NCBI GenBank assembly: GCA_019695095.1
Contig: JAIBAQ010000007.1
Span: 1-64,000, forward strand
Length of the DNA stretch: 64,000 nucleotides
Source of the DNA: Candidatus Hydrogenedentota bacterium
GTDB taxonomy: Bacteria; Hydrogenedentota; Hydrogenedentia; Hydrogenedentales; SLHB01
Direction of reading: 5' to 3'
The notes under the pieces are model-generated. The model had not been told where the DNA came from and made no database searches. It was given only the letters and a program-made list of their open reading frames with translations. How positions within the stretch are numbered: the stretch's first letter is position 1; each line of letters starts with the position of its first letter. The position numbers were made by a program, and so were the translations under genes. Shown piece after piece: positions 1 through 64,000 of this stretch.

Positions 1-222
1 ATCGAGGTGGGTTTCGAGCAACGGCCAGTCGAACGCTGCGGGTTCGTCAAAGTTGCAGCGCACCCGTTCTTCCAGCGTCAGCGCCGACAAGTCGCGATAA
101 TACGCATCAAGCGGAACGATGCAGGCGGCCTCCGCGCCCCAATGCGCGGCCAGAGCACGCGCCAAGGTTGTCTTGCCTGAGCACGATGGGCCGGCGATTG
201 ATGCTACCTTGATTAATTCCAT
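1..222 (-). CDS. udk: Uridine kinase, N-terminal 74 residues (cut by window edge)
   Basis: The frame opens at ATG 222 and stays open to base 1, giving 74 codons. The product starts MELIKVASIAGPSCSGKT, a P-loop close to the N terminus, followed by DAYYRDLSALTLEERVRCNF and DEPAAFDW. That is the uridine kinase pattern of a P-loop, then D-x-YY-x-DLS, then NFD-x-P-x-AFDW. Enzymes of this family phosphorylate uridine or cytidine with ATP or GTP in pyrimidine salvage. The C-terminal two thirds lie outside the window. The gene points the same way as its upstream neighbour, 42 bases away. A phosphoribulokinase-like relative is possible but less likely, because the YYRDLS and NFDEP motifs fit Udk well. 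Confidence 0.85.
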   Translation of the reverse strand, partial: MELIKVASIAGPSCSGKTTLARALAAHWGAEAACIVPLDAYYRDLSALTLEERVRCNFDEPAAFDWPLLETHLD

Positions 223-264
223 GCCCAGAGGCTAAAGGAAAGTCATCTTCATCGCAATTTGGAT

Positions 265-1413
265 CTAATTGCTTGGCCCAGAAGTGGCCGTGCGCTTTGC
301 GTGCCTGCGCCACCCCGCGGGTTTGCCATCTATTGTCCACAGGAGATTCGTCAACGGAAAGTACTCCACCGCGGGACCTGAAACGACTCCAAGGGAATCT
401 GAATGGAGTGAAATTGATGTCGAATTGACAATAATCCACCCCAACTCCAGTTCTTGCTTGATCCGTTCTCTCAACCGAATACGCCGAGAAACTTGAGCGC
501 CAACAATCAATAGCGCTACAAGCACCGCAGAGATGAGAACGCGAAATGACACTTGAAGGGGATCATACGTCAGGTGCACATTCTCGGCCAGTTTTCGCGC
601 TAAGCCTATGTAGACTAGAGTGATCCCGTAGGCGACAGGCGGGGTGAACAGCACGACTCGCAGTGCTGATTGCAGCCAAAATGCGCGGCTTAAGCGCCCG
701 TACTCGGCGAGCTCCTCCAATTCTTCAGGGGACGGACGTCGCCGCTTGTCTTGGTTTGGAGTCCCTTCCTCACCCCAACTTGCCGATACGTTCCACAACG
801 TTGCCTTAGAGGGCCGCCTTGTGGCTGAGGTGACACTCAGGCGAAGGAGATACTTCTGAAACTCACCGTTCACACAGTACGCCACGTCTTGATTGGCCAA
901 CAGCTCGACGGAGTTTACGGAACCAGGCTCCAAATTGAGCAGGCCCACTGCGTCAAGGGCTAACAGCGATTCATCTGTAGGATCGAACCATCCGAGTTGA
1001 CCTTCAAACCGGCGGACAAATCCCTTCTTGCACGTCTGCCTGAGGCGTAGACCTTGGAGCAGATGCTGCCAAGCACGAACTATCATCAGGGCTGACCCTG
1101 CAATTCCCCCAATTAACAGAAGGGTAGCAACTACCCAAGCGGCCTCTTCGTTATAACGACCCAGCACCAAAGCGGTTATGAAGATCCCCAATGCAACGGC
1201 CGAGGGTACAGCGAGCGGGAGCAGGCAGCCTACTGCCAGAAGTTGACGCCTATGTCGCGTAAGAGAACACCTTTCATCGGCTGCGAGCGTGCGAAAACCT
1301 GCAAAAGGAAGCCCCGCACATGAAATCACAACGTCCGATGGCGCAGACGCCGTATTGCCTAAGGTGATCGTGGGTAGTGGTGGCGGTTTTGGAGAATGCT
1401 GCAAATTCTCCAT
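265..1413 (-). CDS. Unknown four-helix membrane protein
   Basis: I do not recognise this 382-residue protein. It has a proline-rich N-terminal tail (about residues 1-30), two hydrophobic segments near 58-83 and 91-112, a soluble middle region (about 113-245), and two more hydrophobic segments near 250-273 and 288-307. A charged stretch (QDKRRRPSPEELEELAE) precedes the third helix. This suggests an inner membrane protein with a soluble domain of about 130 residues. The start is ATG 1413, ten bases after the stop of the sigma-54 activator on the same strand, so it may be co-transcribed with the pilus regulatory genes. No motif shows a function. Confidence 0.6.
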   Translation of the reverse strand: MENLQHSPKPPPLPTITLGNTASAPSDVVISCAGLPFAGFRTLAADERCSLTRHRRQLLAVGCLLPLAVPSAVALGIFITALVLGRYNEEAAWVVATLLLIGGIAGSALMIVRAWQHLLQGLRLRQTCKKGFVRRFEGQLGWFDPTDESLLALDAVGLLNLEPGSVNSVELLANQDVAYCVNGEFQKYLLRLSVTSATRRPSKATLWNVSASWGEEGTPNQDKRRRPSPEELEELAEYGRLSRAFWLQSALRVVLFTPPVAYGITLVYIGLARKLAENVHLTYDPLQVSFRVLISAVLVALLIVGAQVSRRIRLRERIKQELELGWIIVNSTSISLHSDSLGVVSGPAVEYFPLTNLLWTIDGKPAGWRRHAKRTATSGPSN

Positions 1414-1423
1414 TGTGACCCCG

Positions 1424-2812
1424 TCAGTCGCTTTCTAGTCCGTATTTCTTAAGGCGGTAGCGGAGCGAGCGGGCGGTCAGACCGAGAAGCTCGGCGGCGC
1501 GTTTTTGGGAGTAGCGGGTGTTTTGCAGGGCTTGCTGAATTAGGTTCGTTTCGATTTCTGCGACGTAGGCTTCGAGATCGAGGCCGTCGCTTGGCAATTC
1601 CTTAAGCGCTTCGGCAGGCTCTTGCATGTGCTCGGCAATGTAGGGAGGGAGATCGCCGATTTCGATACGGTCGCCTCGGCAAAGCGCTACAGCACGTTCT
1701 ACGACGTTGGCGAGTTCGCGCACATTGCCTGGCCAATGGAAGCGCTGCAGCGCTTCGGCTGCCTCGGGCGACACTTCAAACGAACCACGCCCCATCTTTT
1801 CCGCCTGCGCCTGAACGAAATGCTTGGTAAGCAGCGGGATGTCGTCGCCGCGTTCGCGCAGTGGCGGCACGGTAATCGGAATAACATTCAGGCGATAGAA
1901 CAAGTCTTCGCGAAACGCGCCTTCTTTCACGCGCTGACGCAGGTCGCGGTTGGTTGCGGACAATACCCGCACGTCAACTTTCTTGCCCGCTGTGCCGCCG
2001 ACGGGAGTGATGATGTTGTTGTCGAGTACGCGCAGCAGTTTGACTTGCAGTGTGAGCGGCATTTCGCCGATTTCGTCGAGGAATAACGTGCCGCCATCTG
2101 CGACCACGAACAGTCCTTCCTTGTCCTCGACCGCTCCCGTGAATGACCCCTTCTTGTGGCCAAACAACTCGCTTTCAAGAAGGCTTTCGGGGAACGCCCC
2201 GCAGTTGACTGCGACGAACGGCTTGAGTTGACGTCCGCTAAGCTGGTGAATCCCGCGCGCGACCAGTTCCTTGCCCGTTCCGCTTTCCCCGTGAATCGCA
2301 ACGATACTAGGGAGGTCCGCCACGCGGCGGATCATTTCGCGGACTTCTTCAATGGCCTTGCTCTTGCCGATGATGTTCTCGAGCCTGCCTCGATGAGCTT
2401 GGTCCTTACGCAAGGCCAAGTTTTCGCGGCGCAAGTTGCGCTGCTCAATGGCGCGCTGCACGAGCATGCGGATTTCTTCGTTCTTGAACGGTTTGAGGAT
2501 ATAGTCGGTTGCGCCGCGTTTCATGGCTTCAATGGCTGTTTCGACCGATCCGTAGGCCGTCATCATGATCGAAGGCGTCATCGGCGCATATTCGTTCAGC
2601 CACGAGAGAAGCGACATGCCGGCCTGGCGGTCGTTTCCCATACGCAGATCGGTAAGCACTAGATCGAAGGACTCCTTCTCGAGAAGTTCCAGCGCTCTTT
2701 CGACATTGGCCGCGCAAGCAACCTCGTAGCCGTCCTTCATCAGAACGATCTCAAGAATCTCGCGCATGCTGGCTTCATCGTCAACGACCAAAACGCGTAT
2801 ATGGCTTGCCAC
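1424..2812 (-). CDS. NtrC-family sigma-54 response regulator (PilR-like)
   Basis: The 462 residues have the complete NtrC layout. The receiver domain holds the acidic pair DD11-12, the phosphoacceptor D55 in LVLTDLRMG, and a lysine in ILKPF. The AAA+ domain has Walker A GESGTGKE (175-182), the sigma-54 contact loop as GSFTGA (222-227; GAFTGA is usual) and a Walker B ending in [11 protein letters not shown] Fis-type helix-turn-helix lies near the C terminus ([20 protein letters not shown]). Such proteins open sigma-54 promoters after phosphorylation. The gene follows the sensor kinase at 2818 with a five-base gap and sits beside pilT and pilB, so a PilR role in pilus gene control is the natural inference. 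No pilin gene is visible in this window. Confidence 0.92.
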
Positions 2813-2817
2813 GGTGA

Positions 2818-4449
2818 TTATCCTTCGCTACGAACTACGGGTAGGCGCACACTCATGGAAGTTCCCCCGCCCGCTCGCGATGAGGCGCGCAGGGTTCCGT
2901 CGTGCGCGGTGACGATGCGCAGGCAAATGGCCAGTCCCATGCCCACACCGGATTCCTTCGTAGTATAGAAAGGCTCGAAAATGCGCGCAACCTTGTCCGG
3001 TTCAATTCCAGGCCCTTCGTCATCGAAGCGAATCTCCACGAAGGCCTGGCCGGGTGTTACCGTAACGGTGAGTGCGCCCTTTTCGTCCATGGCCTCGACG
3101 GCGTTCTTGGCCAGGTTCACGAATACTTGACGGATTTGGGTTCGGTCTCCTGACACCGGGCACATCGTCGGAGGACTGACCACGTCAATTCGCAGGGCGC
3201 CATTTCCCTCGTATTTGCGCCGAATCGAATCGACGATTTCGTCCACAAGGCCGATGACATCGAACGCCTCGCGGCGCATGCGCGGCTTCCTCGCGAAGTC
3301 CAGGAAGTTCGTGACAATGGCGTTGAGCTGGTCCGATTCGCGCCGCGCAATATCCGCCAGACGCGTAGCCAGATGCGGGTTGTCGAGAGACGTAGGTAGT
3401 TCGTCCACCGCGCCACGAATGGCGGCTACCGGATTCCGTATCTCATGCGCCAAACCCGCGGCCAACTCGCCGACCACGGATAGGCGATCCTGGCGTTTGA
3501 GCTCTTCCCTCATCTTCTCAAGTTCGGTTAGATCGCTGAAGGACACAATCATCCCGGTCTTACGCTTGCGCCAGTCGTACATGCGGCTGGTGCTCAGTCC
3601 AAGAAGAATGGTCTTGTCGGGCCCGACCAATCCCGTGTACTCGTAGCGCGTGAAATCACGGTCTAAGCGCAAGGCAGTGACTACAGGGCATTCGTCGCCC
3701 GGAGGTACGCGCAAGACTTCTTCCACGGGTTTCCCAATTGCCTCGTCGGGCTTCAAATTGAGAATGCGTTCGGCGGCAAGGTTAACGAGCAACACGATTC
3801 CCTTGTTGTCCGCGATGAGGAAACCGTTATTCATGTTGTCGAGGATTTCTCGCTGGAATTGTTGCATGCGGTGAATGCGCTGATTCCAGTAACCGCTAAT
3901 CGATGCCGTGAGGAAATAGGCCAGAGTCTGCACCAGGAACCCGTACCAGAGGGCGAATAGATTCTGGTCAATCATCCATTCGCCTCGCGTGTCGTGCATG
4001 ACCGGGGTGTTCGCGACTTGGAGCACAAGCACGAGCATTACCAGGGTCGCGACAGAGGCTACGATCAGGCTCTGAACCAGACCAAGAAGTACGCCTGTTT
4101 CCAGGATGACCACGACAAAGAGGAATGTAAACAGACTCTCAGGGCCGCCGGTGAAACTCACGGTTGCGGCAACGACGCCAAAGTCCACCAGGACTTGAGC
4201 CCACATAATGAGCGGCGCTTGAGGCCTCGCGCGGCGGAGCGCGATCAGGTAGTAGGCGCTGTTGATTAGGCCGAAGAGATAGAAGGCGCCCAGGTATACA
4301 AGATCGTTAGTTTTGCGATCGCCGACGATGAGGGCACCGGACGCGGCTACAAGAAGGAGTGCGACCCGAATCGCCCCAAGCCACCACGTCCCCGTCAAAT
4401 AGCCATCAAACGCTGAGCGTGGGTGACTGTTTGATGAGCGGGTAGTCAC
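2818..4449 (-). CDS. Membrane sensor histidine kinase (PilS-like)
   Basis: The 543 residues start with about six hydrophobic helices (roughly 20-200). A PAS domain follows (from about 205), with phrases such as ILDNMNNGFLIADNKGIV, then the kinase core. The H-box is ELAAGLAHEIRNPVAAIRG. The ATP-binding lobe has N-box NLAKNAVEAM, G1 DDEGPGI and G2 GVGMGLAICLRI. This is the PilS layout: six transmembrane helices, PAS, HisKA and HATPase. The start ATG at 4449 overlaps the pilT stop by four bases (ATGA), which suggests translational coupling. Its likely partner is the sigma-54 activator immediately downstream. The signal sensed is unknown; in PilS systems it is linked to pilin levels in the membrane. 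Confidence 0.9.
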   Translation of the reverse strand: MTTRSSNSHPRSAFDGYLTGTWWLGAIRVALLLVAASGALIVGDRKTNDLVYLGAFYLFGLINSAYYLIALRRARPQAPLIMWAQVLVDFGVVAATVSFTGGPESLFTFLFVVVILETGVLLGLVQSLIVASVATLVMLVLVLQVANTPVMHDTRGEWMIDQNLFALWYGFLVQTLAYFLTASISGYWNQRIHRMQQFQREILDNMNNGFLIADNKGIVLLVNLAAERILNLKPDEAIGKPVEEVLRVPPGDECPVVTALRLDRDFTRYEYTGLVGPDKTILLGLSTSRMYDWRKRKTGMIVSFSDLTELEKMREELKRQDRLSVVGELAAGLAHEIRNPVAAIRGAVDELPTSLDNPHLATRLADIARRESDQLNAIVTNFLDFARKPRMRREAFDVIGLVDEIVDSIRRKYEGNGALRIDVVSPPTMCPVSGDRTQIRQVFVNLAKNAVEAMDEKGALTVTVTPGQAFVEIRFDDEGPGIEPDKVARIFEPFYTTKESGVGMGLAICLRIVTAHDGTLRASSRAGGGTSMSVRLPVVRSEG

Positions 4450-5519
4450 ATCGCCTTTTCCATCAGACGGCGCAGTCCTTCAGGATCGTTGCTGCGCTTG
4501 AACGCCATATCGACGCTGATGATGTTGCGGCGGGCTAGACGGAACAGCGACTGATTCATGGTCATCATGCCTTCGCCGGCGCCGATTTCGATCATCGAAG
4601 GAATCTGTTGGAGCTTGTCCTCGCGGATCAGCGAACGGATAGCGGGGTTGGGCAACATGACCTCAAGCGCGATAGCGCGCCCGACGCCGTTCGCGCGGGG
4701 AATGAGTTGCTGCACGACAATGCCTTCCAATACGAACGACAACTGTGTGCGAATCTGGGATTGCTGGCTGGCGGGAAAGACGTCGACGATACGGTTGATG
4801 GTCTGCAATGCATCGTTCGTATGCAACGTTGCGAATGCCAAGTGACCGGTTTCAGCCGTAGTAATGGCCGCCGCAATGGTTTCCGGGTCGCGCATTTCAC
4901 CGATGAGAATCACGTCGGGGTCTTGCCGCAGCACGTGCTTCAACGCGGCCGCGAACGACTTCGTGTCGGCATTGACTTCGCGTTGATTGATTAGGGCCAT
5001 GTCGTGTTTGTGAAGGTATTCGATGGGGTCTTCGATCGTAATCACGTGAACGGGACGTTCGCGGTTGACCTTATCCACTACCGAAGCCAAGGTCGTTGAT
5101 TTACCGCTACCGGTCGGACCGCAGATGAGCACCAGACCAAGCGGGCGGTACGCGAATTCCGCAACGACACGGGGCAGTCCCAGTTCTTCAAATCCGCGAA
5201 TCTCGAACGGAATGGCGCGGAATGCGGCAACAACCGATCCGCGATCCCGGTAAACGTTCAGGCGAAACCGGCTCAGACCTTCGAGGCCGAACGACATGTC
5301 GCATTCTCGCTCGCTCTCGAAGGTCGTGATCTGCTCTTCATTCATAACGCTGTAGATGAGTTCCTGTGTGTCTTCCGGACGAAGCACCGGATACTCGCTC
5401 ATCTGCGTTAATGCGCCGTCTATGCGCAGCACAGGAGGCACGCCAACCGCGATATGCAAGTCGCTTGCGCCCTGCTGAATCATTTTTGTGAGCAGTTCTT
5501 TGATACTAATGTCGGCCAT
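4446..5519 (-). CDS. pilT: Type IV pilus retraction ATPase PilT
   Basis: The 357 residues match PilT along the whole length. The opening MADISIKELLTKMI is followed by GASDLHIAVGVPPVLRIDG, then Walker A GPTGSGKS (134-141), an Asp box around ITIEDPIEY, Walker B LIGEMRDPET and the histidine box AFATLHTND. The C-terminal PilT signature AIRSLIRED is present (AIRNLIRE is typical). PilT is a hexameric cytoplasmic ATPase that disassembles pili and powers twitching. The gene lies 27 bases after pilB and overlaps the sensor kinase gene. The start at ATG 5519 fits the family N terminus. Confidence 0.95.
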   Translation of the reverse strand: MADISIKELLTKMIQQGASDLHIAVGVPPVLRIDGALTQMSEYPVLRPEDTQELIYSVMNEEQITTFESERECDMSFGLEGLSRFRLNVYRDRGSVVAAFRAIPFEIRGFEELGLPRVVAEFAYRPLGLVLICGPTGSGKSTTLASVVDKVNRERPVHVITIEDPIEYLHKHDMALINQREVNADTKSFAAALKHVLRQDPDVILIGEMRDPETIAAAITTAETGHLAFATLHTNDALQTINRIVDVFPASQQSQIRTQLSFVLEGIVVQQLIPRANGVGRAIALEVMLPNPAIRSLIREDKLQQIPSMIEIGAGEGMMTMNQSLFRLARRNIISVDMAFKRSNDPEGLRRLMEKAM

Positions 5520-5546
5520 ATGCCCCCCGTTTGCGTTGAAGGCGGA

Positions 5547-7268
5547 CTAGTCCGCCGCGCTCACCCGAAGCACTTCTTCAATGGTTGTCAATCCCTCGGC
5601 GGCCTTTTCCAGCGCGTTTTGGCGAAGAGTGCGCATTCCGCATTGCACGGCCACGCGCTTGATTTCGATAGACGGCGCGCGCGACATGATCAGCTCCTGC
5701 AATTCCTGGTAGTTGACCATCGCTTCGATTACCGCGACACGTCCGCGATACCCAGTATCCTTGCATTTGCCGCAACCTCGTCCGCGCACAAAGGTGGGCG
5801 GAGGAGCGCCGTCGGGATGCTTGTATTGGATTCTCTCTAAGACATCTGCCGGTACGCGAATCGGTTCCTTGCAGTCCGGGCACACCTTGCGTACAAGGCG
5901 CTGTGCCGCAGCCAATGCCACGGAAGACTGTACGAGGAACGGCTCCATGTTCATGTCAATGAGCCGCGTGAACACACTGGCCGCGTCATTGGTGTGCAAG
6001 GTGCTCAGCACCAAGTGACCAGTCAAGGCCGCCTTGATCGCGATGTCCGCCGTCTCTTCGTCACGAATTTCTCCGACCATGATAATGTCAGGGTCTTGAC
6101 GCAAAATACTTCGGAGACCGGCGGCAAATGTGAGCCCGATTTCGGAACGGGTTTGCACTTGGTTTACGCCGAACAGTTCGTATTCGACGGGGTCCTCGAC
6201 GGTGATGATGTTCGTGTCGGGCTGATTCAGTTTGTGGAGGGCGCTGTACAGCGTGGTGGTTTTACCGCTACCCGTCGGGCCCGTGAGCAAGATCATGCCA
6301 AACGGACGCGCCAACGCTTCTCCGAAAGCCTGCATTGGTTGCGCGGGAAATCCAAGCTTTTCCAGGTCGAGCGTAAGGCTCGACTTGTCGAGTACGCGCA
6401 TCACGACCTTTTCGCCGTAGTAACATGGGAGAATGGACACGCGAAAATCGATTTCGTGTCCCTTGAACTTGATACGGAAACGACCGTCCTGGGGAAGACG
6501 GTGTTCGGCAATATCCAGTCCGCTCATGATCTTCAGGCGCGAGATGAGCGCAGACTGTACGCTCTTCGGCGGACTCTTTGTCTCTTCCAAAACGCCGTCG
6601 ACGCGGTATCGGACGCGGAGTACCTTTTCAAAAGGTTCGATGTGAATATCGCTTGCCCGGTTCTCCAGACCTTTCGCGAGAATGAGGTTCACGAGTCGAA
6701 TAACCGGCGCATCCTGGGCCTCGGCCTGCACGCTCGCGATGTCCTCGACTTCGTCTTTCTCTTCGACGACGGTCACGCCGTCCTGCTGCTTCTCTCCGAC
6801 AAGTTCGTCGTAGAGTTCCGCGTGCGCTTTGCCTCCGTAATGCTTGTTGATCGTCGCCATCAACTCGGACTGCACCGCGACAACAGGTTCGATTTCGTAA
6901 CTCGTCAACATGCGCAGATCGTCCAGCGCCATGATGTTGAGCGGGTCGGCCATTGCAAGAGTGAGCACGTCTCCGGTCACGCTCACCGGCAACATCTGGT
7001 ATTGGCGGGCAAGCGACTCGGGGACTTCGTTCAGGACTTCCTGCGGAATGTTGTAATTGGCAACACGGATGTGCGGTATTCCGAGCTGCTCGCTCAGCGT
7101 GACGACAAGGTCCTCCTCGCTCAAATAGCCGCGAGAAACCAGGATGGTGGCGAGACTCTGGCCCGTTGAGCGCTGGATACCCAAGCACTCCTGGAGTTGT
7201 TCTTGCGTAACCAGGTCTTGTTCAAGCAGGACATCGCCCAAACGGCGCTTAGCAATCTTCGGTGGCAT
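5547..7268 (-). CDS. pilB: Type IV pilus extension ATPase PilB / GspE family
   Basis: The 573 residues comprise an MshEN (T2SSE_N) domain (about 1-160, starting KRRLGDVLLEQDLVTQEQL) and the secretion ATPase core. The core has RASDIHIEPFE, Walker A GPTGSGKTTT, Walker B IIMVGEIRDEET and VLSTLHTND. Two CxxC pairs (CPDCKEP and CGKCKDTGYRGR) form the zinc-binding tetracysteine site. PilB drives pilus polymerisation, and the MshEN domain is a known cyclic-di-GMP binding module in several homologues. The order pilB-pilT-kinase-activator on one strand forms a pilus motor and control cluster. The stop TAG sits inside the 16-bp perfect palindrome GGCGGACTAGTCCGCC. A type II secretion role is possible, but neighbouring pilT favours pili. 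Confidence 0.92.
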   Translation of the reverse strand: MPPKIAKRRLGDVLLEQDLVTQEQLQECLGIQRSTGQSLATILVSRGYLSEEDLVVTLSEQLGIPHIRVANYNIPQEVLNEVPESLARQYQMLPVSVTGDVLTLAMADPLNIMALDDLRMLTSYEIEPVVAVQSELMATINKHYGGKAHAELYDELVGEKQQDGVTVVEEKDEVEDIASVQAEAQDAPVIRLVNLILAKGLENRASDIHIEPFEKVLRVRYRVDGVLEETKSPPKSVQSALISRLKIMSGLDIAEHRLPQDGRFRIKFKGHEIDFRVSILPCYYGEKVVMRVLDKSSLTLDLEKLGFPAQPMQAFGEALARPFGMILLTGPTGSGKTTTLYSALHKLNQPDTNIITVEDPVEYELFGVNQVQTRSEIGLTFAAGLRSILRQDPDIIMVGEIRDEETADIAIKAALTGHLVLSTLHTNDAASVFTRLIDMNMEPFLVQSSVALAAAQRLVRKVCPDCKEPIRVPADVLERIQYKHPDGAPPPTFVRGRGCGKCKDTGYRGRVAVIEAMVNYQELQELIMSRAPSIEIKRVAVQCGMRTLRQNALEKAAEGLTTIEEVLRVSAAD

Positions 7269-7293
7269 TGGAAGGTCCTTATGATTTCAGAGA

Positions 7294-7485
7294 CTAGCCC
7301 GGATTTCTCACAAACACACTTCAACCTCTCTTGTGGCCAGTACGTTTGCGAGACTTGCAGCGATGAACAGAGCGGTCCCCGATGACAGAGAGTGTTCGTA
7401 AGAAATCCTCATGGCATAACCTCAAAATCTTGCACGTGAGCATTTTACGCCGCCGCCCAATCGCGCCGGTTTAGAATGCGGCCTA
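7294..7485 (-). repeat. Dispersed MITE-like element, copy A
   Basis: This 192-bp copy fills the gap between pilB and the DnaA-like fusion gene. The plus-strand left end reads CTAGCCCGGATTTCTCAC and the right end reads GAATGCGGCCTA. The last CTA (7483-7485) is the TAG stop of the fusion gene. An internal inverted pair joins GGATTTCTCACAAACAC near the left end with GTGTTCGTAAGAAATCC near the middle, and the right part keeps a degenerate GC-rich hairpin. It aligns along its whole length with the copies at 13118, 44163 and 45764. No ORF is evident inside it. Confidence 0.8.
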
Positions 7486-10188
7486 GGCAGCCTCGCCGAT
7501 GCCCAGATGGCTGAGAATCTCGTTCGCCATATCGCGGCTGATTTCTTGTCCCACCAGTTTCGCATACGCAATGACCTTTCGCAAGGCGCCTGTCATTTTG
7601 CGCACGTCGCTGGTTATTCGGGTCGCGATCAGGCTGAGAATCTCATCAGGCACGGCCATGCGCTGACGTTGCGCAAGGCGCTTGAGAATGGCGAGACGTA
7701 CTTCCATTTCCGGGGCTTTCAGGCGCGCCACGATACCCGACGCGAAGCGGGACACCAGGCGCGGCTGCAAACCAGTAATCTGATCGGGGGCTTTGTCACC
7801 GGCAATAATCACGCGCCGTCCTTCATGGCACAGCGCGGTAAACACGTGGAACAGCTCCTCTTGCGCATCAGCTTTACCGGCCAGGAATTGGATGTCGTCC
7901 ATGATCAGCACGTCCCAATGGCAGAAGCTCTCGCGAAAGTCGTCGAGTGTCCCCTCCTTCAGGGCCTGTGCATGGGTACCGGCGAAATGGCTTGCCGAAA
8001 CGTATCCAACGCGCAGGTCACGATTCTTAACAACGATCTCGTTGCCGATAGCGTTGAGCAAGTGAGTCTTGCCCACACCTACATCGCCAAAAACAAACAG
8101 GGGGGAGAATTCCGCGCTTGCGCGTTCGGCCACGGCGCGCGCTACGGTCACCGTGAAGGTATTGCCCGCTCCGGCCAGGAATTCGTCAAACGTATATCCG
8201 CCCAGCAAGTGGTCCGAATCGAGTGCGGCCCGCACACGTTCGTCGGCTTCCATGCCGAGTCCTGGAGTGTCCAACGCATCCGGCGAAGACATATCCGCCA
8301 TTTCCAGCGATGCGCGTGTGCCAGGGAAAGGCTCAAGATTCGAGACTCGGAAGGCATCGACATTGATCGAGGAAGACTCGCGTTCCTCCTGGGACTTCTG
8401 CATGATGGTCTCGACGGCCTTCAGCGTTTGCGTAACGGAATCCGCGAGTTGCGCCATGCGTGTTTCCTGGTCCGCATACGCAGACCGCACACTATCGCCG
8501 ATTGCGGAAGCGAACACCTCCGGTGACGGAAGCGTTTGCTTACTCTGTTGCGCGCCGATCGAACGCATTTCCTCCGTCAGCGCGGAGAGTCCTTCCTTCA
8601 AGCTTTGGTGAAGCGCTTGGGCCAATACGTCCGAACCGCCGTCGCCGCCACCTTTCTTGCCGGATTCCGCATGTGCCGCCAACAGCGGCAAGACCGCATC
8701 GCGCAGTGCCGACTTCATGCCCTCGCTCAATTGGGACGCGAGTTCGGAAATGTCTGGCTGAGACGCCTGCCGCGCGTTCTCCAGTTCGCTGAGTGTCGTG
8801 AAGAACTTCTGCTGCTCATGAATCAGCAGCCCGACCGCGTCCTGCATCGTAGTGCCAAGACTTGACTGCAACTGGGCCGTCAATTCCTTGAAGTCGGGCA
8901 TCTGTGACGAGAGGCGGTTGGCTTCCGACGCCTGCGCGGCAAGGAGGGGTGTCAGCGCTTCGGCAAGCGCTCCACGCAGTCCCTCATTGATGTGACTCGC
9001 TAACGCACCGAAGTCGGGTTGTGCGGACGAACGCGCACTCTCCGCTTCGGCCAGCGCCGCCATGACTTTCTGTTGTTCATGGATAAGCAACCCTACCGCA
9101 TCTTGCACGCTTCCGCTCAGGCTCGTCTGCAAATGGCCGAGGAGTTCCCTTACATCGGGCGCCGGCGCATCGTTCGTGGGGGTAGGCACAGGTACTGCAG
9201 CGTATGCCGCGGCAAGGCGTCGTTGTTCCTCCACAAGGGGAGAGACAGCATCCTGTAGCGCATCGCGCATGATTGCAGCAAGCATCTTCGGATCAATAGC
9301 GGGAACCGAAGTCGGAGCCGCCACCGGCGCAGCCGCAGGCGATGGCCCCGCGACCGGTTGCTGAGGCGCCACTGGTTTGCGAGCCGGTTCTTCGGGCTTG
9401 GGAGCAGTGGTCGAGGCGGCTTCCTCGATTAGCGCGGCTACCGCAGCGTCAACAGCCTCGTCATCCTTGACTGTCGGAGCGGTTTTCGGTTGGGTGGTCT
9501 TTGCAGGTTCAGGAGGCTTGGGCTCCGCCTTCTTGGGCGCGGCGCCGGTCAACCCAAAACTGGCCGCCGTGACCTCTTGCGCATCAGCGGGCCCTTCATG
9601 GAACAGACGGCGAGACACCGCATCGAAGTGGCGCCAATCGCAGAGAATGGGCTTAATCTTCAGATCCGGACAGTGCTTCCGAACGTTTTCCAGAGCGTCC
9701 ACGTCGAGCGGGTCGACCATGGCCACCGTGAGAATTCGGCCCAGTTTGTCGATGGGGAGAAGGTGATGATTTCGGCACAACTCTTTTGGAACGAACTGAA
9801 ATAACTCGTCCCCCACCTCGTAGTCCATCAAGCTGATGTGCGGAATCTTGCATTGCTTGACGAGGAACGACACCAAGGTGGCTTGGCTGAGCATATTCTG
9901 CTCGACCAGAATTTGGCCCAGAAACCCACCCACAGCCTTCTGATGCTTAAGCGCGTCAGCCAGTTGAGCCGCGCTTATCACCCCCTCTTGGACAAGGAGT
10001 TCACCCAAGCGCGGTGTCCCACCAATGGAGCCCGGCGTACGGCCTGCTGTTGGAGGGGTGTTTTGTGTGGGGGCCGCATCTTCGGGTCTCTGGGGCGCGG
10101 CCGAACCCGGTGACACCTTGGCGGCAGGCGCCGTCTGCGTATCTTCGGGACGTTTGCTGTCTTTTTTCCAACCGAGCATATCTACCAC
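7483..10188 (-). CDS. MshEN - helical repeat - DnaA-type AAA+ fusion protein
   Basis: This 901-residue protein has three parts. Residues about 60-197 are an MshEN/T2SSE_N domain like that of PilB (LGELLVQEGVISAAQL, then HHLLPIDKLGRILTVAMVDP). Residues about 200-600 are a proline/alanine linker and amphipathic repeats, two of which share QDAVGLLIHEQQK. Residues 662-895 are a DnaA AAA+ module: YTFDEFLAGAGNTF, Walker A GDVGVGKTHLLNAIG (701-715), Walker B LIMDDIQFLAGK, the arginine-finger box RLVSRFASG, and sensor II DVRKMTGALRKVIAYA. It ends right after the AAA+ lid, so DnaA domain IV is absent and the protein is unlikely to be the replication initiator. The start is GTG 10188 or ATG 10179; neither has a clear ribosome site. 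Position beside pilB and pilT suggests a pilus-linked regulator, by inference only. The TAG stop coincides with the end of a repeat element. Confidence 0.88.
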   Translation of the reverse strand: MVDMLGWKKDSKRPEDTQTAPAAKVSPGSAAPQRPEDAAPTQNTPPTAGRTPGSIGGTPRLGELLVQEGVISAAQLADALKHQKAVGGFLGQILVEQNMLSQATLVSFLVKQCKIPHISLMDYEVGDELFQFVPKELCRNHHLLPIDKLGRILTVAMVDPLDVDALENVRKHCPDLKIKPILCDWRHFDAVSRRLFHEGPADAQEVTAASFGLTGAAPKKAEPKPPEPAKTTQPKTAPTVKDDEAVDAAVAALIEEAASTTAPKPEEPARKPVAPQQPVAGPSPAAAPVAAPTSVPAIDPKMLAAIMRDALQDAVSPLVEEQRRLAAAYAAVPVPTPTNDAPAPDVRELLGHLQTSLSGSVQDAVGLLIHEQQKVMAALAEAESARSSAQPDFGALASHINEGLRGALAEALTPLLAAQASEANRLSSQMPDFKELTAQLQSSLGTTMQDAVGLLIHEQQKFFTTLSELENARQASQPDISELASQLSEGMKSALRDAVLPLLAAHAESGKKGGGDGGSDVLAQALHQSLKEGLSALTEEMRSIGAQQSKQTLPSPEVFASAIGDSVRSAYADQETRMAQLADSVTQTLKAVETIMQKSQEERESSSINVDAFRVSNLEPFPGTRASLEMADMSSPDALDTPGLGMEADERVRAALDSDHLLGGYTFDEFLAGAGNTFTVTVARAVAERASAEFSPLFVFGDVGVGKTHLLNAIGNEIVVKNRDLRVGYVSASHFAGTHAQALKEGTLDDFRESFCHWDVLIMDDIQFLAGKADAQEELFHVFTALCHEGRRVIIAGDKAPDQITGLQPRLVSRFASGIVARLKAPEMEVRLAILKRLAQRQRMAVPDEILSLIATRITSDVRKMTGALRKVIAYAKLVGQEISRDMANEILSHLGIGEAA

Positions 10189-10241
10189 ACATGCGCCCGA
10201 ATGGGTTCACCAAACTAAAGGAATTCGGGCATTCTGGAGTC

Positions 10242-10271
10242 AGTATACCATCGGACGACGGGATTAGTCAA
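10242..10271 (-). promoter_or_regulatory. Sigma-70-type promoter for the MshEN-DnaA fusion gene
   Basis: Read on the minus strand, TTGACT (10271-10266) and TATACT (10247-10242) are separated by 18 bases. The -10 box lies about 54 bases upstream of the GTG start at 10188. Further upstream, TGACAgattttTGTCA forms a short inverted repeat near 10316-10333. The rest of the gap from 10189 to 10505 shows no gene. Confidence 0.55.
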
Positions 10272-10505
10272 GAATTTACAACACGTAAATCGTTTACCTG
10301 TAAGTAGTTGGCGATTTTGACAAAAATCTGTCACTGCGTCAAAAGCAGTCTGGAGATACCACAAGATGCTGGGGGATATAGATTCGATGGGTCCAATATG
10401 TAGAGTTCAAAAATGTACGCCAGCGCCCGATCCTTGGCGGCGAGTTACGCGGCCTGCTGCAGGCTCTGTGCCCGCGACGAAGCGTTTCGGTGTGATTCGA
10501 GCAGC

Positions 10506-11723
10506 TCAGGGTTTGGTGGCAGGCTTCGGCGCAGCCTTGGCGTTCGGCGCAGGCTTGGCCTTTGGCGCGGCGCCGGCCGCGGGCTTTCCGTTCGCCGAAT
10601 TCTGCTTCTGCTCCGTGGCGAAATCCTGGGCGAACCGTTGTAGCAATTCGGGTCTGGAGCGCAATTGCTTTTCGATATCTAGAAAGACCTGAACCAGATT
10701 CGGGTCTTTGGTGATCTCACTGGTGAACTTGCGTACCGCATCGCCGCCTTTGCGCGCCATCAATAAATTGCGGATGTCCGGCGCCGCCTTATCGAACGGC
10801 ACCTCTTCGCCGGGGACGGTTTCAATCAGCTTTAGAATGTGGTATCCGTATTCGCTTTTGATGGGTTGGCTGACTTCGTTGGGCTTCATACGGTTGGCGG
10901 CCTCGACGATAAACGCAGGGAACTCGCTAACCGGACGCAGCCCCCAGTCTCCGCCTTCGTCTTTCATGCGGCCGTCCGACATGGCCTTGGCGACGCCTTC
11001 AAAGCTCTGTCCGGAAGCGATGCGATTGTACGCGTCTTGGGCGCGTTGTTCCGCAGTCTGTCCGTTCTTGGGTTTTGCGCCTTGCTTAGTAGAGTCAGCC
11101 TGAATGAAGATCTGTTTCAGGTGCAATTGGTCGGGGCGGCGTGTACTGGAACGATTTTCGTCATACCACTTCTTCACGTCCGCATCGGTAATGTTCACGC
11201 CACCTTCGGTCATAAGCTGCTTGCGGAGTTCCTCGATCATCAAGGCTTTTCGAAGTTCGGCCATGGCCTTGTCTTTGGTGGTCCCTGCTTCCTTCAGGAC
11301 ATCCGCTTCGGTGTCAGCTTTCTTGCCATCGCGCACCAGCGCATCCTGCAGTTTCTTAATCTCGATTTGCCACGCTTCCTGGAGCTTGGCGTCGGGAATG
11401 GCGATTTTCCTTTTGGAAGCTTCCTGGAAAAGGACTTCGCGTTCGATGAGCGACCGAAGGCAATTCAAAGCAATACCCAGGCGATCTCCATCGTCGATAC
11501 TCTTACCCGGGTTCAACTGAGCAAAGCGGATGACTTCGCCCACGTACATATCGCGGAATTCGTCGCTCTGAACCGCCTCGCCGCGAACAAGCGCCACCGG
11601 TCCGTTGGGAACAGCCTTCAGGACCAAGTCCATCATGTCCAAATTGGGGGCCTGCGCCCGAGCCGTAACAATGAAACCTACGGTCAGGACTACAAGCAAT
11701 GCTTTACAACCGATGCCTCTCAT
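10506..11723 (-). CDS. Secreted parvulin-type peptidyl-prolyl isomerase (SurA/PrsA-like)
   Basis: The 405 residues begin with a signal peptide (MRGIGCKALLVVLTVGFIV, likely cleaved after TARA). A SurA-type helical chaperone region follows (about 30-200), then a parvulin domain (about 205-320) with LKQIFI, ERAQDAYNRIASGQSFEGVA, GGDWGLRPVSEFPAFIVEA and KSEYGYHILKLIE. The last 40 residues are a low-complexity Ala/Lys/Pro tail. Proteins of this kind fold outer membrane or exported proteins in the periplasm. The start ATG 11723 overlaps the stop of the small membrane protein upstream by four bases (ATGA), so the two are translationally coupled. Confidence 0.88.
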   Translation of the reverse strand: MRGIGCKALLVVLTVGFIVTARAQAPNLDMMDLVLKAVPNGPVALVRGEAVQSDEFRDMYVGEVIRFAQLNPGKSIDDGDRLGIALNCLRSLIEREVLFQEASKRKIAIPDAKLQEAWQIEIKKLQDALVRDGKKADTEADVLKEAGTTKDKAMAELRKALMIEELRKQLMTEGGVNITDADVKKWYDENRSSTRRPDQLHLKQIFIQADSTKQGAKPKNGQTAEQRAQDAYNRIASGQSFEGVAKAMSDGRMKDEGGDWGLRPVSEFPAFIVEAANRMKPNEVSQPIKSEYGYHILKLIETVPGEEVPFDKAAPDIRNLLMARKGGDAVRKFTSEITKDPNLVQVFLDIEKQLRSRPELLQRFAQDFATEQKQNSANGKPAAGAAPKAKPAPNAKAAPKPATKP

Positions 11724-12031
11724 GCAGTTTCTCCGGATTGCCCTGATTGAGCCGTCTCGCCTCGATTCTCCCCTTCAGGAGCCTTCGGAGGCGGTAGTTT
11801 TAGTTCGCCTTGCGCGGTCGCTTGAATGCGCCTTACCATCAAGAACACCGCTGTATAGGTTATCACGAAAGCCAAGCCTGTTCGTAGAAAGGCCTGCATA
11901 ATTTCCACGTGCGTCAGAAAGAAACAGACCGTCATCACAAAGAGGGCAATAATCGCTCCCGCGAGCATACCCAATTGATCCGCGCTCAAGCGTAGAATTG
12001 CGCGTGCCTTTCGTAACGGGTCTTTTTCCAT
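11720..12031 (-). CDS. Small two-helix membrane protein
   Basis: The product has 103 residues from ATG 12031 (MEKDPLRKARAILRLS); a GTG at 12037 would add two residues. Two hydrophobic helices are visible (about 20-42, AGAIIALFVMTVCFFL, and about 48-67, TGLAFVITYTAVFLMV). A hydrophilic C-terminal tail rich in Pro, Glu and Gly follows. The gene overlaps the parvulin gene by four bases, so they form a coupled pair. I do not recognise the family. Confidence 0.6.
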   Translation of the reverse strand: MEKDPLRKARAILRLSADQLGMLAGAIIALFVMTVCFFLTHVEIMQAFLRTGLAFVITYTAVFLMVRRIQATAQGELKLPPPKAPEGENRGETAQSGQSGETA

Positions 12032-12152
12032 AAGCACATGGTATCACACCGCTTCCCGGCAAATTAAGTCGGTACGCTACGGGAACCGTGGAAGGCGCAT
12101 GGAGGGGCCAGGTCTGAACAGGTCTGATCCGGGAAATACGCCGGAAAGTCTG

Positions 12153-12602
12153 CTACTGGAAGACCACTTTCTTCTTGCTTCGCGCATTGCCGCACGAGCG
12201 ACAGTTGCCGCATGCTTCGATCTTCTCGGTGACCAAGTCGACCTTGATAATGCCCGTTACGATTAGATCCCCGTTCTCGCAGGAGATTTCGGCGGCGGCA
12301 CAGGTGTCTTCCCTGCGCCCAGGCTGTTTTCCGGTCAATACCTCGAGCACTCCCTGTAGCGCAAAGAGATGCTTTAGGCTAAGGAACTCTTCCAGTTCCT
12401 CCTCGATGGGGTGATCTTCGAGGAATTGTTCCGCCGAGTACGCGAGTATTTCCTCGACGCTTCTTCCGCTCAACCATTCGAGAAGCAGGTTGCCCGCGCC
12501 AACTCCCTGTCCACATGTCCGTTTTGACAGGAAGTAGTCCTTTAGACGATCGCATTCGTCCAAGGTTACTTGAATGGTCTCTGTTACATCGCTACACGGC
12601 AT
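12153..12602 (-). CDS. Degenerate NifU/IscU-like scaffold-fold protein with C-terminal CxxCxxC
   Basis: From ATG 12602 the product has 149 residues; GTG 12632 would add ten. The central part (SKRTCGQGVGAG, then LLLEWLSGRSVEEILAYS, then LKHLFALQGVLEVLTG) follows the layout of the NifU/IscU scaffold. There, a glycine-cysteine loop precedes a helix, the G-K/R-x-x-x-E-A segment and a final helix carrying Cys. Here the usual ligand cysteines are mostly missing. Instead the C terminus has CGNCRSCGNARSKKK, a CxxCxxC cluster suited to metal or Fe-S binding. Assignment to this superfamily rests on pattern only. It lies near the Nfu-type gene at 13658, which gives some context for iron-sulfur work. Confidence 0.5.
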   Translation of the reverse strand: MPCSDVTETIQVTLDECDRLKDYFLSKRTCGQGVGAGNLLLEWLSGRSVEEILAYSAEQFLEDHPIEEELEEFLSLKHLFALQGVLEVLTGKQPGRREDTCAAAEISCENGDLIVTGIIKVDLVTEKIEACGNCRSCGNARSKKKVVFQ

Positions 12603-12759
12603 GACAATTCTCGATTGGATTTTTCCCCGCACACAGTGGCGGTGACCTTATGCCTTATCCGAGGAAAGTTGTGGCGGCCTCGAAGAAAGTTAGACTATCC
12701 CCCGCCGAAATTGTACCGTGTTTGCGCGGAAAAAGGAAAGTCACTGGCTGCATCCTAAA

Positions 12760-13101
12760 CTAGTGCGGCTGCAAAGCCTTGTCCACCTTCGCGGCAAGAA
12801 TGAAATCGTTTTCCGTCAACCCATTTGCCTTGTGGGTCCAAATTCGGACAGTGACCTTGCCCCAAGCGGTTAGAATGTCCGGATGGTGATTCTGCTCCTC
12901 GGCGACTGCACCCACGCGATTCGTGAACGCCAAGGCCTCCCTGAAGTCCTTGAAATGAAACTCCTTTTCCAGGTGGTGGCAGTCCACATTGTGCCAACCG
13001 TTTTCGAGGAGTTCCAAGAGGGCGGAGACTCGAGGCCTATCGAGCGGAAGAACACCACCCCTGCAAGGAACACAAGAACGGTTCGCCAAGTCATCGGACA
13101 T
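12760..13101 (-). CDS. phhB: 4a-hydroxytetrahydrobiopterin dehydratase (pterin-4a-carbinolamine dehydratase)
   Basis: The product has 113 residues with the typical features of the family: LERNGWHN-like LLENGWHNVD, LEKEFHFKDFREALAFTNRVGAVAE with the helix that carries catalytic residues, then the signature EEQNHHPDILTAWGKVTV and a final T-H-x-x-N-G-L-T-x-x-D. The E-x-x-x-HHP-x-motif is the active site. The enzyme dehydrates the 4a-carbinolamine formed by aromatic amino acid hydroxylases. No hydroxylase gene is visible here, and such proteins can also have other pterin roles. The N terminus (LANRSCVPCRGG) has the usual C-x-x-C pair of bacterial members. Confidence 0.92.
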   Translation of the reverse strand: MSDDLANRSCVPCRGGVLPLDRPRVSALLELLENGWHNVDCHHLEKEFHFKDFREALAFTNRVGAVAEEQNHHPDILTAWGKVTVRIWTHKANGLTENDFILAAKVDKALQPH

Positions 13102-13117
13102 TAGGCACCCCTCTGCG

Positions 13118-13279
13118 CTAATCCGGATTTCTCACGAACACACTTCAACCTCCCTCGTAACCAGTGTGTTTGCGAAACTTGCGGCGAAGAACAAAGCAGT
13201 ATTCCCCAAACAGAGTGTGCTCGCGAGAAATCCCTATGGCATAACCTCAACGTCTTACACATGAGCAAATTGCGGACTA
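13118..13279 (-). repeat. Dispersed MITE-like element, copy B (hairpin deleted)
   Basis: This 162-bp copy is collinear with copies A and D: left end CTAATCCGGATTTCTCACG, right end GAGCAAATTGCGGACTA. It lacks the 31-base GC-rich hairpin near the right end. In copy D that hairpin lies between GCAATTTGCG and GCAAATTGCG, so the deletion fits recombination between these two short direct repeats. The final CTA (13277-13279) is the stop TAG of the hypothetical gene to its right. Confidence 0.8.
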
Positions 13280-13621
13280 TACGTCAAACACCGGCTGGGG
13301 CCGTTCGTGCCAGATGTTCAGATCCGACTTGTCGTCAAGCGTAATCTTGCCCATTCGCACTGAATACGGGTTTTCGCCTTGTGGGTAGTACGTGACCTTA
13401 ACTTCATCCAATTCCCAGACGCCACTCTCGGGGCCGCGCAGCAGCAGGGTGTGAGGGAAACTTTGCGGGTCCGCGCTCGCTTCAAGGATTTCACCGGGGC
13501 CGGTGCCACCCTTGTACTCCTCAAACGTCACCGGAAATCCGTTGATAACCCACGTGGGTGGACACGGGCCACCGGATGCCCCTGTCTTGATTGTGATATC
13601 GAAATTGTTGAGCTTAGGCAT
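13277..13621 (-). CDS. Hypothetical protein, beta-rich, 114 residues
   Basis: I do not recognise this protein. It starts MPKLNNFDITIKTGASGGPC and contains many alternating hydrophobic and polar residues, with phrases such as HTLLLRGPESGVWELDEVKV. That fits an all-beta fold. No signal peptide or transmembrane segment is visible. The gene lies 36 bases after the Nfu-type gene on the same strand and may be co-transcribed with it. Its stop codon is the last trinucleotide of repeat copy B. Confidence 0.6.
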   Translation of the reverse strand: MPKLNNFDITIKTGASGGPCPPTWVINGFPVTFEEYKGGTGPGEILEASADPQSFPHTLLLRGPESGVWELDEVKVTYYPQGENPYSVRMGKITLDDKSDLNIWHERPQPVFDV

Positions 13622-13657
13622 GTTGCTGAAGTTCTCCTGATGCGCAGGTCGCTGCCC

Positions 13658-14440
13658 TTACGCCATACCGGCCGGGAGTTGCGCGTAAAACGGGTTCTGG
13701 CCCGAGGCGTGATCCGTTACGTCGAGGATGGCGCCTACCTCGGGCACCGCGCTTCGGAACGCCTCGTGTACTCCTTGCCGCAGGGTAACATCGGACGCAG
13801 CGCAACCCTGGCAACCGCCCAGCATTTCGATATACACCGTGTTCCCTTCCACACGATCCAGGCGAATTGCGCCGGAATGTGCCGCAATGCCCGGGTTAAT
13901 CTCCGCATCGAGAACACGCTGAATGCGGTCCCGGATGGCGTCTTCACCGGGGAGCTTCGCAAGGAACGCCTCCGTGACGACAGGCCGCTCTTCGATCAGG
14001 TGCTCGCGAATGCATGCCCCGATTTCGCGCGCCATCTCGGTCCAATCCGCGTGGATGGTCGGCGTGCGCTGAACCGTGATTGTGTAGTCGTGCAAAAGCA
14101 CGGTCTCCACGCCCTTAATCTCGAACAAAGCCATCGCAAGCGGCGATTCCGCCGCGGCCCGCTTGCCAGGAAACCATGCCGAGTGACCCGCAAGGATGGG
14201 CCGGTCCGCCATAAATGTACACGCGCCTTTACCCTGCTCCACACGAGCCTTAATGCGAATATCAGCACTGGGCGTCAGGTCGGGATTCGTGTCCGCCAAC
14301 AGCGGCGCGTTGACCACGCGGCGCGCATTGGGATCTGGCTGCGGCATGGGCCGTGGCGCGGGACGAGGGGCGGGTGCAGGAGGCGCGGGTTGCACCTTGG
14401 CAGCACCGCCCGAGAAGACTTTTGAGAACCAGTTCGGCAT
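13658..14440 (-). CDS. Nfu-type Fe-S cluster carrier (Nfu_N plus NifU C-terminal domain)
   Basis: The 260 residues start with a proline/alanine-rich segment (about 15-40). An Nfu_N-like domain follows (about 55-140), with LAGHSAWFPGKRAAAESPLA-type sequence and IKGVETVLLHDYTITV. The C-terminal NifU domain (about 170-245) carries IAAHSGAIRLDRVEGNTVYI and the signature GGCQGCAAS with the cluster-binding CxxC. Proteins with this layout carry and deliver 4Fe-4S clusters. The start ATG 14440 has GGAG eight bases upstream. The proline-rich leader is unusual and may be a flexible linker. Confidence 0.88.
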   Translation of the reverse strand: MPNWFSKVFSGGAAKVQPAPPAPAPRPAPRPMPQPDPNARRVVNAPLLADTNPDLTPSADIRIKARVEQGKGACTFMADRPILAGHSAWFPGKRAAAESPLAMALFEIKGVETVLLHDYTITVQRTPTIHADWTEMAREIGACIREHLIEERPVVTEAFLAKLPGEDAIRDRIQRVLDAEINPGIAAHSGAIRLDRVEGNTVYIEMLGGCQGCAASDVTLRQGVHEAFRSAVPEVGAILDVTDHASGQNPFYAQLPAGMA

Positions 14441-14809
14441 GGAAGAGTCTCCGAATGTCAGAAGAAGGTCTTGGGACGCTTATCTAGGCACCTTATTCTA
14501 TGACAAGGCGGCGGGTTTTGTTATTCCCATCCAACTCTTCGCCCAATCGTTTCACCGATATTCGGTTTACCGAAGCCTTTTGGGATCGGTAAGTATTCGA
14601 CTCTGGTCATGGAACCTATATCGACCTCCTTAATCCTTCGAACCTACGCGGGCATCTTACGATCATTGGAGCAGCTAATGTTGCACCTTTGTTTCAAGTC
14701 AGCAGGTACAATTGTCGCGGCGGCGTCTTCTCTGCTAGCGTATGGTGCAAATGAGGCAGCGCATGGGTTTTGCCGAATACCGTTCTGCGAATAGTGCAAG
14801 GAGTGTAGT
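14441..14809. other. Divergent intergenic region between nfu-like gene and terC
   Basis: The 369 bases hold no convincing gene. I looked for a yybP-ykoY manganese riboswitch, which often precedes terC genes, and did not see its conserved core. A weak promoter (TTGCAC near 14683 and TACAAT near 14709, with a long 20-base spacer) is possible for terC. Confidence 0.4.
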
Positions 14810-15541
14810 GTGAGCGAACTACTGACTGTCGAGAGTCTTGTCGCGTTTCTGACGCTGACGAGTCTTGAAATCGTACTGGGCATCGACAACATCGTATTCA
14901 TCGCTATCCTGACTTCGAAGCTCGAAGCCGCGAAGCAAGATAATGCCCGGCGAGTGGGCCTAGCCCTCGCCATGATCATGCGCATCGCCCTTCTCCTGAC
15001 GATAAGCTGGATTATGGGCCTTCAGACGCCTCTCTTTGCAGTTGCCGGACACGACATATCGGGGCGCGACCTGATTTTGCTGGTGGGCGGCGTGTTTCTA
15101 ATCGGTAAATCGACGCACGAGATTCACGAGCGTATGGAAGGAGAAGGCGGTCCAGGTTCAACGGGCAAGGCCGCGGCTTCATTCGGCTCGGTGATTGTGC
15201 AGATCATGCTGCTGGATATTGTATTTTCGCTGGACTCGGTAATTACAGCCGTGGGGATGGTGCAGCATGTTCCGATCATGATCGCCGCGATCATTGCGGC
15301 GGTGGGCATCATGATGCTGTTCTCCGGCGTGGTGAGCCGCTTCGTCATGCGGCATCCTACCATCAAGATGCTCGCGCTGGCGTTCTTGCTGCTCATCGGT
15401 GTGATGTTGGTGGCTGAAGGTCTGGATCAGCACTTTGACCGCAAATACGTGTACTTTGCGATGGCGTTCTCGCTCTTCGTGGAGTGCCTCAACATGCGTG
15501 CTGGAAGACACGGTGCGCGCGAGGCAAAATCGAAGACTTAG
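14810..15541 (+). CDS. TerC family integral membrane protein
   Basis: The 243 residues have about seven hydrophobic helices and the TerC signature LEIVLGIDNIVFIAIL near the N terminus. A second, related motif DIVFSLDSVITAVGM lies in the second half, each with the buried acidic residue typical of the family. Family members are linked to export or sensing of metal ions, mainly manganese, in some bacteria. The start is GTG 14810 with AAGGAG six bases upstream. It converges with the epimerase gene, and the stops overlap by four bases (15538-15541). Confidence 0.9.
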   Translation: MSELLTVESLVAFLTLTSLEIVLGIDNIVFIAILTSKLEAAKQDNARRVGLALAMIMRIALLLTISWIMGLQTPLFAVAGHDISGRDLILLVGGVFLIGKSTHEIHERMEGEGGPGSTGKAAASFGSVIVQIMLLDIVFSLDSVITAVGMVQHVPIMIAAIIAAVGIMMLFSGVVSRFVMRHPTIKMLALAFLLLIGVMLVAEGLDQHFDRKYVYFAMAFSLFVECLNMRAGRHGAREAKSKT

Positions 15542-16380
15542 TACAGCAACGCTTCATACCCTTCGCGAAACGACGGGTAACGGAACTCGTAGCCGGTTGC
15601 GCGAAGCCGCGCATTACTGCACCGCTTGTTGCTGCGCATGGCGCGCACAGATTCGCTATCGGGCTCGCCCGAGCCACCCGGTTCGGGTACGCCCAGCCGC
15701 CGGGCCAGCCAACGGAACATATCCCCGCGTTCGACGGGTTCGTTATCGACGCCGATGTACAGTGGTGCTGGTTCCTGAAGCATCAGCAGGTGGCGTAGTG
15801 CTCCCGCGCAATCGTCGCGATGAATGTGGTTCACGAACGTGGGCGTTGACGATACGGTGGCTGTCCCGTTGCGGACCGACTCGATCATGCGGGTTCGTCC
15901 TGGACCGTAAATGCCCGCGAATCGAACCACGGTTGACGGAAAGGGACCCTTTAGGACCGTCTGTTCGCCCCGCAGCAAGACTACGCCAGAGAAATGCGAC
16001 GGTTCGGCGGGTGAGTCCTCGTCCACCCATTCGCCTGAGAGTTGCGCGTAGACGCCGGTGCTGGAGGCAAAGAGAAAACGGCGGGGGTGTTGTCCTTGGG
16101 ACCGCAACGCGGTCAGAAGATTGGCCGGACCCTCGACGTACGCCGCGACATAGCGAGCCTCATCAAATCCGCCTGCAGCGGCGGCGTAGACGACGGCATC
16201 GAGACCCGGCGGCAGACCGGCAAGCGACGCCGGTTTGGAGAGGTCTGCGGCAATCGGCATAACATCGGGAGGAAGTCCTTGAGGAACGCGACGCATGCCC
16301 CAAACGGAGTGTCCGTCCGAGAGCAGAAGTCGAGCGAGTTCAGAACCGACGTAACCACAGCCTGCAATCAGGATATTCAT
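15538..16380 (-). CDS. NAD(P)-dependent epimerase/dehydratase-like protein (YeeZ-like SDR)
   Basis: From ATG 16380 the product has 280 residues (MNILIAGCGYVGSELARLL). The glycine-rich GCGYVG loop binds NAD(P). FLFASSTGVYAQLSGEWVDE and VVRFAGIYGPGRTRM are typical of extended short-chain dehydrogenases in the YeeZ group, whose substrates are mostly unknown. The catalytic tyrosine of the YxxxK motif appears replaced in this group. A frame upstream to 16452 exists but adds an unlikely extension with no ribosome site. The gene is divergent from the DinB-like gene. Confidence 0.82.
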   Translation of the reverse strand: MNILIAGCGYVGSELARLLLSDGHSVWGMRRVPQGLPPDVMPIAADLSKPASLAGLPPGLDAVVYAAAAGGFDEARYVAAYVEGPANLLTALRSQGQHPRRFLFASSTGVYAQLSGEWVDEDSPAEPSHFSGVVLLRGEQTVLKGPFPSTVVRFAGIYGPGRTRMIESVRNGTATVSSTPTFVNHIHRDDCAGALRHLLMLQEPAPLYIGVDNEPVERGDMFRWLARRLGVPEPGGSGEPDSESVRAMRSNKRCSNARLRATGYEFRYPSFREGYEALLY

Positions 16381-16501
16381 AGTAAGAGTTCCATTGACGA
16401 AGGTTCTCAAGCGATCTGCGGCTGATGGTACACCATGCGCATCCCTTTGCATAAGGAAGGGGATGGCTCAACTGCGGCGTGGCGACAGAGGGAGTATGAC
16501 C

Positions 16502-17014
16502 ATGAATGCTAAAGACCTTGCCGAAGCGTTGATCGCGGAATGCGAATTCCGGTTGTTTGAGCAGTCGTTTCCGCGATTAAGAAAATGCATTGACCTCCTC
16601 TCCGACGAACAGATTTGGCATCGGCCCAATGCAGAGACAGTCAGCGCGGGGAACCTGGTGTTGCACCTCTGCGGAAATATGCGCCAATGGATCTGCAGCG
16701 GCATGGGCGGTGAACCCGACCACAGAAAACGCGCACAAGAGTTCTTGGAGACCGGGCCCTTGCTAAAAGCCGAATTGCTCGCGAAATTGGACGCTATCGA
16801 ACGCGACGCCAAGGCCGTGTTGCGCCGAGTCGATCCGCTTACTCTGTTGGACAAGCGCCCCGTGCAGGCCTACGAAGAGACCGGCCTGAGTTGTCTTGTG
16901 CATGTTGTCGAGCACTTCTCGTATCACACGGGGCAAATTACATACATCGTGAAGTCGCGTTTGGGCGTGGATACCCAATACTACGCCGGGGAAGACCTGA
17001 ACAAGACGGTATAA
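16502..17014 (+). CDS. DinB-fold protein (DUF1572/DUF664-like)
   Basis: From ATG 16502 the product has 170 residues and is mostly helical. The start follows GGGAG by seven bases; ATG 16496 and 16463 are upstream alternatives. Helix 1 has CEFRLFEQSFPRLRKCIDLL, then NAETVSAGNLVLHLCGNMRQWI with the first conserved histidine, and near the end LSCLVHVVEHFSYHTGQITYI. The HxxxHxxYHxGQ pattern supplies the metal-binding histidines of the DinB/YfiT superfamily. Many of these are thiol-dependent transferases, but the substrate cannot be told from sequence. Confidence 0.85.
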   Translation: MNAKDLAEALIAECEFRLFEQSFPRLRKCIDLLSDEQIWHRPNAETVSAGNLVLHLCGNMRQWICSGMGGEPDHRKRAQEFLETGPLLKAELLAKLDAIERDAKAVLRRVDPLTLLDKRPVQAYEETGLSCLVHVVEHFSYHTGQITYIVKSRLGVDTQYYAGEDLNKTV

Positions 17015-17118
17015 CGGGAGCGTTACCCGCCCGTGCGCACGATCCTCGTTCTGTGCTACGATCCCTTTTTCGGTGGAGGAAGGGCGTGATTTGCCCGAAG
17101 TAAGGCGCGAGGAGAGCT

Positions 17119-18294
17119 ATGAGCAAGGTTTTGATAGTTGGCGCGGGTGGTGTTGGCGGCGTGGTGACGCATAAGTGCGCGCAAGTGCCCGAGGTGTTTT
17201 CGGAGATCTGTCTGGCGAGCCGGACACTTGAGCGGTGTAAGCGCATTCAAGAGCAACTGCCGCGCTCCATTGAGATCGCCCAGGTCGACGCGGATAACGT
17301 GAAAGAAATGGCTGCGCTGATCGAACGCGTGAAGCCGGACCTCGTGCTGAATGTCGCGCTTCCCTACCAGGATCTCCCCATCATGGACGCATGTCTCGAT
17401 ACAGGCGTTGACTACCTTGACACGGCGAACTACGAGCCGCCAGACGAAGCGAAATTCGAATACAAATGGCAGTGGGCGTATCAGGAACGCTTCAGGAATA
17501 AGGGTATCATGGCCCTCTTGGGGTGTGGATTCGACCCCGGCGTAACGAACATCTTCTGCGCACATGCCCAGAAGTTGCACTTCGACGAGATTCACAGCGT
17601 TGACATACTCGACTGCAACGCGGGCGATCACGGCCATCCGTTCGCGACCAATTTCAATCCCGAGATCAATATTCGCGAGATTACCCAGCGCGGCAAATAC
17701 TGGGAAAACGGAGAGTGGAAAGAGATCGACCCGATGTCGGTGCACTGGGACTTCGATTTCCCAGAAGTCGGCGTGCGCAAGGCGTATTTGCTGTACCACG
17801 AAGAACTCGAATCGCTCGTGAAGCACATCAAGGGCCTGAAGCGCATCCGCTTCTGGATGACCTTTGGCGAAAGCTATATCACGCACCTGCGCGTGCTGCA
17901 AAACGTGGGCATGACGCGCATCGACCCCGTCATGTTCGAAGGCCGCGAAATTGTGCCAATCAAGTTCTTGAAGGCATTACTGCCCGACCCCGCGTCGTTG
18001 GCCAAAGGGTACAAGGGTAAGACCTGCATCGGCTGCCTGTTCGAAGGAGTTAAGGACGGCAAGCCCAAGAAGATGTTCATCTACAACGTGTGCGACCACG
18101 CCGAATGCTATCGTGAGGTGCAGGCGCAGGCCATTTCGTATACGACGGGCGTCCCCGCCATGATCGGCGCGATGATGATGCTTACCAATACCTGGCGCGG
18201 CAAGGGCGTCTTCAACGTCGAAGAGTTTGACCCGACACCATTCATGGAGAAGCTGAACATTCACGGCCTGCCTTGGAAGGAAATCGCGATGTAG
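17119..18294 (+). CDS. Carboxynorspermidine/carboxyspermidine dehydrogenase
   Basis: The 391 residues belong to the saccharopine dehydrogenase-like family, with N-terminal Rossmann motif VLIVGAGGVGGVV. The segments ASRTLERCKRI, NVALPYQDLPIMDACLDTGVDY and GCGFDPGVTNIFCAHAQK are typical of carboxynorspermidine dehydrogenase. It joins putrescine or diaminopropane with aspartate semialdehyde, using NADPH, to form carboxy(nor)spermidine. The decarboxylase nspC follows at 19248 and completes the route. A GxxExxY cassette now separates the two genes. The start ATG 17119 follows GGCGCGAGGAGAGCT. A possible extended -10 (TGCTACGAT) lies near 17053. Confidence 0.9.
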   Translation: MSKVLIVGAGGVGGVVTHKCAQVPEVFSEICLASRTLERCKRIQEQLPRSIEIAQVDADNVKEMAALIERVKPDLVLNVALPYQDLPIMDACLDTGVDYLDTANYEPPDEAKFEYKWQWAYQERFRNKGIMALLGCGFDPGVTNIFCAHAQKLHFDEIHSVDILDCNAGDHGHPFATNFNPEINIREITQRGKYWENGEWKEIDPMSVHWDFDFPEVGVRKAYLLYHEELESLVKHIKGLKRIRFWMTFGESYITHLRVLQNVGMTRIDPVMFEGREIVPIKFLKALLPDPASLAKGYKGKTCIGCLFEGVKDGKPKKMFIYNVCDHAECYREVQAQAISYTTGVPAMIGAMMMLTNTWRGKGVFNVEEFDPTPFMEKLNIHGLPWKEIAM

Positions 18295-18302
18295 GGGGAT
18301 GC

Positions 18303-18632
18303 GTGAAAGGTGATTCGCTTTCTTCATCGGAAGAGCCTGACGAGGTAACAGTTCCTCCGCGAGAACAGTTGCGCGATTTGGAGCGGCGCAGGGAAGAAGG
18401 ATTCCGGCGAATCGACAAACTACGCCGAGAGGCTCTGCGGGGCAAGCCGTATAACTGGGAAGAAGTAGACGCGCTTCTTTGGTTGGCTGACAACTACGAC
18501 GGTCCGCCGAGATTCGGTGAGGGTATGGTCGAAATGCAGCGTAGTTTCATGAAAGCGAAAAACCGTATCAAGTCGTGCGATATTGGCAAGTGGCTCAAAA
18601 GAGATGAACCAACCACCGATGAACACCGATAA
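18303..18632 (+). CDS. Hypothetical charged protein with 3' end in a repeat
   Basis: From GTG 18303 the product has 109 residues, with AGGGGG upstream. It is rich in Arg, Glu and Lys (LRDLERRREEGFRRIDKLRRE) and has no recognisable domain. The last residues EPTTDEHR are encoded by the short repeat that marks the left border of the GxxExxY cassette. The natural C terminus was therefore probably replaced when the cassette arrived. It overlaps the start of the next gene. I cannot assign a function. Confidence 0.5.
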   Translation: MKGDSLSSSEEPDEVTVPPREQLRDLERRREEGFRRIDKLRREALRGKPYNWEEVDALLWLADNYDGPPRFGEGMVEMQRSFMKAKNRIKSCDIGKWLKRDEPTTDEHR

Positions 18633-19002
18633 ACTCCGATGTGAGCACGATGAGTTGACGGAGCAAGTCATCGGCTGTGTATATGCGGTTGCCAATGAAC
18701 TTGCCGTGGGATTTGTCGAGAAAGTCTACGAGAATGCCCTGATCCACGAATTGAGAAAGCATGGGCTGCAGGCAGAGCAGCAAATCAACTTGAATGTCTA
18801 CTACGATGACCTTCTGGTTGGAGAGTTCTTTGTAGATATTCTGGTAAGCAGGATTCTGATCCTTGAGTTGAAAGCTGTCAAGCAGTTTGATGATGTGCAT
18901 ATGGCGCAGTGTCTCAACTACCTTAAGGCAAGTGGTTTAAGGACGTGCCTTCTCATCAATTTTGGGACGCCGCGAGTAGAGATCAAGCGCATTAGCCGCT
19001 GA
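18604..19002 (+). CDS. GxxExxY protein (PD-(D/E)XK family 3)
   Basis: From ATG 18604 the product has 132 residues. It contains the motif that names the family, GFVEKVYENAL, and a core with VGEFFVDILVSRILILELKAVK, where D and E-L-K fit a PD-(D/E)XK nuclease-like fold. The end is LINFGTPRVEIKRISR, the standard C terminus of this family. Its biological role is unknown. The gene is flanked by a perfect 20-bp inverted repeat (18614-18633 and 19003-19022), consistent with a mobile or formerly mobile cassette. It interrupts the polyamine gene pair. Confidence 0.85.
   Translation: MNQPPMNTDKLRCEHDELTEQVIGCVYAVANELAVGFVEKVYENALIHELRKHGLQAEQQINLNVYYDDLLVGEFFVDILVSRILILELKAVKQFDDVHMAQCLNYLKASGLRTCLLINFGTPRVEIKRISR
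18614..18633 (+). repeat. Left arm of 20-bp perfect inverted repeat around GxxExxY gene
   Basis: The sequence CACCGATGAACACCGATAAA is the exact reverse complement of 19003-19022. It lies inside the first codons of the GxxExxY gene and the last codons of the gene before it. A closely related copy begins the pseudogene at 19041. Confidence 0.9.
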
Positions 19003-19037
19003 TTTATCGGTGTTCATCGGTGTCCATCGGTGGTGAG
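19003..19037 (-). repeat. Right arm of inverted repeat, GxxExxY cassette border
   Basis: It begins right after the GxxExxY stop codon and contains TTTATCGGTGTTCATCGGTG (19003-19022), then a further CCATCGGTGGTGAG. Related runs of ATCGGTG units occur at 19211-19242 and 27705-27739. Confidence 0.85.
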
Positions 19038-19040
19038 AAT

Positions 19041-19207
19041 GTGAACCAACCACCGATGAACTCCGATAGACTCCAATGTGAAGATGATGAGTTTACGGAA
19101 CGGGTAATCGGTTGTGTGCACACGGTAGCTAATGAGCTTGCGCGGGGTTTGTCAAAAAGTCTCTGAGTGCCCTTGATCTGAATGTAGTCGAACGAATAAG
19201 TCGCTAA
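19041..19207 (+). pseudogene. Decayed second GxxExxY gene
   Basis: The frame from GTG 19041 reads VNQPPMNSDRLQCEDDEFTE and on to VIGCVHTVANELARG, closely parallel to the intact gene at 18604. A one-base loss near 19145 then shifts the frame to a stop at 19164-19166. In the shifted frame the motif continues as GFVKKSLSAL (compare GFVEKVYENAL). It then jumps directly to VERISR and a stop at 19205, losing about 75 internal residues. It is therefore a tandem relic with both ends kept. Confidence 0.8.
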
Positions 19208-19210
19208 TTC

Positions 19211-19242
19211 ACCGGTGTCAATCGGTGTGAATCGGTGGTGAG
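19211..19242 (-). repeat. ATCGGTG-type border repeat after GxxExxY pseudogene
   Basis: ACCGGTGTCAATCGGTGTGA followed by ATCGGTGGTGAG is a diverged form of the right arm at 19003-19037. It closes the pseudogene copy and reaches the ribosome site of nspC. Confidence 0.75.
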
Positions 19243-19247
19243 GATAA

Positions 19248-20399
19248 ATGACGTACCCGAATCTTGAGTTATCCAAGAGTGTTCCCACGCCTTCCTATAT
19301 CGTCGATGAAGGCGCGTTGCGGCGTAATCTAGAAACGCTGGCAGAGGTGCAGGAACGCGCGGGCTGCACGATAATCCTCGCCCTCAAAGGCTTTGCCATG
19401 TGGAGCACGTTCCCGCTAGTGCGCGAGTATCTGCGCGGAACCACAGCAAGTTCGGTAAACGAGGCTCGGCTCGGACGCGAGGAGTTTGGCGGCGAGGTTC
19501 ATGTCTATGCGCCGGCGTATGGCGACGATGAGATGAACCCGCTGCTCGATATCGCCGACCACGTCACGTTTAATTCGTTTTCGCAGTGGAATCGGCACAA
19601 ACCGCGCGTGGCCGCGCATCACCGCCGTGTGAAATGCGGTATCCGGATCAATCCCGAGCATTCTGAAGTGGAAGTAGCGTTGTACGACCCATGCGCTCCG
19701 TGTTCTCGCCTCGGAATGACCGAAGCGCAGTTTCGCGGCGAATCGCTAGACGGAATCACCGGATTGCACTTTCACACGCTGTGCGAACTCAACAGCGACG
19801 CGCTCGAACGGACCTTGGGCGCGGTTGAGAAGAGGTTCGGAAAGTATATCGCGGCGATGGAGTGGGTGAACTTCGGCGGGGGCCATCACATCACGCGCCC
19901 TGACTACGACAAGGAACGGCTTATACGTCTTGTGTCATCGTTCCGCGACCGCTACGACGTGAAGGTCTATCTTGAACCCGGCGAGGCCATTGCGCTCAAT
20001 ACGGGTGTGCTGGTCGCGTCGGTGCTCGACGTGTTTCATAACGGCGTCGATATCGCCATTCTCGATACTTCCGCGACCGCGCACATGCCCGATGTGCTGG
20101 AGATGCCGTATCGGCCGCAGATCGTGGGCGCAGGTATGCCCGGAGAGAAAGCGCACACGTACCGGCTTGGAGGACTCACGTGTCTGGCGGGCGACGTTAT
20201 CGGAGACTATTCGTTTGAAACGCCGTTGAAAGCAGGCGACCGGCTTGTGTTCCTCGACATGGCCCACTACAGCATGGTCAAGAACACCACGTTCAATGGC
20301 GTGCCGCTGCCCAGCATTGGCATCTACAACCCGGATACGCGCGAGACGCGCATCGTGCGACGCTTCGGATACGAAGACTACAAGGGCCGACTTTCGTAG
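19248..20399 (+). CDS. nspC: Carboxynorspermidine decarboxylase
   Basis: The 383 residues match the NspC branch of fold III PLP decarboxylases. VPTPSYIVDEGALRRNLETL leads into ILALKGFAMWSTF with the PLP-binding lysine. GLHFHTLCELNSDALE and WVNFGGGHHITRPDYD then precede VYLEPGEAIALNTG. The enzyme decarboxylates carboxynorspermidine or carboxyspermidine to the triamine. With the dehydrogenase at 17119 it makes the alternative spermidine pathway that needs no S-adenosylmethionine decarboxylase. The start ATG 19248 is only six bases from the GxxExxY border repeat, so the repeat probably supplies its ribosome site (GGTGAGG). Confidence 0.93.
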   Translation: MTYPNLELSKSVPTPSYIVDEGALRRNLETLAEVQERAGCTIILALKGFAMWSTFPLVREYLRGTTASSVNEARLGREEFGGEVHVYAPAYGDDEMNPLLDIADHVTFNSFSQWNRHKPRVAAHHRRVKCGIRINPEHSEVEVALYDPCAPCSRLGMTEAQFRGESLDGITGLHFHTLCELNSDALERTLGAVEKRFGKYIAAMEWVNFGGGHHITRPDYDKERLIRLVSSFRDRYDVKVYLEPGEAIALNTGVLVASVLDVFHNGVDIAILDTSATAHMPDVLEMPYRPQIVGAGMPGEKAHTYRLGGLTCLAGDVIGDYSFETPLKAGDRLVFLDMAHYSMVKNTTFNGVPLPSIGIYNPDTRETRIVRRFGYEDYKGRLS

Positions 20400-20497
20400 C
20401 AGACGTACTTCGGGCGCGCCAGGTCCGATGTGTGTAGAATAGGCTCCAAGTCATTGTACGTTCAGGAAAACGCTTACCACACGGGAATTCCAGGGGC

Positions 20498-23400
20498 ATG
20501 GATAACCTAATACTGCGCCGTTGTCGCTCTCAGTTCATTGTCATGAGTCTCTTCTTGCTCCTGCCAGCGCTTGCAGTGAAGGCAGAGCTTTCGCTGCCCG
20601 TGCTCTGGCAGACCGACCTGCAAACCTACACGGAAAGCGGTGCAAGCGTAGCGGACGTCACGGGCGATGGCACTGCCGAGATCGTGATCGTGGGACGCGA
20701 CGAGATCATAGCGTTGGACGGCATGGGCAAAGAGATGTGGCGTTACAAGACGCGCGGACGAAACATGACCTATCCATCGGTCGTGCCGCGCCCGGGGCAA
20801 CCCGCGCTGATCTTCAGCGCGGACACCAGCGGGCAAATGACGTGTCTCGACGGGACGGGACAGGTTGTCTGGCAGAAGGACTTGAAGGGACCTTCGTCGT
20901 GGTCGGCGTCAGTCGTGTGCGATCTGGAATCGGACGGCGCTCTCGAAATTGTCCAGACCGATGAGACTGGCGCCGTGTGGGTCTTCGACGCACTCAACGG
21001 CAATGTTCGATGGCAGGTCGTCGTGAAGGGCATGCCGGTAAGTCCAGCGGTAGCGGACATAGACGGTGACGGGAAAGCGGAAATAGCCATAGTTACCGGC
21101 GCTGGTGAATTGACGGTTCTCGATGCCACAGGTAAGGCGAAATGGACCAATTCCATCGGCGGCACGTCCCAAACCTGGGGGTCATGCGCGCCGGTAATGT
21201 TTCGGTCTTCAGACGGAGCAGGGCGAGTGCTTGCGGCTTCGAACGAAGGCGAATGCTTCTGCTTCGATGCTTTGGGAAAGCTTGTCTGGAAGCAGCCCAC
21301 AAAGGGCGCGGTTGCTTCCGGCATCTCTGTAGGCGACATGGACGCAGATGGGATTGTTGATGTCTTCGTTGTGACGCAGACCGGCGTGCTGCATCGATTC
21401 GATGAAATGGGCAAAGCACTTTGGTCAATGGATACACAAGGACGGAGTCTCGCGGCGGGTGCACTGATCGACATGACCGGCGACGGACTGTTGGAGTATG
21501 TGCTGGCGACGCAATCGGGGCATCTGATGGTGTTCGATGGCAGCGCCGCCCTTTTATTCGATAGGCAGTTCCCGCACCGTACGATCAACGTTACCCCTGC
21601 GTTCGGCGATGTTTCGCCGACAACACCCCGTTTGGAGATGGTCATTACCGGCGGCGAGGCAGGGTTAGTCTATTGCTTCGGAACCGGTGCAAATTCCGAT
21701 TCGCGGGCAACGTGGAGGGCGTATCGGGGCGACGAATACAAGAGCGGGGCATGGATAGGAAATGTAAAAAAGACGGGCTCCGTCGCAGTCCGCGAGGCTG
21801 CCGCCCCGTCTTCAAGTGTGCAATCGGCAAATGATCTTGTTGCTCCGCCTGATCTTTCCGCAGACGGCGTTGTAGCAGGAGAGTCTGTGCGATTGACCAT
21901 TACCAACCCCGGTGTTACGCCGGTAGTCGCCGTAGCGACATGCTCCGGACCCGATGGTTTTGTGCAAGGGGCTATTACCCGAGTGTTTGGCAAGCACGGG
22001 GAACTGCGACTTCCCGTTGAAGTCTCGGTGGAAGGTCTTTACCGGTTTAGCTGGACATTGATGAACGAAGACGGTTCGACGTTGGCAAAAGGAGCGAGCG
22101 ACTTGACGCTGAAGCCCTTTGCGAACGAACGCCGATTGGCCGATGAAGCGTCCAAGGCGCTCGATGAGACTGTCGCCAAACTGGATTCGACCAACCCATT
22201 AATCGCCGAGAGTCTGCGGCGTGAGCGCGCGAGTCTGCGCGACGAAGTGTCGGCGTCGATTCCCGACTATGCGAGATTGGCTGCACGTCCGAAGTGGGCG
22301 CTAAGGCTGTGTGATTTGGCGAACGGCGCGGCCGCGCTCGGAGCTACCACGAGTCTGCTGCCATTTGAGAATGCGCTTTGGGAGAACCGCGTTTTAAACA
22401 AGCGACTTCCCGAAAAGGCCGTGGCAACACTCCAGATTGCACGCAGAACGACATTGGGCGAACACGAACCCGTCTCGGTGGGCCTTTTCAACCCGCTTGG
22501 GCGTGACATTCAGGCACGTATCGCGCTGGAAGTACCGAAAGGTGGCCCCGCAGTGACTGTTCTCCAATCCGTTCCGACGGTTACGTCCATTGGGGAGACG
22601 TCATGGGACGCGTTGCCTGAGCTCATCGAGCCTTCGATAGTCACTGTGCCGTCGATGGAGACCTCCGAGGTGTGGCTCGATATCGATACGCGGGATATGC
22701 AGCCCGGCGCGTACCCCATTACGATGCGAGTGCTGGCCTTGAATGGCGCGGGAGTCGACGTGCCCCGCAGCCCGCAGGCGATGCCGCCCCCTGAAACCAA
22801 GGTGGAGATTGCGCTCACAGTTCTGCCGTTTGAACTCGCGCCTCCGGGCTCCGTTCGCCTTTGTGCATGGGCGCAACTGAATCCCGGCTGCGTAGAAGAT
22901 ATGTTGGAGCACGGTAATAATGTCTTTGTTGGGCCGCACGCGACACCGCAGCTCGATGCGCAAGGGAAACTAACAGGTATCGACTTCTCGGCGTTGGACA
23001 CATTCCTCGAGCCGCTAACCGGGCACGACGTCGTCGTGCTGCTTAGTGGAATGCCGTCGTTGAAAGGTGAAGCCGGGACTCCTGAATACTTGGCGCAACT
23101 CGGCTCTTACCTGGACGGTCTTGTCCCGCATCTGGCGGAAAAAGGACTCGGCATGGACTCGTTTGCCATGTACCCCGTCGACGAACCTGCCATATACGGG
23201 TGGGATACAACCAATAGATACGTAGCCTTCGCAAAGGCCGTGAAGACGCTTCGTCCCGAAATCATGGTGTACATGGACGGAGGCGGCGAAGTGCCGTTAT
23301 TCGAGGCGATGGCCCCGTACACCGACATCTGGTGTCCCGGCATCAGTATGCTTGCGGAAGACTCGCCTGCGATGCGTATCGTGCGCAAAGACGCCAAGCA

Positions 23401-23929
23401 CTTGTGGTCCTACGACTGTGCATATGCGTACAGCCGTCCTTCCGGGCCAAACATTAAGAACGTGAACATCGTGGGCCAATTCCGTACTGCGGCGCTGTTT
23501 GCCTTCCGCCACGGCGCCACGGGCATCGGATACTGGAGTTACAACATCGGCGAAGACCTGTGGGGCCGTGCGCAAATGGAATACCCGCTCGTGTATTCGG
23601 GTAAGGTGAAGCCGATCACAAGCCGCCGCTGGGAGGCCGTGCGCGAAGGGATCGAGGATTATCGCTTGCTCTTCGCGTTGCGGAGCCGGATTGACGACGC
23701 CGCTCCAGACCGTGTGCCCGAACCTATTCGCGCAAAGATCGAACACCTGCTGAACGTGTCGCTTCCGGCCATGATTGACCCTGCGTACGAAGAAGTGCGG
23801 GTCGGACTTGGACGCGACGCGCTCGACTATTCGAACAACGATGGCACAATTAGGGCCTTCCGCGACGAACTGCTCGACTGCGCTGAATCGGTTGTCGGAA
23901 TAGAGGCGAAAGACGTTTCGGCGCCGTAA
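20498..23929 (+). CDS. Secreted PQQ/VCBS-type propeller fused to DUF4091 glycosidase-like domain
   Basis: The 1143 residues start with a signal peptide (FIVMSLFLLLPALAVKA). Residues about 35-410 form a propeller with repeated ADVTGDGTAEIVIVG, DIDGDGKAEIAIVTG and DMDADGIVDVFVVTQ units. These are calcium-loop FG-GAP/VCBS motifs of the D-x-D-x-D-G kind. A linker and helical region follow. Residues about 780-1110 resemble a TIM-barrel glycosidase with a YPVDEP motif (Asp/Glu near 895-896) and end with RRWEAVREGIEDYRLLFAL, the DUF4091 signature. A secreted polysaccharide-related enzyme is likely; the substrate is unknown. It is convergent with the AGE epimerase gene, leaving ten bases between them. 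Confidence 0.8.
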   Translation: MDNLILRRCRSQFIVMSLFLLLPALAVKAELSLPVLWQTDLQTYTESGASVADVTGDGTAEIVIVGRDEIIALDGMGKEMWRYKTRGRNMTYPSVVPRPGQPALIFSADTSGQMTCLDGTGQVVWQKDLKGPSSWSASVVCDLESDGALEIVQTDETGAVWVFDALNGNVRWQVVVKGMPVSPAVADIDGDGKAEIAIVTGAGELTVLDATGKAKWTNSIGGTSQTWGSCAPVMFRSSDGAGRVLAASNEGECFCFDALGKLVWKQPTKGAVASGISVGDMDADGIVDVFVVTQTGVLHRFDEMGKALWSMDTQGRSLAAGALIDMTGDGLLEYVLATQSGHLMVFDGSAALLFDRQFPHRTINVTPAFGDVSPTTPRLEMVITGGEAGLVYCFGTGANSDSRATWRAYRGDEYKSGAWIGNVKKTGSVAVREAAAPSSSVQSANDLVAPPDLSADGVVAGESVRLTITNPGVTPVVAVATCSGPDGFVQGAITRVFGKHGELRLPVEVSVEGLYRFSWTLMNEDGSTLAKGASDLTLKPFANERRLADEASKALDETVAKLDSTNPLIAESLRRERASLRDEVSASIPDYARLAARPKWALRLCDLANGAAALGATTSLLPFENALWENRVLNKRLPEKAVATLQIARRTTLGEHEPVSVGLFNPLGRDIQARIALEVPKGGPAVTVLQSVPTVTSIGETSWDALPELIEPSIVTVPSMETSEVWLDIDTRDMQPGAYPITMRVLALNGAGVDVPRSPQAMPPPETKVEIALTVLPFELAPPGSVRLCAWAQLNPGCVEDMLEHGNNVFVGPHATPQLDAQGKLTGIDFSALDTFLEPLTGHDVVVLLSGMPSLKGEAGTPEYLAQLGSYLDGLVPHLAEKGLGMDSFAMYPVDEPAIYGWDTTNRYVAFAKAVKTLRPEIMVYMDGGGEVPLFEAMAPYTDIWCPGISMLAEDSPAMRIVRKDAKHLWSYDCAYAYSRPSGPNIKNVNIVGQFRTAALFAFRHGATGIGYWSYNIGEDLWGRAQMEYPLVYSGKVKPITSRRWEAVREGIEDYRLLFALRSRIDDAAPDRVPEPIRAKIEHLLNVSLPAMIDPAYEEVRVGLGRDALDYSNNDGTIRAFRDELLDCAESVVGIEAKDVSAP

Positions 23930-23939
23930 CCTTTGTTGC

Positions 23940-25202
23940 CTATCCCACGATCTTCATCAACCGCGCCTCGGTCAGGATCATTGAGCGCACGGTGTGGTAG
24001 TTGATCTTCCACGCGTGGGCCATGTAGTCCCACAAGAGGTTGTTGTTTTCGTCGAATAACGGGAACCACTCGCCCACAGGGTGGTTGATGACCTTGTCCA
24101 TGACGAAGCGGTGGATCTTCTCGTAAGCGTCAATGTATTTCTCGTCTTTCGTGAGCAAATAGGCGTCCAGGAATCCGGTCAGTGCCTCGGACTGCTGCCA
24201 GAATTCCTTGTTGCGTTCGCGGGCCTTTCCTTCGAATGGGCCTTCGCAATAGATACCGCCGCGCTCCCAATCCACACCGTACTTGTGCGCATGATCGAAG
24301 ATCTTCTTCAACGGCGCTTTGAACTGCTCGATGTCCAGGTCGAGTATCTTGATCGAATGCAGAAGCAACCACGCGAACTCGATGTTGTGACCGTAGCTTG
24401 TGTTGTCCAACGGCCGCGCCTCGTCCTCGACGTCGCGGTCGGACCCCCACACGTCCGCAAACAGGATCTGCCGCAGCGGCGTCCAGTCGATGGCGAACTG
24501 GGCCATGCCCAATCCGTATTCCGGATGCAGGATGCGCTTAAAGATCAGGTTGATAATCTCGATGGTCTTTTCGCGGTAGATGCGCGCGCCTGTCGCTTCA
24601 TAGAGATTCGTGAAAGCTTCCATGAGGTGCATGTGCACGTCGAACGACTTGCGGTCGCCGCCGTATTTCCCCGGCCGCTTCTTCGACCAATCCTCTTCCA
24701 GAAACTCGTAGAAGCCTCCGTGGCAATTGTCCGACGCGAGCGTTTGCAGTATCTCGTAGGTCTTCACGGCCCACTCGATGCCCCGAGGATCGCCGGAAGC
24801 CATGCCGTATTCGCTTAGGGCGTAGATGGCAAACGAATGACCGTAGGTCAGTTTGCTGCGGTTGATAGGCGTCCCGTCCTGGGCGGCAGTCCAAAACCAC
24901 CCGCCGCGCGCCTCGTCCCAGAAGTGGTCGATGATAAAATCCACGCCTTGGCGAGCGATATCCAGAAACTCGCCCTGGCCAAAGCCTGAGCGGTGCACCG
25001 ACGAATAGGTATAGATGCAGCGCGTCTGGCAGAGGTGCGTTTTAACGGTTTCGCCCGTCGGCACGCCGTTACGGTCCAAATAGGTCAGGTAACCGCCGTA
25101 CTCCTTGTCCACGCCGTGGGTAAGCCAAAATGGTAAGAGTTCATCGCGGAGGTGGTTCTGGACTTCGTGCAAGAAGGGTTCGCAACGTTCGGCTACAGAC
25201 AT
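23940..25202 (-). CDS. N-acylglucosamine 2-epimerase / cellobiose 2-epimerase family protein
   Basis: The 420 residues fold as an (alpha/alpha)6 barrel by family. Motifs include LPFWLTHGVDKEYGGYLTYLD near the start, LTYGHSFAIYAL, YGHNIEFAWLL and FWQQSEALTGFLDAYL, where the His and Glu residues are conserved in the active site. No signal peptide is visible, so it is probably cytoplasmic. Members epimerise N-acetylglucosamine, mannose or cellobiose at C2. Which sugar is used here cannot be told, though the neighbouring secreted glycosidase suggests oligosaccharide use. Confidence 0.88.
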   Translation of the reverse strand: MSVAERCEPFLHEVQNHLRDELLPFWLTHGVDKEYGGYLTYLDRNGVPTGETVKTHLCQTRCIYTYSSVHRSGFGQGEFLDIARQGVDFIIDHFWDEARGGWFWTAAQDGTPINRSKLTYGHSFAIYALSEYGMASGDPRGIEWAVKTYEILQTLASDNCHGGFYEFLEEDWSKKRPGKYGGDRKSFDVHMHLMEAFTNLYEATGARIYREKTIEIINLIFKRILHPEYGLGMAQFAIDWTPLRQILFADVWGSDRDVEDEARPLDNTSYGHNIEFAWLLLHSIKILDLDIEQFKAPLKKIFDHAHKYGVDWERGGIYCEGPFEGKARERNKEFWQQSEALTGFLDAYLLTKDEKYIDAYEKIHRFVMDKVINHPVGEWFPLFDENNNLLWDYMAHAWKINYHTVRSMILTEARLMKIVG

Positions 25203-25354
25203 GGCTAGGCACCTGTGGGTTCAAAGAGTTTACGGTTGAAGCGATTGCCGTAAGTGTATTCGCGGCGCGGTCAAAAGGCAACCGGGGCCTGGAAACGAAA
25301 CGAGTTACGTGGACTCGCCCGGTCAGTTTTTGTCCCCCCAAAACGCGAATGCTC

Positions 25355-25363
25355 TGGTATACT
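25355..25363 (+). promoter_or_regulatory. Extended -10 promoter of the CBS protein gene
   Basis: TGGTATACT is an extended -10 element, about 58 bases before ATG 25421. No good -35 box is visible, which is usual for extended -10 promoters. Confidence 0.45.
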
Positions 25364-25420
25364 AAAACCGCAAGGTGAACGGGCAAGCTGCAGTGACTCC
25401 ACCACCCTGGAGGGATGAGC

Positions 25421-25960
25421 ATGAAACGAGTACCGATTGCGCGTGAATGCATGGCAGGCTGGTATGTGACCCTGAGGCCGGAGATGGACGTTTACGACGC
25501 CATCGATCTGTTGGCGAACAAAGGGGCGTCTGGGGCGCCAGTCGTAGACGGTGACGGAACATTGGTAGGCGTTCTCACCGAGAAAGACTGCCTGCGCGTA
25601 CTGACGAACGCAACCTACGGCGAACTTGCGACAGGTGCCGTGTCCGATTACATGTCGGAAGTGAAACACACGCTCACGCCCGATATGGACATCTTCACCG
25701 TCGCGCGCGAGTTTCTTGCCACCAACTTTGCGGTATTGCCGGTACTTGAGGATGGAAAGCCCGTCGGCCGTATCAGCCGCCAGAACATGCTTCGCGCCAT
25801 TATGCAAATGCAGAAACAGATCCGCGACAGCAAGGCCAGGGAAGAGGATGACTTGCGCACGAAGCAACGGCCGTCCTCGATAACCGACCTTCAACGGCTA
25901 ATGGGATCGACACCACCCGAAGCCGTGGCTGCGTTGATGCGAGACCGGCTGCGCGAATAA
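25421..25960 (+). CDS. Two-CBS-domain protein
   Basis: From ATG 25421 the product has 179 residues, with GGAGGG six bases before it; ATG 25415 is too close to that site. The first CBS unit includes DVYDAIDLLANKGASGAPVV and LVGVLTEKDCLRVL. The second includes TVAREFLATNFAVLPVLEDG and GRISRQNMLRAIM. The last 50 residues are charged and helical. CBS pairs bind adenine nucleotides and regulate other proteins; no catalytic domain is attached. The gene stands alone, with its own promoter and terminator. Confidence 0.88.
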   Translation: MKRVPIARECMAGWYVTLRPEMDVYDAIDLLANKGASGAPVVDGDGTLVGVLTEKDCLRVLTNATYGELATGAVSDYMSEVKHTLTPDMDIFTVAREFLATNFAVLPVLEDGKPVGRISRQNMLRAIMQMQKQIRDSKAREEDDLRTKQRPSSITDLQRLMGSTPPEAVAALMRDRLRE

Positions 25961-25989
25961 CAATTCCCTCACCGACCAGCTTAAATGGC

Positions 25990-26023
25990 AAGGCCCCCGC
26001 AAGTAGTTTGTGGGGGCCTTTTC
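25990..26023 (+). terminator. Intrinsic terminator after the CBS gene
   Basis: AAGGCCCCC (25990-25998) pairs perfectly with GGGGGCCTT (26012-26020) across a 13-base loop. With the next bases the stem ends in a run of T. It lies 30 bases after the stop codon. Confidence 0.85.
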
Positions 26024-26326
26024 GATCAATCCAGGGTGTACCGCATATCTTACCGGCAGGAGCACGTGGAGAGCACTCTCTCTACACGCTGGTCACTGCA
26101 CAGGGGCTGCACACTCGTCCGCAACAGGACGTGCGCAAACTCTATCCACGCTACTCCTGCCGACACCTTCACTGTACCACCGGATCGCATTTTTGGCAAC
26201 GAAATTTAACGGGCAATATGGAAGTAGTGATCTGTTGACACATCGAAAATTGCTCCCCTCGCTCGCGCTTGAGGCAGGCCAAGAAAGATACTAACCTGTG
26301 CCTTGGTTCGTTGTGGGGTGGAAAAT
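26024..26326. other. Intergenic region, no gene seen
   Basis: No coding frame, RNA gene or repeat stands out in these 303 bases. A TTGACA at 26236 might be a -35 box, but no matching -10 element is placed well behind it. Confidence 0.4.
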
Positions 26327-27424
26327 GTGACAAACCGAGAACTTCACCTGAGTATCTTCCGGCGAGAGCCGGTCGACCGGATCTTGTGGCAGCCTCGCAT
26401 CGAGCACTGGTACGAGACCAACAAGCGGCTGGGCACACTGCCGGAACGCTACCGTGAAATGTCCATGCTCAACGTCTTCGACGATCTCCAGTGTTCCGTG
26501 CGACCCTATTGGGCGTTCAACGACAGCATCCGAATCGCAGACGCGGAATCGGTATGCGTTGAGATGTGCGAAGAAGGCACAACAACCACCGAACGCGTGC
26601 GGACCCCCGTGGGCGATCTTGTGACCGTGATGGAGCGCACGAGCGACGCCTTTCATACGAAGAAATTTCCCGTTGTGACGCCGGACGACATGCGGGTTAT
26701 GGAATGGCGGCTCCAAAACCGCAGCGTAACGTTCGATCGGCAGCACTACGAGAGTGCCTGTGTCCTAATCGGTGACCGCGCCGCGCCGTGCATCTACATT
26801 CCGCGTATCAACATCATGCGGTTGGTCATCGACTATATGGGATTCGAAAACGGCGTGACCGCGCTCTACGAATATCCCGACGAGATGGAGCGCCTCATTC
26901 GAGTCATCAACGAAACCGATGACGCCGTTCTGGACGTCGTGTGCGCGAGTCCTATCGAGATCGTCAATTTCGGAGACAACGTCCATCAGGCATTGTGCGC
27001 GCCGCCGGTTTTCGAACGGTGGGTGTTGCCAGAATACCAGCGCCGTAACGAACGGCTGCACGCGGCGAACAAGAAGACGTATCCGCATTGGGATGGCGAC
27101 TGCAAGCAACTGTTGCCGTATGCGCGCGACTGCGGATTCGATGGGTTTGAAGCCATCACGCCCGTCCCGCAAGGCGATGTGACGCTGGAAGAGGTGCGTG
27201 ACGCCCTCGGTGACCGCATCATGGTCGACGGCATTCCGTGCACGGACTTCCTGCCCGGCGAGCCGATTGAGAGTCTCATCACAAACACACGCAAGTGTGT
27301 CGAGTACTTTGCGCCGAATCTTGTTCTCGGCATCTCGGACGAAATATCCCCCGTCGGCGACATCGAGCGCGTGCGGCTCGTGAGCGAGATGGTGAACGAT
27401 CTGAATCGTGCTCGCGGCGTTTAG
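26327..27424 (+). CDS. Uroporphyrinogen decarboxylase-like protein (URO-D family)
   Basis: From GTG 26327 the product has 365 residues, with GGTGGA five bases upstream; the frame extends to TTG 26303. It starts TNRELHLSIFRREPVDRI, the common N terminus of URO-D-like proteins (R-E-x-h-x-x-x-x-x-x-x-P-D-R). The second half has PHWDGDCKQLLPYARDCGFDG and GFEAITPVPQGDVTLEEVRD, typical of the broad group that includes corrinoid methyltransferases such as MtaA. No heme pathway genes are nearby, so a methyl transfer role is more likely than heme synthesis. The substrate is unknown. Confidence 0.8.
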   Translation: MTNRELHLSIFRREPVDRILWQPRIEHWYETNKRLGTLPERYREMSMLNVFDDLQCSVRPYWAFNDSIRIADAESVCVEMCEEGTTTTERVRTPVGDLVTVMERTSDAFHTKKFPVVTPDDMRVMEWRLQNRSVTFDRQHYESACVLIGDRAAPCIYIPRINIMRLVIDYMGFENGVTALYEYPDEMERLIRVINETDDAVLDVVCASPIEIVNFGDNVHQALCAPPVFERWVLPEYQRRNERLHAANKKTYPHWDGDCKQLLPYARDCGFDGFEAITPVPQGDVTLEEVRDALGDRIMVDGIPCTDFLPGEPIESLITNTRKCVEYFAPNLVLGISDEISPVGDIERVRLVSEMVNDLNRARGV

Positions 27425-27740
27425 GTTCGAACCGCCGGATTGCCCTCAATCCCAACGGCGCTTCCGTACTACAACCGGTCATTTTCTTTGCTTTCTTCGC
27501 AGAAGTTGGCCACCATTTCGGTTCAATTCCGTCTCTTCAAGACTCGGACTTGTCCGCTGTTCCCCGTGCTCCCAGTGTTCCCCGTGGATTGAAGTCATTT
27601 GCTCTTGATTGAGCATTCTCTTCGTGTGATTCGTCCGATTCGTGGTCAAATTCCAGACCCCGTTTTCAGTACTCCCTGACCACTACCCCGTATGCTCACT
27701 TCTCTTATCGGCGTTAATCGGTGTTCATCTGTGGTTGAGT
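27425..27740. other. Intergenic region with an isolated border-type repeat
   Basis: No gene is evident. The stretch ends with a repeat (27705-27739) related to the GxxExxY borders at 19 kb. The palindromic GGTTCGAACC near 27424 resembles a tRNA T-arm, but no cloverleaf surrounds it. Confidence 0.4.
27705..27739 (-). repeat. ATCGGTG-type border repeat, third site
   Basis: TTATCGGCGTTAATCGGTGT followed by TCATCTGTGGTTGAG resembles the right-border repeats at 19003-19037 and 19211-19242. No GxxExxY gene is left beside it, so this may be a footprint. Confidence 0.65.
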
Positions 27741-28031
27741 CAATTTGGTTGCGGCTGCGCTGTATACCGCCTCGGGCAACTCACCCAACGCGACGAACTC
27801 ACCCAACTTGCGTTGCTCATGTACCGTTCCTGCGGACAGCTTATCGACGCGCAAGGCAGCCAGGGCGAACAACCTCAGCACACCAACTACACGCAGGGTT
27901 CACAGGTGAAGAGCGTCGAGGGGTTGCGAGGCGGCTATGTCGAAACCTGGACTGTCTTCTGGATTACTGCGCATTTCCTCAATGCCGCGGCGATGTTTTC
28001 GGAGTTGGGGGTGCCGATTGGGAAGGAATAG
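27741..28031 (+). pseudogene. Orphan C-terminal ORF fragment
   Basis: A frame open from about 27642 ends at 28031. Its second half reads like a real protein C terminus (DELTQLALLMYRSCGQLID, then VEGLRGGYVETWTVFWITAH and FLNAAAMFSELGVPI). No convincing start or ribosome site precedes it, and its upstream part runs through the border repeat at 27705. I read it as the tail of a larger gene cut by a rearrangement. I do not recognise the family. Confidence 0.35.
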
Positions 28032-28041
28032 AGAGCCCGTT

Positions 28042-28440
28042 TTACGCCCGGAGTGGCACAAGCTCCAATCCGCAGTGCTTGGAGATTCCTATGAAGTCGC
28101 GGTCGTTCTGCAGGAGGGGAGTTGCGTGTTCGATCGCGACGGCGGCGATCATGCAGTCAATGGGCTTTCGCACCGTAAGCCCTTTCTTGCGCAGGTTTCG
28201 GTAAATGTCTGCAGCCGCTACGAACGTTTCGATGGTGTGAGGGAGAATGGTGAGTTGCTGAAAATACTTCTTTGTCGTCGCGTATTCCTTTTCACTCCGG
28301 ATTCCCTGGAGGATTTCTGTGAGGATTACACCGCAAAGACAGATGTCATCGTCAGCAACGAGTTTCTCCAGGGTAGATACGTAGATATTTTCTCGGCCCG
28401 CAAGAAAGTCCAGCCAAACGCTTGTGTCAACAAGGATCAT
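28042..28440 (-). CDS. vapC: PIN-domain toxin VapC
   Basis: The 132 residues are a complete PIN domain. ILVDTSVWLDFL carries the first acidic residue, CGVILTEILQGI the conserved glutamate, and VRKPIDCMIAAVAIEH the third acidic residue. LLQNDRDFIGI carries the last. VapC toxins are magnesium-dependent ribonucleases. The start overlaps the antitoxin stop by four bases, the usual coupling in vapBC operons. Confidence 0.92.
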   Translation of the reverse strand: MILVDTSVWLDFLAGRENIYVSTLEKLVADDDICLCGVILTEILQGIRSEKEYATTKKYFQQLTILPHTIETFVAAADIYRNLRKKGLTVRKPIDCMIAAVAIEHATPLLQNDRDFIGISKHCGLELVPLRA

Positions 28441-28643
28441 TTTTCGAAGCGGCCTTTACGCAACTCGCTAAGGTCCCCCTCCCACGATATGCGGCCCTTT
28501 AGATTCAGAATCTTCTTCTGCCTTTCGCGCCGAAGCAGCTCTTGAAGCGCATGGTCAATCAATGCGCGCCGTGTCTTGATCCCCGTTGCCTTCTGGCATT
28601 CGGTCACCAGCTTGTCGTCGAGTACGATATTCGTTCTGCCCAT
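28437..28643 (-). CDS. vapB: VapB-type antitoxin
   Basis: From ATG 28643 the product has 68 residues; TTG 28655 lies directly after AAGGAG and is a less likely start. MGRTNIVLDDKLVTECQKAT then KTRRALIDHALQELLRRE is the ribbon-helix-helix pattern of VapB antitoxins (the DUF2191 type). The C terminus GRISWEGDLSELRKGRF is the toxin-binding tail. It binds and inhibits VapC and represses the operon. Confidence 0.9.
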   Translation of the reverse strand: MGRTNIVLDDKLVTECQKATGIKTRRALIDHALQELLRRERQKKILNLKGRISWEGDLSELRKGRFEK

Positions 28644-28663
28644 ATTAATCGTCAACTCCTTCT

Positions 28664-28693
28664 ATACACATTATTTCACAAAATTATGTGTAT
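28664..28693 (-). promoter_or_regulatory. Palindromic operator upstream of vapBC
   Basis: ATACACATTATTT (28664-28676) and AAATTATGTGTAT (28681-28693) are inverted with a single mismatch in 13 pairs around CACA. The palindrome lies 21 bases upstream of the vapB ATG, over the expected promoter. This is where autoregulation by the VapBC complex would act. Confidence 0.7.
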
Positions 28694-28813
28694 GGCAAAA
28701 GCGTTCACCGACCAAAAAGCCAATCGATTGGACCTGCGCTACGCCCTCCGCGTATACTTCGACCCTTCTGATCGCCTTCCGCGTTCAAGCAACGTCTCAG
28801 AAACAGGTGAGTT

Positions 28814-29875
28814 ATGTCCAAGCAACAGGAAATCATTCTATCTGGCATCCGGCCGACCGGACGGCTGCACTACGGCAACTATTTCGGCGCGGTGCATCAC
28901 TTTCTGAAACTTCAGGAAGAAGGCCATCGGTGCTACTACTTCATCGCGGACTACCACGCGCTCACGACGATCACCGAGCACACGGATTACTACCAGCAGA
29001 CCCTGGACATGCTGCGGACCTACGTGGCGTGCGGGCTCGATCCGGTGAAATCGGTGATCTATCGTCAGAGCGATTTGCCGTGTACCGCGGAGTTGAGCCT
29101 GTTGCTGGGCATGGTAACCAACATCGGCCATCTTGAACGCGGCACAACCTACAAGGACAAGCTCGGCAAACTCGCGAGCAATGGCGAGGAAATCGAGGGC
29201 AATCCGCTGAGCTACGGACTGCTCGGCTACCCCGTACTTATGGCCGCGGACATTCTCATTGTGCGTTCCACGAAGGTGCCCGTCGGTGACGACCAGCGCC
29301 AGCACGTGGAAATGGCCATCGACATCGCCGAGAAGTTCAACCATCGTTTTGGCGAGACGCTGACCATCCCCAAGGCGACGGAACGCAATGCCCTGCGCCT
29401 GCCCGGCTTGGACGGCGGCTCGAAGATGGGGAAGAGCGAACACAATACGCTCGATCTGTTGGACGATCCGAAGACCGTTCTCAAGAAGCTGAAGGGCGTA
29501 CAGACGACCACCGACCCGGGCCCGCTGACCACGGAGAGCGACGAGCCGGAGATGGTCATTCCGCAGTTGCCGCCAAGCCTTGGCGCGTTGTATCGCTTGC
29601 TGCACCTGCTTGCCCCGAAGGAGGTGTATCTCGACTTTGTCGGAAAGTACCGGCGCGGCGAGAAATTCTACGGCACCCTGAAGACGACGCTCGCGGAGCA
29701 CGTCTCCGCGTTCAACGCGCCCATCATTGAGAAGTACAACGACCCCGCCAACAACGACGAGTTCGTGAAGGACTTCCTGCGCGAGAATGCCAAAAAGGTG
29801 ACGCCGGTCGCTTTAGAAACCGTCGAAGCGTGCAGGAAGGCCATGGGGATTGGCCATAGCCTGTATCGCGCGTAG
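28814..29875 (+). CDS. trpS: Tryptophanyl-tRNA synthetase
   Basis: The 353 residues are a class I synthetase. The HIGH region is SGIRPTGRLHYGNYFGA, FIADYHALTT follows, and the KMSKS loop is SKMGKSEHN (KMSKS to KMGKS). MVTNIGHLERGTTYKDK and YPVLMAADILIV are typical of the TrpRS branch. It charges tRNA-Trp. The start ATG 28814 has AGGTGAG upstream. The gene is convergent with the TolC-like gene, 14 bases away. Confidence 0.96.
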   Translation: MSKQQEIILSGIRPTGRLHYGNYFGAVHHFLKLQEEGHRCYYFIADYHALTTITEHTDYYQQTLDMLRTYVACGLDPVKSVIYRQSDLPCTAELSLLLGMVTNIGHLERGTTYKDKLGKLASNGEEIEGNPLSYGLLGYPVLMAADILIVRSTKVPVGDDQRQHVEMAIDIAEKFNHRFGETLTIPKATERNALRLPGLDGGSKMGKSEHNTLDLLDDPKTVLKKLKGVQTTTDPGPLTTESDEPEMVIPQLPPSLGALYRLLHLLAPKEVYLDFVGKYRRGEKFYGTLKTTLAEHVSAFNAPIIEKYNDPANNDEFVKDFLRENAKKVTPVALETVEACRKAMGIGHSLYRA

Positions 29876-29889
29876 AGTCAATTCCGGGT

Positions 29890-31476
29890 CTACGATTCAG
29901 GACTAGAAGTGTCGGACACGCCGGTCTCGCCGGACGTGTCCGATTTGTTTTTGGAGTCCTCGCCAAGGGTTGGCAAGGTCACCGGGTCCGGTGCTGGGAC
30001 TCCCTTGTCGGCCCAGGGACCGCCCAGAATCAACTCCAGTTCCGCGGCCGCGGAGAGCAAGTCCCGCTTTGCGCCCACCATTTCCAGTTCGAAGTCCAGC
30101 AGAGTCTGCACGCTCGACAAAACATCCAGAAAACTTGCGGACATCTCGCCGGTGGCATAGGTGCTTTGCAGCGTTTCGTACGTTCGCTTAGCCTGGGGAA
30201 TAAGCGAGTCGTTGAGCACCCTCACCCGCCGCATGCCGTCTTCCATACCGAACATGGCGGAGCGCGCGGAAGCATCCAGTGATAACGCGCGGCGGTGTTT
30301 GTCGTGTTCCGCGGCCTCTTTCATGTATTGCGCTTCGCGAATGCCCGCTCGCACCCGCTTGCGCCAAATGGGCAAATTCATCCCCACAGTGACCATGACC
30401 TCGTCCTTCACGGTCTCGTTGTCCCATTCGTTTTCGGCCTTGGCCAGCGTGTTGAGGCCCATCAAATTCCCGACGACATCGGGAGTCGTTTGATCGCGAA
30501 GGCTTCGCGCAAAGTTCGATGCCCCTTGAATGCGTTCCAGGAAAGAGGCGTTTGCCCCGGGAAGCGCGGGCAGGTCGAGCGGTTGTGGCCGCAGCGAGAT
30601 TCCATCGGCTACGCCCGCCACGTCAACCAGCGGCCCATAGGGATTGGGCTGGGTCATGTCTTTCATGTCCACGTACTCTAGCCCCAACGTAAAATTGGGG
30701 AACCCTGCCTTCTTAGCCAGCGCGATGCCGTGTTCACGGCTTTCTATGATGTGATCGGCCTCACCGAGTTCCGGGTTCGATACCCTTAACCGCGCCAACA
30801 CAACGGGCGCAGGCGGCGGCGGGGGAGGAAGCTCCATCGGCTGCGGCCACGGAAGAACGTCGCCTCCCTCTCGCCCGATTGCCGCACCGAGTTGCGCGGA
30901 CAACGCGGAGCGGTATTGCAGATAGCCATCATACCGGTCCTGCAACTTGGTCTGTTCCGTTTGGACTCGCAGCAAATCGGCTTCGCTGGACAGGCCTAAC
31001 CCGTAGCGCGACTGCTCAACTCCCTCCATGTACGTAAGGATGTCGGCTTGCGTCTCGGTGGTCTTGATGCTCTCGCCCAGATAAGCGTAGTCGAAATAGG
31101 CCTTCTTGACCGCAGCGAAGATGCGATTGCGTTCCGCATACAGCCTGGTTAGCGCCGCTTCCGCCTCTGCCGTTGCTTGCGCGGCACGGGTCTTGAGCGT
31201 GCCAAACCACGGGAACATCTGCGAGAGCATGACCCGGTATCGGGAATCGTCGGATTGCAGCCAATACCCGAACTCGAGCATGGGATCGTCGAGACTGGTT
31301 GCCTGCGGAACCCGCTCAAGCGCGGCCAGCCACTCCGCGTGCATTTGCCGCAGTCCTGGATGTTTCTCGCCCGCCTCCAAGAGATAACCGCGCAGTTCCT
31401 CATTGGGCGCATAGAAGACGGGCGGGGCAACCTGGGAATCGACAGACAAACTTGCCAGCAGAAGGAGCACAACCAT
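29890..31476 (-). CDS. TolC-family outer membrane channel protein
   Basis: The 528 residues start with a signal peptide (VVLLLLASLSVDSQ) and contain two long alpha-helical halves typical of TolC and CusC proteins. Examples are RNRIFAAVKKAYFDYAYL in the first half and GEMSASFLDVLSSVQTLLDF in the second. The C terminus is hydrophilic. Such proteins form the trimeric exit duct of tripartite efflux or type I secretion pumps. No inner membrane pump or adaptor gene is visible next to it, so the partner must lie elsewhere. A small membrane protein gene precedes it by 24 bases. Confidence 0.85.
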   Translation of the reverse strand: MVVLLLLASLSVDSQVAPPVFYAPNEELRGYLLEAGEKHPGLRQMHAEWLAALERVPQATSLDDPMLEFGYWLQSDDSRYRVMLSQMFPWFGTLKTRAAQATAEAEAALTRLYAERNRIFAAVKKAYFDYAYLGESIKTTETQADILTYMEGVEQSRYGLGLSSEADLLRVQTEQTKLQDRYDGYLQYRSALSAQLGAAIGREGGDVLPWPQPMELPPPPPPAPVVLARLRVSNPELGEADHIIESREHGIALAKKAGFPNFTLGLEYVDMKDMTQPNPYGPLVDVAGVADGISLRPQPLDLPALPGANASFLERIQGASNFARSLRDQTTPDVVGNLMGLNTLAKAENEWDNETVKDEVMVTVGMNLPIWRKRVRAGIREAQYMKEAAEHDKHRRALSLDASARSAMFGMEDGMRRVRVLNDSLIPQAKRTYETLQSTYATGEMSASFLDVLSSVQTLLDFELEMVGAKRDLLSAAAELELILGGPWADKGVPAPDPVTLPTLGEDSKNKSDTSGETGVSDTSSPES

Positions 31477-31500
31477 TGCAGGGCTTCCTTTCCTACCGAA

Positions 31501-31680
31501 TCACGGAGCAATTCCGCAGCAGCTTGCGGGGCTTACAGTATACAGCGGAGCTGCAAGCGGACGTGTAGTTGCCATACAGAATAAGTATCCGCACGCAAAG
31601 GCTACAATCAACATCAAAGCAATGCCTCCGGGTGCGCCCAGTCGCCACAGTCTTTCCTGGAGTCGATTCAATGGACCCAT
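31501..31680 (-). CDS. Small membrane protein with C-terminal Cys pair
   Basis: From ATG 31680 the product has 59 residues, with GGAGGG seven bases upstream. It has one transmembrane helix (ALMLIVAFACGYLFCMA) and ends YTVSPASCCGIAP. It sits 24 bases before the TolC-like gene on the same strand. In metal-efflux operons small Cys- or Met-rich proteins often bind copper. That role is possible here but not shown. Confidence 0.55.
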   Translation of the reverse strand: MGPLNRLQERLWRLGAPGGIALMLIVAFACGYLFCMATTRPLAAPLYTVSPASCCGIAP

Positions 31681-31911
31681 TGCAGCACCCTCCACAGCGG
31701 AACGCTGATGTGATGCGATGCAACCCTCATGCCACTCATTTCCAATCCTCCAAACACTTTACAGAGCGGGCTGACCACGGCCGACGCCGGGGCGCCGCTC
31801 GTCAGAGTATGGCGGCTTTGGTACCCAGACTCTGACGGGTCGCATTCCCATTGCTCCCGGGATGTGGTACCGTTTCCAGGCGCGACAAGAAATTGCGAAA
31901 GGAATACGCAC

Positions 31912-32481
31912 GTGCCCGCTGCCCCTTACAGAAAGTACGTCCTCTTGGACCGCGACGGAGTCCTGAACGAAAACGTGGCGGGAGGATACGTTACGTCCGT
32001 TGACATGCTGCACGTGTTGCCGGGGGCGGCCGAGGCCGTGGCCAGCCTGAACCGCGCGGGATACGGCATTCTAGTTGCCTCAAATCAACAGGGCGTCGGC
32101 AAGGGCATTATGTCCCGGCACGATTTGGACCTTCTCAGCGAGACGTTGCGCGATCGCATCCGCGAGTCTTCGGGCGGTGAGATACTCGAGTTTCTCTACT
32201 GCACGCACCTTGCATCCGATAATTGCGAGTGTCGGAAACCCAGACCGGGATTGCTGGAGGAGGCCCAACGCCGGTATGGATTCAACTTGCACGAAACGTA
32301 CTTTGTCGGCGATTCATACACGGATCTTGTGACCGCCAAGAATGCCGGATGCCCTTCCATTCTCGTGCTGAGCGGCCAGGACGCTCACCGGTATCTGGCC
32401 GGCGAGACCCCTCCGGTTCAGGCGGATCTGGTTGCGAAAGACTTGGCCGACGCGGTGAACCAGATGCTTCAATCCGATTGA
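31912..32481 (+). CDS. gmhB: D-glycero-D-manno-heptose-1,7-bisphosphate 7-phosphatase
   Basis: From GTG 31912 the product has 189 residues, with AAAGGAA seven bases upstream; the frame opens far earlier but without family sequence. It is a HAD-IIIA phosphatase: YVLLDRDGVLNENV holds the nucleophile D and the acid D, VASNQQGVGKGIM is motif II, and CTHLASDNCECRKPRPG carries the Cys/His zinc loop of GmhB. FVGDSYTDLVTAKNAGC is motif IV. GmhB removes the 7-phosphate in LPS heptose synthesis. No other LPS gene is near. Confidence 0.9.
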   Translation: MPAAPYRKYVLLDRDGVLNENVAGGYVTSVDMLHVLPGAAEAVASLNRAGYGILVASNQQGVGKGIMSRHDLDLLSETLRDRIRESSGGEILEFLYCTHLASDNCECRKPRPGLLEEAQRRYGFNLHETYFVGDSYTDLVTAKNAGCPSILVLSGQDAHRYLAGETPPVQADLVAKDLADAVNQMLQSD

Positions 32482-32483
32482 CG

Positions 32484-32530
32484 CATGGTGTCGAGCGGCG
32501 CTCAATCGCGCCGATGCAAATTGCGGACTA
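32484..32530 (-). repeat. Dispersed MITE-like element, copy E (right end only)
   Basis: Only the last 47 bases of the element remain: a CGGCGC-TCAATC-GCGCCG hairpin followed by GCAAATTGCGGACTA. The last CTA (32528-32530) is the TAG stop of the CorC-like gene. It fills the whole gap between the convergent gmhB and CorC-like genes and might end transcription from both sides. Confidence 0.75.
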
Positions 32531-33796
32531 TGCGTCCTTCCGGATGATGGGTGCGTATTCCCCAACGGGTCTCGGCGCCGATACCGCGACCTCGAAGACT
32601 TTGCCACGTCGCGTGCGGCGGATTAGGAACTCAAGGCCGGCTTCCCGATAAACGTCATTGGCTTTGGGCACGCCTCCCATGCGCGCTATAAGCCAAGCCG
32701 AAGTGCTTCCCTTGGGATCCGAAAGCTCGACGCCGAGTTGCTCCGAGAGCCTGTCCGCGGGAAAACCGCCGCCCACCATCCACGTGCCGCCGGTCAACGC
32801 GTGACACATGCGCGGCAACCGGTCGAACTCGTCTTCAAGCTCGCCGACCAGTTCCTCAACAAGGTCTTCCATCGTCACTAAGCCGAGACACACATTTTCT
32901 TCCCCGCGAACCACCGCCATGTGGACGTGCTCCTCCACAAAGGTCCGGAGGAGATCCGCGGCAGTCGTTTCCGACGACGTAAAATGGACCGGGCGGATGA
33001 TGCCTCGCAGGCTCGGATCGCTGGGATTGGTGCGAGCACGATAGATCAACTCCTTGAAATTGATGTACCCCAAAACCTTGTTGTGATCGCCACCTTCGCA
33101 GATGGGGAAACGCGTATGCGGGTCGAAGTGGGCCGTAAGGATGGCCTCGGTCAGCGACTGCGACGTCGACACAAAGGTGATCTGATCGTGTGGGATCATT
33201 ATCTCGCTCACGGGGGTATCCGACATGGCCGTTGCGCGCGTGATAATTCGTTCCTCGTGTGCTCCTATCAGGTTCGAAACCCGGGCCATGCTCGCCAACG
33301 CAGACAGCTCATCAAGCGTACCCTTTGGATCGGAGGCCTTTGCTCTCCCTTCAAAGGGCTTGTTGAGCCAGTGGACCAGCGTTACGACCGGCCGCATGAT
33401 GCGGACCGCCCACAACAGTGGCACGCCAACGTAAAAGGCAAGGTCCCTGTTGTACCGGACGCCGAGCGTCTTCGGGAGTATCTCCGTGAACTGGAGAATC
33501 AGGAACGAGAAAAGCAGAGAGAACGCAACGATCCACTCCCTCCCGAAGAGTGACTCGAATTGGGCTCCTGCAACCGTGGCTCCGACCGTGTGGGAAAGCG
33601 TGTTGACTATCAGGATGACGGCTATCGGCCGTTGGATATGGGTCTTGTGGTCCTGCCATACCTTGGCGGTGGCCGGCGCGGTTCGGCCCACGTCGGCAAT
33701 CTGCGAGGGCGTCAGACTCAACAACACCGCCTCAAGCAAGGAGCACATGGCAGAGACGGCCATGGCTATCGCAACACTGAATATCAATACAGTCAT
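32528..33796 (-). CDS. CNNM/CorC-family protein (DUF21, CBS pair, CorC_HlyC)
   Basis: The 422 residues have an N-terminal DUF21 membrane domain (about 1-190; AMCSLLEAVLLSL, FTEILPKTLGVRYNRD). A CBS pair follows (VSEIMIPHDQITFV, then TRFPICEGGDHNKVLGYI and EEHVHMAVVRGEENVCLGLV, then TMEDLVEELVGELEDEFD). The end is a CorC_HlyC domain. Such proteins are magnesium/cobalt transporters or regulators (hemolysin-like). The stop coincides with the end of repeat copy E. Confidence 0.92.
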   Translation of the reverse strand: MTVLIFSVAIAMAVSAMCSLLEAVLLSLTPSQIADVGRTAPATAKVWQDHKTHIQRPIAVILIVNTLSHTVGATVAGAQFESLFGREWIVAFSLLFSFLILQFTEILPKTLGVRYNRDLAFYVGVPLLWAVRIMRPVVTLVHWLNKPFEGRAKASDPKGTLDELSALASMARVSNLIGAHEERIITRATAMSDTPVSEIMIPHDQITFVSTSQSLTEAILTAHFDPHTRFPICEGGDHNKVLGYINFKELIYRARTNPSDPSLRGIIRPVHFTSSETTAADLLRTFVEEHVHMAVVRGEENVCLGLVTMEDLVEELVGELEDEFDRLPRMCHALTGGTWMVGGGFPADRLSEQLGVELSDPKGSTSAWLIARMGGVPKANDVYREAGLEFLIRRTRRGKVFEVAVSAPRPVGEYAPIIRKDA

Positions 33797-33917
33797 TGGT
33801 CGTCCTTTCCGTTGCCTGCCTGACCATCATACGTGGATCGGCCAAAAAAATCTGTGATCGATTTCAGTCGGTTATGGCATATACTGAATGAGAGACACAG
33901 GGGCAAGGGGTAGACCC

Positions 33918-34487
33918 GTGGACTTGCGTAGCGATACCGAGCTCATGATGCTGGTGAGCGAAGGGGATGAGTCTGCCTTCGCAGAAATATACCGTCGCTA
34001 TAACCGGCGTCTGGTGAATTTCTTCTATGCATTGACAAGGGATTGCCATGCGTCCGAAGATCTATCGCACGAGACCTTTGCCCGAATCTGGCACTATCGA
34101 AGGCGCTACGCGGCCACCGGCTCGTTTGCCTCGTACGTGTTTGCGTTTGCCCGGTTCATTTGGTTGGAACGGCGGCGCGAACTGGCCAAGCTGTGGAAGC
34201 TGGGAACCTTGGAGCCGTTTGACGGCTCAGGAGAGGGTCTTCCAAGCGATCCATCCCAGCGCCCCGACGAGTGCGCCGCGCGCTCCGAAATGGACGAGTT
34301 CCTCTGGCAAGCGCTTGAGCAGCTTCCGGACGATCAACGGACGGTCTTCGTGATGCGAATCCTCCAGCGAATGTCCCTTGAGGACATCGCCAGCGCCATG
34401 AACTGCCCCGTGAATACGGTTCGTTCCCGGAAGCTGCTCGCGCTGAAGAAGTTACGCACATTATTAAAACGCGCTGTTGCGTCGTAG
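33918..34487 (+). CDS. ECF-type RNA polymerase sigma factor
   Basis: From GTG 33918 the product has 189 residues, with AAGGGG seven bases upstream; ATG 33888 has no ribosome site and lies only two bases after a TATACT at 33880. Region 2 is ELMMLVSEGDESAFAEIYRRY and ASEDLSHETFARIWHYR. Region 4 is QLPDDQRTVFVMRILQRMSL, then EDIASAMNCPVNTVRSR and KLLALKKLRTLLK. An anti-sigma gene follows directly, so the pair probably controls genes in response to an envelope signal. The secretion operon at 35424 is the nearest candidate target. Confidence 0.93.
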   Translation: MDLRSDTELMMLVSEGDESAFAEIYRRYNRRLVNFFYALTRDCHASEDLSHETFARIWHYRRRYAATGSFASYVFAFARFIWLERRRELAKLWKLGTLEPFDGSGEGLPSDPSQRPDECAARSEMDEFLWQALEQLPDDQRTVFVMRILQRMSLEDIASAMNCPVNTVRSRKLLALKKLRTLLKRAVAS

Positions 34488-34552
34488 GGTATATTAGATT
34501 TGTTCGAGTGTATTTATTCTCATAATGGTTTACATCATGGAGCAATCATGGT

Positions 34553-35077
34553 ATGTGGTGCGCAGAACTTCGCGAGAGATTCTTAGACTACCTGGATGAC
34601 GATGTCAGTTTTCGCGAGAGAGTTGCCATCGAAGTCCACCTGAGACGTTGCGTTGCTTGTCGATGCGAAATGGCAGCCATGCGCTTGGCCGTTGATGCGT
34701 GCCGGGACACTCTGCGCCACCCCAATCCTACCGACCGATTCGAAAGCCTGATGGACATGATCCATCGACGAGAGTCCAAAGTGCATCTTGCCAAACGCGT
34801 CCGCGTCAAGCGGCCCCGTCTGGTTCTGTCGCGCCTTGCGGTCGCCGCGGCCTTGTTGATAGGCGTGGCCTCCAGTATGCCGCTCGTCCGTCATGCCAAG
34901 CGGTTCACGGAGGGCGTCCGCGAGTCTACCGCCGCGGTGGATGTAATCCCCGATGAAGCCCCCGTCATCGCCATGTCGTTTGTTCACCGAAAAGCCGACG
35001 TCAACAAAGCGTATCGTCAGGCTATTGGGGAACCGGGTCCCGGTGAGGATACTGTCCACGACGATCGCATTGTCTAG
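34553..35077 (+). CDS. Membrane anti-sigma factor with zinc-finger N terminus
   Basis: The 174 residues start CAELRERFLDYLDDDVSFRE and carry HLRRCVACR, the HxxxCxxC zinc motif of ZAS anti-sigma factors. A single transmembrane helix lies near 97-115 (RLAVAAALLIGVASSMPLV), followed by a periplasmic tail of about 60 residues. The product would hold the ECF sigma factor encoded just upstream until a signal frees it. ATG 34553 has GGAG ten bases upstream. Confidence 0.85.
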   Translation: MWCAELRERFLDYLDDDVSFRERVAIEVHLRRCVACRCEMAAMRLAVDACRDTLRHPNPTDRFESLMDMIHRRESKVHLAKRVRVKRPRLVLSRLAVAAALLIGVASSMPLVRHAKRFTEGVRESTAAVDVIPDEAPVIAMSFVHRKADVNKAYRQAIGEPGPGEDTVHDDRIV

Positions 35078-35423
35078 CGTGTTCTCTCAGTCAAATTCTA
35101 GCCGGTAGAGCGTAGTGATCTGTTTTGCCCGCGGCTGGGAAGCTCCCTCATTTCTCCTCTGATCCTCTCACCTTCTCGTCAGCTTAGCCGTGAAACTTCC
35201 TTCAAATCGCATATGATCGCTTTTTCTCTCTTTGCCCATATCTATCAGGAGACTGCACCGGTAGCGCGCCGACTACGAGTCGTCGCGCTGGGCTGACCGG
35301 GAGCCGTGAATCGCCTACAATCATGAGGTGGACCTGGGCCGCCGTACGTGCGGCCGGGGCCGCAATTGAGAGTGGCAACGTCGCGGCCCTAGCGCGTCTT
35401 CTGAACCGAAGGACTTCATCATC
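35078..35423. other. Intergenic region before the secretion operon, with stem-loop
   Basis: No gene is clear in the 346 bases; an ORF from 35323 overlaps the next gene and looks spurious. AGCGCGCCGAC (35263-35273) pairs with GTCGTCGCGCT (35279-35289) with one mismatch around TACGA, forming a strong stem. No T run follows, so it may be an mRNA leader structure rather than a terminator. Confidence 0.5.
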
Positions 35424-36644
35424 ATGCCATTGTACAAGTACCGAGCCGTTGATGACGGAGGAGCGCCTCTTGAGGGCAAAATGGAGGAGTCGTCCGCATA
35501 CCGGGTGACGACCATCCTCCGAGAGCGCGGTCTCCAAGTGAACTCCGTGGAGGAGGTGGAACCGTCCAAGGCGTTGCCCCGGAAAACGGCCTCCCTTTCA
35601 TGGAGCGACATCGATCTTCTCAACGAGCAATTGCTCGCCATCGTGCGCAGTAATCTGCCGCTTGCCCCGGCATTGAAGGCCCTCGCGCAAGACGTCCAAG
35701 ACAAGGAGTTCCGATCGGTCCTCGACGACGTGCGTGCGCGTCTTGAAAGCGGAGACACGCTGGAAACCGCGCTTGCCATGCATCCCAAGAGCTTTCCTCC
35801 GCTCTATCTGGCCGCAATCCGCGCGGGCGAGCAGACAGGAAATTTGCTCGGCGTTCTGACCTTGTTGAGCGCCTACTCGAAGCGCATGGTGGAGTTTCAG
35901 TACCGGGCAAAAGAACTGCTCGCCTATCCGATTCTATTGTTGGCGGCAAGCACCTGTGTCGTAGCTTTTCTGATGGGTCGTATTATCCCGCTCTTCGCCG
36001 AGATATTCGGCGATTTCGGCGCGAAACTGCCATGGCTCACGCAGTTTTGGATCGAGCTCAGCTTAAGCACGAGGGAGCGCATCGGAATGTGGCTCTTCGT
36101 CGCGCTGGTTCTGTTGCTTGCGTGGAAACTTCTCGCGCGTATGGCGCGCAGCGGGAAGCGCATTGCACGATTCGTCGAGAACGTTGGCCGCTTCACTCCA
36201 TACTACCGTACGATTCGCCGTTTAGCGATCACCGCGCGTTTCAGCCGTACCCTTGGTATGCTGCTGGCAAGCAGAGTCTCCGTAACAGACAGTATCGAAC
36301 TGGCTGCGGGCGCTTCCGGTAGCGTGCGCCTGTATGAGGCCATGCGCAAGGTGCAGGAATCGATTGCCGCGGGATGGTCGGTGAACGAATCGTTCAGAAA
36401 GTCGGGCTTATTCGATTCCTTCTTCTGCTGGATTGTCGGCGTCGCGGAAGATCGCGGCGACTTAAGCGACGCGCTCCAAAGCTTAGCGGCGACGTACGAG
36501 GAGCGACTCGGAAGCGCCAGTTCCATGGCCCTTAAGCTGGTAGGCCCTGCAATTGTCTTCTGCGTGGGCGCCGTAGTGGCATCTATCGTAATCGCCCTTT
36601 ATCTGCCCATTTTTTCGCTGGGCGACGTAGTGAGCGGTAACTGA
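35424..36644 (+). CDS. Type II secretion/type IV pilus platform protein GspF/PilC, first copy
   Basis: The 406 residues have the T2SSF layout: N-terminal AEQ-type sequence (MPLYKYRAVDDGGAPLEG, then SSAYRVTTILRERGLQV), then two repeated cytoplasmic domains (about 70-190 and 275-395). Each ends near membrane helices such as YPILLLAASTCVVAFLMGRI and IVFCVGAVVASIVIALYLPI. GspF is the inner membrane platform on which the ATPase acts. The next gene, one base downstream, encodes a second F protein. A ribosome site AAGGA lies 11 bases before the start. Confidence 0.92.
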   Translation: MPLYKYRAVDDGGAPLEGKMEESSAYRVTTILRERGLQVNSVEEVEPSKALPRKTASLSWSDIDLLNEQLLAIVRSNLPLAPALKALAQDVQDKEFRSVLDDVRARLESGDTLETALAMHPKSFPPLYLAAIRAGEQTGNLLGVLTLLSAYSKRMVEFQYRAKELLAYPILLLAASTCVVAFLMGRIIPLFAEIFGDFGAKLPWLTQFWIELSLSTRERIGMWLFVALVLLLAWKLLARMARSGKRIARFVENVGRFTPYYRTIRRLAITARFSRTLGMLLASRVSVTDSIELAAGASGSVRLYEAMRKVQESIAAGWSVNESFRKSGLFDSFFCWIVGVAEDRGDLSDALQSLAATYEERLGSASSMALKLVGPAIVFCVGAVVASIVIALYLPIFSLGDVVSGN

Positions 36645-36645
36645 A

Positions 36646-37905
36646 ATGAACTGGAAGGAAATCCTTCAAAGAGATGTATCCCTCCTGTGGGGAGGGAAGC
36701 GACCCATCCACGAGCGTTACGAGCGCAGGGGGAAGAAGTGGAAGGGACATTTCTACCGCCGCAAAGCTGCATGGCAACGTGACCTCCTGGTCGTCACCTC
36801 GCAGCTTTCTGCAATTGCGCGATGCAATGCTCCCCTGGTGGATGGGCTCAGCTATGCAGCCGCCTCGGCTCCAAATGCCAAGGTACAGAACATACTGCTT
36901 GCGGTGCGTTCCGGCATTACGAAGGGGCAGGGCCTATCGGAATCGATGGGGTCGTTGCCCCGCTTTTTCCCGCGCTACTATGTGGATATAGTGAAATCGG
37001 GTGAAGACACAGGTGCGCTTTCCGAAAGTTTCTATAGCCTGACGAGCCTCGTTCATCAAACCCACGCGGCCACGCAGACTATACGTGGTTGGGTCACGTA
37101 CCTGACCTTTCTTCTGTGCGCCCAGTGCTTCATTCTCGCGTTTCTATTTGCGTTCATCGTACCGCAATTTGTTGAAGTTCTGAGAGACTTCGGCGCCACG
37201 GCGCCTGAACCCGTGAGAACGCTCGGGTCTTTCTATCAGGCCCTTGTAGGTCCCGTGGCATACTCTGGACGCAAGGGGCTGGAAGGTCTGTTCAACTTGG
37301 GTAACGATGTGCAAGTAATATCCCCAATTCTGGTGTTTAGGTTGTCCTTGCCCGTTTCGCTGCTAGTCGCGTTTCTGATGCTTCGCTATCAACCGTTCTG
37401 GAGCGCAAGAAGATCGGGTCGCCGCGAATGGTTGCGGCGCTGTTTTCGCTGGATTCCCGTTTGGCGGCACATCGACGCCAAGCTGACGCTAAGCCATATC
37501 GCCGCCGTACTCAGGCAACTACTCGCGTCCGGCATGCCCATGGACAAGGCTTTGGTCGCATGCACCGAACTCGATATCGGTCCTCGTTTCCGCGGTGTCA
37601 TGTCACGCCTGCTTGACCGCGTGAGAAAAGGAACATCGCTTTCGGATGCAATGAAGGACGAGCGCGGACTGCCGGATTCACTCCGGACAATGGTCGCGTT
37701 GGGCGAGACGTCCGGACTATTGCCGGAATCACTCGAGCGCATATCCAGCATGTACGAACGTCAGGCTTTGACTTCTGCGCGTGTCGTGGCCGATATCGTC
37801 GCACCACTCGTGGTCATTGTCGCCGGTTGCGCCACATTGCTGGTCACGCTATCTGTCCATATGAGCTTGGTGGGAATAATTGATGCGGTCCTGGATTCGA
37901 TCTGA
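36646..37905 (+). CDS. Type II secretion/pilus platform protein GspF/PilC, second copy
   Basis: The 419 residues again show two T2SSF domains: LVVTSQLSAIARCNAPLVDG and FPRYYVDIVKSGEDTGALSE in the first half, AAVLRQLLASGMPMDKALVA and LRTMVALGETSGLLPESLER in the second. Membrane helices are at about 150-175, 225-245 and the C terminus. It differs from the first F protein mostly in its charged N terminus and lacks the MPLYKYRA opening. Two F proteins in tandem may form a heteromeric platform. Confidence 0.9.
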   Translation: MNWKEILQRDVSLLWGGKRPIHERYERRGKKWKGHFYRRKAAWQRDLLVVTSQLSAIARCNAPLVDGLSYAAASAPNAKVQNILLAVRSGITKGQGLSESMGSLPRFFPRYYVDIVKSGEDTGALSESFYSLTSLVHQTHAATQTIRGWVTYLTFLLCAQCFILAFLFAFIVPQFVEVLRDFGATAPEPVRTLGSFYQALVGPVAYSGRKGLEGLFNLGNDVQVISPILVFRLSLPVSLLVAFLMLRYQPFWSARRSGRREWLRRCFRWIPVWRHIDAKLTLSHIAAVLRQLLASGMPMDKALVACTELDIGPRFRGVMSRLLDRVRKGTSLSDAMKDERGLPDSLRTMVALGETSGLLPESLERISSMYERQALTSARVVADIVAPLVVIVAGCATLLVTLSVHMSLVGIIDAVLDSI

Positions 37906-37916
37906 GGAAGAAAGCC

Positions 37917-39200
37917 ATGGTAAGGCTGCGAGTAATAGACGAACCCAATCACGGCAAAGTTGGTCCTGTCGAGGTTTGGCCGTTTGCGTCAATTGAAGAA
38001 CGATTGGTCAACGTGCTCGCATCCTCATCAGAATCTGCCGCGGTGGATGCAGTCGATTGCGCCTTGATGCAAGCAGTAGCACACCGCGCCAGCGATGTGC
38101 ATTTTGAGCCGTGGCAGGAATGCCTCGCGTTGCGGTATCGAATTGACGGAATTCTGCATGATGTGGCTCAAGTGCCGCGCGCTCAACACTCGCGCATCGT
38201 GGCTCGACTAAAGATCCTTGCGCAACTTGTTATCTACCAGCGTGACATGCCGCAGGACGGGCGCATTGAACCGGAATCCACGCCTTGCCGCAAAGGCATG
38301 CGAGTCTCGACGTACCCGACTGTGCACGGCGAGAAAGTGGTTGTGCGGCTACTCGATAGCCGCGACGTGCCGTTCACCTTGGACACGCTGGGACTTCGTC
38401 CCGCGTTATTGGGCACGCTGCGCAGACTCCTTGCATCTCCGCAAGGGACGATTCTCCTTACAGGTCCCAGCTCGAGCGGGAAGACGACGACCATCTACGC
38501 CATACTTCGCGAACTGCTCGCATTGCGCGAGCCATCGCCCCACATTGCCACCATCGAAGACCCTGTAGAATATCGCCTTGGCCGCGTGGCGCAAACGGAA
38601 GTCAACCCGCATGCGGGATTCACCTTCGAGGCGGCGCTCCGTTCCCTGCTTCGCCAAGACCCCGAAGTGATTATGATCGGTGAAATCCGTGACGCAGAAA
38701 CGGCGCGGACAGCGATTCAAGCGGGCCTTACCGGGCATTTGGTGATCAGCACAATCCATAGCGGCACGGCAGCGGGCGTCTTCACGCGCCTGCTCGACAT
38801 GGGCATCGAACCGTTCTTGGTCGCTTCATCCGTTACCGGCGTTCTGGCGCAGCGCCTCGTGCGTCTTGTGTGCCCTCATTGTGCGGCACAAGACAATCCC
38901 GAGGGCTCGCAACTGGCCCCCTACGGCCTTTTAGTGCGGGAAGGCGAGTACCGGCAGGGTCGTGGCTGTGACGCGTGCCAGGGTATTGGCTATCGAGGGC
39001 GTACGGCGGTTGGCGAGTTGCTGCACGTGAATGGTGAGATTTCCGATCTGGTCCTCGCTCGCAGCCGAACATCGGTGCTGCATGAAGCGGCAATTGCCAA
39101 TGGCATGGTTACGCTTGCACAAGACGGGGCGGCACGTGTGCGGGCCGGCGAAACAACATTGGAAGAACTGCGGCGGGTGATTCCGCCCGCCATGGAGTAG
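37917..39200 (+). CDS. GspE-type secretion ATPase without MshEN domain
   Basis: The 427 residues contain the secretion ATPase core: RASDVHFEPWQECLALRYRID, YQRDMPQDGRI, Walker A GPSSSGKTTT, IATIEDPVEY, Walker B VIMIGEIRDAET and LVISTIHSGT. Cysteine pairs CPHC and CDACQGIGYRGR form the zinc site. Compared with pilB the N-terminal MshEN domain is missing; only about 40 residues precede the core. This ATPase would drive the pseudopilus encoded by the following four genes. Confidence 0.93.
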   Translation: MVRLRVIDEPNHGKVGPVEVWPFASIEERLVNVLASSSESAAVDAVDCALMQAVAHRASDVHFEPWQECLALRYRIDGILHDVAQVPRAQHSRIVARLKILAQLVIYQRDMPQDGRIEPESTPCRKGMRVSTYPTVHGEKVVVRLLDSRDVPFTLDTLGLRPALLGTLRRLLASPQGTILLTGPSSSGKTTTIYAILRELLALREPSPHIATIEDPVEYRLGRVAQTEVNPHAGFTFEAALRSLLRQDPEVIMIGEIRDAETARTAIQAGLTGHLVISTIHSGTAAGVFTRLLDMGIEPFLVASSVTGVLAQRLVRLVCPHCAAQDNPEGSQLAPYGLLVREGEYRQGRGCDACQGIGYRGRTAVGELLHVNGEISDLVLARSRTSVLHEAAIANGMVTLAQDGAARVRAGETTLEELRRVIPPAME

Positions 39201-39204
39201 ACCG

Positions 39205-39612
39205 ATGAAATGCGATGCATTACCCCGCCATCGCGACGCGGGATTTACGCTGCTTGAGTTGATGTGTGCCATCTTTGTGCTCACGATTGGCGTGTTCGGC
39301 GTGATTCAAATGTTTTGCTTCGGTCTAGACAAAGTACGCGCATTGAGCGATACCAACGTCGCCATGCGTGCTATTCAGAACGAGGTGGAAACCCTGCGCG
39401 CGGCTCCGTTTTCCGAGCTTGTAGCCGGTGCCTCGGGCTTTCGCAGTCTGACTCCGGAAATCGATCGGTTTGTAAAGGTCAAACCGGAAGTGCGCATAGA
39501 AGATGCCGCCTTCGCTCTGAAGAAAGTGACGGTGTCGTTGATGTGGAGCGGAGACAATGGGCGCCAAATCACGAAGAGCGTAACGACGTTGATCGCCGAC
39601 AAGGGAATCTGA
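39205..39612 (+). CDS. Minor pseudopilin, GspI-like
   Basis: The 135 residues carry a type III signal: a short leader to RDAG, then FTLLELMCAIFVLTIGVFGV with Glu5. The prepilin peptidase cuts before Phe. The rest is short and soluble. The position after GspE and the ELM-x-x-I-x-V pattern with G-V-F suggest GspI, but minor pseudopilins are hard to tell apart. Confidence 0.75.
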   Translation: MKCDALPRHRDAGFTLLELMCAIFVLTIGVFGVIQMFCFGLDKVRALSDTNVAMRAIQNEVETLRAAPFSELVAGASGFRSLTPEIDRFVKVKPEVRIEDAAFALKKVTVSLMWSGDNGRQITKSVTTLIADKGI

Positions 39613-39616
39613 CGAC

Positions 39617-40186
39617 ATGAACGAGAAGTTGCGAGAGCGTCTGACGGGTGGGCTGTTCGAGGCAGCCGGAACCACGCTGCTGGAAATGATGGGCTACTCC
39701 TTCATCCTTGCGATCCTTGCGGTTCTCTGCCTCCAGGTTTTCCAAAACAGCTCGCGGTTGGCGGCGGTTGGCGGCGGGGCCGTGGACCGCATCGAGAACC
39801 TGGCAATGCTTGAAGACGATTTTCGCAAATCGGTGCATGAGTCCAGCGGAGTTCAGTCAAACGTGGCCGGATTCGAGAGCAACGAAAACCAACTCGTTCT
39901 ACGTATGGCGGACGGTGAACGCTACACCGTATTTGGAATGGCCGAAGGAACAAAGCGTTTGTGCAAACGAACGATCCGCGTCAAAGATGGAGCCTGGGAT
40001 CTGGAACGAGCCATTGCGTATCCCATTGACCTCAGTGCCGTCAGTTTCTTGTATTCGCAAGCGACTCCCGAGCTATCGCGCTCGGTGATCCTGCGCGTAA
40101 CAGCCGCAGGCCGCGCCAGGGACAATCGCGTTGGAAGAAACGTTACTGTAGCCGCAGCCTTCCGCGGTGTGGCGGCTGCGCTTTGA
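39617..40186 (+). CDS. Minor pseudopilin, GspJ-like
   Basis: The 189 residues have a leader of about 18 residues ending AAG, then TTLLEMMGYSFILAILAVLC with Glu5. The soluble part contains LAMLEDDFRKSVHESSGVQ, which resembles the GspJ/PilW segment in which a helix with ARxDFR-like sequence follows the pilin helix. It overlaps nothing; a GAGGA ribosome site for the next gene lies at its stop. Confidence 0.7.
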   Translation: MNEKLRERLTGGLFEAAGTTLLEMMGYSFILAILAVLCLQVFQNSSRLAAVGGGAVDRIENLAMLEDDFRKSVHESSGVQSNVAGFESNENQLVLRMADGERYTVFGMAEGTKRLCKRTIRVKDGAWDLERAIAYPIDLSAVSFLYSQATPELSRSVILRVTAAGRARDNRVGRNVTVAAAFRGVAAAL

Positions 40187-40197
40187 GGACACCATTC

Positions 40198-40620
40198 ATG
40201 ACAGAGAATCGTCATACTCCCCGTCGCGAACATGGCAACGAGGGAATAGCCCTCATCTTTGTGCTCGGGTATCTTGCCGTCGTCACGCTGCTCGCGGCGA
40301 CTTTCCTTACCACGCTCAATCGAAATATCTCTCGTGCTACCGCGTCTCAGGCTCACCAGGTTTGTGTGAACATTGCCGAGGGGGGAGTGGAACAGGCTAT
40401 AGCCGCGTTGCGTGAAGGCGGCGCTGCGGACCAGGTAGGGACCCTCGGGCAAGGGCATTTCACTGCAACCGTCCGCGGAGTGAACGGGGCTTTCGAGATC
40501 GTATCAACGGCCACCCTTACCGACTCACCGGACGTTCGTACGCGAATCGTGGCATCGGTTTCACGCGAGGCATCGGGCGGAGTTCGCGTTGTGAGCTGGA
40601 ACGAGGTGACAAAATGGTAA
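40198..40620 (+). CDS. GspK/PilX-like minor pseudopilin
   Basis: From ATG 40198 the product has 140 residues, with GAGGA eight bases upstream; TTG 40183 is less likely. The signal reads NEG then [20 protein letters not shown]. There is no Glu5, a trait of GspK and PilX. It is much shorter than GspK (usually about 300 residues), so it may be a reduced tip protein. It overlaps the next gene by seven bases. Confidence 0.65.
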
Positions 40621-41306
40621 GGCGCGCGGGATTCACGCTCATTGAACTATTGGTGGTGATCGCAATCATAGGGATTATGGCCGCGATCCTCCTGCCTGCT
40701 TTGGCGCGCGCACGTGAAAATGCGCGACGCGCGAGTTGTCAGAATAATCTCGCCCAGATCGGGCTGGCGTTGTCCATCTACGCTCAGGAGAATAAGGGGG
40801 AATTCCCGTGGTCCGGCGGTGGCAACAACGCCGATTGTCTCTTGAACCTCTGCCCCGATTATCTGACCGATATTCACACTATCGTGTGCCCCTCCGATGC
40901 GAATGGCAATTTTGATTCCTCTGAGGGTGAACCGCCCCGGCTTACAAACTCAACCTTGAACGGAGAAAACAGCGTCCGGATAAGCTACGACTATCTCGGT
41001 GCGTACACCTTGAAACCATTCTGCATGCCACCACCGGAACAAGGCATCCCTCGCACGCCGCTCATGTGGGATATCGGCGTCACGGGAAACAGTAGCGGCT
41101 ACAACCACGTTCCGGGCGGCAGCAACGTTCTGTTTATGAATGGAGCAATTGAATTTGTGAATTCGGCAGGCTGGTACAAGCCCAACCTCCCGGGGAGGCC
41201 CGAGGGAGTGGACCCTTCGATCTTGCCCTCCCCTGATGCTTTTCAGCAGGGTCTAGCTTCCGATGATCCCCCGGATTGGCGCCCGCAGCGGAGAAGGTCT
41301 AGGTAG
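40614..41306 (+). CDS. Pseudopilin of the Planctomycetes/Lentisphaerae type (N-methylation plus H-x9-G motif)
   Basis: The 230 residues begin [20 protein letters not shown], a standard prepilin signal with Glu5, followed by [20 protein letters not shown]. Near the end [20 protein letters not shown] matches the H-x9-DG motif of the very numerous pseudopilins in Planctomycetes and relatives, with NG in place of DG. It is probably the main pseudopilin of this operon or an exported substrate. A terminator-like hairpin follows at 41368. Confidence 0.85.
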
Positions 41307-41367
41307 CCCCATCCGCTAAGGATCCGCTTGTAGCTGTAGTGCAGCCTGAAGGATAATCCTCCCAAGT

Positions 41368-41393
41368 GGCCTGGAGCCCTTCTCCGGGCCTTT
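41368..41393 (+). terminator. Terminator-like hairpin after the pseudopilin operon
   Basis: GGCCTGGAG (41368-41376) pairs with CTCCGGGCC (41382-41390), with one T-G pair, and is followed by TTTG. A second perfect hairpin, AGCATCG-TG-CGATGCT, lies at 41414-41429. Together they probably end transcription before the hybrid kinase gene. Confidence 0.55.
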
Positions 41394-41489
41394 GCTCTGA
41401 ACCGCCGTGCCTTAGCATCGTGCGATGCTGCGTGTAGAAGTTTGTGCCGCGGAATCCTGAACTGACTACCGGGAGTGGGTAGCGACAAC

Positions 41490-44129
41490 ATGTCTGATGA
41501 ATCCCCACGCCTGTCCGCGCATCTGGAGCAGGCGTACACTGAAGCCCTGACGCTATCTCATTCAGGGATTATTCTCTGCACTTTCGATGGGGTCATCCTG
41601 GAAACCAGTGGAGACGTAGCCCCTATTCTGGGACTTGACGGGCCTGATGCTTCGAGACGGCTCGTTGGTACACGAATCACTGAGCTAGTAATTCCCCTGC
41701 TGACTGAAGACTCAATTCTGGATACAGTCCGCGAGCAGGGCGCATTTCCTGCGACCGAGCGCTTCTTCCACACCCTGTCAGGTGAATTGAAATGCGTACG
41801 GCTGGACGCGCGCCGCATTGCCGATCCCGCGTCGGGTGCTGAATGCGTTCAAATTGTTGCACATGACATCTCTGACCTGAAATCCGTCGAAGTGGAACTG
41901 CGCAGACGTACCGAACTTCAGGAATTGGTGACGCGTATTTCCACGGAATTCATAAACGTGCGACCCGATTCGCTTCGGGAATCCATGGCGCGGGCGCTGG
42001 CGGATATTGGCGCTTTTCTGACCGTCGATGTTGCCAGCGCGATTCTTCTGACTCCAGACCGGAAGTCGATACAAGATGTGCTGGAATGGAATGTGGGTGA
42101 ATTCCCCACCATTAAGGAGGTGTTGCAGGGCCGTCAGGCAATGGAATACCCGTGGATTCTGGAGCGCCTGGAACGCGGAGAGGCTGTGTTTATCGCAGGC
42201 TCCGATGGGCTGCCTCCGGCGGCGGAACGCGAGCAGAATGTACTGAGAGAATTGGGGATTCGTTCGCTGATGGCCATGCCACTCATTGCGGGGCAGTCCT
42301 ATATGGGGCTGGTCGTGGTTGTTCTCTTCGACGAAGAGCGTGTGTGGTCGGCGGACGAAGTGGCTCTCCTACGTCTCGCCTCGGAGATTTTCTCGGGCGC
42401 GATAGAGCGCAAACGCGCTGAAGAAGAGCTGCACAAGCGAATTGGATTCGAACGCATCATCAATACGATTTCCGCGCAGTTCATCAACGTTGATCCCAGC
42501 GAAATCGGCGCCGAAATCGATCAGGCATTGAGATTGCTCGGTGAATTCGTGAACGCCGATCGCTGTTACATGTCTATGTTCTCCGATCAGGAAGACGTTG
42601 TTGTCGGAGGATATGAGTGGTGCGCGCCCGGTGTCCAATCGCAGTACGACATCCTGCACGGCAAGAACGTGCGCACGACCCTCGTGTGGGCCGAGCGGCA
42701 ATTCTATCAGCACAACTGCCTCATTATTTCCAGTCTCTCCGAATTGCCTCCGGAAGCGGCCGCCGAACGCGCCTTGTTCGAAGCGCAAAGCATCAAGTCA
42801 CTTCTGAACGTACCCATCACGGTCGGACGAAAACTCATTGGCCTACTGGGGTTCGAGACGGTTTACGACGAACGCGTTTGGACCGAGGACACGCTGGCCA
42901 TGGCAAGCCTGATGGGTCAGGCATTAGGCAATGCCGTCGTGCGGAAACGAGCCGAGGAGGAGCGGCGCAGCCTCGAAGAGCAAATTTGGCACGCGCAGAA
43001 ACTTGAAAGTCTCGGTGTGCTTGCAGGCGGCATCGCGCACGATTTCAACAATCTTCTTATGGCCATTCTTGGCAATGCGAGTCTTGCGCGTCTCCACGTT
43101 TCCGGCGATTCGCCGGCACTCGAGTGTATCGAGCACATTGAGAAGGCATCTCAGCACGCGGCCGAACTCACGAATCAGATGTTGGCCTACGCCGGAAAAG
43201 GCGCCCTGAGTATTGGTCTCGTGAGTATGTCCAAATTGGCTTCCGAGATGATATCGCTGCTGGAAACCTCGGTATCCAAGAAGGCTCGAATTGATTTGAA
43301 TCTGGACCCCGACACGCCCCTCATCAAGGGTGACACCGGACAATTGCGCCAGGTGGTCATGAACCTCGTGACAAATGCATCGGATGCCGTGGGCGATTCC
43401 GGGGGCACGATCCACCTCTCAACGGGGATGGTGTACGTGGACGAGTCAATGTTGAGCGAAATGGTCATGGCGGAAGGCTTCCAATGCGGCGAATGCGTGT
43501 TCCTGGAAGTCAACGACACTGGTTGCGGCATGGATGAAGAGACGAAGCGGCGCGTTTTCGATCCGTTCTTCAGCACAAAGTTCACCGGGCGAGGTCTTGG
43601 ACTTGCCGCCGTGCTTGGCATTGTCAGAGGGCACCACGGAGCTATTCATCTTGAAAGCTCGCCCGGGAAGGGCACGACGTTTCTAGTCTATTTTCCACCG
43701 GCGGGTGCGACGGAAGTGTCCCACTCCGAAGAACGCGAAGCAGCTTCCTCGGAGTGGCAGGCTTGGGGCGGAATCCTTGTGGTAGACGATGAGGAAGAGG
43801 TTCGCAGAGTGGCGCAGGCGCTGTTGGAGCGTCGAGGGTTCCAGGTGTTTATGGCGTCCGACGGCGTGGAGGCACTCGAAGTATACCGCGAGCATGCCAG
43901 TGAGATTCGAGCCGTGTTACTCGATATGACCATGCCCAATATGGGCGGGCGCGAAACCTATGAAGCGTTGTCGAAACTGAATCCCAATCTTCCCGTCGCA
44001 TTCTCAAGCGGATATATGGAACTTGAAGAGCTGGAACCGTTTCATGAACAAGAGAACGTCGCCTTCATTCAGAAACCGTATTCGATTCAGGCGCTTCACG
44101 AGACCATTGCGCGGTTGCTTGGGATGTAG
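41490..44129 (+). CDS. Hybrid sensor histidine kinase (PAS, two GAF, HisKA, HATPase, receiver)
   Basis: From ATG 41490 the product has 879 residues; GTG 41475 would add five. A PAS region lies at about 20-130 (SHSGIILCTFDGVILETS). Two GAF domains follow (about 145-310 and 320-490; the phrases RSLMAMPLIAGQSYMGLVVV and SLLNVPITVGRKLIGLLGFE are alike). The kinase histidine is H517 in GGIAHDFNNLL, with N-box NLVTNASDAV and G2 GRGLGLAAVLGIV. A receiver domain ends the protein (phosphoacceptor D812 in AVLLDMTMPNMGG). No transmembrane helix is visible, so it is cytoplasmic. The output partner is not obvious; the HD-GYP regulator is convergent to it. Confidence 0.92.
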   Translation: MSDESPRLSAHLEQAYTEALTLSHSGIILCTFDGVILETSGDVAPILGLDGPDASRRLVGTRITELVIPLLTEDSILDTVREQGAFPATERFFHTLSGELKCVRLDARRIADPASGAECVQIVAHDISDLKSVEVELRRRTELQELVTRISTEFINVRPDSLRESMARALADIGAFLTVDVASAILLTPDRKSIQDVLEWNVGEFPTIKEVLQGRQAMEYPWILERLERGEAVFIAGSDGLPPAAEREQNVLRELGIRSLMAMPLIAGQSYMGLVVVVLFDEERVWSADEVALLRLASEIFSGAIERKRAEEELHKRIGFERIINTISAQFINVDPSEIGAEIDQALRLLGEFVNADRCYMSMFSDQEDVVVGGYEWCAPGVQSQYDILHGKNVRTTLVWAERQFYQHNCLIISSLSELPPEAAAERALFEAQSIKSLLNVPITVGRKLIGLLGFETVYDERVWTEDTLAMASLMGQALGNAVVRKRAEEERRSLEEQIWHAQKLESLGVLAGGIAHDFNNLLMAILGNASLARLHVSGDSPALECIEHIEKASQHAAELTNQMLAYAGKGALSIGLVSMSKLASEMISLLETSVSKKARIDLNLDPDTPLIKGDTGQLRQVVMNLVTNASDAVGDSGGTIHLSTGMVYVDESMLSEMVMAEGFQCGECVFLEVNDTGCGMDEETKRRVFDPFFSTKFTGRGLGLAAVLGIVRGHHGAIHLESSPGKGTTFLVYFPPAGATEVSHSEEREAASSEWQAWGGILVVDDEEEVRRVAQALLERRGFQVFMASDGVEALEVYREHASEIRAVLLDMTMPNMGGRETYEALSKLNPNLPVAFSSGYMELEELEPFHEQENVAFIQKPYSIQALHETIARLLGM

Positions 44130-44162
44130 TCAAGGCGTTGCGGTGCGCCAAACCCCGCGCGG

Positions 44163-44355
44163 CTAACCCGGATTTCTCACGAACACACTTGAACCTCTCT
44201 CGTAACCATTGCGTTTGCGAGACTTGCGACGAAAAACAAAGCGGTTCTCCGAGAACAGATTGCGTTCGCGAGAAATCCTCATGGCATAACTTCAAAGTCT
44301 TGCACATGAGCAATTTGCGTCGGCGCTCAATCGCGCCGGTGCAAATTGCGGACTA
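44163..44355 (-). repeat. Dispersed MITE-like element, copy D (full length, reference copy)
   Basis: This is the most complete copy at 193 bp. Left end CTAACCCGGATTTCTCACG, right end GCAAATTGCGGACTA. Read inward, the ends are TAACCCGGATTTC and TAGTCCGCAATTT, an imperfect terminal inverted repeat starting with TA. One internal hairpin joins GGATTTCTCACGAACACA with TGCGTTCGCGAGAAATCC. A second joins CAATTTGC with GCAAATTG around CGGCGC-TCAATC-GCGCCG. The final CTA (44353-44355) is the TAG stop of the HD-GYP gene. Confidence 0.85.
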
Positions 44356-45570
44356 ACTCGCGTGGTTCGATGAGACTTCCCGCTGACCTTCCATGGCATG
44401 AAGACGCTCAAGGGTCTTCATGACCTGCTCGATGTGAGTGGGGTGTCCCCTGTCCTCGAACGCGCCATGGATGTTGATGAACTTGTTCTCGCGCGCGAGA
44501 AATGCGTCCACGATCTCCGGATCGAAATGAGTGCCCGACGCCTTCACGATGATGTCTTTGGACATCTCGTGCGTGAAAGGTTCTTTGTAGGGCCTTCGCG
44601 ACGTCAGCGCGTCATACGCATCTCCCAGTGCCAGAATCCGTGCGGGCAGTGGGATGTCCTCCCCTTTGAGTCCAAACGGATATCCGCCGCCGTCCCATTT
44701 CTCATGGTGAAAATATGCGATATCGCGCCCCATCGTCAGGAACGAATTCCCGCCCGCTTCCGTGTCGGCCGCCTTGAGCGTGTCGCCCCCGATCAGCGTA
44801 TGCGTCTTCATGATATCGAACTCGTCGTGGGTTAGCTTGCCAGGTTTGAGCAAAATAGCGTCTGGCACCCCCACTTTCCCGATATCGTGAAGCGGACTCG
44901 AATAATAGAGCGTCTCAATGAAACCACTGTCGACAATGCTCTCGTACTTTGCGCGATTTCCCAATTCTATCGCGATCTCGCGTACGTATCGCCGCATTCG
45001 ATCAAGATGCTCGCCCGTTTCCGGATCGCGCGATTCCGCCAGGCGCGCCAGCGAAAACACCGTCACCTGTTGCGTCCGTTCAAGTTGCGTCGTGCGTTCG
45101 CGCACACGCTCCTCAAGCGCCACATTGTCGTCTTCCAGACGCCGCTGATAACGCATGATTTGATCTTGGAGCGCTTTCGATTTCACGGAACTGCGGATGC
45201 GCGCCTCAAGCAGAACCGGATCGATGGGCCGCGTCAGGAAATCGTCTGCTCCTGCTTCCAAGGCGCGTATGTTGGCTTCGTGCTCGGCCATTCCCGTAAC
45301 AATGATCACGGGAATATGCCTCGTTGCCAGATCCCGCTTGAGCCGTTCGCACACTTCGAACCCGTTCATGTCCGGCATAATGAGGTCGAGGAGAATCACA
45401 TCGGGTGGATCGATTCCCACCATTTCGAGTGCTACTTTGCCCCCGGTGGCCTCGCGCACCTCGTACCCCTTTGGGGCAAGCAGACGGCGCATCAGTTCGA
45501 TATTCCCTGGAATATCGTCGACTATAAGCAAAACGGGCTGCTGATGGACGCTGTTAAGGTTGGCTTCCAT
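44353..45570 (-). CDS. Response regulator with HD-GYP phosphodiesterase domain (RpfG-like)
   Basis: From ATG 45570 the product has 405 residues (MEANLNSVHQQPVLLIVDDI); the frame extends upstream to 45717 without family sequence. The receiver has DD near the start, the phosphoacceptor in VILLDLIMPDMNG and K-like T-R-P. The HD-GYP domain has LHDIGKVGVPDAILLKPGKL and HHEKWDGGGYPFGLKGEDIP. Such proteins hydrolyse cyclic-di-GMP. The gene is convergent with the hybrid kinase gene, across repeat copy D. Confidence 0.92.
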   Translation of the reverse strand: MEANLNSVHQQPVLLIVDDIPGNIELMRRLLAPKGYEVREATGGKVALEMVGIDPPDVILLDLIMPDMNGFEVCERLKRDLATRHIPVIIVTGMAEHEANIRALEAGADDFLTRPIDPVLLEARIRSSVKSKALQDQIMRYQRRLEDDNVALEERVRERTTQLERTQQVTVFSLARLAESRDPETGEHLDRMRRYVREIAIELGNRAKYESIVDSGFIETLYYSSPLHDIGKVGVPDAILLKPGKLTHDEFDIMKTHTLIGGDTLKAADTEAGGNSFLTMGRDIAYFHHEKWDGGGYPFGLKGEDIPLPARILALGDAYDALTSRRPYKEPFTHEMSKDIIVKASGTHFDPEIVDAFLARENKFINIHGAFEDRGHPTHIEQVMKTLERLHAMEGQREVSSNHAS

Positions 45571-45981
45571 ACCTATCGATCGCGAATCCCATTTCTTGCC
45601 TCTCCGTGTCGTGACGATGGGATTGTGGTGACACGACTTTATCAAGGCTAACACACGATGGATACTCGTGCAACCGGTAAGTTGCCAGGGTCGGAGCCCC
45701 GTTGTGCGGCTATACAAACCGCAAATGCAGACCTTTAATCGAGATGTCTCTTTTCGCTAGGCTTAATCCGTATTTCGCAAGGGCGCGACCGAGCAACGGG
45801 AAAAAATGCTCACGTGCTAGACGCTAAGGGTACGCCATGAGGGTTTCTCACGAATACACGCTGCCTGCGGAGAACGGGTTCATTTCTCACTGCGCGTCTC
45901 GACTATGCTCAGCATACGGGACCGGAATGTGTAAGTTCGTGATACACCTATATTAGGAACACAACTGAGGGGGGAGTAACC
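45571..45981. other. Intergenic region before the first glycosidase-like gene
   Basis: The 411 bases hold no gene. Most of the right half is the diverged element copy F (45764-45956). GGGGGGAG just before 45982 is the ribosome site of the next gene. Confidence 0.5.
45764..45956 (+). repeat. Dispersed MITE-like element, copy F (full length, diverged, opposite orientation)
   Basis: Read on the plus strand, this stretch starts TAATCCGTATTTCGCA and ends CACCTATATTAG. It aligns without gaps with the reverse complement of copy D over all 193 bases. The best kept parts are TGCTCACGTGC and GCCATGAGG followed by GTTTCTCACGAA. The middle is strongly diverged, so it is an old copy. Unlike the other copies, no gene stops at its TA(G/A) end. 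Confidence 0.65.
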
Positions 45982-48273
45982 ATGCTATTGCTCATGTTCC
46001 TGCTTGCTTCGCCGGATTTGCCGGTAGGCTCGAATCCTGCGGCTCTGGAGTACGCACACTTTCCGGACCGCGTACACGCCTACGTATGGAAGAATTGGCC
46101 CCTGGTGCCGGTTGAGCGACTCTCCACGGTCATAGGAGCTACGCCAGCCGACCTGAATCGAATGGCTGATGCCATGGGACTTGGCCCCCAACCCAAGATT
46201 ACTCCTGACATCGAACAGAGGTCCTACATCACCGTCATCAGGCGCAATTGGCATCTCCTCCCGTATGATCAACTGCTTCAATTGCTGGGATGGTCCGAAA
46301 AGCAGCTTGCCTACGCCCTGCGGGAAGACGACTTCCTGTACGTGAAGCTCGGCATGCTCAAGCCCAAGTGCGATCCTCTCAAGTACGAACAACCGAATGA
46401 GACCGCATTGAAATGGGAAGAGACGATTGCCAAGTCTGTTCGCAACGCGTTTCCCGATGGGGTCGACAAGACCAAGACTCCACTCTTCAGCTTCGTTCGC
46501 GAATTGTCGGCGCCAGTAGAAGCGGGCTTGGCCACGTCGAAACCCGAAAGTGGGTTCTCTCCAAAATTCTGTTTCTCGTACTTCGCCCTGTACGGCGATT
46601 CGTTGCTCGCCTCCGACGAAGAAGGCCCCTATCCCGATGGATACCTGGCGCGGCTCGCGGCTTCGGGAGCCGACGGCGTCTGGCTGCAGGCAGTGCTCTT
46701 TACACTTGCGCCCACGCCCTGGGAAACCGAGCCCGACCCCGATCGAGCCACCCGGCTTGAGCACTTGAAGAGGCTCGTGGATCGCGCTGGGCGCTACGGG
46801 ATCAAGATTTACCTATACCTCAACGAACCCCGCGCCATGCCGACTCCCTTCTTCGACACGCATCCCGATCTACGCGGGGTGGGGGAAGGGGAATACACCG
46901 CCCTCTGCACCAGCTCGCCCGTCGTTCAGAAGTACATCACCGACGCCGTGGAGACGGTCTGCAAGGCCGCGCCAGGCTTGGGCGGCTTCTTCACGATCAC
47001 TGCCTCGGAGAACCTAACGAACTGCTGGTCTCATCACACGGGACAAAACTGTCCGCGATGCGCACAACGGTCTCCCGGCGAAGTGCTCGCCGAAGTCAAC
47101 GCCCTGATTCAGCGTGGAATCGACGCCGCCGGCTCGGACGCGCGACTCATTGCCTGGGACTGGGGATGGAAGGACGAATGGATTGAACCCGGCATCAAGG
47201 CGCTTCCCGAGAAGGTGTCCGTGATGAGCGTGAGCGAATGGAGTATCCCAATCACGCGCGGTGGCGTGAATGGCGTCGTGGGCGAATACAGCATCTCGAC
47301 CGTTGGCCCGGGACCCCGCGCCCAAAAGAGCTGGGACCTTGCGCGAGGCCGGGGCATGAAGGCCATAGCAAAGATCCAGGCCAACGTTACTTGGGAACTG
47401 TCGTCCATACCCCATATTCCCGCCGTCGAAAATGTCGCGCGTCACGCCGCCAACTTGCGTGATGCCAAAGTGGACGGGCTCATGCTGGGATGGACTCTCG
47501 GAGGGCATCCGTCTCCGAACCTGGAAGTCGTGTCGGAACTCGGAAAGAAAGTCCCCGAAGGCCAGACCCCTCCCACCGCGGAGCAGGCGATGGACACCGT
47601 TGCGCGCCGCCTTTTCGGTGATGAGGTCGCACCGAAAGTCGTCCAAGCCTGGCGCTCGTTCAGCACGGCCTTCAGCGAGTATCCGTACAATCCGTCCCTG
47701 CTGTATGTCGCGCCCATGCAATACGGTCCGGCTAACCCGCTTTGGGGAACCCCTACCCACTATGCCGCCACGATGGTGGGAATTCCCTACGATAACCTCA
47801 GTCAATGGTGTGCTTCGTACCCGCCCGACGTATTCATCGGTCAATTCAACAAGATGGCCGACGGATTCGAAGAAGCGCTAAAGGTTCTGCGGTCGGGAGT
47901 CTCTTCCGAAGCATTGAACGGACAATCCCCGCAGTCGCGCGCGTTGCGGGAAGAGATGCGGTACGCGGAAGTGGCCGCCATCAACTTCAGGAGCACGGCC
48001 AACCAGGCTCGGTTTGTCATCGCGCGCGATGCCCTCGCCAATGCAAAAACAAAGCAAGAGGCTGAACCGCTTCTTTCGGAATTGGAGGCGCTGATTGCGG
48101 ACGAGAGCAAATTGGCGGAGCGGTTGTATGCCCTGCAATCGGAAGACTCGCGAATCGGATTCGAATCGTCAAATCAGTACTTCTTCATCCCTATTGACCT
48201 CGTGGAAAAGGTCGTCAACTGCGACTATCTGCGCGACACGTGGCTACCCGCACAACGCGCTCGACTGAACTGA
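45982..48273 (+). CDS. Putative secreted glycoside hydrolase-like protein with N-terminal repeat
   Basis: The 763 residues start with a short hydrophobic leader (MLLLMFLLASPDLPVGS). Two similar units follow: VWKNWPLVPVERLSTVIGAT (about 33-52) and IRRNWHLLPYDQLLQLLGWS (about 87-106), each followed by a helix. A likely TIM-barrel follows (about 190-600), with GYLARLAASGADGVWLQAVL, RYGIKIYLYLNEP and LIAWDWGWKDEWIEPG. The phrase FTITASENLTNCWSHHTG and the CxxC in NCPRCAQ lie in the middle. The sequence resembles GH20-like barrels, but I cannot place the family. It precedes the GH42-like gene by 17 bases and is probably in the same operon. Confidence 0.6.
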   Translation: MLLLMFLLASPDLPVGSNPAALEYAHFPDRVHAYVWKNWPLVPVERLSTVIGATPADLNRMADAMGLGPQPKITPDIEQRSYITVIRRNWHLLPYDQLLQLLGWSEKQLAYALREDDFLYVKLGMLKPKCDPLKYEQPNETALKWEETIAKSVRNAFPDGVDKTKTPLFSFVRELSAPVEAGLATSKPESGFSPKFCFSYFALYGDSLLASDEEGPYPDGYLARLAASGADGVWLQAVLFTLAPTPWETEPDPDRATRLEHLKRLVDRAGRYGIKIYLYLNEPRAMPTPFFDTHPDLRGVGEGEYTALCTSSPVVQKYITDAVETVCKAAPGLGGFFTITASENLTNCWSHHTGQNCPRCAQRSPGEVLAEVNALIQRGIDAAGSDARLIAWDWGWKDEWIEPGIKALPEKVSVMSVSEWSIPITRGGVNGVVGEYSISTVGPGPRAQKSWDLARGRGMKAIAKIQANVTWELSSIPHIPAVENVARHAANLRDAKVDGLMLGWTLGGHPSPNLEVVSELGKKVPEGQTPPTAEQAMDTVARRLFGDEVAPKVVQAWRSFSTAFSEYPYNPSLLYVAPMQYGPANPLWGTPTHYAATMVGIPYDNLSQWCASYPPDVFIGQFNKMADGFEEALKVLRSGVSSEALNGQSPQSRALREEMRYAEVAAINFRSTANQARFVIARDALANAKTKQEAEPLLSELEALIADESKLAERLYALQSEDSRIGFESSNQYFFIPIDLVEKVVNCDYLRDTWLPAQRARLN

Positions 48274-48290
48274 GCGCAAGGGAGTTCCAT

Positions 48291-51122
48291 ATGCGCATAT
48301 CTGTGCTGACGGCAATCGTACTGGTTGCCGTGGGGGCTGCTGTTGCCGTTGAGCCCTCGCCGACCTTTGAATCGCTGCAGGCATTGCTGGATTCCCGCGT
48401 CGAAAAATGGCGGTTCCAGTTGGGGGACACGCCCGGCGCGGAGCGGCCTGACTTTGACGATTCAAGCTGGCAACGCGTGGAGCCCGGCTTCAAATGGTGG
48501 CCCCACGACTCCATCGCCTGGTTTCGAACGCGCGTAACCATCCCGGAAAGCGTGAGCGGCATCCCTGTTGTGGGGCACGCAGTCCGCCTGCGCGTCGGTG
48601 TCGACAACAAAGCTCAACCCTACGTGAACGGAGTGGCTCAACCGGCATTCGACTGGGATAAAGGCGACGTTCTGCTTACGGAATCGGCGCGTCCTGGTGA
48701 GGTGATCACGGTTGCCCTGCGGGCAATCAACGAACCCGGCAACGGCCAACTCATGCGCGCGTACCTGACGACAAATGCCGGCGATGCCATTGCCACCGAC
48801 CTGACCGCATTCATGTCTGAATTAGACCGTGCCCTGTCTGACCAGGCGTACCTTTCAGGTCCGGAGGCACGGCACTGGAAGACTCTCGTAGAGCACGCGA
48901 TCCAAACGCTTGACCTAGACGCCTATCGCGCGGGCAACGCAGGACCTTTCAAGAAATCCTTGGCCGCGGCGCGCTCGGTGCTGGTCTCGGATAAGCGTGA
49001 ATTGGAGTCTCGTCTCGCTCATGTGGCGAAGCGTCTGGAGAAACTGAAACTCCGGATCGACGAAGCCAGGCAATTCGGCAACTCGGGTGTTGCTTACTTC
49101 GAATTGGACGCTCGTGTCATTGAGAGCTTCCTCCAGTACGTCAGGGAAGACGTCGCGGAGGAAAACCTGGAGCACCAGATTCGCGGCTTGAAAGCGGCCC
49201 GGTACATTGACGCGCTGTGTTCAACGAGTAATGCCGCGCTTGCGCGCGTCCTTCGAGAAAGGACCATCCTTGAGCCTTTCCCTCGCTATCAAACCGGGCC
49301 GGTCGAAATTCGCGATGGAAACTTCTATCAGGGAAACCAGCCCATCTTCTTCACCGGAGTCGGCCATTTCGGGCAAGTGCGCAGCGACACCCCGATCCTC
49401 ACGCAATATGGACTGAACATCATTCAGATCGAGATCGGTCCCAACAGTGTTCTTCCCGCTCGCGGCATCGTAAACGCGGACGCCATTCGCGAGAATATCG
49501 TCAAAGCCCTCGACAATGCTGCCGCGCACAACGTGATGGTCAATGTCCTGATTTCGCCGCATTATTTCCCCGAGTGGGCGCTTGATGAACATCCTGAACT
49601 GCGCGAATGCGGTATGGGCTTCCTGAAGTACTGCATCGATGCGCCCGAATCGCGCGAGATTCTGCGACAATTCGTCAGCGTTCTCATGCCCATAATTTCC
49701 GGTCACCCGGCGTTGCACAGCATATGTCTGAGCAATGAGCCTCAATACAAAGGCCGTTGCGCGTATTCGCGTCAGGCATTCCACGAATGGTTACAGAAAC
49801 GGCATTCGTCTCTGAATGCGGCGAATGCTGCGTACGGCACTTCCTACGCGTCGTTCGACGACGTGCCCGTGCCGGATGATGCATTGAACTATGCTTTGTT
49901 CTTCGATTGGTGTTGTTTCAACCAGGACCGTTTCGTCGCATTTCACGAGTTCCTGCGGGACGAGATCCGGAAGTACGATGCCAACATTCCCGTGCACGCC
50001 AAAGTCATGTCGCAAGCCTTCGAGGAACCCGGCCGGTTTGAAGCAGGCATCGACTACGAAGCATTCCCGCAACTCGGGACTATTTCGGGGAACGATTGCT
50101 GGAATGACTTCGAAACCGAAAAGACCGGTGAGTACCAGCAGCGTTGGCTGATCATGGCGATGAATTACACGCTCCAGCATTCGGTTGCGCCGGCCAATCC
50201 CATCTTTAATTCCGAGAATCACATCATTGTGGACGGTGACAAACACTACATCCCCGCGTGCCACATTCGCACAGCCTATTGGCTCGAAGCCTTGCACGGA
50301 CAAGGAGCAACGACAACGTGGGTGTGGGACAGAGGGCAATCCGGCGATCTCGCCGAGAACATCCTTACGCGAGTGGACTGCGTACATGGACTCGGCAAAA
50401 TTGCGCTTGACCTCAACCGGCTGGCTCCGCAAGTTGCCGCGCTCCAGCATGCAAAAGCGGAAGCCGCCATCTTCTTCTCGCACGCGTCGCTTCTGCCCTC
50501 TCGCAACTACGTTGAAGAGGCCAAAGCCGCTTTCGAGGGTGCGTACTTCACGGATACCACATTCGATTTCGTCACCGAATCCCAAGCTGTCGCGGGAAGA
50601 CTGAAGGACTACAAACTCGTGCTCGTACCTTCGGCATCGCACGTCCCGCAGCCGGTCTACGAAGCCTTTCAAGAGTATCTCAATGCAGGCGGAACGTTAA
50701 TCGTCACAGATGACTCGTTCGCATGCGATGAATACGGGCGGCCTCGCAACGAGGTGCTGAAAGCGCAAGATGCCACACAGCTTCGCAGGTATAGCCGTCC
50801 CATGCCCGCGCGCGCGTATCGCGAAGTCATTGATGTCGCCCTTGACGAAGCGGACGTTAACCGTCCGTTGCGCCTTGAGGGTCCGCATGGCGAGATCGTG
50901 TGGGGCGTGAACCTTCGAACAACGGCTTCGGGAGGCAAGCTGCTGGCGAGTCTCGTCAACCTCACGCGAGTGCCAAAGACCGTTTGTATACGTGACGCGG
51001 GAGAAATTGCTGCCGCGAGAGACCTGTTGACAAATGAATCCGTCGACTTTCCCGCGACGCTCAACCCCCTCGATCCGGTGTTGCTCGAAATTCAACCAGC
51101 ACGCGCCGATTCGGATCATTGA
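48291..51122 (+). CDS. Secreted GH42-like beta-galactosidase family protein
   Basis: From ATG 48291 the product has 943 residues with a signal peptide (MRISVLTAIVLVAVGAAVAV). A jelly-roll-like domain lies at about 45-160 (ARPDFDDSSWQ-like sequence). A barrel follows at about 340-720: FFTGVGHFGQVRSDTPILTQ, SNEPQYKG with the likely acid/base Glu near 483, and FNSENHI with a possible nucleophile near 642. After it comes a domain that resembles the GH42 trimer domain (KLVLVPSASHVPQPVYEAFQ, GGTLIVTDDS). The substrate is probably a beta-galactoside or related glycoside; this is an inference from the fold. Confidence 0.75.
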   Translation: MRISVLTAIVLVAVGAAVAVEPSPTFESLQALLDSRVEKWRFQLGDTPGAERPDFDDSSWQRVEPGFKWWPHDSIAWFRTRVTIPESVSGIPVVGHAVRLRVGVDNKAQPYVNGVAQPAFDWDKGDVLLTESARPGEVITVALRAINEPGNGQLMRAYLTTNAGDAIATDLTAFMSELDRALSDQAYLSGPEARHWKTLVEHAIQTLDLDAYRAGNAGPFKKSLAAARSVLVSDKRELESRLAHVAKRLEKLKLRIDEARQFGNSGVAYFELDARVIESFLQYVREDVAEENLEHQIRGLKAARYIDALCSTSNAALARVLRERTILEPFPRYQTGPVEIRDGNFYQGNQPIFFTGVGHFGQVRSDTPILTQYGLNIIQIEIGPNSVLPARGIVNADAIRENIVKALDNAAAHNVMVNVLISPHYFPEWALDEHPELRECGMGFLKYCIDAPESREILRQFVSVLMPIISGHPALHSICLSNEPQYKGRCAYSRQAFHEWLQKRHSSLNAANAAYGTSYASFDDVPVPDDALNYALFFDWCCFNQDRFVAFHEFLRDEIRKYDANIPVHAKVMSQAFEEPGRFEAGIDYEAFPQLGTISGNDCWNDFETEKTGEYQQRWLIMAMNYTLQHSVAPANPIFNSENHIIVDGDKHYIPACHIRTAYWLEALHGQGATTTWVWDRGQSGDLAENILTRVDCVHGLGKIALDLNRLAPQVAALQHAKAEAAIFFSHASLLPSRNYVEEAKAAFEGAYFTDTTFDFVTESQAVAGRLKDYKLVLVPSASHVPQPVYEAFQEYLNAGGTLIVTDDSFACDEYGRPRNEVLKAQDATQLRRYSRPMPARAYREVIDVALDEADVNRPLRLEGPHGEIVWGVNLRTTASGGKLLASLVNLTRVPKTVCIRDAGEIAAARDLLTNESVDFPATLNPLDPVLLEIQPARADSDH

Positions 51123-51183
51123 CTCCGTCTATCCGTCTCAGAGACACTGTGCAGCCACAGTCAATCGATTGGAAGGGGTTTAC

Positions 51184-51573
51184 ATGCCAGGACGTTCGGA
51201 AGCCGTTGCCTCTGGCAAGGATTTGCAGCGAAGAGTCGCTGATCTAGGCGCCATGTTGGGTCTTATCGTTGACACCGAAGTCGCCGTGGGTAGGCGTGTC
51301 TGGGGCGCCCGCAGGCGAATCGACGTCGTACTCAAGCATCCCGTCACGCGAGTAAGCCTGGGTGTTGAGTGTAAGTTTCAAGGCGGAGCGGGCAGCGCCG
51401 AAGAGAAGATCCCCGCAACGCTCGAGGACATTCGCGCATGGCCGATTCGCGGGATCGTCGTATATAGCGGCGCAGGCTTCTCGATTAACATGGAATCCTA
51501 CTTGCTCTCTACCGGGATGGCTGTGGAAATGGACGATCTGGCCGCGTGGCTGACTCTCTACTTCGGACTATGA
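51184..51573 (+). CDS. PD-(D/E)XK nuclease, probable restriction endonuclease
   Basis: From ATG 51184 the product has 129 residues. The motif is D47 in RRRIDVVL, then E62-x-K64 in GVECKFQGGAGSAEEK, the D-(x)n-E-x-K pattern of PD-(D/E)XK nucleases. The start has GAAGGGG about six bases upstream. Its stop overlaps the Dam-type methylase start by four bases (ATGA), so the two are translationally coupled. This is the normal arrangement of a type II restriction-modification pair. The target is not known; the methylase type points to an adenine within a short site, perhaps GATC. Confidence 0.72.
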   Translation: MPGRSEAVASGKDLQRRVADLGAMLGLIVDTEVAVGRRVWGARRRIDVVLKHPVTRVSLGVECKFQGGAGSAEEKIPATLEDIRAWPIRGIVVYSGAGFSINMESYLLSTGMAVEMDDLAAWLTLYFGL

Positions 51574-52421
51574 GCTTCATGAGAAGTACACAAGCAATGC
51601 CTCGCCCATTCTTGAAATGGGCCGGCGGCAAACGCCAGCTTCTCGATGCGTTGTTGAAGCAGGCAGAACGCGCGAATCCTTTCACGCAATATCACGAGCC
51701 GTTTGTGGGAGGCGGTGCTCTGTTCTTTGAGTTGCGGCGTATGAACCGCCTCGAAGGCAAGCAGGCATTTCTGAGCGACACGAATAGCCGTCTTATAGAC
51801 GCCTATCTGGCCGTGAGGCAAGACGTGGAGCGCGTGATCGATCTTCTGAAGGTGCACGCGAGCAATCACAGCGAAGAGTATTACTACAAGGTGCGTTCCC
51901 AATCTCCGCAAGAGTTGTGTGCGAAGGCGGCGCGAATCATCTACCTGAACAAGACGGGATACAACGGCCTATTCCGCGAGAACAGCAAGGGGGAATTCAA
52001 CGTCCCCTATGGACGTTATAAGAATCCTTGCATCTGCGATGAAGAGAATCTGCGAGCCGTGTCTTGCGCCCTCACGGATACGCACATCGAAGCCCGTTCG
52101 TTTGAAACCGTACTCGACTACGCCCGAAAAGGCGACTTTGTCTATTTCGATCCACCCTACCATCCGGTGTCGAAGACATCGTCATTTACCCGATACAGCA
52201 TGCACGGCTTCGGACCGGCAGACCAGGAACGGCTTGCGGAAACCGCCCTCAAACTGCACAAACGCGGCGTGAAAGTTCTCCTCTCGAATTCAATGACGCC
52301 TTTCATACGTAGTCTTTACAGAGAGAACTTTCACATCGGCAAAGTCATGGCATCACGGCAAATAAATAGCAACGCCGAGAAACGCGGACAGATAGCAGAG
52401 GCCCTTGTCAGAAGCTACTGA
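51570..52421 (+). CDS. dam: Dam-type DNA adenine methyltransferase
   Basis: From ATG 51570 the product has 283 residues. It has the group alpha N6-adenine methylase order: PFLKWAGGKRQLLDAL (motif X), HEPFVGGGALFFEL (motif I), LNKTGYNGLFRENSKGEFNV, and FVYFDPPYHPVSKTSSFTRY (DPPY catalytic motif IV). Close relatives methylate GATC. Paired with the upstream nuclease it probably protects host DNA. An orphan regulatory Dam is the other choice, but the ATGA coupling argues against it. Confidence 0.9.
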   Translation: MSFMRSTQAMPRPFLKWAGGKRQLLDALLKQAERANPFTQYHEPFVGGGALFFELRRMNRLEGKQAFLSDTNSRLIDAYLAVRQDVERVIDLLKVHASNHSEEYYYKVRSQSPQELCAKAARIIYLNKTGYNGLFRENSKGEFNVPYGRYKNPCICDEENLRAVSCALTDTHIEARSFETVLDYARKGDFVYFDPPYHPVSKTSSFTRYSMHGFGPADQERLAETALKLHKRGVKVLLSNSMTPFIRSLYRENFHIGKVMASRQINSNAEKRGQIAEALVRSY

Positions 52422-52522
52422 CGGGTCCGCTCCGGCCGGAGTTTATCCGTACATGTTCGCATGGACCCAAGTGAGAAGACTTGCTTTGAGGAAATTGCGG
52501 ACGCCTGGATGATCGGGGAGAG

Positions 52523-54010
52523 CTACTGAATCTCGCCGTTCTCGATCAGTCTTACGGCAAGGTCGGCTACTTGACCGTCGAACTGGCTGCCGCCATTCTT
52601 GCGGAACTCGCCGACGATCTCATTCTTGGATAGGGCTTCGCGATACGGGCGCGGACTCGACATCGCAACGTAGGCGTCTGCCGCGGCCACTACCCGCGCC
52701 AAGGGGGGGACTGCCTCGCCCGACAACCCGTCGGGGTAACCGGATCCGTCGACACGCTCGTGGTGGCTGCGAACCACCTGCAAATGCGCGGTATTCAAGA
52801 ACTGGATGGGCTTAATCAGGTCGTGGCCAATAACCGTGTGCTGACGAACAGATGCCCACTCGTCTTCGTTGAGCCGGCCATTTTTCGCCAAAACCGACCC
52901 GCTCACACCAAGCTTGCCAATGTCGTGCAACGGACCCGCCACACGCAAGATATCCAGGTCCTGTTCGCTCATCCCCATATTCTGCGCCAGCATAAGCGAT
53001 ATGTCACGAACCTTGGAACCGTGTCCCTTTGTGAACTCGTCGCGCGCTTCGATCATGCGCACCATTTCCTCAACGGTCGTCAAATGCGCGCGCTCTAAAT
53101 CGCGCAACGTGCGCACGTTGTCGATGGCGGCCGCGGCATGATTCGCTACGATGCTCAGCGTCTTCAGGTCCGCGTCGCTGAATCGGCCCTGATCCTGCTT
53201 ATTGCAGACATTCAATACGGCGAGTATCTGCTTCTCTTCCCCGAGATCGGTGTAGCGGGGAAATTTGCTCACCAGCGGCAACGAGACAAACGACGGATCA
53301 CCCAGGTTTCTGCTCTCCAACAGCAATTCCGGATGATCGCCCAGATTCTCGACCAGGATCGGTTGTCTGCTTGAGGCCACCTTGCCCGATATGCCCTTGC
53401 CAATTTCCACCAGACCGTTCACGGCCTCACGCGGCAGTCCTACACTCGCGGCGATTTCGAGGTTCTTGCCGTCGCAAGAAGCAATCATCAATGAACCTCG
53501 CTCTGCCCCAACCTGCTTCAGCGCCGCGTTCAGCACGAACTCAAGAAGCTGCTTTTCCTGACGGATACTCGCCATCGCTTCGCTGATTTCGAAAATATCG
53601 GTCAGATCTCGTAAACGCGTGTTCTCGGCCGCCAGCCTGTACCGCTCCAGCGCGTTGGAGACGGCCATTTTCACCTCACTCAGGCTGAATGGCTTCAGTA
53701 CGTAGTCGTACGCGCCTTCCTTCACCGCGGCTCGCGCGGTTTCCACGGTGGCAAACCCGGTCATCACGATCGGTATAAGGGAGGGCCGCACTTTGCGTGC
53801 TTCGCGGATGAGTTGGATACCGTCCATCTCGGGCATCATGATGTCGGTGAAGAGCAGAGCGAAATCGTCCTGCGCCCGAAGCAGCTCCAGGGCCGCAGGC
53901 CCGCCAGGCATGCTGTCAACAGAATAGCCGTCGTCACTGAGGATGTCGCATAGCAACTCCCGAATGACGGCTTCATCGTCAACAATTAATATTCGGTTTG
54001 GATGACCCAT
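52523..54010 (-). CDS. Response regulator with GAF and HD-GYP domains
   Basis: From ATG 54010 the product has 495 residues (MGHPNRILIVDDEAVIRELL). The receiver phosphoacceptor is in FALLFTDIMMPEMDG, with a K in YVLKPF. A GAF domain follows (about 165-310; EIAASVGLPREAVNGLV, then EIGKGISGKVASS). The HD-GYP domain has GPLHDIGKLGVSGSVLAKNG and HHERVDGSGYPDGLSGEAVP. It is a probable cyclic-di-GMP phosphodiesterase under two-component control. The frame to 54049 adds only an unlikely 13-residue leader. Confidence 0.9.
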   Translation of the reverse strand: MGHPNRILIVDDEAVIRELLCDILSDDGYSVDSMPGGPAALELLRAQDDFALLFTDIMMPEMDGIQLIREARKVRPSLIPIVMTGFATVETARAAVKEGAYDYVLKPFSLSEVKMAVSNALERYRLAAENTRLRDLTDIFEISEAMASIRQEKQLLEFVLNAALKQVGAERGSLMIASCDGKNLEIAASVGLPREAVNGLVEIGKGISGKVASSRQPILVENLGDHPELLLESRNLGDPSFVSLPLVSKFPRYTDLGEEKQILAVLNVCNKQDQGRFSDADLKTLSIVANHAAAAIDNVRTLRDLERAHLTTVEEMVRMIEARDEFTKGHGSKVRDISLMLAQNMGMSEQDLDILRVAGPLHDIGKLGVSGSVLAKNGRLNEDEWASVRQHTVIGHDLIKPIQFLNTAHLQVVRSHHERVDGSGYPDGLSGEAVPPLARVVAAADAYVAMSSPRPYREALSKNEIVGEFRKNGGSQFDGQVADLAVRLIENGEIQ

Positions 54011-54168
54011 AACGCAACCCGCGCCCAGCATACCTACATCATACCACATAGGAATGCCCGGAAGTCTAGTCTTGAAATACCCGTAATCGGCTAATAGAGA
54101 TCAGATGTCAGGTAATTACTGGCCTAACTGTTCCTCTTTGGAACAAAGACACCGAAATTACTTTCACA

Positions 54169-55545
54169 CTAATGAGACAAGACCTTGCGTGCTCGCGAAA
54201 TTGCCGCCTTCACTTGTTTCGGTGCGGTTCCACCTGGCTGGTTCCGCTTGGCAACAATTGCCGCTGCGCTCAGTGCGCGATGAACATCGGCAGAGAAGCT
54301 AGGCGAGAATTGCCGATACTCGTCAATCGTCAAATCACCTAATCTCTTGCCATTTCGCACACTATACACAACGATGCGCCCAATGGTCGAGTGGGCCTCG
54401 CGGAATGGTACTCCCTTGCCCACAAGGTAATCGGCAAGGTCGGTCGCCTCCATGAAGCCCTCAAGCACGGCTTCAGACATGGCGTCACGGTTAACCTGAA
54501 TCGACGGCAACATAGCCGCAGTGACCGAAAGGCAAAGCTGCACAGTGTCCGAAGCGTCAAACACGGGCTCCTTGTCTTCCTGCAGGTCCCGATTATACGT
54601 CATCGGCAACCCTTTCATCAGGGTAAGAAGCGCCGTCAAATCGCCGTACACGCGGCCCGTCTTGCCCCTCACAAGCTCCGCGACATCGGGGTTCTTCTTC
54701 TGGGGCATGATGCTCGACCCCGTCGTGAACGCATCGCCAATTTCAATGAAACCGTATTCGGGGGTAGACCACAGAATCAACTCTTCGCACAGACGCGACA
54801 GATGCATCATGACCAGCGCCGACGCCGAGCAAAACTCGATCAAGTAGTCGCGGTCAGAGACTGCATCCATGCTATTCGCGGAAATGTTGTCGAAGCCAAG
54901 TTCCTTGGCCACCTGGTGCCGGTTGATGGGGTAGGGAACCCCTGCAAGAGCGGCCGAACCCAGCGGCATGACATTCACCCTCTTGCGCAGTTCTCCAAAG
55001 CGTTCCCAGTCGCGCTGGAACATCTCGAAATACGCGAGATAATGATGGGCCAGAAGGACCGGCTGCGCGTGCTGCAGGTGTGTGCACCCCGGCACTATCA
55101 CGTCGATGTGCGCTTCCGCGAACGTGACCAAAGCGGCCTGTAGACAGCGCAATTGTCCTCGAATCGCATCCACCTGATCGCGTGCCCACATCCGCACGTC
55201 CGTGGCAATCTGATCGTTTCGGCTGCGCGCCGTGTGCAGGCGTTTGCCCGCATCTCCGATCCGTGCCACCAACGCCGATTCAATATTCGTGTGGACATCT
55301 TCCATAGCCGCGTCGAAGACAAACTTGCCCTCGGCAATGTCCTCGGCAACGGCTTTCAGTCCCGCGATGATCTTCTTGGCGTCGGCCTTCGAGATGATGC
55401 CGCAATCGCCCAGCATGCGCGCGTGAGCGATGCTGCCGCGAATGTCCCACGGCGCCAACCGGGAATCGAACGACACCGATTGGCCAAGTTGCTCGACCAA
55501 TGCGTCGGTTTTTCCCTCGAATCTTCCGCCCCAGAGTTTGGCCAT
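54169..55545 (-). CDS. argH: Argininosuccinate lyase
   Basis: The 458 residues match ArgH fully: MAKLWGGRFEGKTDALVEQL at the start, HTARSRNDQIATDVRMW, and the fumarase/lyase signature GSSIMPQKKNPDVAELVRGK with the catalytic loop. It splits argininosuccinate to arginine and fumarate, the last step of arginine synthesis. It lies nine bases after argG on the same strand. Confidence 0.97.
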   Translation of the reverse strand: MAKLWGGRFEGKTDALVEQLGQSVSFDSRLAPWDIRGSIAHARMLGDCGIISKADAKKIIAGLKAVAEDIAEGKFVFDAAMEDVHTNIESALVARIGDAGKRLHTARSRNDQIATDVRMWARDQVDAIRGQLRCLQAALVTFAEAHIDVIVPGCTHLQHAQPVLLAHHYLAYFEMFQRDWERFGELRKRVNVMPLGSAALAGVPYPINRHQVAKELGFDNISANSMDAVSDRDYLIEFCSASALVMMHLSRLCEELILWSTPEYGFIEIGDAFTTGSSIMPQKKNPDVAELVRGKTGRVYGDLTALLTLMKGLPMTYNRDLQEDKEPVFDASDTVQLCLSVTAAMLPSIQVNRDAMSEAVLEGFMEATDLADYLVGKGVPFREAHSTIGRIVVYSVRNGKRLGDLTIDEYRQFSPSFSADVHRALSAAAIVAKRNQPGGTAPKQVKAAISRARKVLSH

Positions 55546-55554
55546 GACACTGCC

Positions 55555-56766
55555 CTACAGGTCAAAACCGGCGCGATTGCGCACGCGAAGGCGCAAAGCG
55601 TTCAAACGAATAAACGCGCCCGCATCGCTCTGCTGATACGCACCCTCGTCCTCTTCAAACGTCGAAATCTTCGGATCGTAGAGCGTCTTTTCCGCCTTGC
55701 GTCCGACCACGATGCAATTACCCTTGTAGAGCTTAACGCGCGCCGTTCCCGTCACATTCTCCTGCGACTTCTTCACGAACGCGTTCAATGCAGCCATTTC
55801 CGGCGAATACCAGAAACCGTTGTAGACAAGCTGCGCGAACTTCGGCGACATCTGATCGCGCAACAACATCACTTCGCGGTCCATCGTAATCGATTCCACG
55901 GCGCGGTGGGCCGCATACAGAATGGTACCGCCCGGCGTTTCGTACACGCCGCGCGACTTCATTCCCACGAAACGATTCTCGACCATATCGACGCGGCCAA
56001 CACCGTTCGCGCCGCCCAGTGCATTGAGGCGCGCCAGGAGTGCCGCCGGCGACAGGCGCTTCCCGTCCACTGCAACGGGCAGGCCTTCCTCGAACTCTAC
56101 CTCGACATAGGTGGGCTTGTCGGGAGCCTTGCCCGGGTCAACGCTCAAGATGAACATGTCATCGGGCGGCTCCGACCAAGGATCCTCCAAAATGCCGCCT
56201 TCGAACGAAATGTGCAGCAAGTTGCGGTCCGATGAATACGGCTTTTTTGCCGTAACCGGCACCGGGATGTCGTGCTTCTTCGCGTACTCGATAAGCGCGG
56301 TACGGCTGTTCAAATCCCAGTCGCGCCACGGGGCGATGATGGTCACGTTGGGCTCGAGCGCGTAGAACGTCAGTTCGAACCGGACTTGATCGTTGCCCTT
56401 GCCGGTCGCTCCATGCGAAACCGCGTCGGCCTTTTCTTTGCGGAGCACATCGATTTGCGCCTTTGCGATAAGCGGCCGCGCCACGCTCGTACCGAGCATG
56501 TAGTTGCCTTCGTAATAGGCATTCGCCTGCATCGTCGGGAAGACGAAATCGCGTACAAACTCCTCGCGCAGATCCAGGGCATATGCGGCGCATGCGCCGG
56601 TGCGAAGGGCTTTGGCGCGTGCTTCCTCGACTTCCTCACCCTGGCCGATATCGGCAATAAATGCGACGATGTCGGCTTTGTAGGTTTCCTGGAGCCACTT
56701 CAAAATCACCGAAGTGTCCAATCCACCCGAATACGCGAGAACGATCTTCTTAACCGATGCTGCCAT
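55555..56766 (-). CDS. argG: Argininosuccinate synthase
   Basis: From ATG 56766 the product has 403 residues ([20 protein letters not shown]). The PP-loop YSGGLDTS binds [17 protein letters not shown] and the EDPWSEPP phrase are typical of ArgG. It joins citrulline and aspartate. A frame 15 codons longer exists but lacks family sequence. It lies between argF and argH. Confidence 0.97.
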
Positions 56767-56944
56767 GATTCCCTCTCTTCCTCCGGCAAAGCCGGCTCGC
56801 GGCTCCACCACAACTTAGCGCGCTTGGCCGCGTCACGAAGCCTGCTAAAGCCCGTGACAACCCGTCGCCGTTATGATTCCACTCGGAGACATCGACTTTA
56901 GAAGTTCCCCGGTTCGAGGGACTCCCAAGCCGAAGTCCCGCATA

Positions 56945-57904
56945 TTACTTCCCGATTCGCGCCCGCCGCTTGCGGTTCAGGCCATCCTCGCCCTTCTGCA
57001 TCAGTGTGACCATTATCGCCTTCTGCGCGTGCAGCCTGTTCTCCGCCTCGTCAAAGACGATGGACTGCGGGCCGTCCATCACCTCGTCAGTCACTTCCTG
57101 ACCGCGCTTGGCGGGAAGACAGTGCATGAACACCGCTCCAGGTTTGGCGAGCGACATGAGCTTGGCATTCACTTGATACGGGGCGAACGTCTTGGCCCTC
57201 TTCTCGCTCTCCCGCTCCTGACCCATGCTGGCCCACACATCGGTGTACACCGCGTCCGCTCCCCGCACGCCATCCTCAATACTGTGCGTGATGCAAATCT
57301 CGCCCTTGGCGTGTGCCTTTGCGAAGGCCACAATTTCCGGGTCTGCCTCGTATCCGGGCGGGCAAACCAGCGTGAAGTTGATGGGAATGTGCGCCGCAAA
57401 ATTGAGCCAGGATGCCGCAACATTATTGCCGTCGCCCACGAACGCCAGCTTCAACTCGCCAAGGTCTCCCTTATGCTCACGCAAAGCCTGTGCATCCGCA
57501 ATCACCTGGCACGGATGCAACTTGTCGGTCAATGCGTTGATGACCGGAACTCCAGCGTATTTTGCCAGATCTTCAACCGCTTCATGTCTATAGGTCCGCG
57601 CAACGATTCCATCCACCCAGCGGTCGAGATTCCGGGCGACATCGGGCACGGATTCGCGCTCTCCCAGCTTAATCTGCCCCGACTCAAGCACAAGCGCGTG
57701 GCCGCCAAGCTGGAACATGCCCGTCTCGAACGTTACTCGCGTGCGCAGACTCGGCTTTTCAAAAATCATGGCCACGGTCTGGCCTTCCAGAAGCCGGTGA
57801 GGCTTGCCTTGTTTGAGCGTTCTTTTCAACCGGTCGGCCATTTCGAGCAGTTCGAGGATGTCGCCGGCTGTCAGTTCCGCGAGGGTGATGAAATCCATGT
57901 ACAT
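56945..57904 (-). CDS. argF: Ornithine carbamoyltransferase
   Basis: The 319 residues have the carbamoyl phosphate loop KPSLRTRVTFE, the HPCQ motif in DKLHPCQVIADAQAL, and the ornithine-specific FMHCLPAKRGQEVTDEV. The start ATG 57904 overlaps the argD stop (TGATG), so the two are coupled; ATG 57898 is an alternative. A 178-base gap to argG shows no gene. Confidence 0.96.
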   Translation of the reverse strand: MYMDFITLAELTAGDILELLEMADRLKRTLKQGKPHRLLEGQTVAMIFEKPSLRTRVTFETGMFQLGGHALVLESGQIKLGERESVPDVARNLDRWVDGIVARTYRHEAVEDLAKYAGVPVINALTDKLHPCQVIADAQALREHKGDLGELKLAFVGDGNNVAASWLNFAAHIPINFTLVCPPGYEADPEIVAFAKAHAKGEICITHSIEDGVRGADAVYTDVWASMGQERESEKRAKTFAPYQVNAKLMSLAKPGAVFMHCLPAKRGQEVTDEVMDGPQSIVFDEAENRLHAQKAIMVTLMQKGEDGLNRKRRARIGK

Positions 57905-59091
57905 CAGACTTCTCCGATCGCCTTATCCAAGGTTGCCACAACCCGGTCCACGTGCGCTTGGGTGATGATAAGCGGCGGCGCGAAGCGAAGGACATTGGGT
58001 CCCGCTGGCCCGCACACAATGCCCGCATCGAGCATCTTCTGCACTACTGGCGCCACCGGGGACTTCATTTCAACGCCAACGAGGAGACCTTTTCCCCGTA
58101 CATCGACGATGCCGGAGTGCTTCTTCGCCAACGCACTCAATTTGTTCACGAAGTACTCGCCGATTTTCACGACCCCGTCCAGGAAGCCCGGTTCAAGGAT
58201 GACTTCCACCGTTGCCAATGCCGCCGCCGTACACAGCGGATTCCCGCCAAAAGTGGATGCATGAGAACCAACACTGAATCCCGAGGCTACCTTCTCGGTG
58301 CAGCCCATCGCGCCGATCGGAACACCGTTGCCAAGGCCCTTGGCCACCACAATGATGTCGGGAGTCACGCCATAATGTTCATGCGCAAAGAACTTGCCTG
58401 TACGCCCAACGCCGGTCTGCACTTCATCGAAGATCAGCAACGCCCCACGCTCATTGCAGAGTTCCCGCACCTGCTTCAGATAACTGTCCGACGGCGTCCG
58501 TACGCCGCCTTCTCCTTGAATGGGTTCCACAATCACCGCGCCCGTCTGAGGCGACACGGCCTTGCGCAACGAAGCGATGTCGTTGAACGGGACATGCTTG
58601 ATGCCCGGCAAGAGAGGTTCAAACCCTTCCTGATACTTGGGTTGCCCGGTCGCCGATATCGCTCCGAACGTCCGTCCGTGGAACGAATTCAGCATTGTCA
58701 CAAACTCGGGCTTCGGTGTTCCCTGCTGTGACCAGTACCGCCGGACCAGCTTCATGGCCGCTTCCATCGCACCCGCGCCGCAATTCGAGAAAAACCACTT
58801 GTCCGCGAAACTGTGCTGACACAACAAAGCCGCAAGTTTGACTTGCGGCTCGATGTAGTAGAGGTTGGACACGTGCACCAGAGTCTTCGCCTGCATGCAC
58901 AAGGCCTCCGTCACCTTCGGGTGGCAGTGGCCCAACCCGGTCACGGCGATTCCCGCGAAGAAATCGAGGTATTCTTTGCCTTCGGCATCCCAGAGCGTCA
59001 CGCCTTCACCGCGGACGAATGCAATGCTCCGCGAACCGTACGTGTTGATTACGTGCTGCTCATTGAGCGTCTTGATTTCGCTGGTAGTCAT
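57904..59091 (-). CDS. argD: Acetylornithine aminotransferase
   Basis: From ATG 59091 the product has 395 residues (MTTSEIKTLNEQHVINTYGS). Class III PLP motifs are clear: NCGAGAMEAAMKLVRRY, LLIFDEVQTGVGRTGKFFAH, and VVAKGLGNGVPIGAMG with the PLP lysine. It converts N-acetylglutamate semialdehyde to N-acetylornithine. GGAGGATAGGAAC lies upstream as ribosome site. It heads the cluster argD-argF-argG-argH; the other arginine genes are outside the window. Confidence 0.95.
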   Translation of the reverse strand: MTTSEIKTLNEQHVINTYGSRSIAFVRGEGVTLWDAEGKEYLDFFAGIAVTGLGHCHPKVTEALCMQAKTLVHVSNLYYIEPQVKLAALLCQHSFADKWFFSNCGAGAMEAAMKLVRRYWSQQGTPKPEFVTMLNSFHGRTFGAISATGQPKYQEGFEPLLPGIKHVPFNDIASLRKAVSPQTGAVIVEPIQGEGGVRTPSDSYLKQVRELCNERGALLIFDEVQTGVGRTGKFFAHEHYGVTPDIIVVAKGLGNGVPIGAMGCTEKVASGFSVGSHASTFGGNPLCTAAALATVEVILEPGFLDGVVKIGEYFVNKLSALAKKHSGIVDVRGKGLLVGVEMKSPVAPVVQKMLDAGIVCGPAGPNVLRFAPPLIITQAHVDRVVATLDKAIGEV

Positions 59092-59212
59092 GTTCCTATC
59101 CTCCCTCGATTGTCCCACGCGCCCGCGCATGTGTTATGAAAAGAGATCCGACTATGCGCACGCGCCCGTGACGCGCCCGAGGGTTCTTTGCCCGGTTTCC
59201 CTGACGTCGGCG

Positions 59213-59246
59213 AAAAAAAGGCGAGCGCGTTCTCTACCGAACGCGC
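59213..59246 (-). terminator. Intrinsic terminator after the fmdB-like gene
   Basis: On the minus strand GCGCGTTC and GAACGCGC form a perfect 8-bp stem with a 6-base loop (59225-59246), followed five bases later by seven T (59213-59219 as A on plus). CCCGGTTT (59191) and AAACCGGG (59250) could form an outer stem. It lies 65 bases after the stop of the FmdB gene. Confidence 0.8.
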
Positions 59247-59310
59247 CCAAAACCGGGAACGAATACTCTACAATGCGGACACCATTGCCCGCAAGATCGT
59301 TGATCTCGCC

Positions 59311-59634
59311 TTAGTTGTCCTTGCCCTTGGCGGAAGCGCTCTTGCCGGAATCGCTCTTTGCCGGCTTCGATTCGGACTTGGATTCCGCCTTGGTCTCGGA
59401 CTTGCCCTCCGATTTGCTCTCGGAGGCGCCTCCGTTCTTGCCGTTGCCGCTCTTCTTATAGTCCGTTTCGTAGAATCCCGAGCCCTTAAACAGAATCCCC
59501 GCGCCCGTACCGAGCAATCGCGTTGTTCGAGTGCTTCCGCAAGAATCGCACTTTACGCGAGGGGACTCGGACATCGAGTGAAAAACGTCCTGCACCGCCT
59601 CACACTTCTTACACTGATACGTATACGTTGGCAT
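59311..59634 (-). CDS. FmdB-family zinc ribbon protein with charged tail
   Basis: From ATG 59634 the product has 107 residues. MPTYTYQCKKCEAVQDVFH and VKCDSCGSTRTTRLLGTGA give the two CxxC zinc-ribbon pairs of the FmdB regulatory family. GAGILFKGSGFYETDY is the common C-terminal part of the domain. A tail of about 45 residues rich in Lys, Ser, Glu and Gly follows, which is typical. The role of these proteins is not well known. Confidence 0.88.
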   Translation of the reverse strand: MPTYTYQCKKCEAVQDVFHSMSESPRVKCDSCGSTRTTRLLGTGAGILFKGSGFYETDYKKSGNGKNGGASESKSEGKSETKAESKSESKPAKSDSGKSASAKGKDN

Positions 59635-59990
59635 CGCTCGAATACTCCCAAACTCTTGCAACCTGCAGAGAAAAGGTAGATACATTTTGGAGGAAAACAC
59701 CTCCAGAGGGGCTATAACGATATCAAAACCGATGCACATGACTCAACAATTCCGCCAAGTCAAACACGCAAATCCCGGAATGCGTTCGGCGGCGACGGGT
59801 CGCCGCCAACGCACTTCTCGGTAGCCGGGCAGGACCGGCAGAGCTAATCCTCAGGGAGGTTTCCCTTAACGGAATTTGGCAAAGAAGGCTCGGAGGAGTG
59901 GGCTCTCTCGTAGAAGCGCGGAACTGCATGGGGCGGGGTACTGCGAGATGCCATCCGAGCAGACTCGCAAAATGGGGACCGGGCGCCGGA
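59635..59990. other. Intergenic region with a strong hairpin
   Basis: The 356 bases hold no gene that I can support. They contain a strong hairpin at 59781-59813 and a shorter one, GGAGG-AAAACA-CCTCC, at 59695-59710. Confidence 0.45.
59781..59813. other. Long GC-rich hairpin with one bulge
   Basis: TGCGTT plus GGCGGCGA pairs with TCGCCGCC plus AACGCA: 14 base pairs with a single bulged C (59787) around a CGGG loop. It is not followed by a T run on either strand. It may be a REP-like unit, a processed RNA structure or a protein site. Confidence 0.55.
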
Positions 59991-61997
59991 CTAGTTCTTC
60001 CGAGGCTCGTCCGAGAAGAGCAGTCGCACCCGATCGCGAGTTTGCCCAATCTTGACCCGGCAGTCCACCCAGTCTCCTACTGACTTGATGCGAATCTTCG
60101 CGTCGGGCGGTACGCCCTCGGACGGAACGATGAGCCACGCAAACGTAGCCGAGGTATCCATTGCCTTCTTGTACACGGCCGTGGGTGAAGCGACCTTGTG
60201 GTTGTACTCACGGCTCCACCACCCCTGGATGACTGGCTGCTCTTGTCCTGACACCACCAAGACGCTCCAATCTACTCCCTCAGAGGGGACTACCCGGACG
60301 TTTCCGGCTCCGTCATTGGTGCTTGCGGCAGTCAGATTGCCGAGCGCGACCGTACAATCGGGGTGGAAGTGCCAAAGCGCCGTGATGGAGCGTGGGCGGT
60401 CCGTATTTATGCGGTCCAGAACGATCCAATACTGACCTCGTTTGTAGTACACAAGCCGCTCGTGCGTGGCGGTGCCTTCCAGGCCGGCGTAGCCGCTATC
60501 GTATATGCCATATCCGAGGTCGTATTCGGGAGCGATCACAATCTGCTGGTCCAGCGGCTCTGTCACGGAATAGGGCTTGTCAACTTGCCCCTTGCCATCA
60601 ACAAGAAGCGTGTTGTGGCTGGCCGTTCCCACAAAGTACCGTCTCCAGTCCCCGCCTACGTAGGTGTAGCGTCCCGAATCCACCAGGACGTCCCTTCCAT
60701 GGGAAACGACCGAAAGGTGAAGCTTGTCTGCGTGCCTATGCCCGATGCCCGCTGGTCCAACATCAAAGAACGCCCAGTCTGCGTCTTTCTGCCAGCCGCT
60801 TCGCATGACCAACTGACCCGCCCAAGGAAATCCCCGAGACGGCGGGTCCTTGGGACACTCGCCCGCATTGCCATTGGTTGCGATATACGTCCAGTCCGGC
60901 CGATTGAAACTCCTTGCGGCCTCATCGATCCGCTGAGCATTCTGCGCAGAGTCGGAATCGTTGTTCAGCGGCGAATAGCCGGTTGGATCCAACGTGTAAG
61001 CAAGATAATCCCACATGCGCTCGATGGTGTCGCGAAACTGACCGGGCACGGGTCGTCCTGCCCGCTGGAGCAAATCCGAGATTGACTGGAAGTTCGACAG
61101 GGTGACCCGGTGGTACGACGTCGTCAGTTCCATTTGAGCGCCGTCGGGATACACCTGGGCATCCAATTCCTTCGTCAAACGGCCCACGCTGTAATCGACC
61201 CACGCTGCCGCGTCACGAAACTCCGGCCACGCCACCCCAGCCACTGCGAGACCATACAATTCCATGGCAATCCAATTGCTCGTCTGCTTGTGGAAGTTGC
61301 GAAGGTAACGGGCATGGTCGGGGATACTGGATAGCAGCAATATCCGCGTTTCCGGAGAAAAAGCAGGTTCATGCTGCAGCGCATAGAAGCCCCGTGCCCA
61401 CGCACGAACCCGGAAATGAGTCTCCAATCCTCTCCAAACCAAAGGGTTCTTCTCCGGCTCGGCAAACGGATTCTGAAGAATCCAGTCCCGCACTTGAGCG
61501 TCCCATGCGGCCGCGTACTTGGCGTCTCCAGTCGTCAGGTAGGCGTCCAATAGCCAATCGAGGTGAAAATGCCGGTTCAGTGCCCAAGCCCACTCCTTGT
61601 CGCTGTTGGGCCCAGTGTGGTTCCAATCAAGTCCGCCTTCAGGTCGACGCGGCACCTTGTCTGTCAGGTCATAGAACGTAAACGTATCATTCAGCACGGC
61701 ATCCGCCTTCGCTATCGCGGCGGCATCCACTTGAGGTTTGGGAAGTAACGACGGGAATGCCGGGTTCGCGGTGTTTTGGTAGTACTCCACGAGCGACGCA
61801 CATGCCTTGCCCCAATCCTGCTTGACTGCCGCAGCTTGCACACTCGCCAATTCCGGTTTCTGAAGATCAATCGAATCGAACAGCGCCTTAATCCGTTCGG
61901 AATTGGATTTGGCAAAATCGGCGAGGTCTTCCTGTGCGAACGCCGTTGACAGTGCGGCAACCAACCCAACGGCGACGATTGATTTGAAACGATGCAT
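59991..61997 (-). CDS. Heparinase II/III-family polysaccharide lyase-like protein
   Basis: From ATG 61997 the product has 668 residues with a signal peptide (MHRFKSIVAVGLVAALSTAF, cleaved near AQ). An alpha-helical N-terminal domain (about 30-380) has ALNRHFHLDWLLDAYLTTGD and NHTGPNSDKEWAWA. The C-terminal beta domain has GPAGIGHRHADKLHLSVVSH, YTYVGGDWRRYFVGTASHNT and LVDGKGQ, all typical of Hepar_II_III proteins. The conserved HxHAD region supports lyase activity on acidic polysaccharide; the substrate is unknown. Confidence 0.85.
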   Translation of the reverse strand: MHRFKSIVAVGLVAALSTAFAQEDLADFAKSNSERIKALFDSIDLQKPELASVQAAAVKQDWGKACASLVEYYQNTANPAFPSLLPKPQVDAAAIAKADAVLNDTFTFYDLTDKVPRRPEGGLDWNHTGPNSDKEWAWALNRHFHLDWLLDAYLTTGDAKYAAAWDAQVRDWILQNPFAEPEKNPLVWRGLETHFRVRAWARGFYALQHEPAFSPETRILLLSSIPDHARYLRNFHKQTSNWIAMELYGLAVAGVAWPEFRDAAAWVDYSVGRLTKELDAQVYPDGAQMELTTSYHRVTLSNFQSISDLLQRAGRPVPGQFRDTIERMWDYLAYTLDPTGYSPLNNDSDSAQNAQRIDEAARSFNRPDWTYIATNGNAGECPKDPPSRGFPWAGQLVMRSGWQKDADWAFFDVGPAGIGHRHADKLHLSVVSHGRDVLVDSGRYTYVGGDWRRYFVGTASHNTLLVDGKGQVDKPYSVTEPLDQQIVIAPEYDLGYGIYDSGYAGLEGTATHERLVYYKRGQYWIVLDRINTDRPRSITALWHFHPDCTVALGNLTAASTNDGAGNVRVVPSEGVDWSVLVVSGQEQPVIQGWWSREYNHKVASPTAVYKKAMDTSATFAWLIVPSEGVPPDAKIRIKSVGDWVDCRVKIGQTRDRVRLLFSDEPRKN

Positions 61998-62148
61998 GAT
62001 AGAGTAGCTCCAGCGAAAGATACTTCTTATGACGTTCCCCAAATCAGAAGATTGTCACAGCGCACGACAGAGAATCCACTTCAAATCGCTATTCTCTCGT
62101 GTATCCGTAATCGATGTCCTTACCGCGCCCGCGCTTACTCTGTCCTCA

Positions 62149-62190
62149 ATCCAAAATCCAAAATCCAAAATCCAAAATCTAAAATCTAAA
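62149..62190. repeat. Seven-base tandem repeat
   Basis: Four units of ATCCAAA are followed by two of ATCTAAA without spacers. They lie in the divergent gap between the heparinase-like and DUF4203-like genes, about 150 bases upstream of the lyase start. The variation at one base points to slippage and local spread. Confidence 0.9.
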
Positions 62191-62261
62191 ATTCCCCCAC
62201 TCCCTGTTTGACACGGCCCCCCCCTCACAGTCACCATTTTCCCGGAGTCTCATGTCAATAG

Positions 62262-62888
62262 ATGGACCTTATTCCTGATCTTTCGAAATACCCCGTCACG
62301 ACGGTCAATGGGGCGATAGCCGTAGGCATCGCCGTGGGAACCCTGTACTGCTTCCTTGGATACCGTGTGCTGAAATTTGTGCTTTGTCTCACCGGTTTCG
62401 GTTTGGCCGGTGCGGTCGCGGGAGCGATAGCCGCCTGGGTCACCCAGGCGCACATGGGGTTCATGCTCGGTGCAATGATTGGCGGGGGAGTATGTGGGGC
62501 CATGGCCATGCTCTTCCTGTTCCGCACAGGCATCTTCCTCGTGGGATCGCTGGCTGCGCTTCTGATAGCCCAAAACCTGCTCGCGGCCCGCGAGGAATCC
62601 TGGAGCGTCTGGCTTATCCTGGCCTCGGCCCTGGCTGGCGGGATGCTGGCGCTGGTCCTTGAGCGCCTCGTTATGACCATGGCCACCGCAGCCATCGGAG
62701 CGTGGCTGGTCGTTTGTGGTGTAGGTTTCTTTCTTGTAGGCCCGACCTTTGTGGATGTGTTCCAGGAGCCCATCGAGCTGGGTAGAGACCGCGGAATTGT
62801 GGCCCTGAGTTGGGCCGTTCTCGCCATGGCGGGGTGCCTGGCCCAACTTGCCACAACTCGAAAGCGAAAGCCACAGCCGTCTGGCTGA
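62262..62888 (+). CDS. Integral membrane protein, DUF4203/TMEM198-like
   Basis: The 208 residues have about seven hydrophobic helices rich in Gly and Ala (VNGAIAVGIAVGTLYCFLGY, VLKFVLCLTGFGLAGAVAGA, LVGSLAALLIAQNLL). The alternation of GxxxG-like helices and the YRVLKFVL phrase resemble the DUF4203 group. The function is unknown. The C terminus is basic. It is alone on this strand. Confidence 0.65.
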   Translation: MDLIPDLSKYPVTTVNGAIAVGIAVGTLYCFLGYRVLKFVLCLTGFGLAGAVAGAIAAWVTQAHMGFMLGAMIGGGVCGAMAMLFLFRTGIFLVGSLAALLIAQNLLAAREESWSVWLILASALAGGMLALVLERLVMTMATAAIGAWLVVCGVGFFLVGPTFVDVFQEPIELGRDRGIVALSWAVLAMAGCLAQLATTRKRKPQPSG

Positions 62889-62949
62889 CTTGGTCGCACG
62901 GCAGTTGCTGCTCCTTATTACGCCGCAACTTCGCGAATTGCCTCGCTAA

Positions 62950-62965
62950 ACCAGTAAATACTGGT
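62950..62965. promoter_or_regulatory. 16-bp near-palindrome in the leader of the sensor gene
   Basis: ACCAGTA-AA-TACTGGT is an inverted repeat followed by TATATAC, about 209 bases upstream of the sensor start. It could be a repressor site. A further imperfect stem pairs 63077-63091 with 63099-63113. I searched this leader for a cyclic-di-GMP riboswitch and did not find its core. Confidence 0.4.
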
Positions 62966-63173
62966 ATATACTTCTAGCCGGAGTTTGGCTGTCCTAATTC
63001 TGTTTGCTGTGGTTGCAGGCAATCGGATTCCTAATACCTTGGGGAGCCTTTCAGACTCAAGATTTGGCTTTATGCAATAAGAGAACCACGCCCAGTCCGC
63101 GTAGGGTTCTTATGTCATTTCGACTTGGGCAATAAGTTGGCTATGAGACTCTTGATGCAGAAGGGAGAGAATC

Positions 63174-64000
63174 ATGGAAGCGGTAAGCCGAGTTCGCAAA
63201 AGACGTGGGATTCGCACCACCATCCTTGTGGCAACAGCCGGAACGCTGATAATCGTGCTGACCGCCGCCATGATGTTGATCAACATGCGCGTGCATTCCA
63301 TGAGCGATTCCTCCGCGTCCAAATCCGCAGAAATGGTCGCATCAACGGTTGCGGACGCGGTCTCTTCCTACGGGCAAACTGGCGACATGATTGGCCTCGG
63401 ACTCTTCCTGGAGAAGGTCACGGCATTGCAGGGTTTGAAAGAGGTTCGCGTGGTTCGGGCACCGGCCACAGTCGCCGACTTCGGTGAACGCGAAGGCGCC
63501 GCCAAGGCAGATGAAGTCGAATTGCGTGTCGCCGCTTCGTCAAAACCAGAGCCCGTCGCAGACGACACCTTGCATACGTACCGTTTGACCATGCCCTCCC
63601 TGTGTGTCGAATCATGCACGTCGTGCCACGCATCCGCCAAACCCGGTGATGTTCTCGGCATCACAAGCGTGACCGTGAGCACCGCCGAAAACGACCTTGC
63701 CATGGCGCAAATGTCGAAAGAGAGCGTGGCCGTGTTTGCAGTGGCGCTAGTGATTGAAGCGCTTCTGCTTGGAGGTATCGTGACGCGCTCCGTGGTGAGG
63801 CCGCTGCAAAAAGTGGCCGACCAGTTGAATGCAGAATCCGAGGATTTGCGCTCGGTTTCGGATGAAGTACTTGGCGCGTCACAGTCGCTGGTTTCGCGTA
63901 GCGGAGACACGGACAGCTTCAACCTTACCTCCAGCGCACTAAAACAGGTTGCAGACCTTACGCAACTGAGCGCAGAGCGCGCCGCTCAGGCAAACGAAGC
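63174..64000 (+). CDS. Heme-binding methyl-accepting sensor, N-terminal part (cut by window edge)
   Basis: The frame starts at ATG 63174 with GGGAG upstream and runs to the window end (275 codons). A first transmembrane helix lies near 15-37 (TTILVATAGTLIIVLTAAMM). A periplasmic region follows, with CTSCH at 148-152, a c-type heme site, and PSLCVESC just before it. A second helix lies near 190-212, then a HAMP-like segment (TRSVVRPLQKVADQLNAESE) and a coiled-coil. The layout is that of a c-type heme chemoreceptor or sensor; the output domain lies outside the window. Confidence 0.78.
   Translation, partial: MEAVSRVRKRRGIRTTILVATAGTLIIVLTAAMMLINMRVHSMSDSSASKSAEMVASTVADAVSSYGQTGDMIGLGLFLEKVTALQGLKEVRVVRAPATVADFGEREGAAKADEVELRVAASSKPEPVADDTLHTYRLTMPSLCVESCTSCHASAKPGDVLGITSVTVSTAENDLAMAQMSKESVAVFAVALVIEALLLGGIVTRSVVRPLQKVADQLNAESEDLRSVSDEVLGASQSLVSRSGDTDSFNLTSSALKQVADLTQLSAERAAQANE

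Follow-up and report, generated by a model that had tools for sequence, protein, structure and literature searches.

A DnaA-type AAA+ module joined to an MshEN domain is encoded beside pilB across Hydrogenedentota and may serve the pilus extension motor

We identified a protein that joins an MshEN domain, a c-di-GMP-type sensor domain, to the AAA+ engine of DnaA in a 64,000-nucleotide stretch of DNA (the window) from Hydrogenedentota, a phylum about which little is known. The gene lies immediately upstream of pilB, and this arrangement was observed in every genome of the phylum in which the two genes share a contig. The fusion has intact ATP and arginine-finger residues, it has lost domain IV and the residues that contact single-stranded DNA (ssDNA), and a separate dnaA exists in the same genome. 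A DnaA engine that lacks its DNA-binding parts, is joined to a c-di-GMP-type sensor domain and is encoded immediately before pilB probably controls the pilus motor and not DNA. The reading that we prefer, with a little more belief than doubt, is that the fusion is a cofactor dedicated to the PilB extension motor, in which an MshEN sensor or adaptor is coupled to an ATP-driven DnaA-like oligomer that regulates PilB or sets its position, with no involvement of DNA.

Domain architecture of the fusion

The open reading frame (positions 7483-10188, minus strand) codes for 901 residues. The ATG at 10179 is the probable start, because many relatives match only from residue 4 onward (MLGWKKD...). A sequence-only reading had described an MshEN domain at about residues 60-197, a repetitive helical middle and a complete DnaA AAA+ module that stops right after the lid without domain IV, and each of these features was confirmed. 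Profile searches matched Pfam MshEN at residues 114-199 (1e-15) and the NCBIfam c-di-GMP_motif family at residues 60-112 (1.3e-16), with scores above the receptor cut-offs of the MshEN and c-di-GMP motif domain profiles (58 versus 23.1 bits and 60.1 versus 38 bits). Pfam Bac_DnaA matched residues 665-820 (4.5e-53), the lid runs on to approximately residue 895, and the chain ends directly after it at 901; no domain IV was present in any of the 31 relatives read. A Pfam search found no T2SSE ATPase domain (PF00437) in the fusion.

An AlphaFold2 model placed both the MshEN and AAA+ domains at a pLDDT of approximately 90-97, separated by seven long helices and disordered stretches. The closest PDB folds were DnaA domain III (8bv3 and 2z4r) and MshE with c-di-GMP (5htl). 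Within the linker, an 82-residue stretch returns 87 residues on, with a self-score of 219, whereas shuffled sequences reached at most 53. In comparison with the window copy, mean identity was 58% for MshEN, 55% for the AAA+ module and only 14% for the linker, so that the two domains are the conserved parts. The features of the locus are collected in Table 1. Three promoter-like sites were found in the region, where 1.5 were expected; the site upstream of the fusion gene is weak evidence.

Table 1. Features of the fusion gene and its pilus neighbours in the window
Feature	Position	Strand	Basis or remark
MshEN-DnaA AAA+ fusion gene	7483..10179	(-)	Open reading frame opens at GTG 10188; conserved family start is ATG 10179
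MshEN domain, residues 60-200	9589..10011	(-)	Profile matches and model; two 24-residue c-di-GMP-type motifs (60-83, 89-112)
Low-complexity stretch, then helical linker, residues 201-650	8239..9588	(-)	Seven helices of 32-46 residues; poorly conserved
Linker repeat copy 1, residues 344-425	8914..9159	(-)	Self-comparison
Linker repeat copy 2, residues 431-512	8653..8898	(-)	Self-comparison, 87-residue offset
DnaA domain III (AAA+ core and lid), residues 663-895	7504..8202	(-)	Profiles and model; no domain IV after it
Walker A GDVGVGKTH, residues 701-709	8062..8088	(-)	Residue alignment
Walker B VLIMDDIQF, residues 760-768	7885..7911	(-)	Residue alignment
B-motif loop LAGKADAQ, residues 769-776	7861..7884	(-)	ssDNA-contact positions altered (R245 equivalent is D, S246 equivalent is A); motif definition from PMC8235120
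LVSRF with arginine finger R814 (E. coli R285 equivalent)	7744..7758	(-)	Residue alignment
Sensor 2 DVRKM, R863 (E. coli R334 equivalent)	7594..7608	(-)	Residue alignment
Promoter-like site TTGACT-18-TATACT (10/12)	10242..10271	(-)	Just upstream of the fusion gene; consensus match only
pilB (MshEN and T2SSE extension ATPase)	5547..7268	(-)	Profile matches; 214 bp downstream of the fusion
pilT (retraction ATPase)	4446..5519	(-)	Profile match
pilS-like histidine kinase (6TM_PilS, PAS, HisKA, HATPase)	2818..4449	(-)	Profile matches
pilR-like sigma-54 response regulator	1424..2812	(-)	Profile match

The fusion gene is linked to pilB

The reported position beside pilB and pilT was confirmed, and pilS and pilR are also neighbours. 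On the strand that carries the fusion and pilB, the window has no terminator-like site in the interval separating the two genes, although this is weak evidence. A search with a fusion-AAA profile identified the fusion-type AAA in 54 of 68 Hydrogenedentota genomes at 309-442 bits, clearly apart from canonical DnaA, which reached no more than 281.5 bits and mostly lay in frames of 450-565 amino acids. Orthologues of pilB (identity of 63% or more) were present in 59 of the 68 genomes. Both genes occurred in 53 genomes, on separate contigs in 2 and on the same contig in 51, and in all 51 of the latter the fusion lay immediately upstream of pilB on the same strand with a gap of 19-218 bp; pilT, pilS and pilR usually follow. 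The sequence-only reading would have been refuted by an assembly error, by a lack of relatives beside pilus genes or by the fusion being the only dnaA of its genome. None of these is the case: the fusion is conserved and adjoins pilB as described, and a canonical dnaA lies on another contig (G000:C8) of the window's genome.

Among pilB-bearing genomes, G049 and G050 lack the whole fusion gene, and in G035 and G027 an MshEN-helix protein remains that has no AAA+ module; in two others, G018 and G019, the locus without AAA is interrupted by contig ends. The first four genomes indicate that the fusion is not essential to the pilus. The fusion gene thus tracks pilB closely yet is not indispensable. 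Gene adjacency is no proof that the fusion and PilB are in physical contact.

ATP and assembly residues are kept and DNA contacts are lost

Residue alignment with DnaA indicated that the ATP and assembly residues of the fusion are intact and that its DNA contacts are lost. The Walker A lysine, the Walker B DD, the arginine finger and the sensor 2 arginine were present in 31 of 31 fusions, and the copies that keep them diverge widely (46-68% identity to the window copy). The box VII arginine is less constant, being R in 21 of 31 fusions and therefore lost in one third. Retention of the catalytic residues bears on the possibility that the MshEN domain and helices do the job as a passive scaffold, with the AAA+ module a dispensable add-on and its ATP cycle irrelevant. 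The two genomes in which MshEN and helices occur without AAA speak for such an arrangement, as do short MshEN-only genes before pilB in Omnitrophota/Auribacterota-type genomes. However, every AAA-bearing copy has kept its catalytic residues across that divergence, and the MshEN tree sets the MshEN-only proteins apart as a group of their own. We consider a purely passive role unlikely, without discarding it.

An effect on replication was also considered, in which the AAA+ module would dock on DnaA-ATP in trans, as Hda does, and alter initiation, coupling c-di-GMP or pilus state to the cell cycle. The fusion resembles Hda in being a DnaA-type AAA+ protein without domain IV, its arginine finger is intact, and its nearest folds are DnaA domain III followed by Hda. 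Its gene context differs, however, and the strict pilus linkage argues against this role; a pattern search of 30 fusions found none with a clamp-binding motif of the QLxLP/F type, and the score against the NCBIfam Hda equivalog, 103 bits, is far below the cut-off of 194.8 bits. We regard a replication regulator as improbable. Nor does the fusion qualify as DnaA itself, with 280.5 bits against an equivalog cut-off of 343.9 bits. It shares approximately 40% identity with DnaA domain III of B. subtilis (8bv3) and T. maritima (2z4r), together with the Walker motifs, arginine finger, sensor 2, lid and predicted fold, but it lacks domains I and IV and has altered ssDNA residues.

In the ssDNA-binding H and B motifs of E. 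coli DnaA, V211 and K243 are the better conserved residues and R245 and S246 less so (PMC8235120). The V211 equivalent was V or I in 15 of 15 canonical DnaA proteins, whereas the Hydrogenedentota fusions have A, S, E, G, Q, T and others at this position (I once). The K243 equivalent, K in 15 of 15 canonical proteins, was R in 21 fusions, K in 5, H in 4 and Q in 1. The S246 equivalent was A in all 31 fusions and the R245 equivalent was E or D in 23 of 31. Copies from Abyssobacteria and Fermentibacteria retain more of these residues than the Hydrogenedentota fusions do. DnaA domain III is capable of binding ssDNA (PMC8235120) and type IV pili serve natural transformation (PMC11656802), which leaves room for an AAA+ filament that takes charge of single-stranded DNA arriving at a competence pilus. 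Replacement of the contact residues in Hydrogenedentota makes such a DNA-uptake factor very improbable, although the argument is weaker for the Abyssobacteria and Fermentibacteria copies.

The c-di-GMP motif is better kept in the fusion than in PilB

With the MshEN c-di-GMP motif as defined previously (PMC5013675), the window copy carries the motif residue at 12 of 14 key positions and deviates at two in motif II, where R38 is F and G47 is N. Across the fusions, retention was 31 of 32 for G11, 30 of 32 each for L10, G40 and L58, 27 of 32 for Q61 and 22 of 32 for Q32; the motif-II arginine R38 was replaced by F or Y in 31 of 32. The aromatic residue at this position, with N at G47 in the window copy, may mean that c-di-GMP affinity is lowered or altered. 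The adjoining PilB proteins have kept the motif more poorly (G11 in 14 of 28, G40 in 0 of 28). Better retention in the fusion suggests that c-di-GMP sensing may be located there rather than in PilB, an inference made without binding data. The window's genome has 15 GGDEF loci.

The fusion shares the two 24-residue motifs and the fold with the N-terminal MshEN domain of MshE and PilB (5htl; PMC5013675) and differs from these proteins in its aromatic motif-II residue and in having a DnaA AAA+ output instead of a T2SSE motor ATPase.

Distribution and origin

Restriction of the fusion to Hydrogenedentota was rejected, as copies were found in Abyssobacteria and Fermentibacteria. Three Abyssobacteria-type genomes, one of them labelled Poribacteria, encode a compact MshEN-AAA protein of 435-468 amino acids in which the linker is merely short; in all three genomes pilB-pilT-pilS-pilR follow directly. 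A chimera of two genes created by misassembly can be dismissed, given these compact homologues, the fusion AAA in 54 of 68 phylum genomes and the unbroken adjacency to pilB. In Fermentibacteria, MshEN-AAA genes occur in tandem near PilB (L261:4309-15923 and L262:4940-14341), with MshEN and DnaA AAA modules and long helical repeats; the largest of these proteins, of 1,993 amino acids and also near PilB, has the order MshEN-AAA-helical-AAA with two AAA modules. In 297 genomes of the phylum of G075 there was no match over E 1e-96, and in 285 genomes of the phylum of G072 the matches listed were AAA-only frames of ordinary DnaA length; long-linker fusions could escape the threshold in both searches.

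Trees of the two domains were quick searches with SH-aLRT support only. The AAA tree placed the Hydrogenedentota fusions in one group (100) that joins Abyssobacteria (96), separate from canonical DnaA (99). As to a single origin of all MshEN-AAA fusions, this tree leaves the position of Fermentibacteria unresolved. In the MshEN tree, PilB falls outside a single group (98) that comprises the fusion, the Abyssobacteria copies and MshEN-cNMP paralogues, so the idea that the fusion MshEN is a duplicate of the neighbouring PilB N terminus was not supported. These paralogues, the nearest MshEN relatives of the fusion, belong to the same phylum, with an MshEN domain of the same lineage, but carry a cyclic-nucleotide-binding domain (PF00027) in place of AAA+ (L064:7056-8360, L065:7524-8828, L066:2067-3476 and L067:8001-9350); no pil genes were beside them in the loci read. 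The MshEN-only genes immediately upstream of pilB (L147:3347-3802, L152:7971-8510, L260:2621-3202 and L264:4822-5439) were considered as direct ancestors, which the MshEN tree does not resolve. The window's own genome also encodes an MshEN domain joined to an HDOD domain (L070:8601-10175, G000:C20).

Proposed function

The earlier suggestion of a c-di-GMP-responsive, nucleotide-switched regulator or localizer of the pilus motor is supported as far as sequence can support it: it fits the retention of the catalytic residues and the arginine finger, the loss of DNA contacts and the mostly kept c-di-GMP motif, while the biochemistry remains inferred. In the PilB-cofactor reading, the N-terminal MshEN domain would read c-di-GMP, dock on the related N-terminal domain of PilB, or both. 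The C-terminal AAA+ module would bind ATP, and its arginine finger would join neighbouring copies into a DnaA-like oligomer that is reset by ATP hydrolysis. The long, length-variable helical linker may let this oligomer bring clustered MshEN heads to the motor; the place and time of PilB activity would then be set jointly by c-di-GMP and the ATP state, with no part played by DNA. Binding of c-di-GMP, ATPase activity, ATP-driven oligomerization, contact with PilB and the direction of the effect are all inferences.

The role of the N-terminal MshEN domain of PilB itself is described as poorly understood, and FimX and PilZ are PilB cofactors linked to c-di-GMP (PMC11656802). They do work comparable to that proposed here, as separate proteins that pass the c-di-GMP state to PilB, but with unrelated domains: the fusion has no EAL, GGDEF or PilZ domain and has an ATP-switch AAA+ module. 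By the tests made, the fusion is not DnaA, Hda or a PilB-type ATPase; it is a variant MshEN effector whose output is undescribed in the open literature searched. Open papers on MshEN with DnaA AAA+, DnaA-type ATPases at pili, Hydrogenedentota pili or DnaA output domains yielded nothing relevant, and subscription papers were outside the scope. DnaA is treated as a replication-only protein. In the fusion the ATP switch is intact and the DNA contacts are gone, and this switch, tied to a c-di-GMP-type sensor, is encoded with a pilus motor throughout one phylum and also outside it. Confirmation would show the DnaA oligomerization switch at work as a protein-only timer or scaffold, and the fusion would add an unexpected ATP-dependent layer to PilB control.

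Other DnaA-type AAA+ proteins

Fermentibacteria encode REC-DnaA AAA response regulators of 390-640 amino acids, several per genome (L205-L208 and L212-L216), many without an arginine finger. These proteins suggest a wider reuse of the DnaA switch as a signalling output. It is possible, and we propose only tentatively, that DnaA-type AAA+ modules have been reused in several phyla as general non-DNA outputs, through MshEN and c-di-GMP at type IV pili in Hydrogenedentota, Abyssobacteria and Fermentibacteria and through phosphorylation of receiver domains in Fermentibacteria. If true, this would define a class of DnaA-like assemblies that are gated by signals and have proteins as their targets.

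Further DnaA-type modules were seen in other settings. The window's genome encodes a 787-amino-acid long coiled-coil protein with an N-terminal DnaA-type AAA (L222:6491-8854, G000:C98), and Abyssobacteria have N-terminal DnaA-type AAA on coiled-coil proteins of 1,703-1,830 amino acids with two AAA stretches (L220 and L221). Three genomes of the phylum of G073 encode proteins of 617-666 amino acids in which a DnaA-type AAA precedes a long variable region and a C terminus that is hydrophobic and probably spans the membrane (L256:5729-7588, L257:4380-6233 and L258:1773-3773). Two Abyssobacteria-type genomes carry a second DnaA with domain IV and without domain I (L203:9686-10744 and L204:5476-6549), which adjoins two genes for GspE/PilB-like ATPases.
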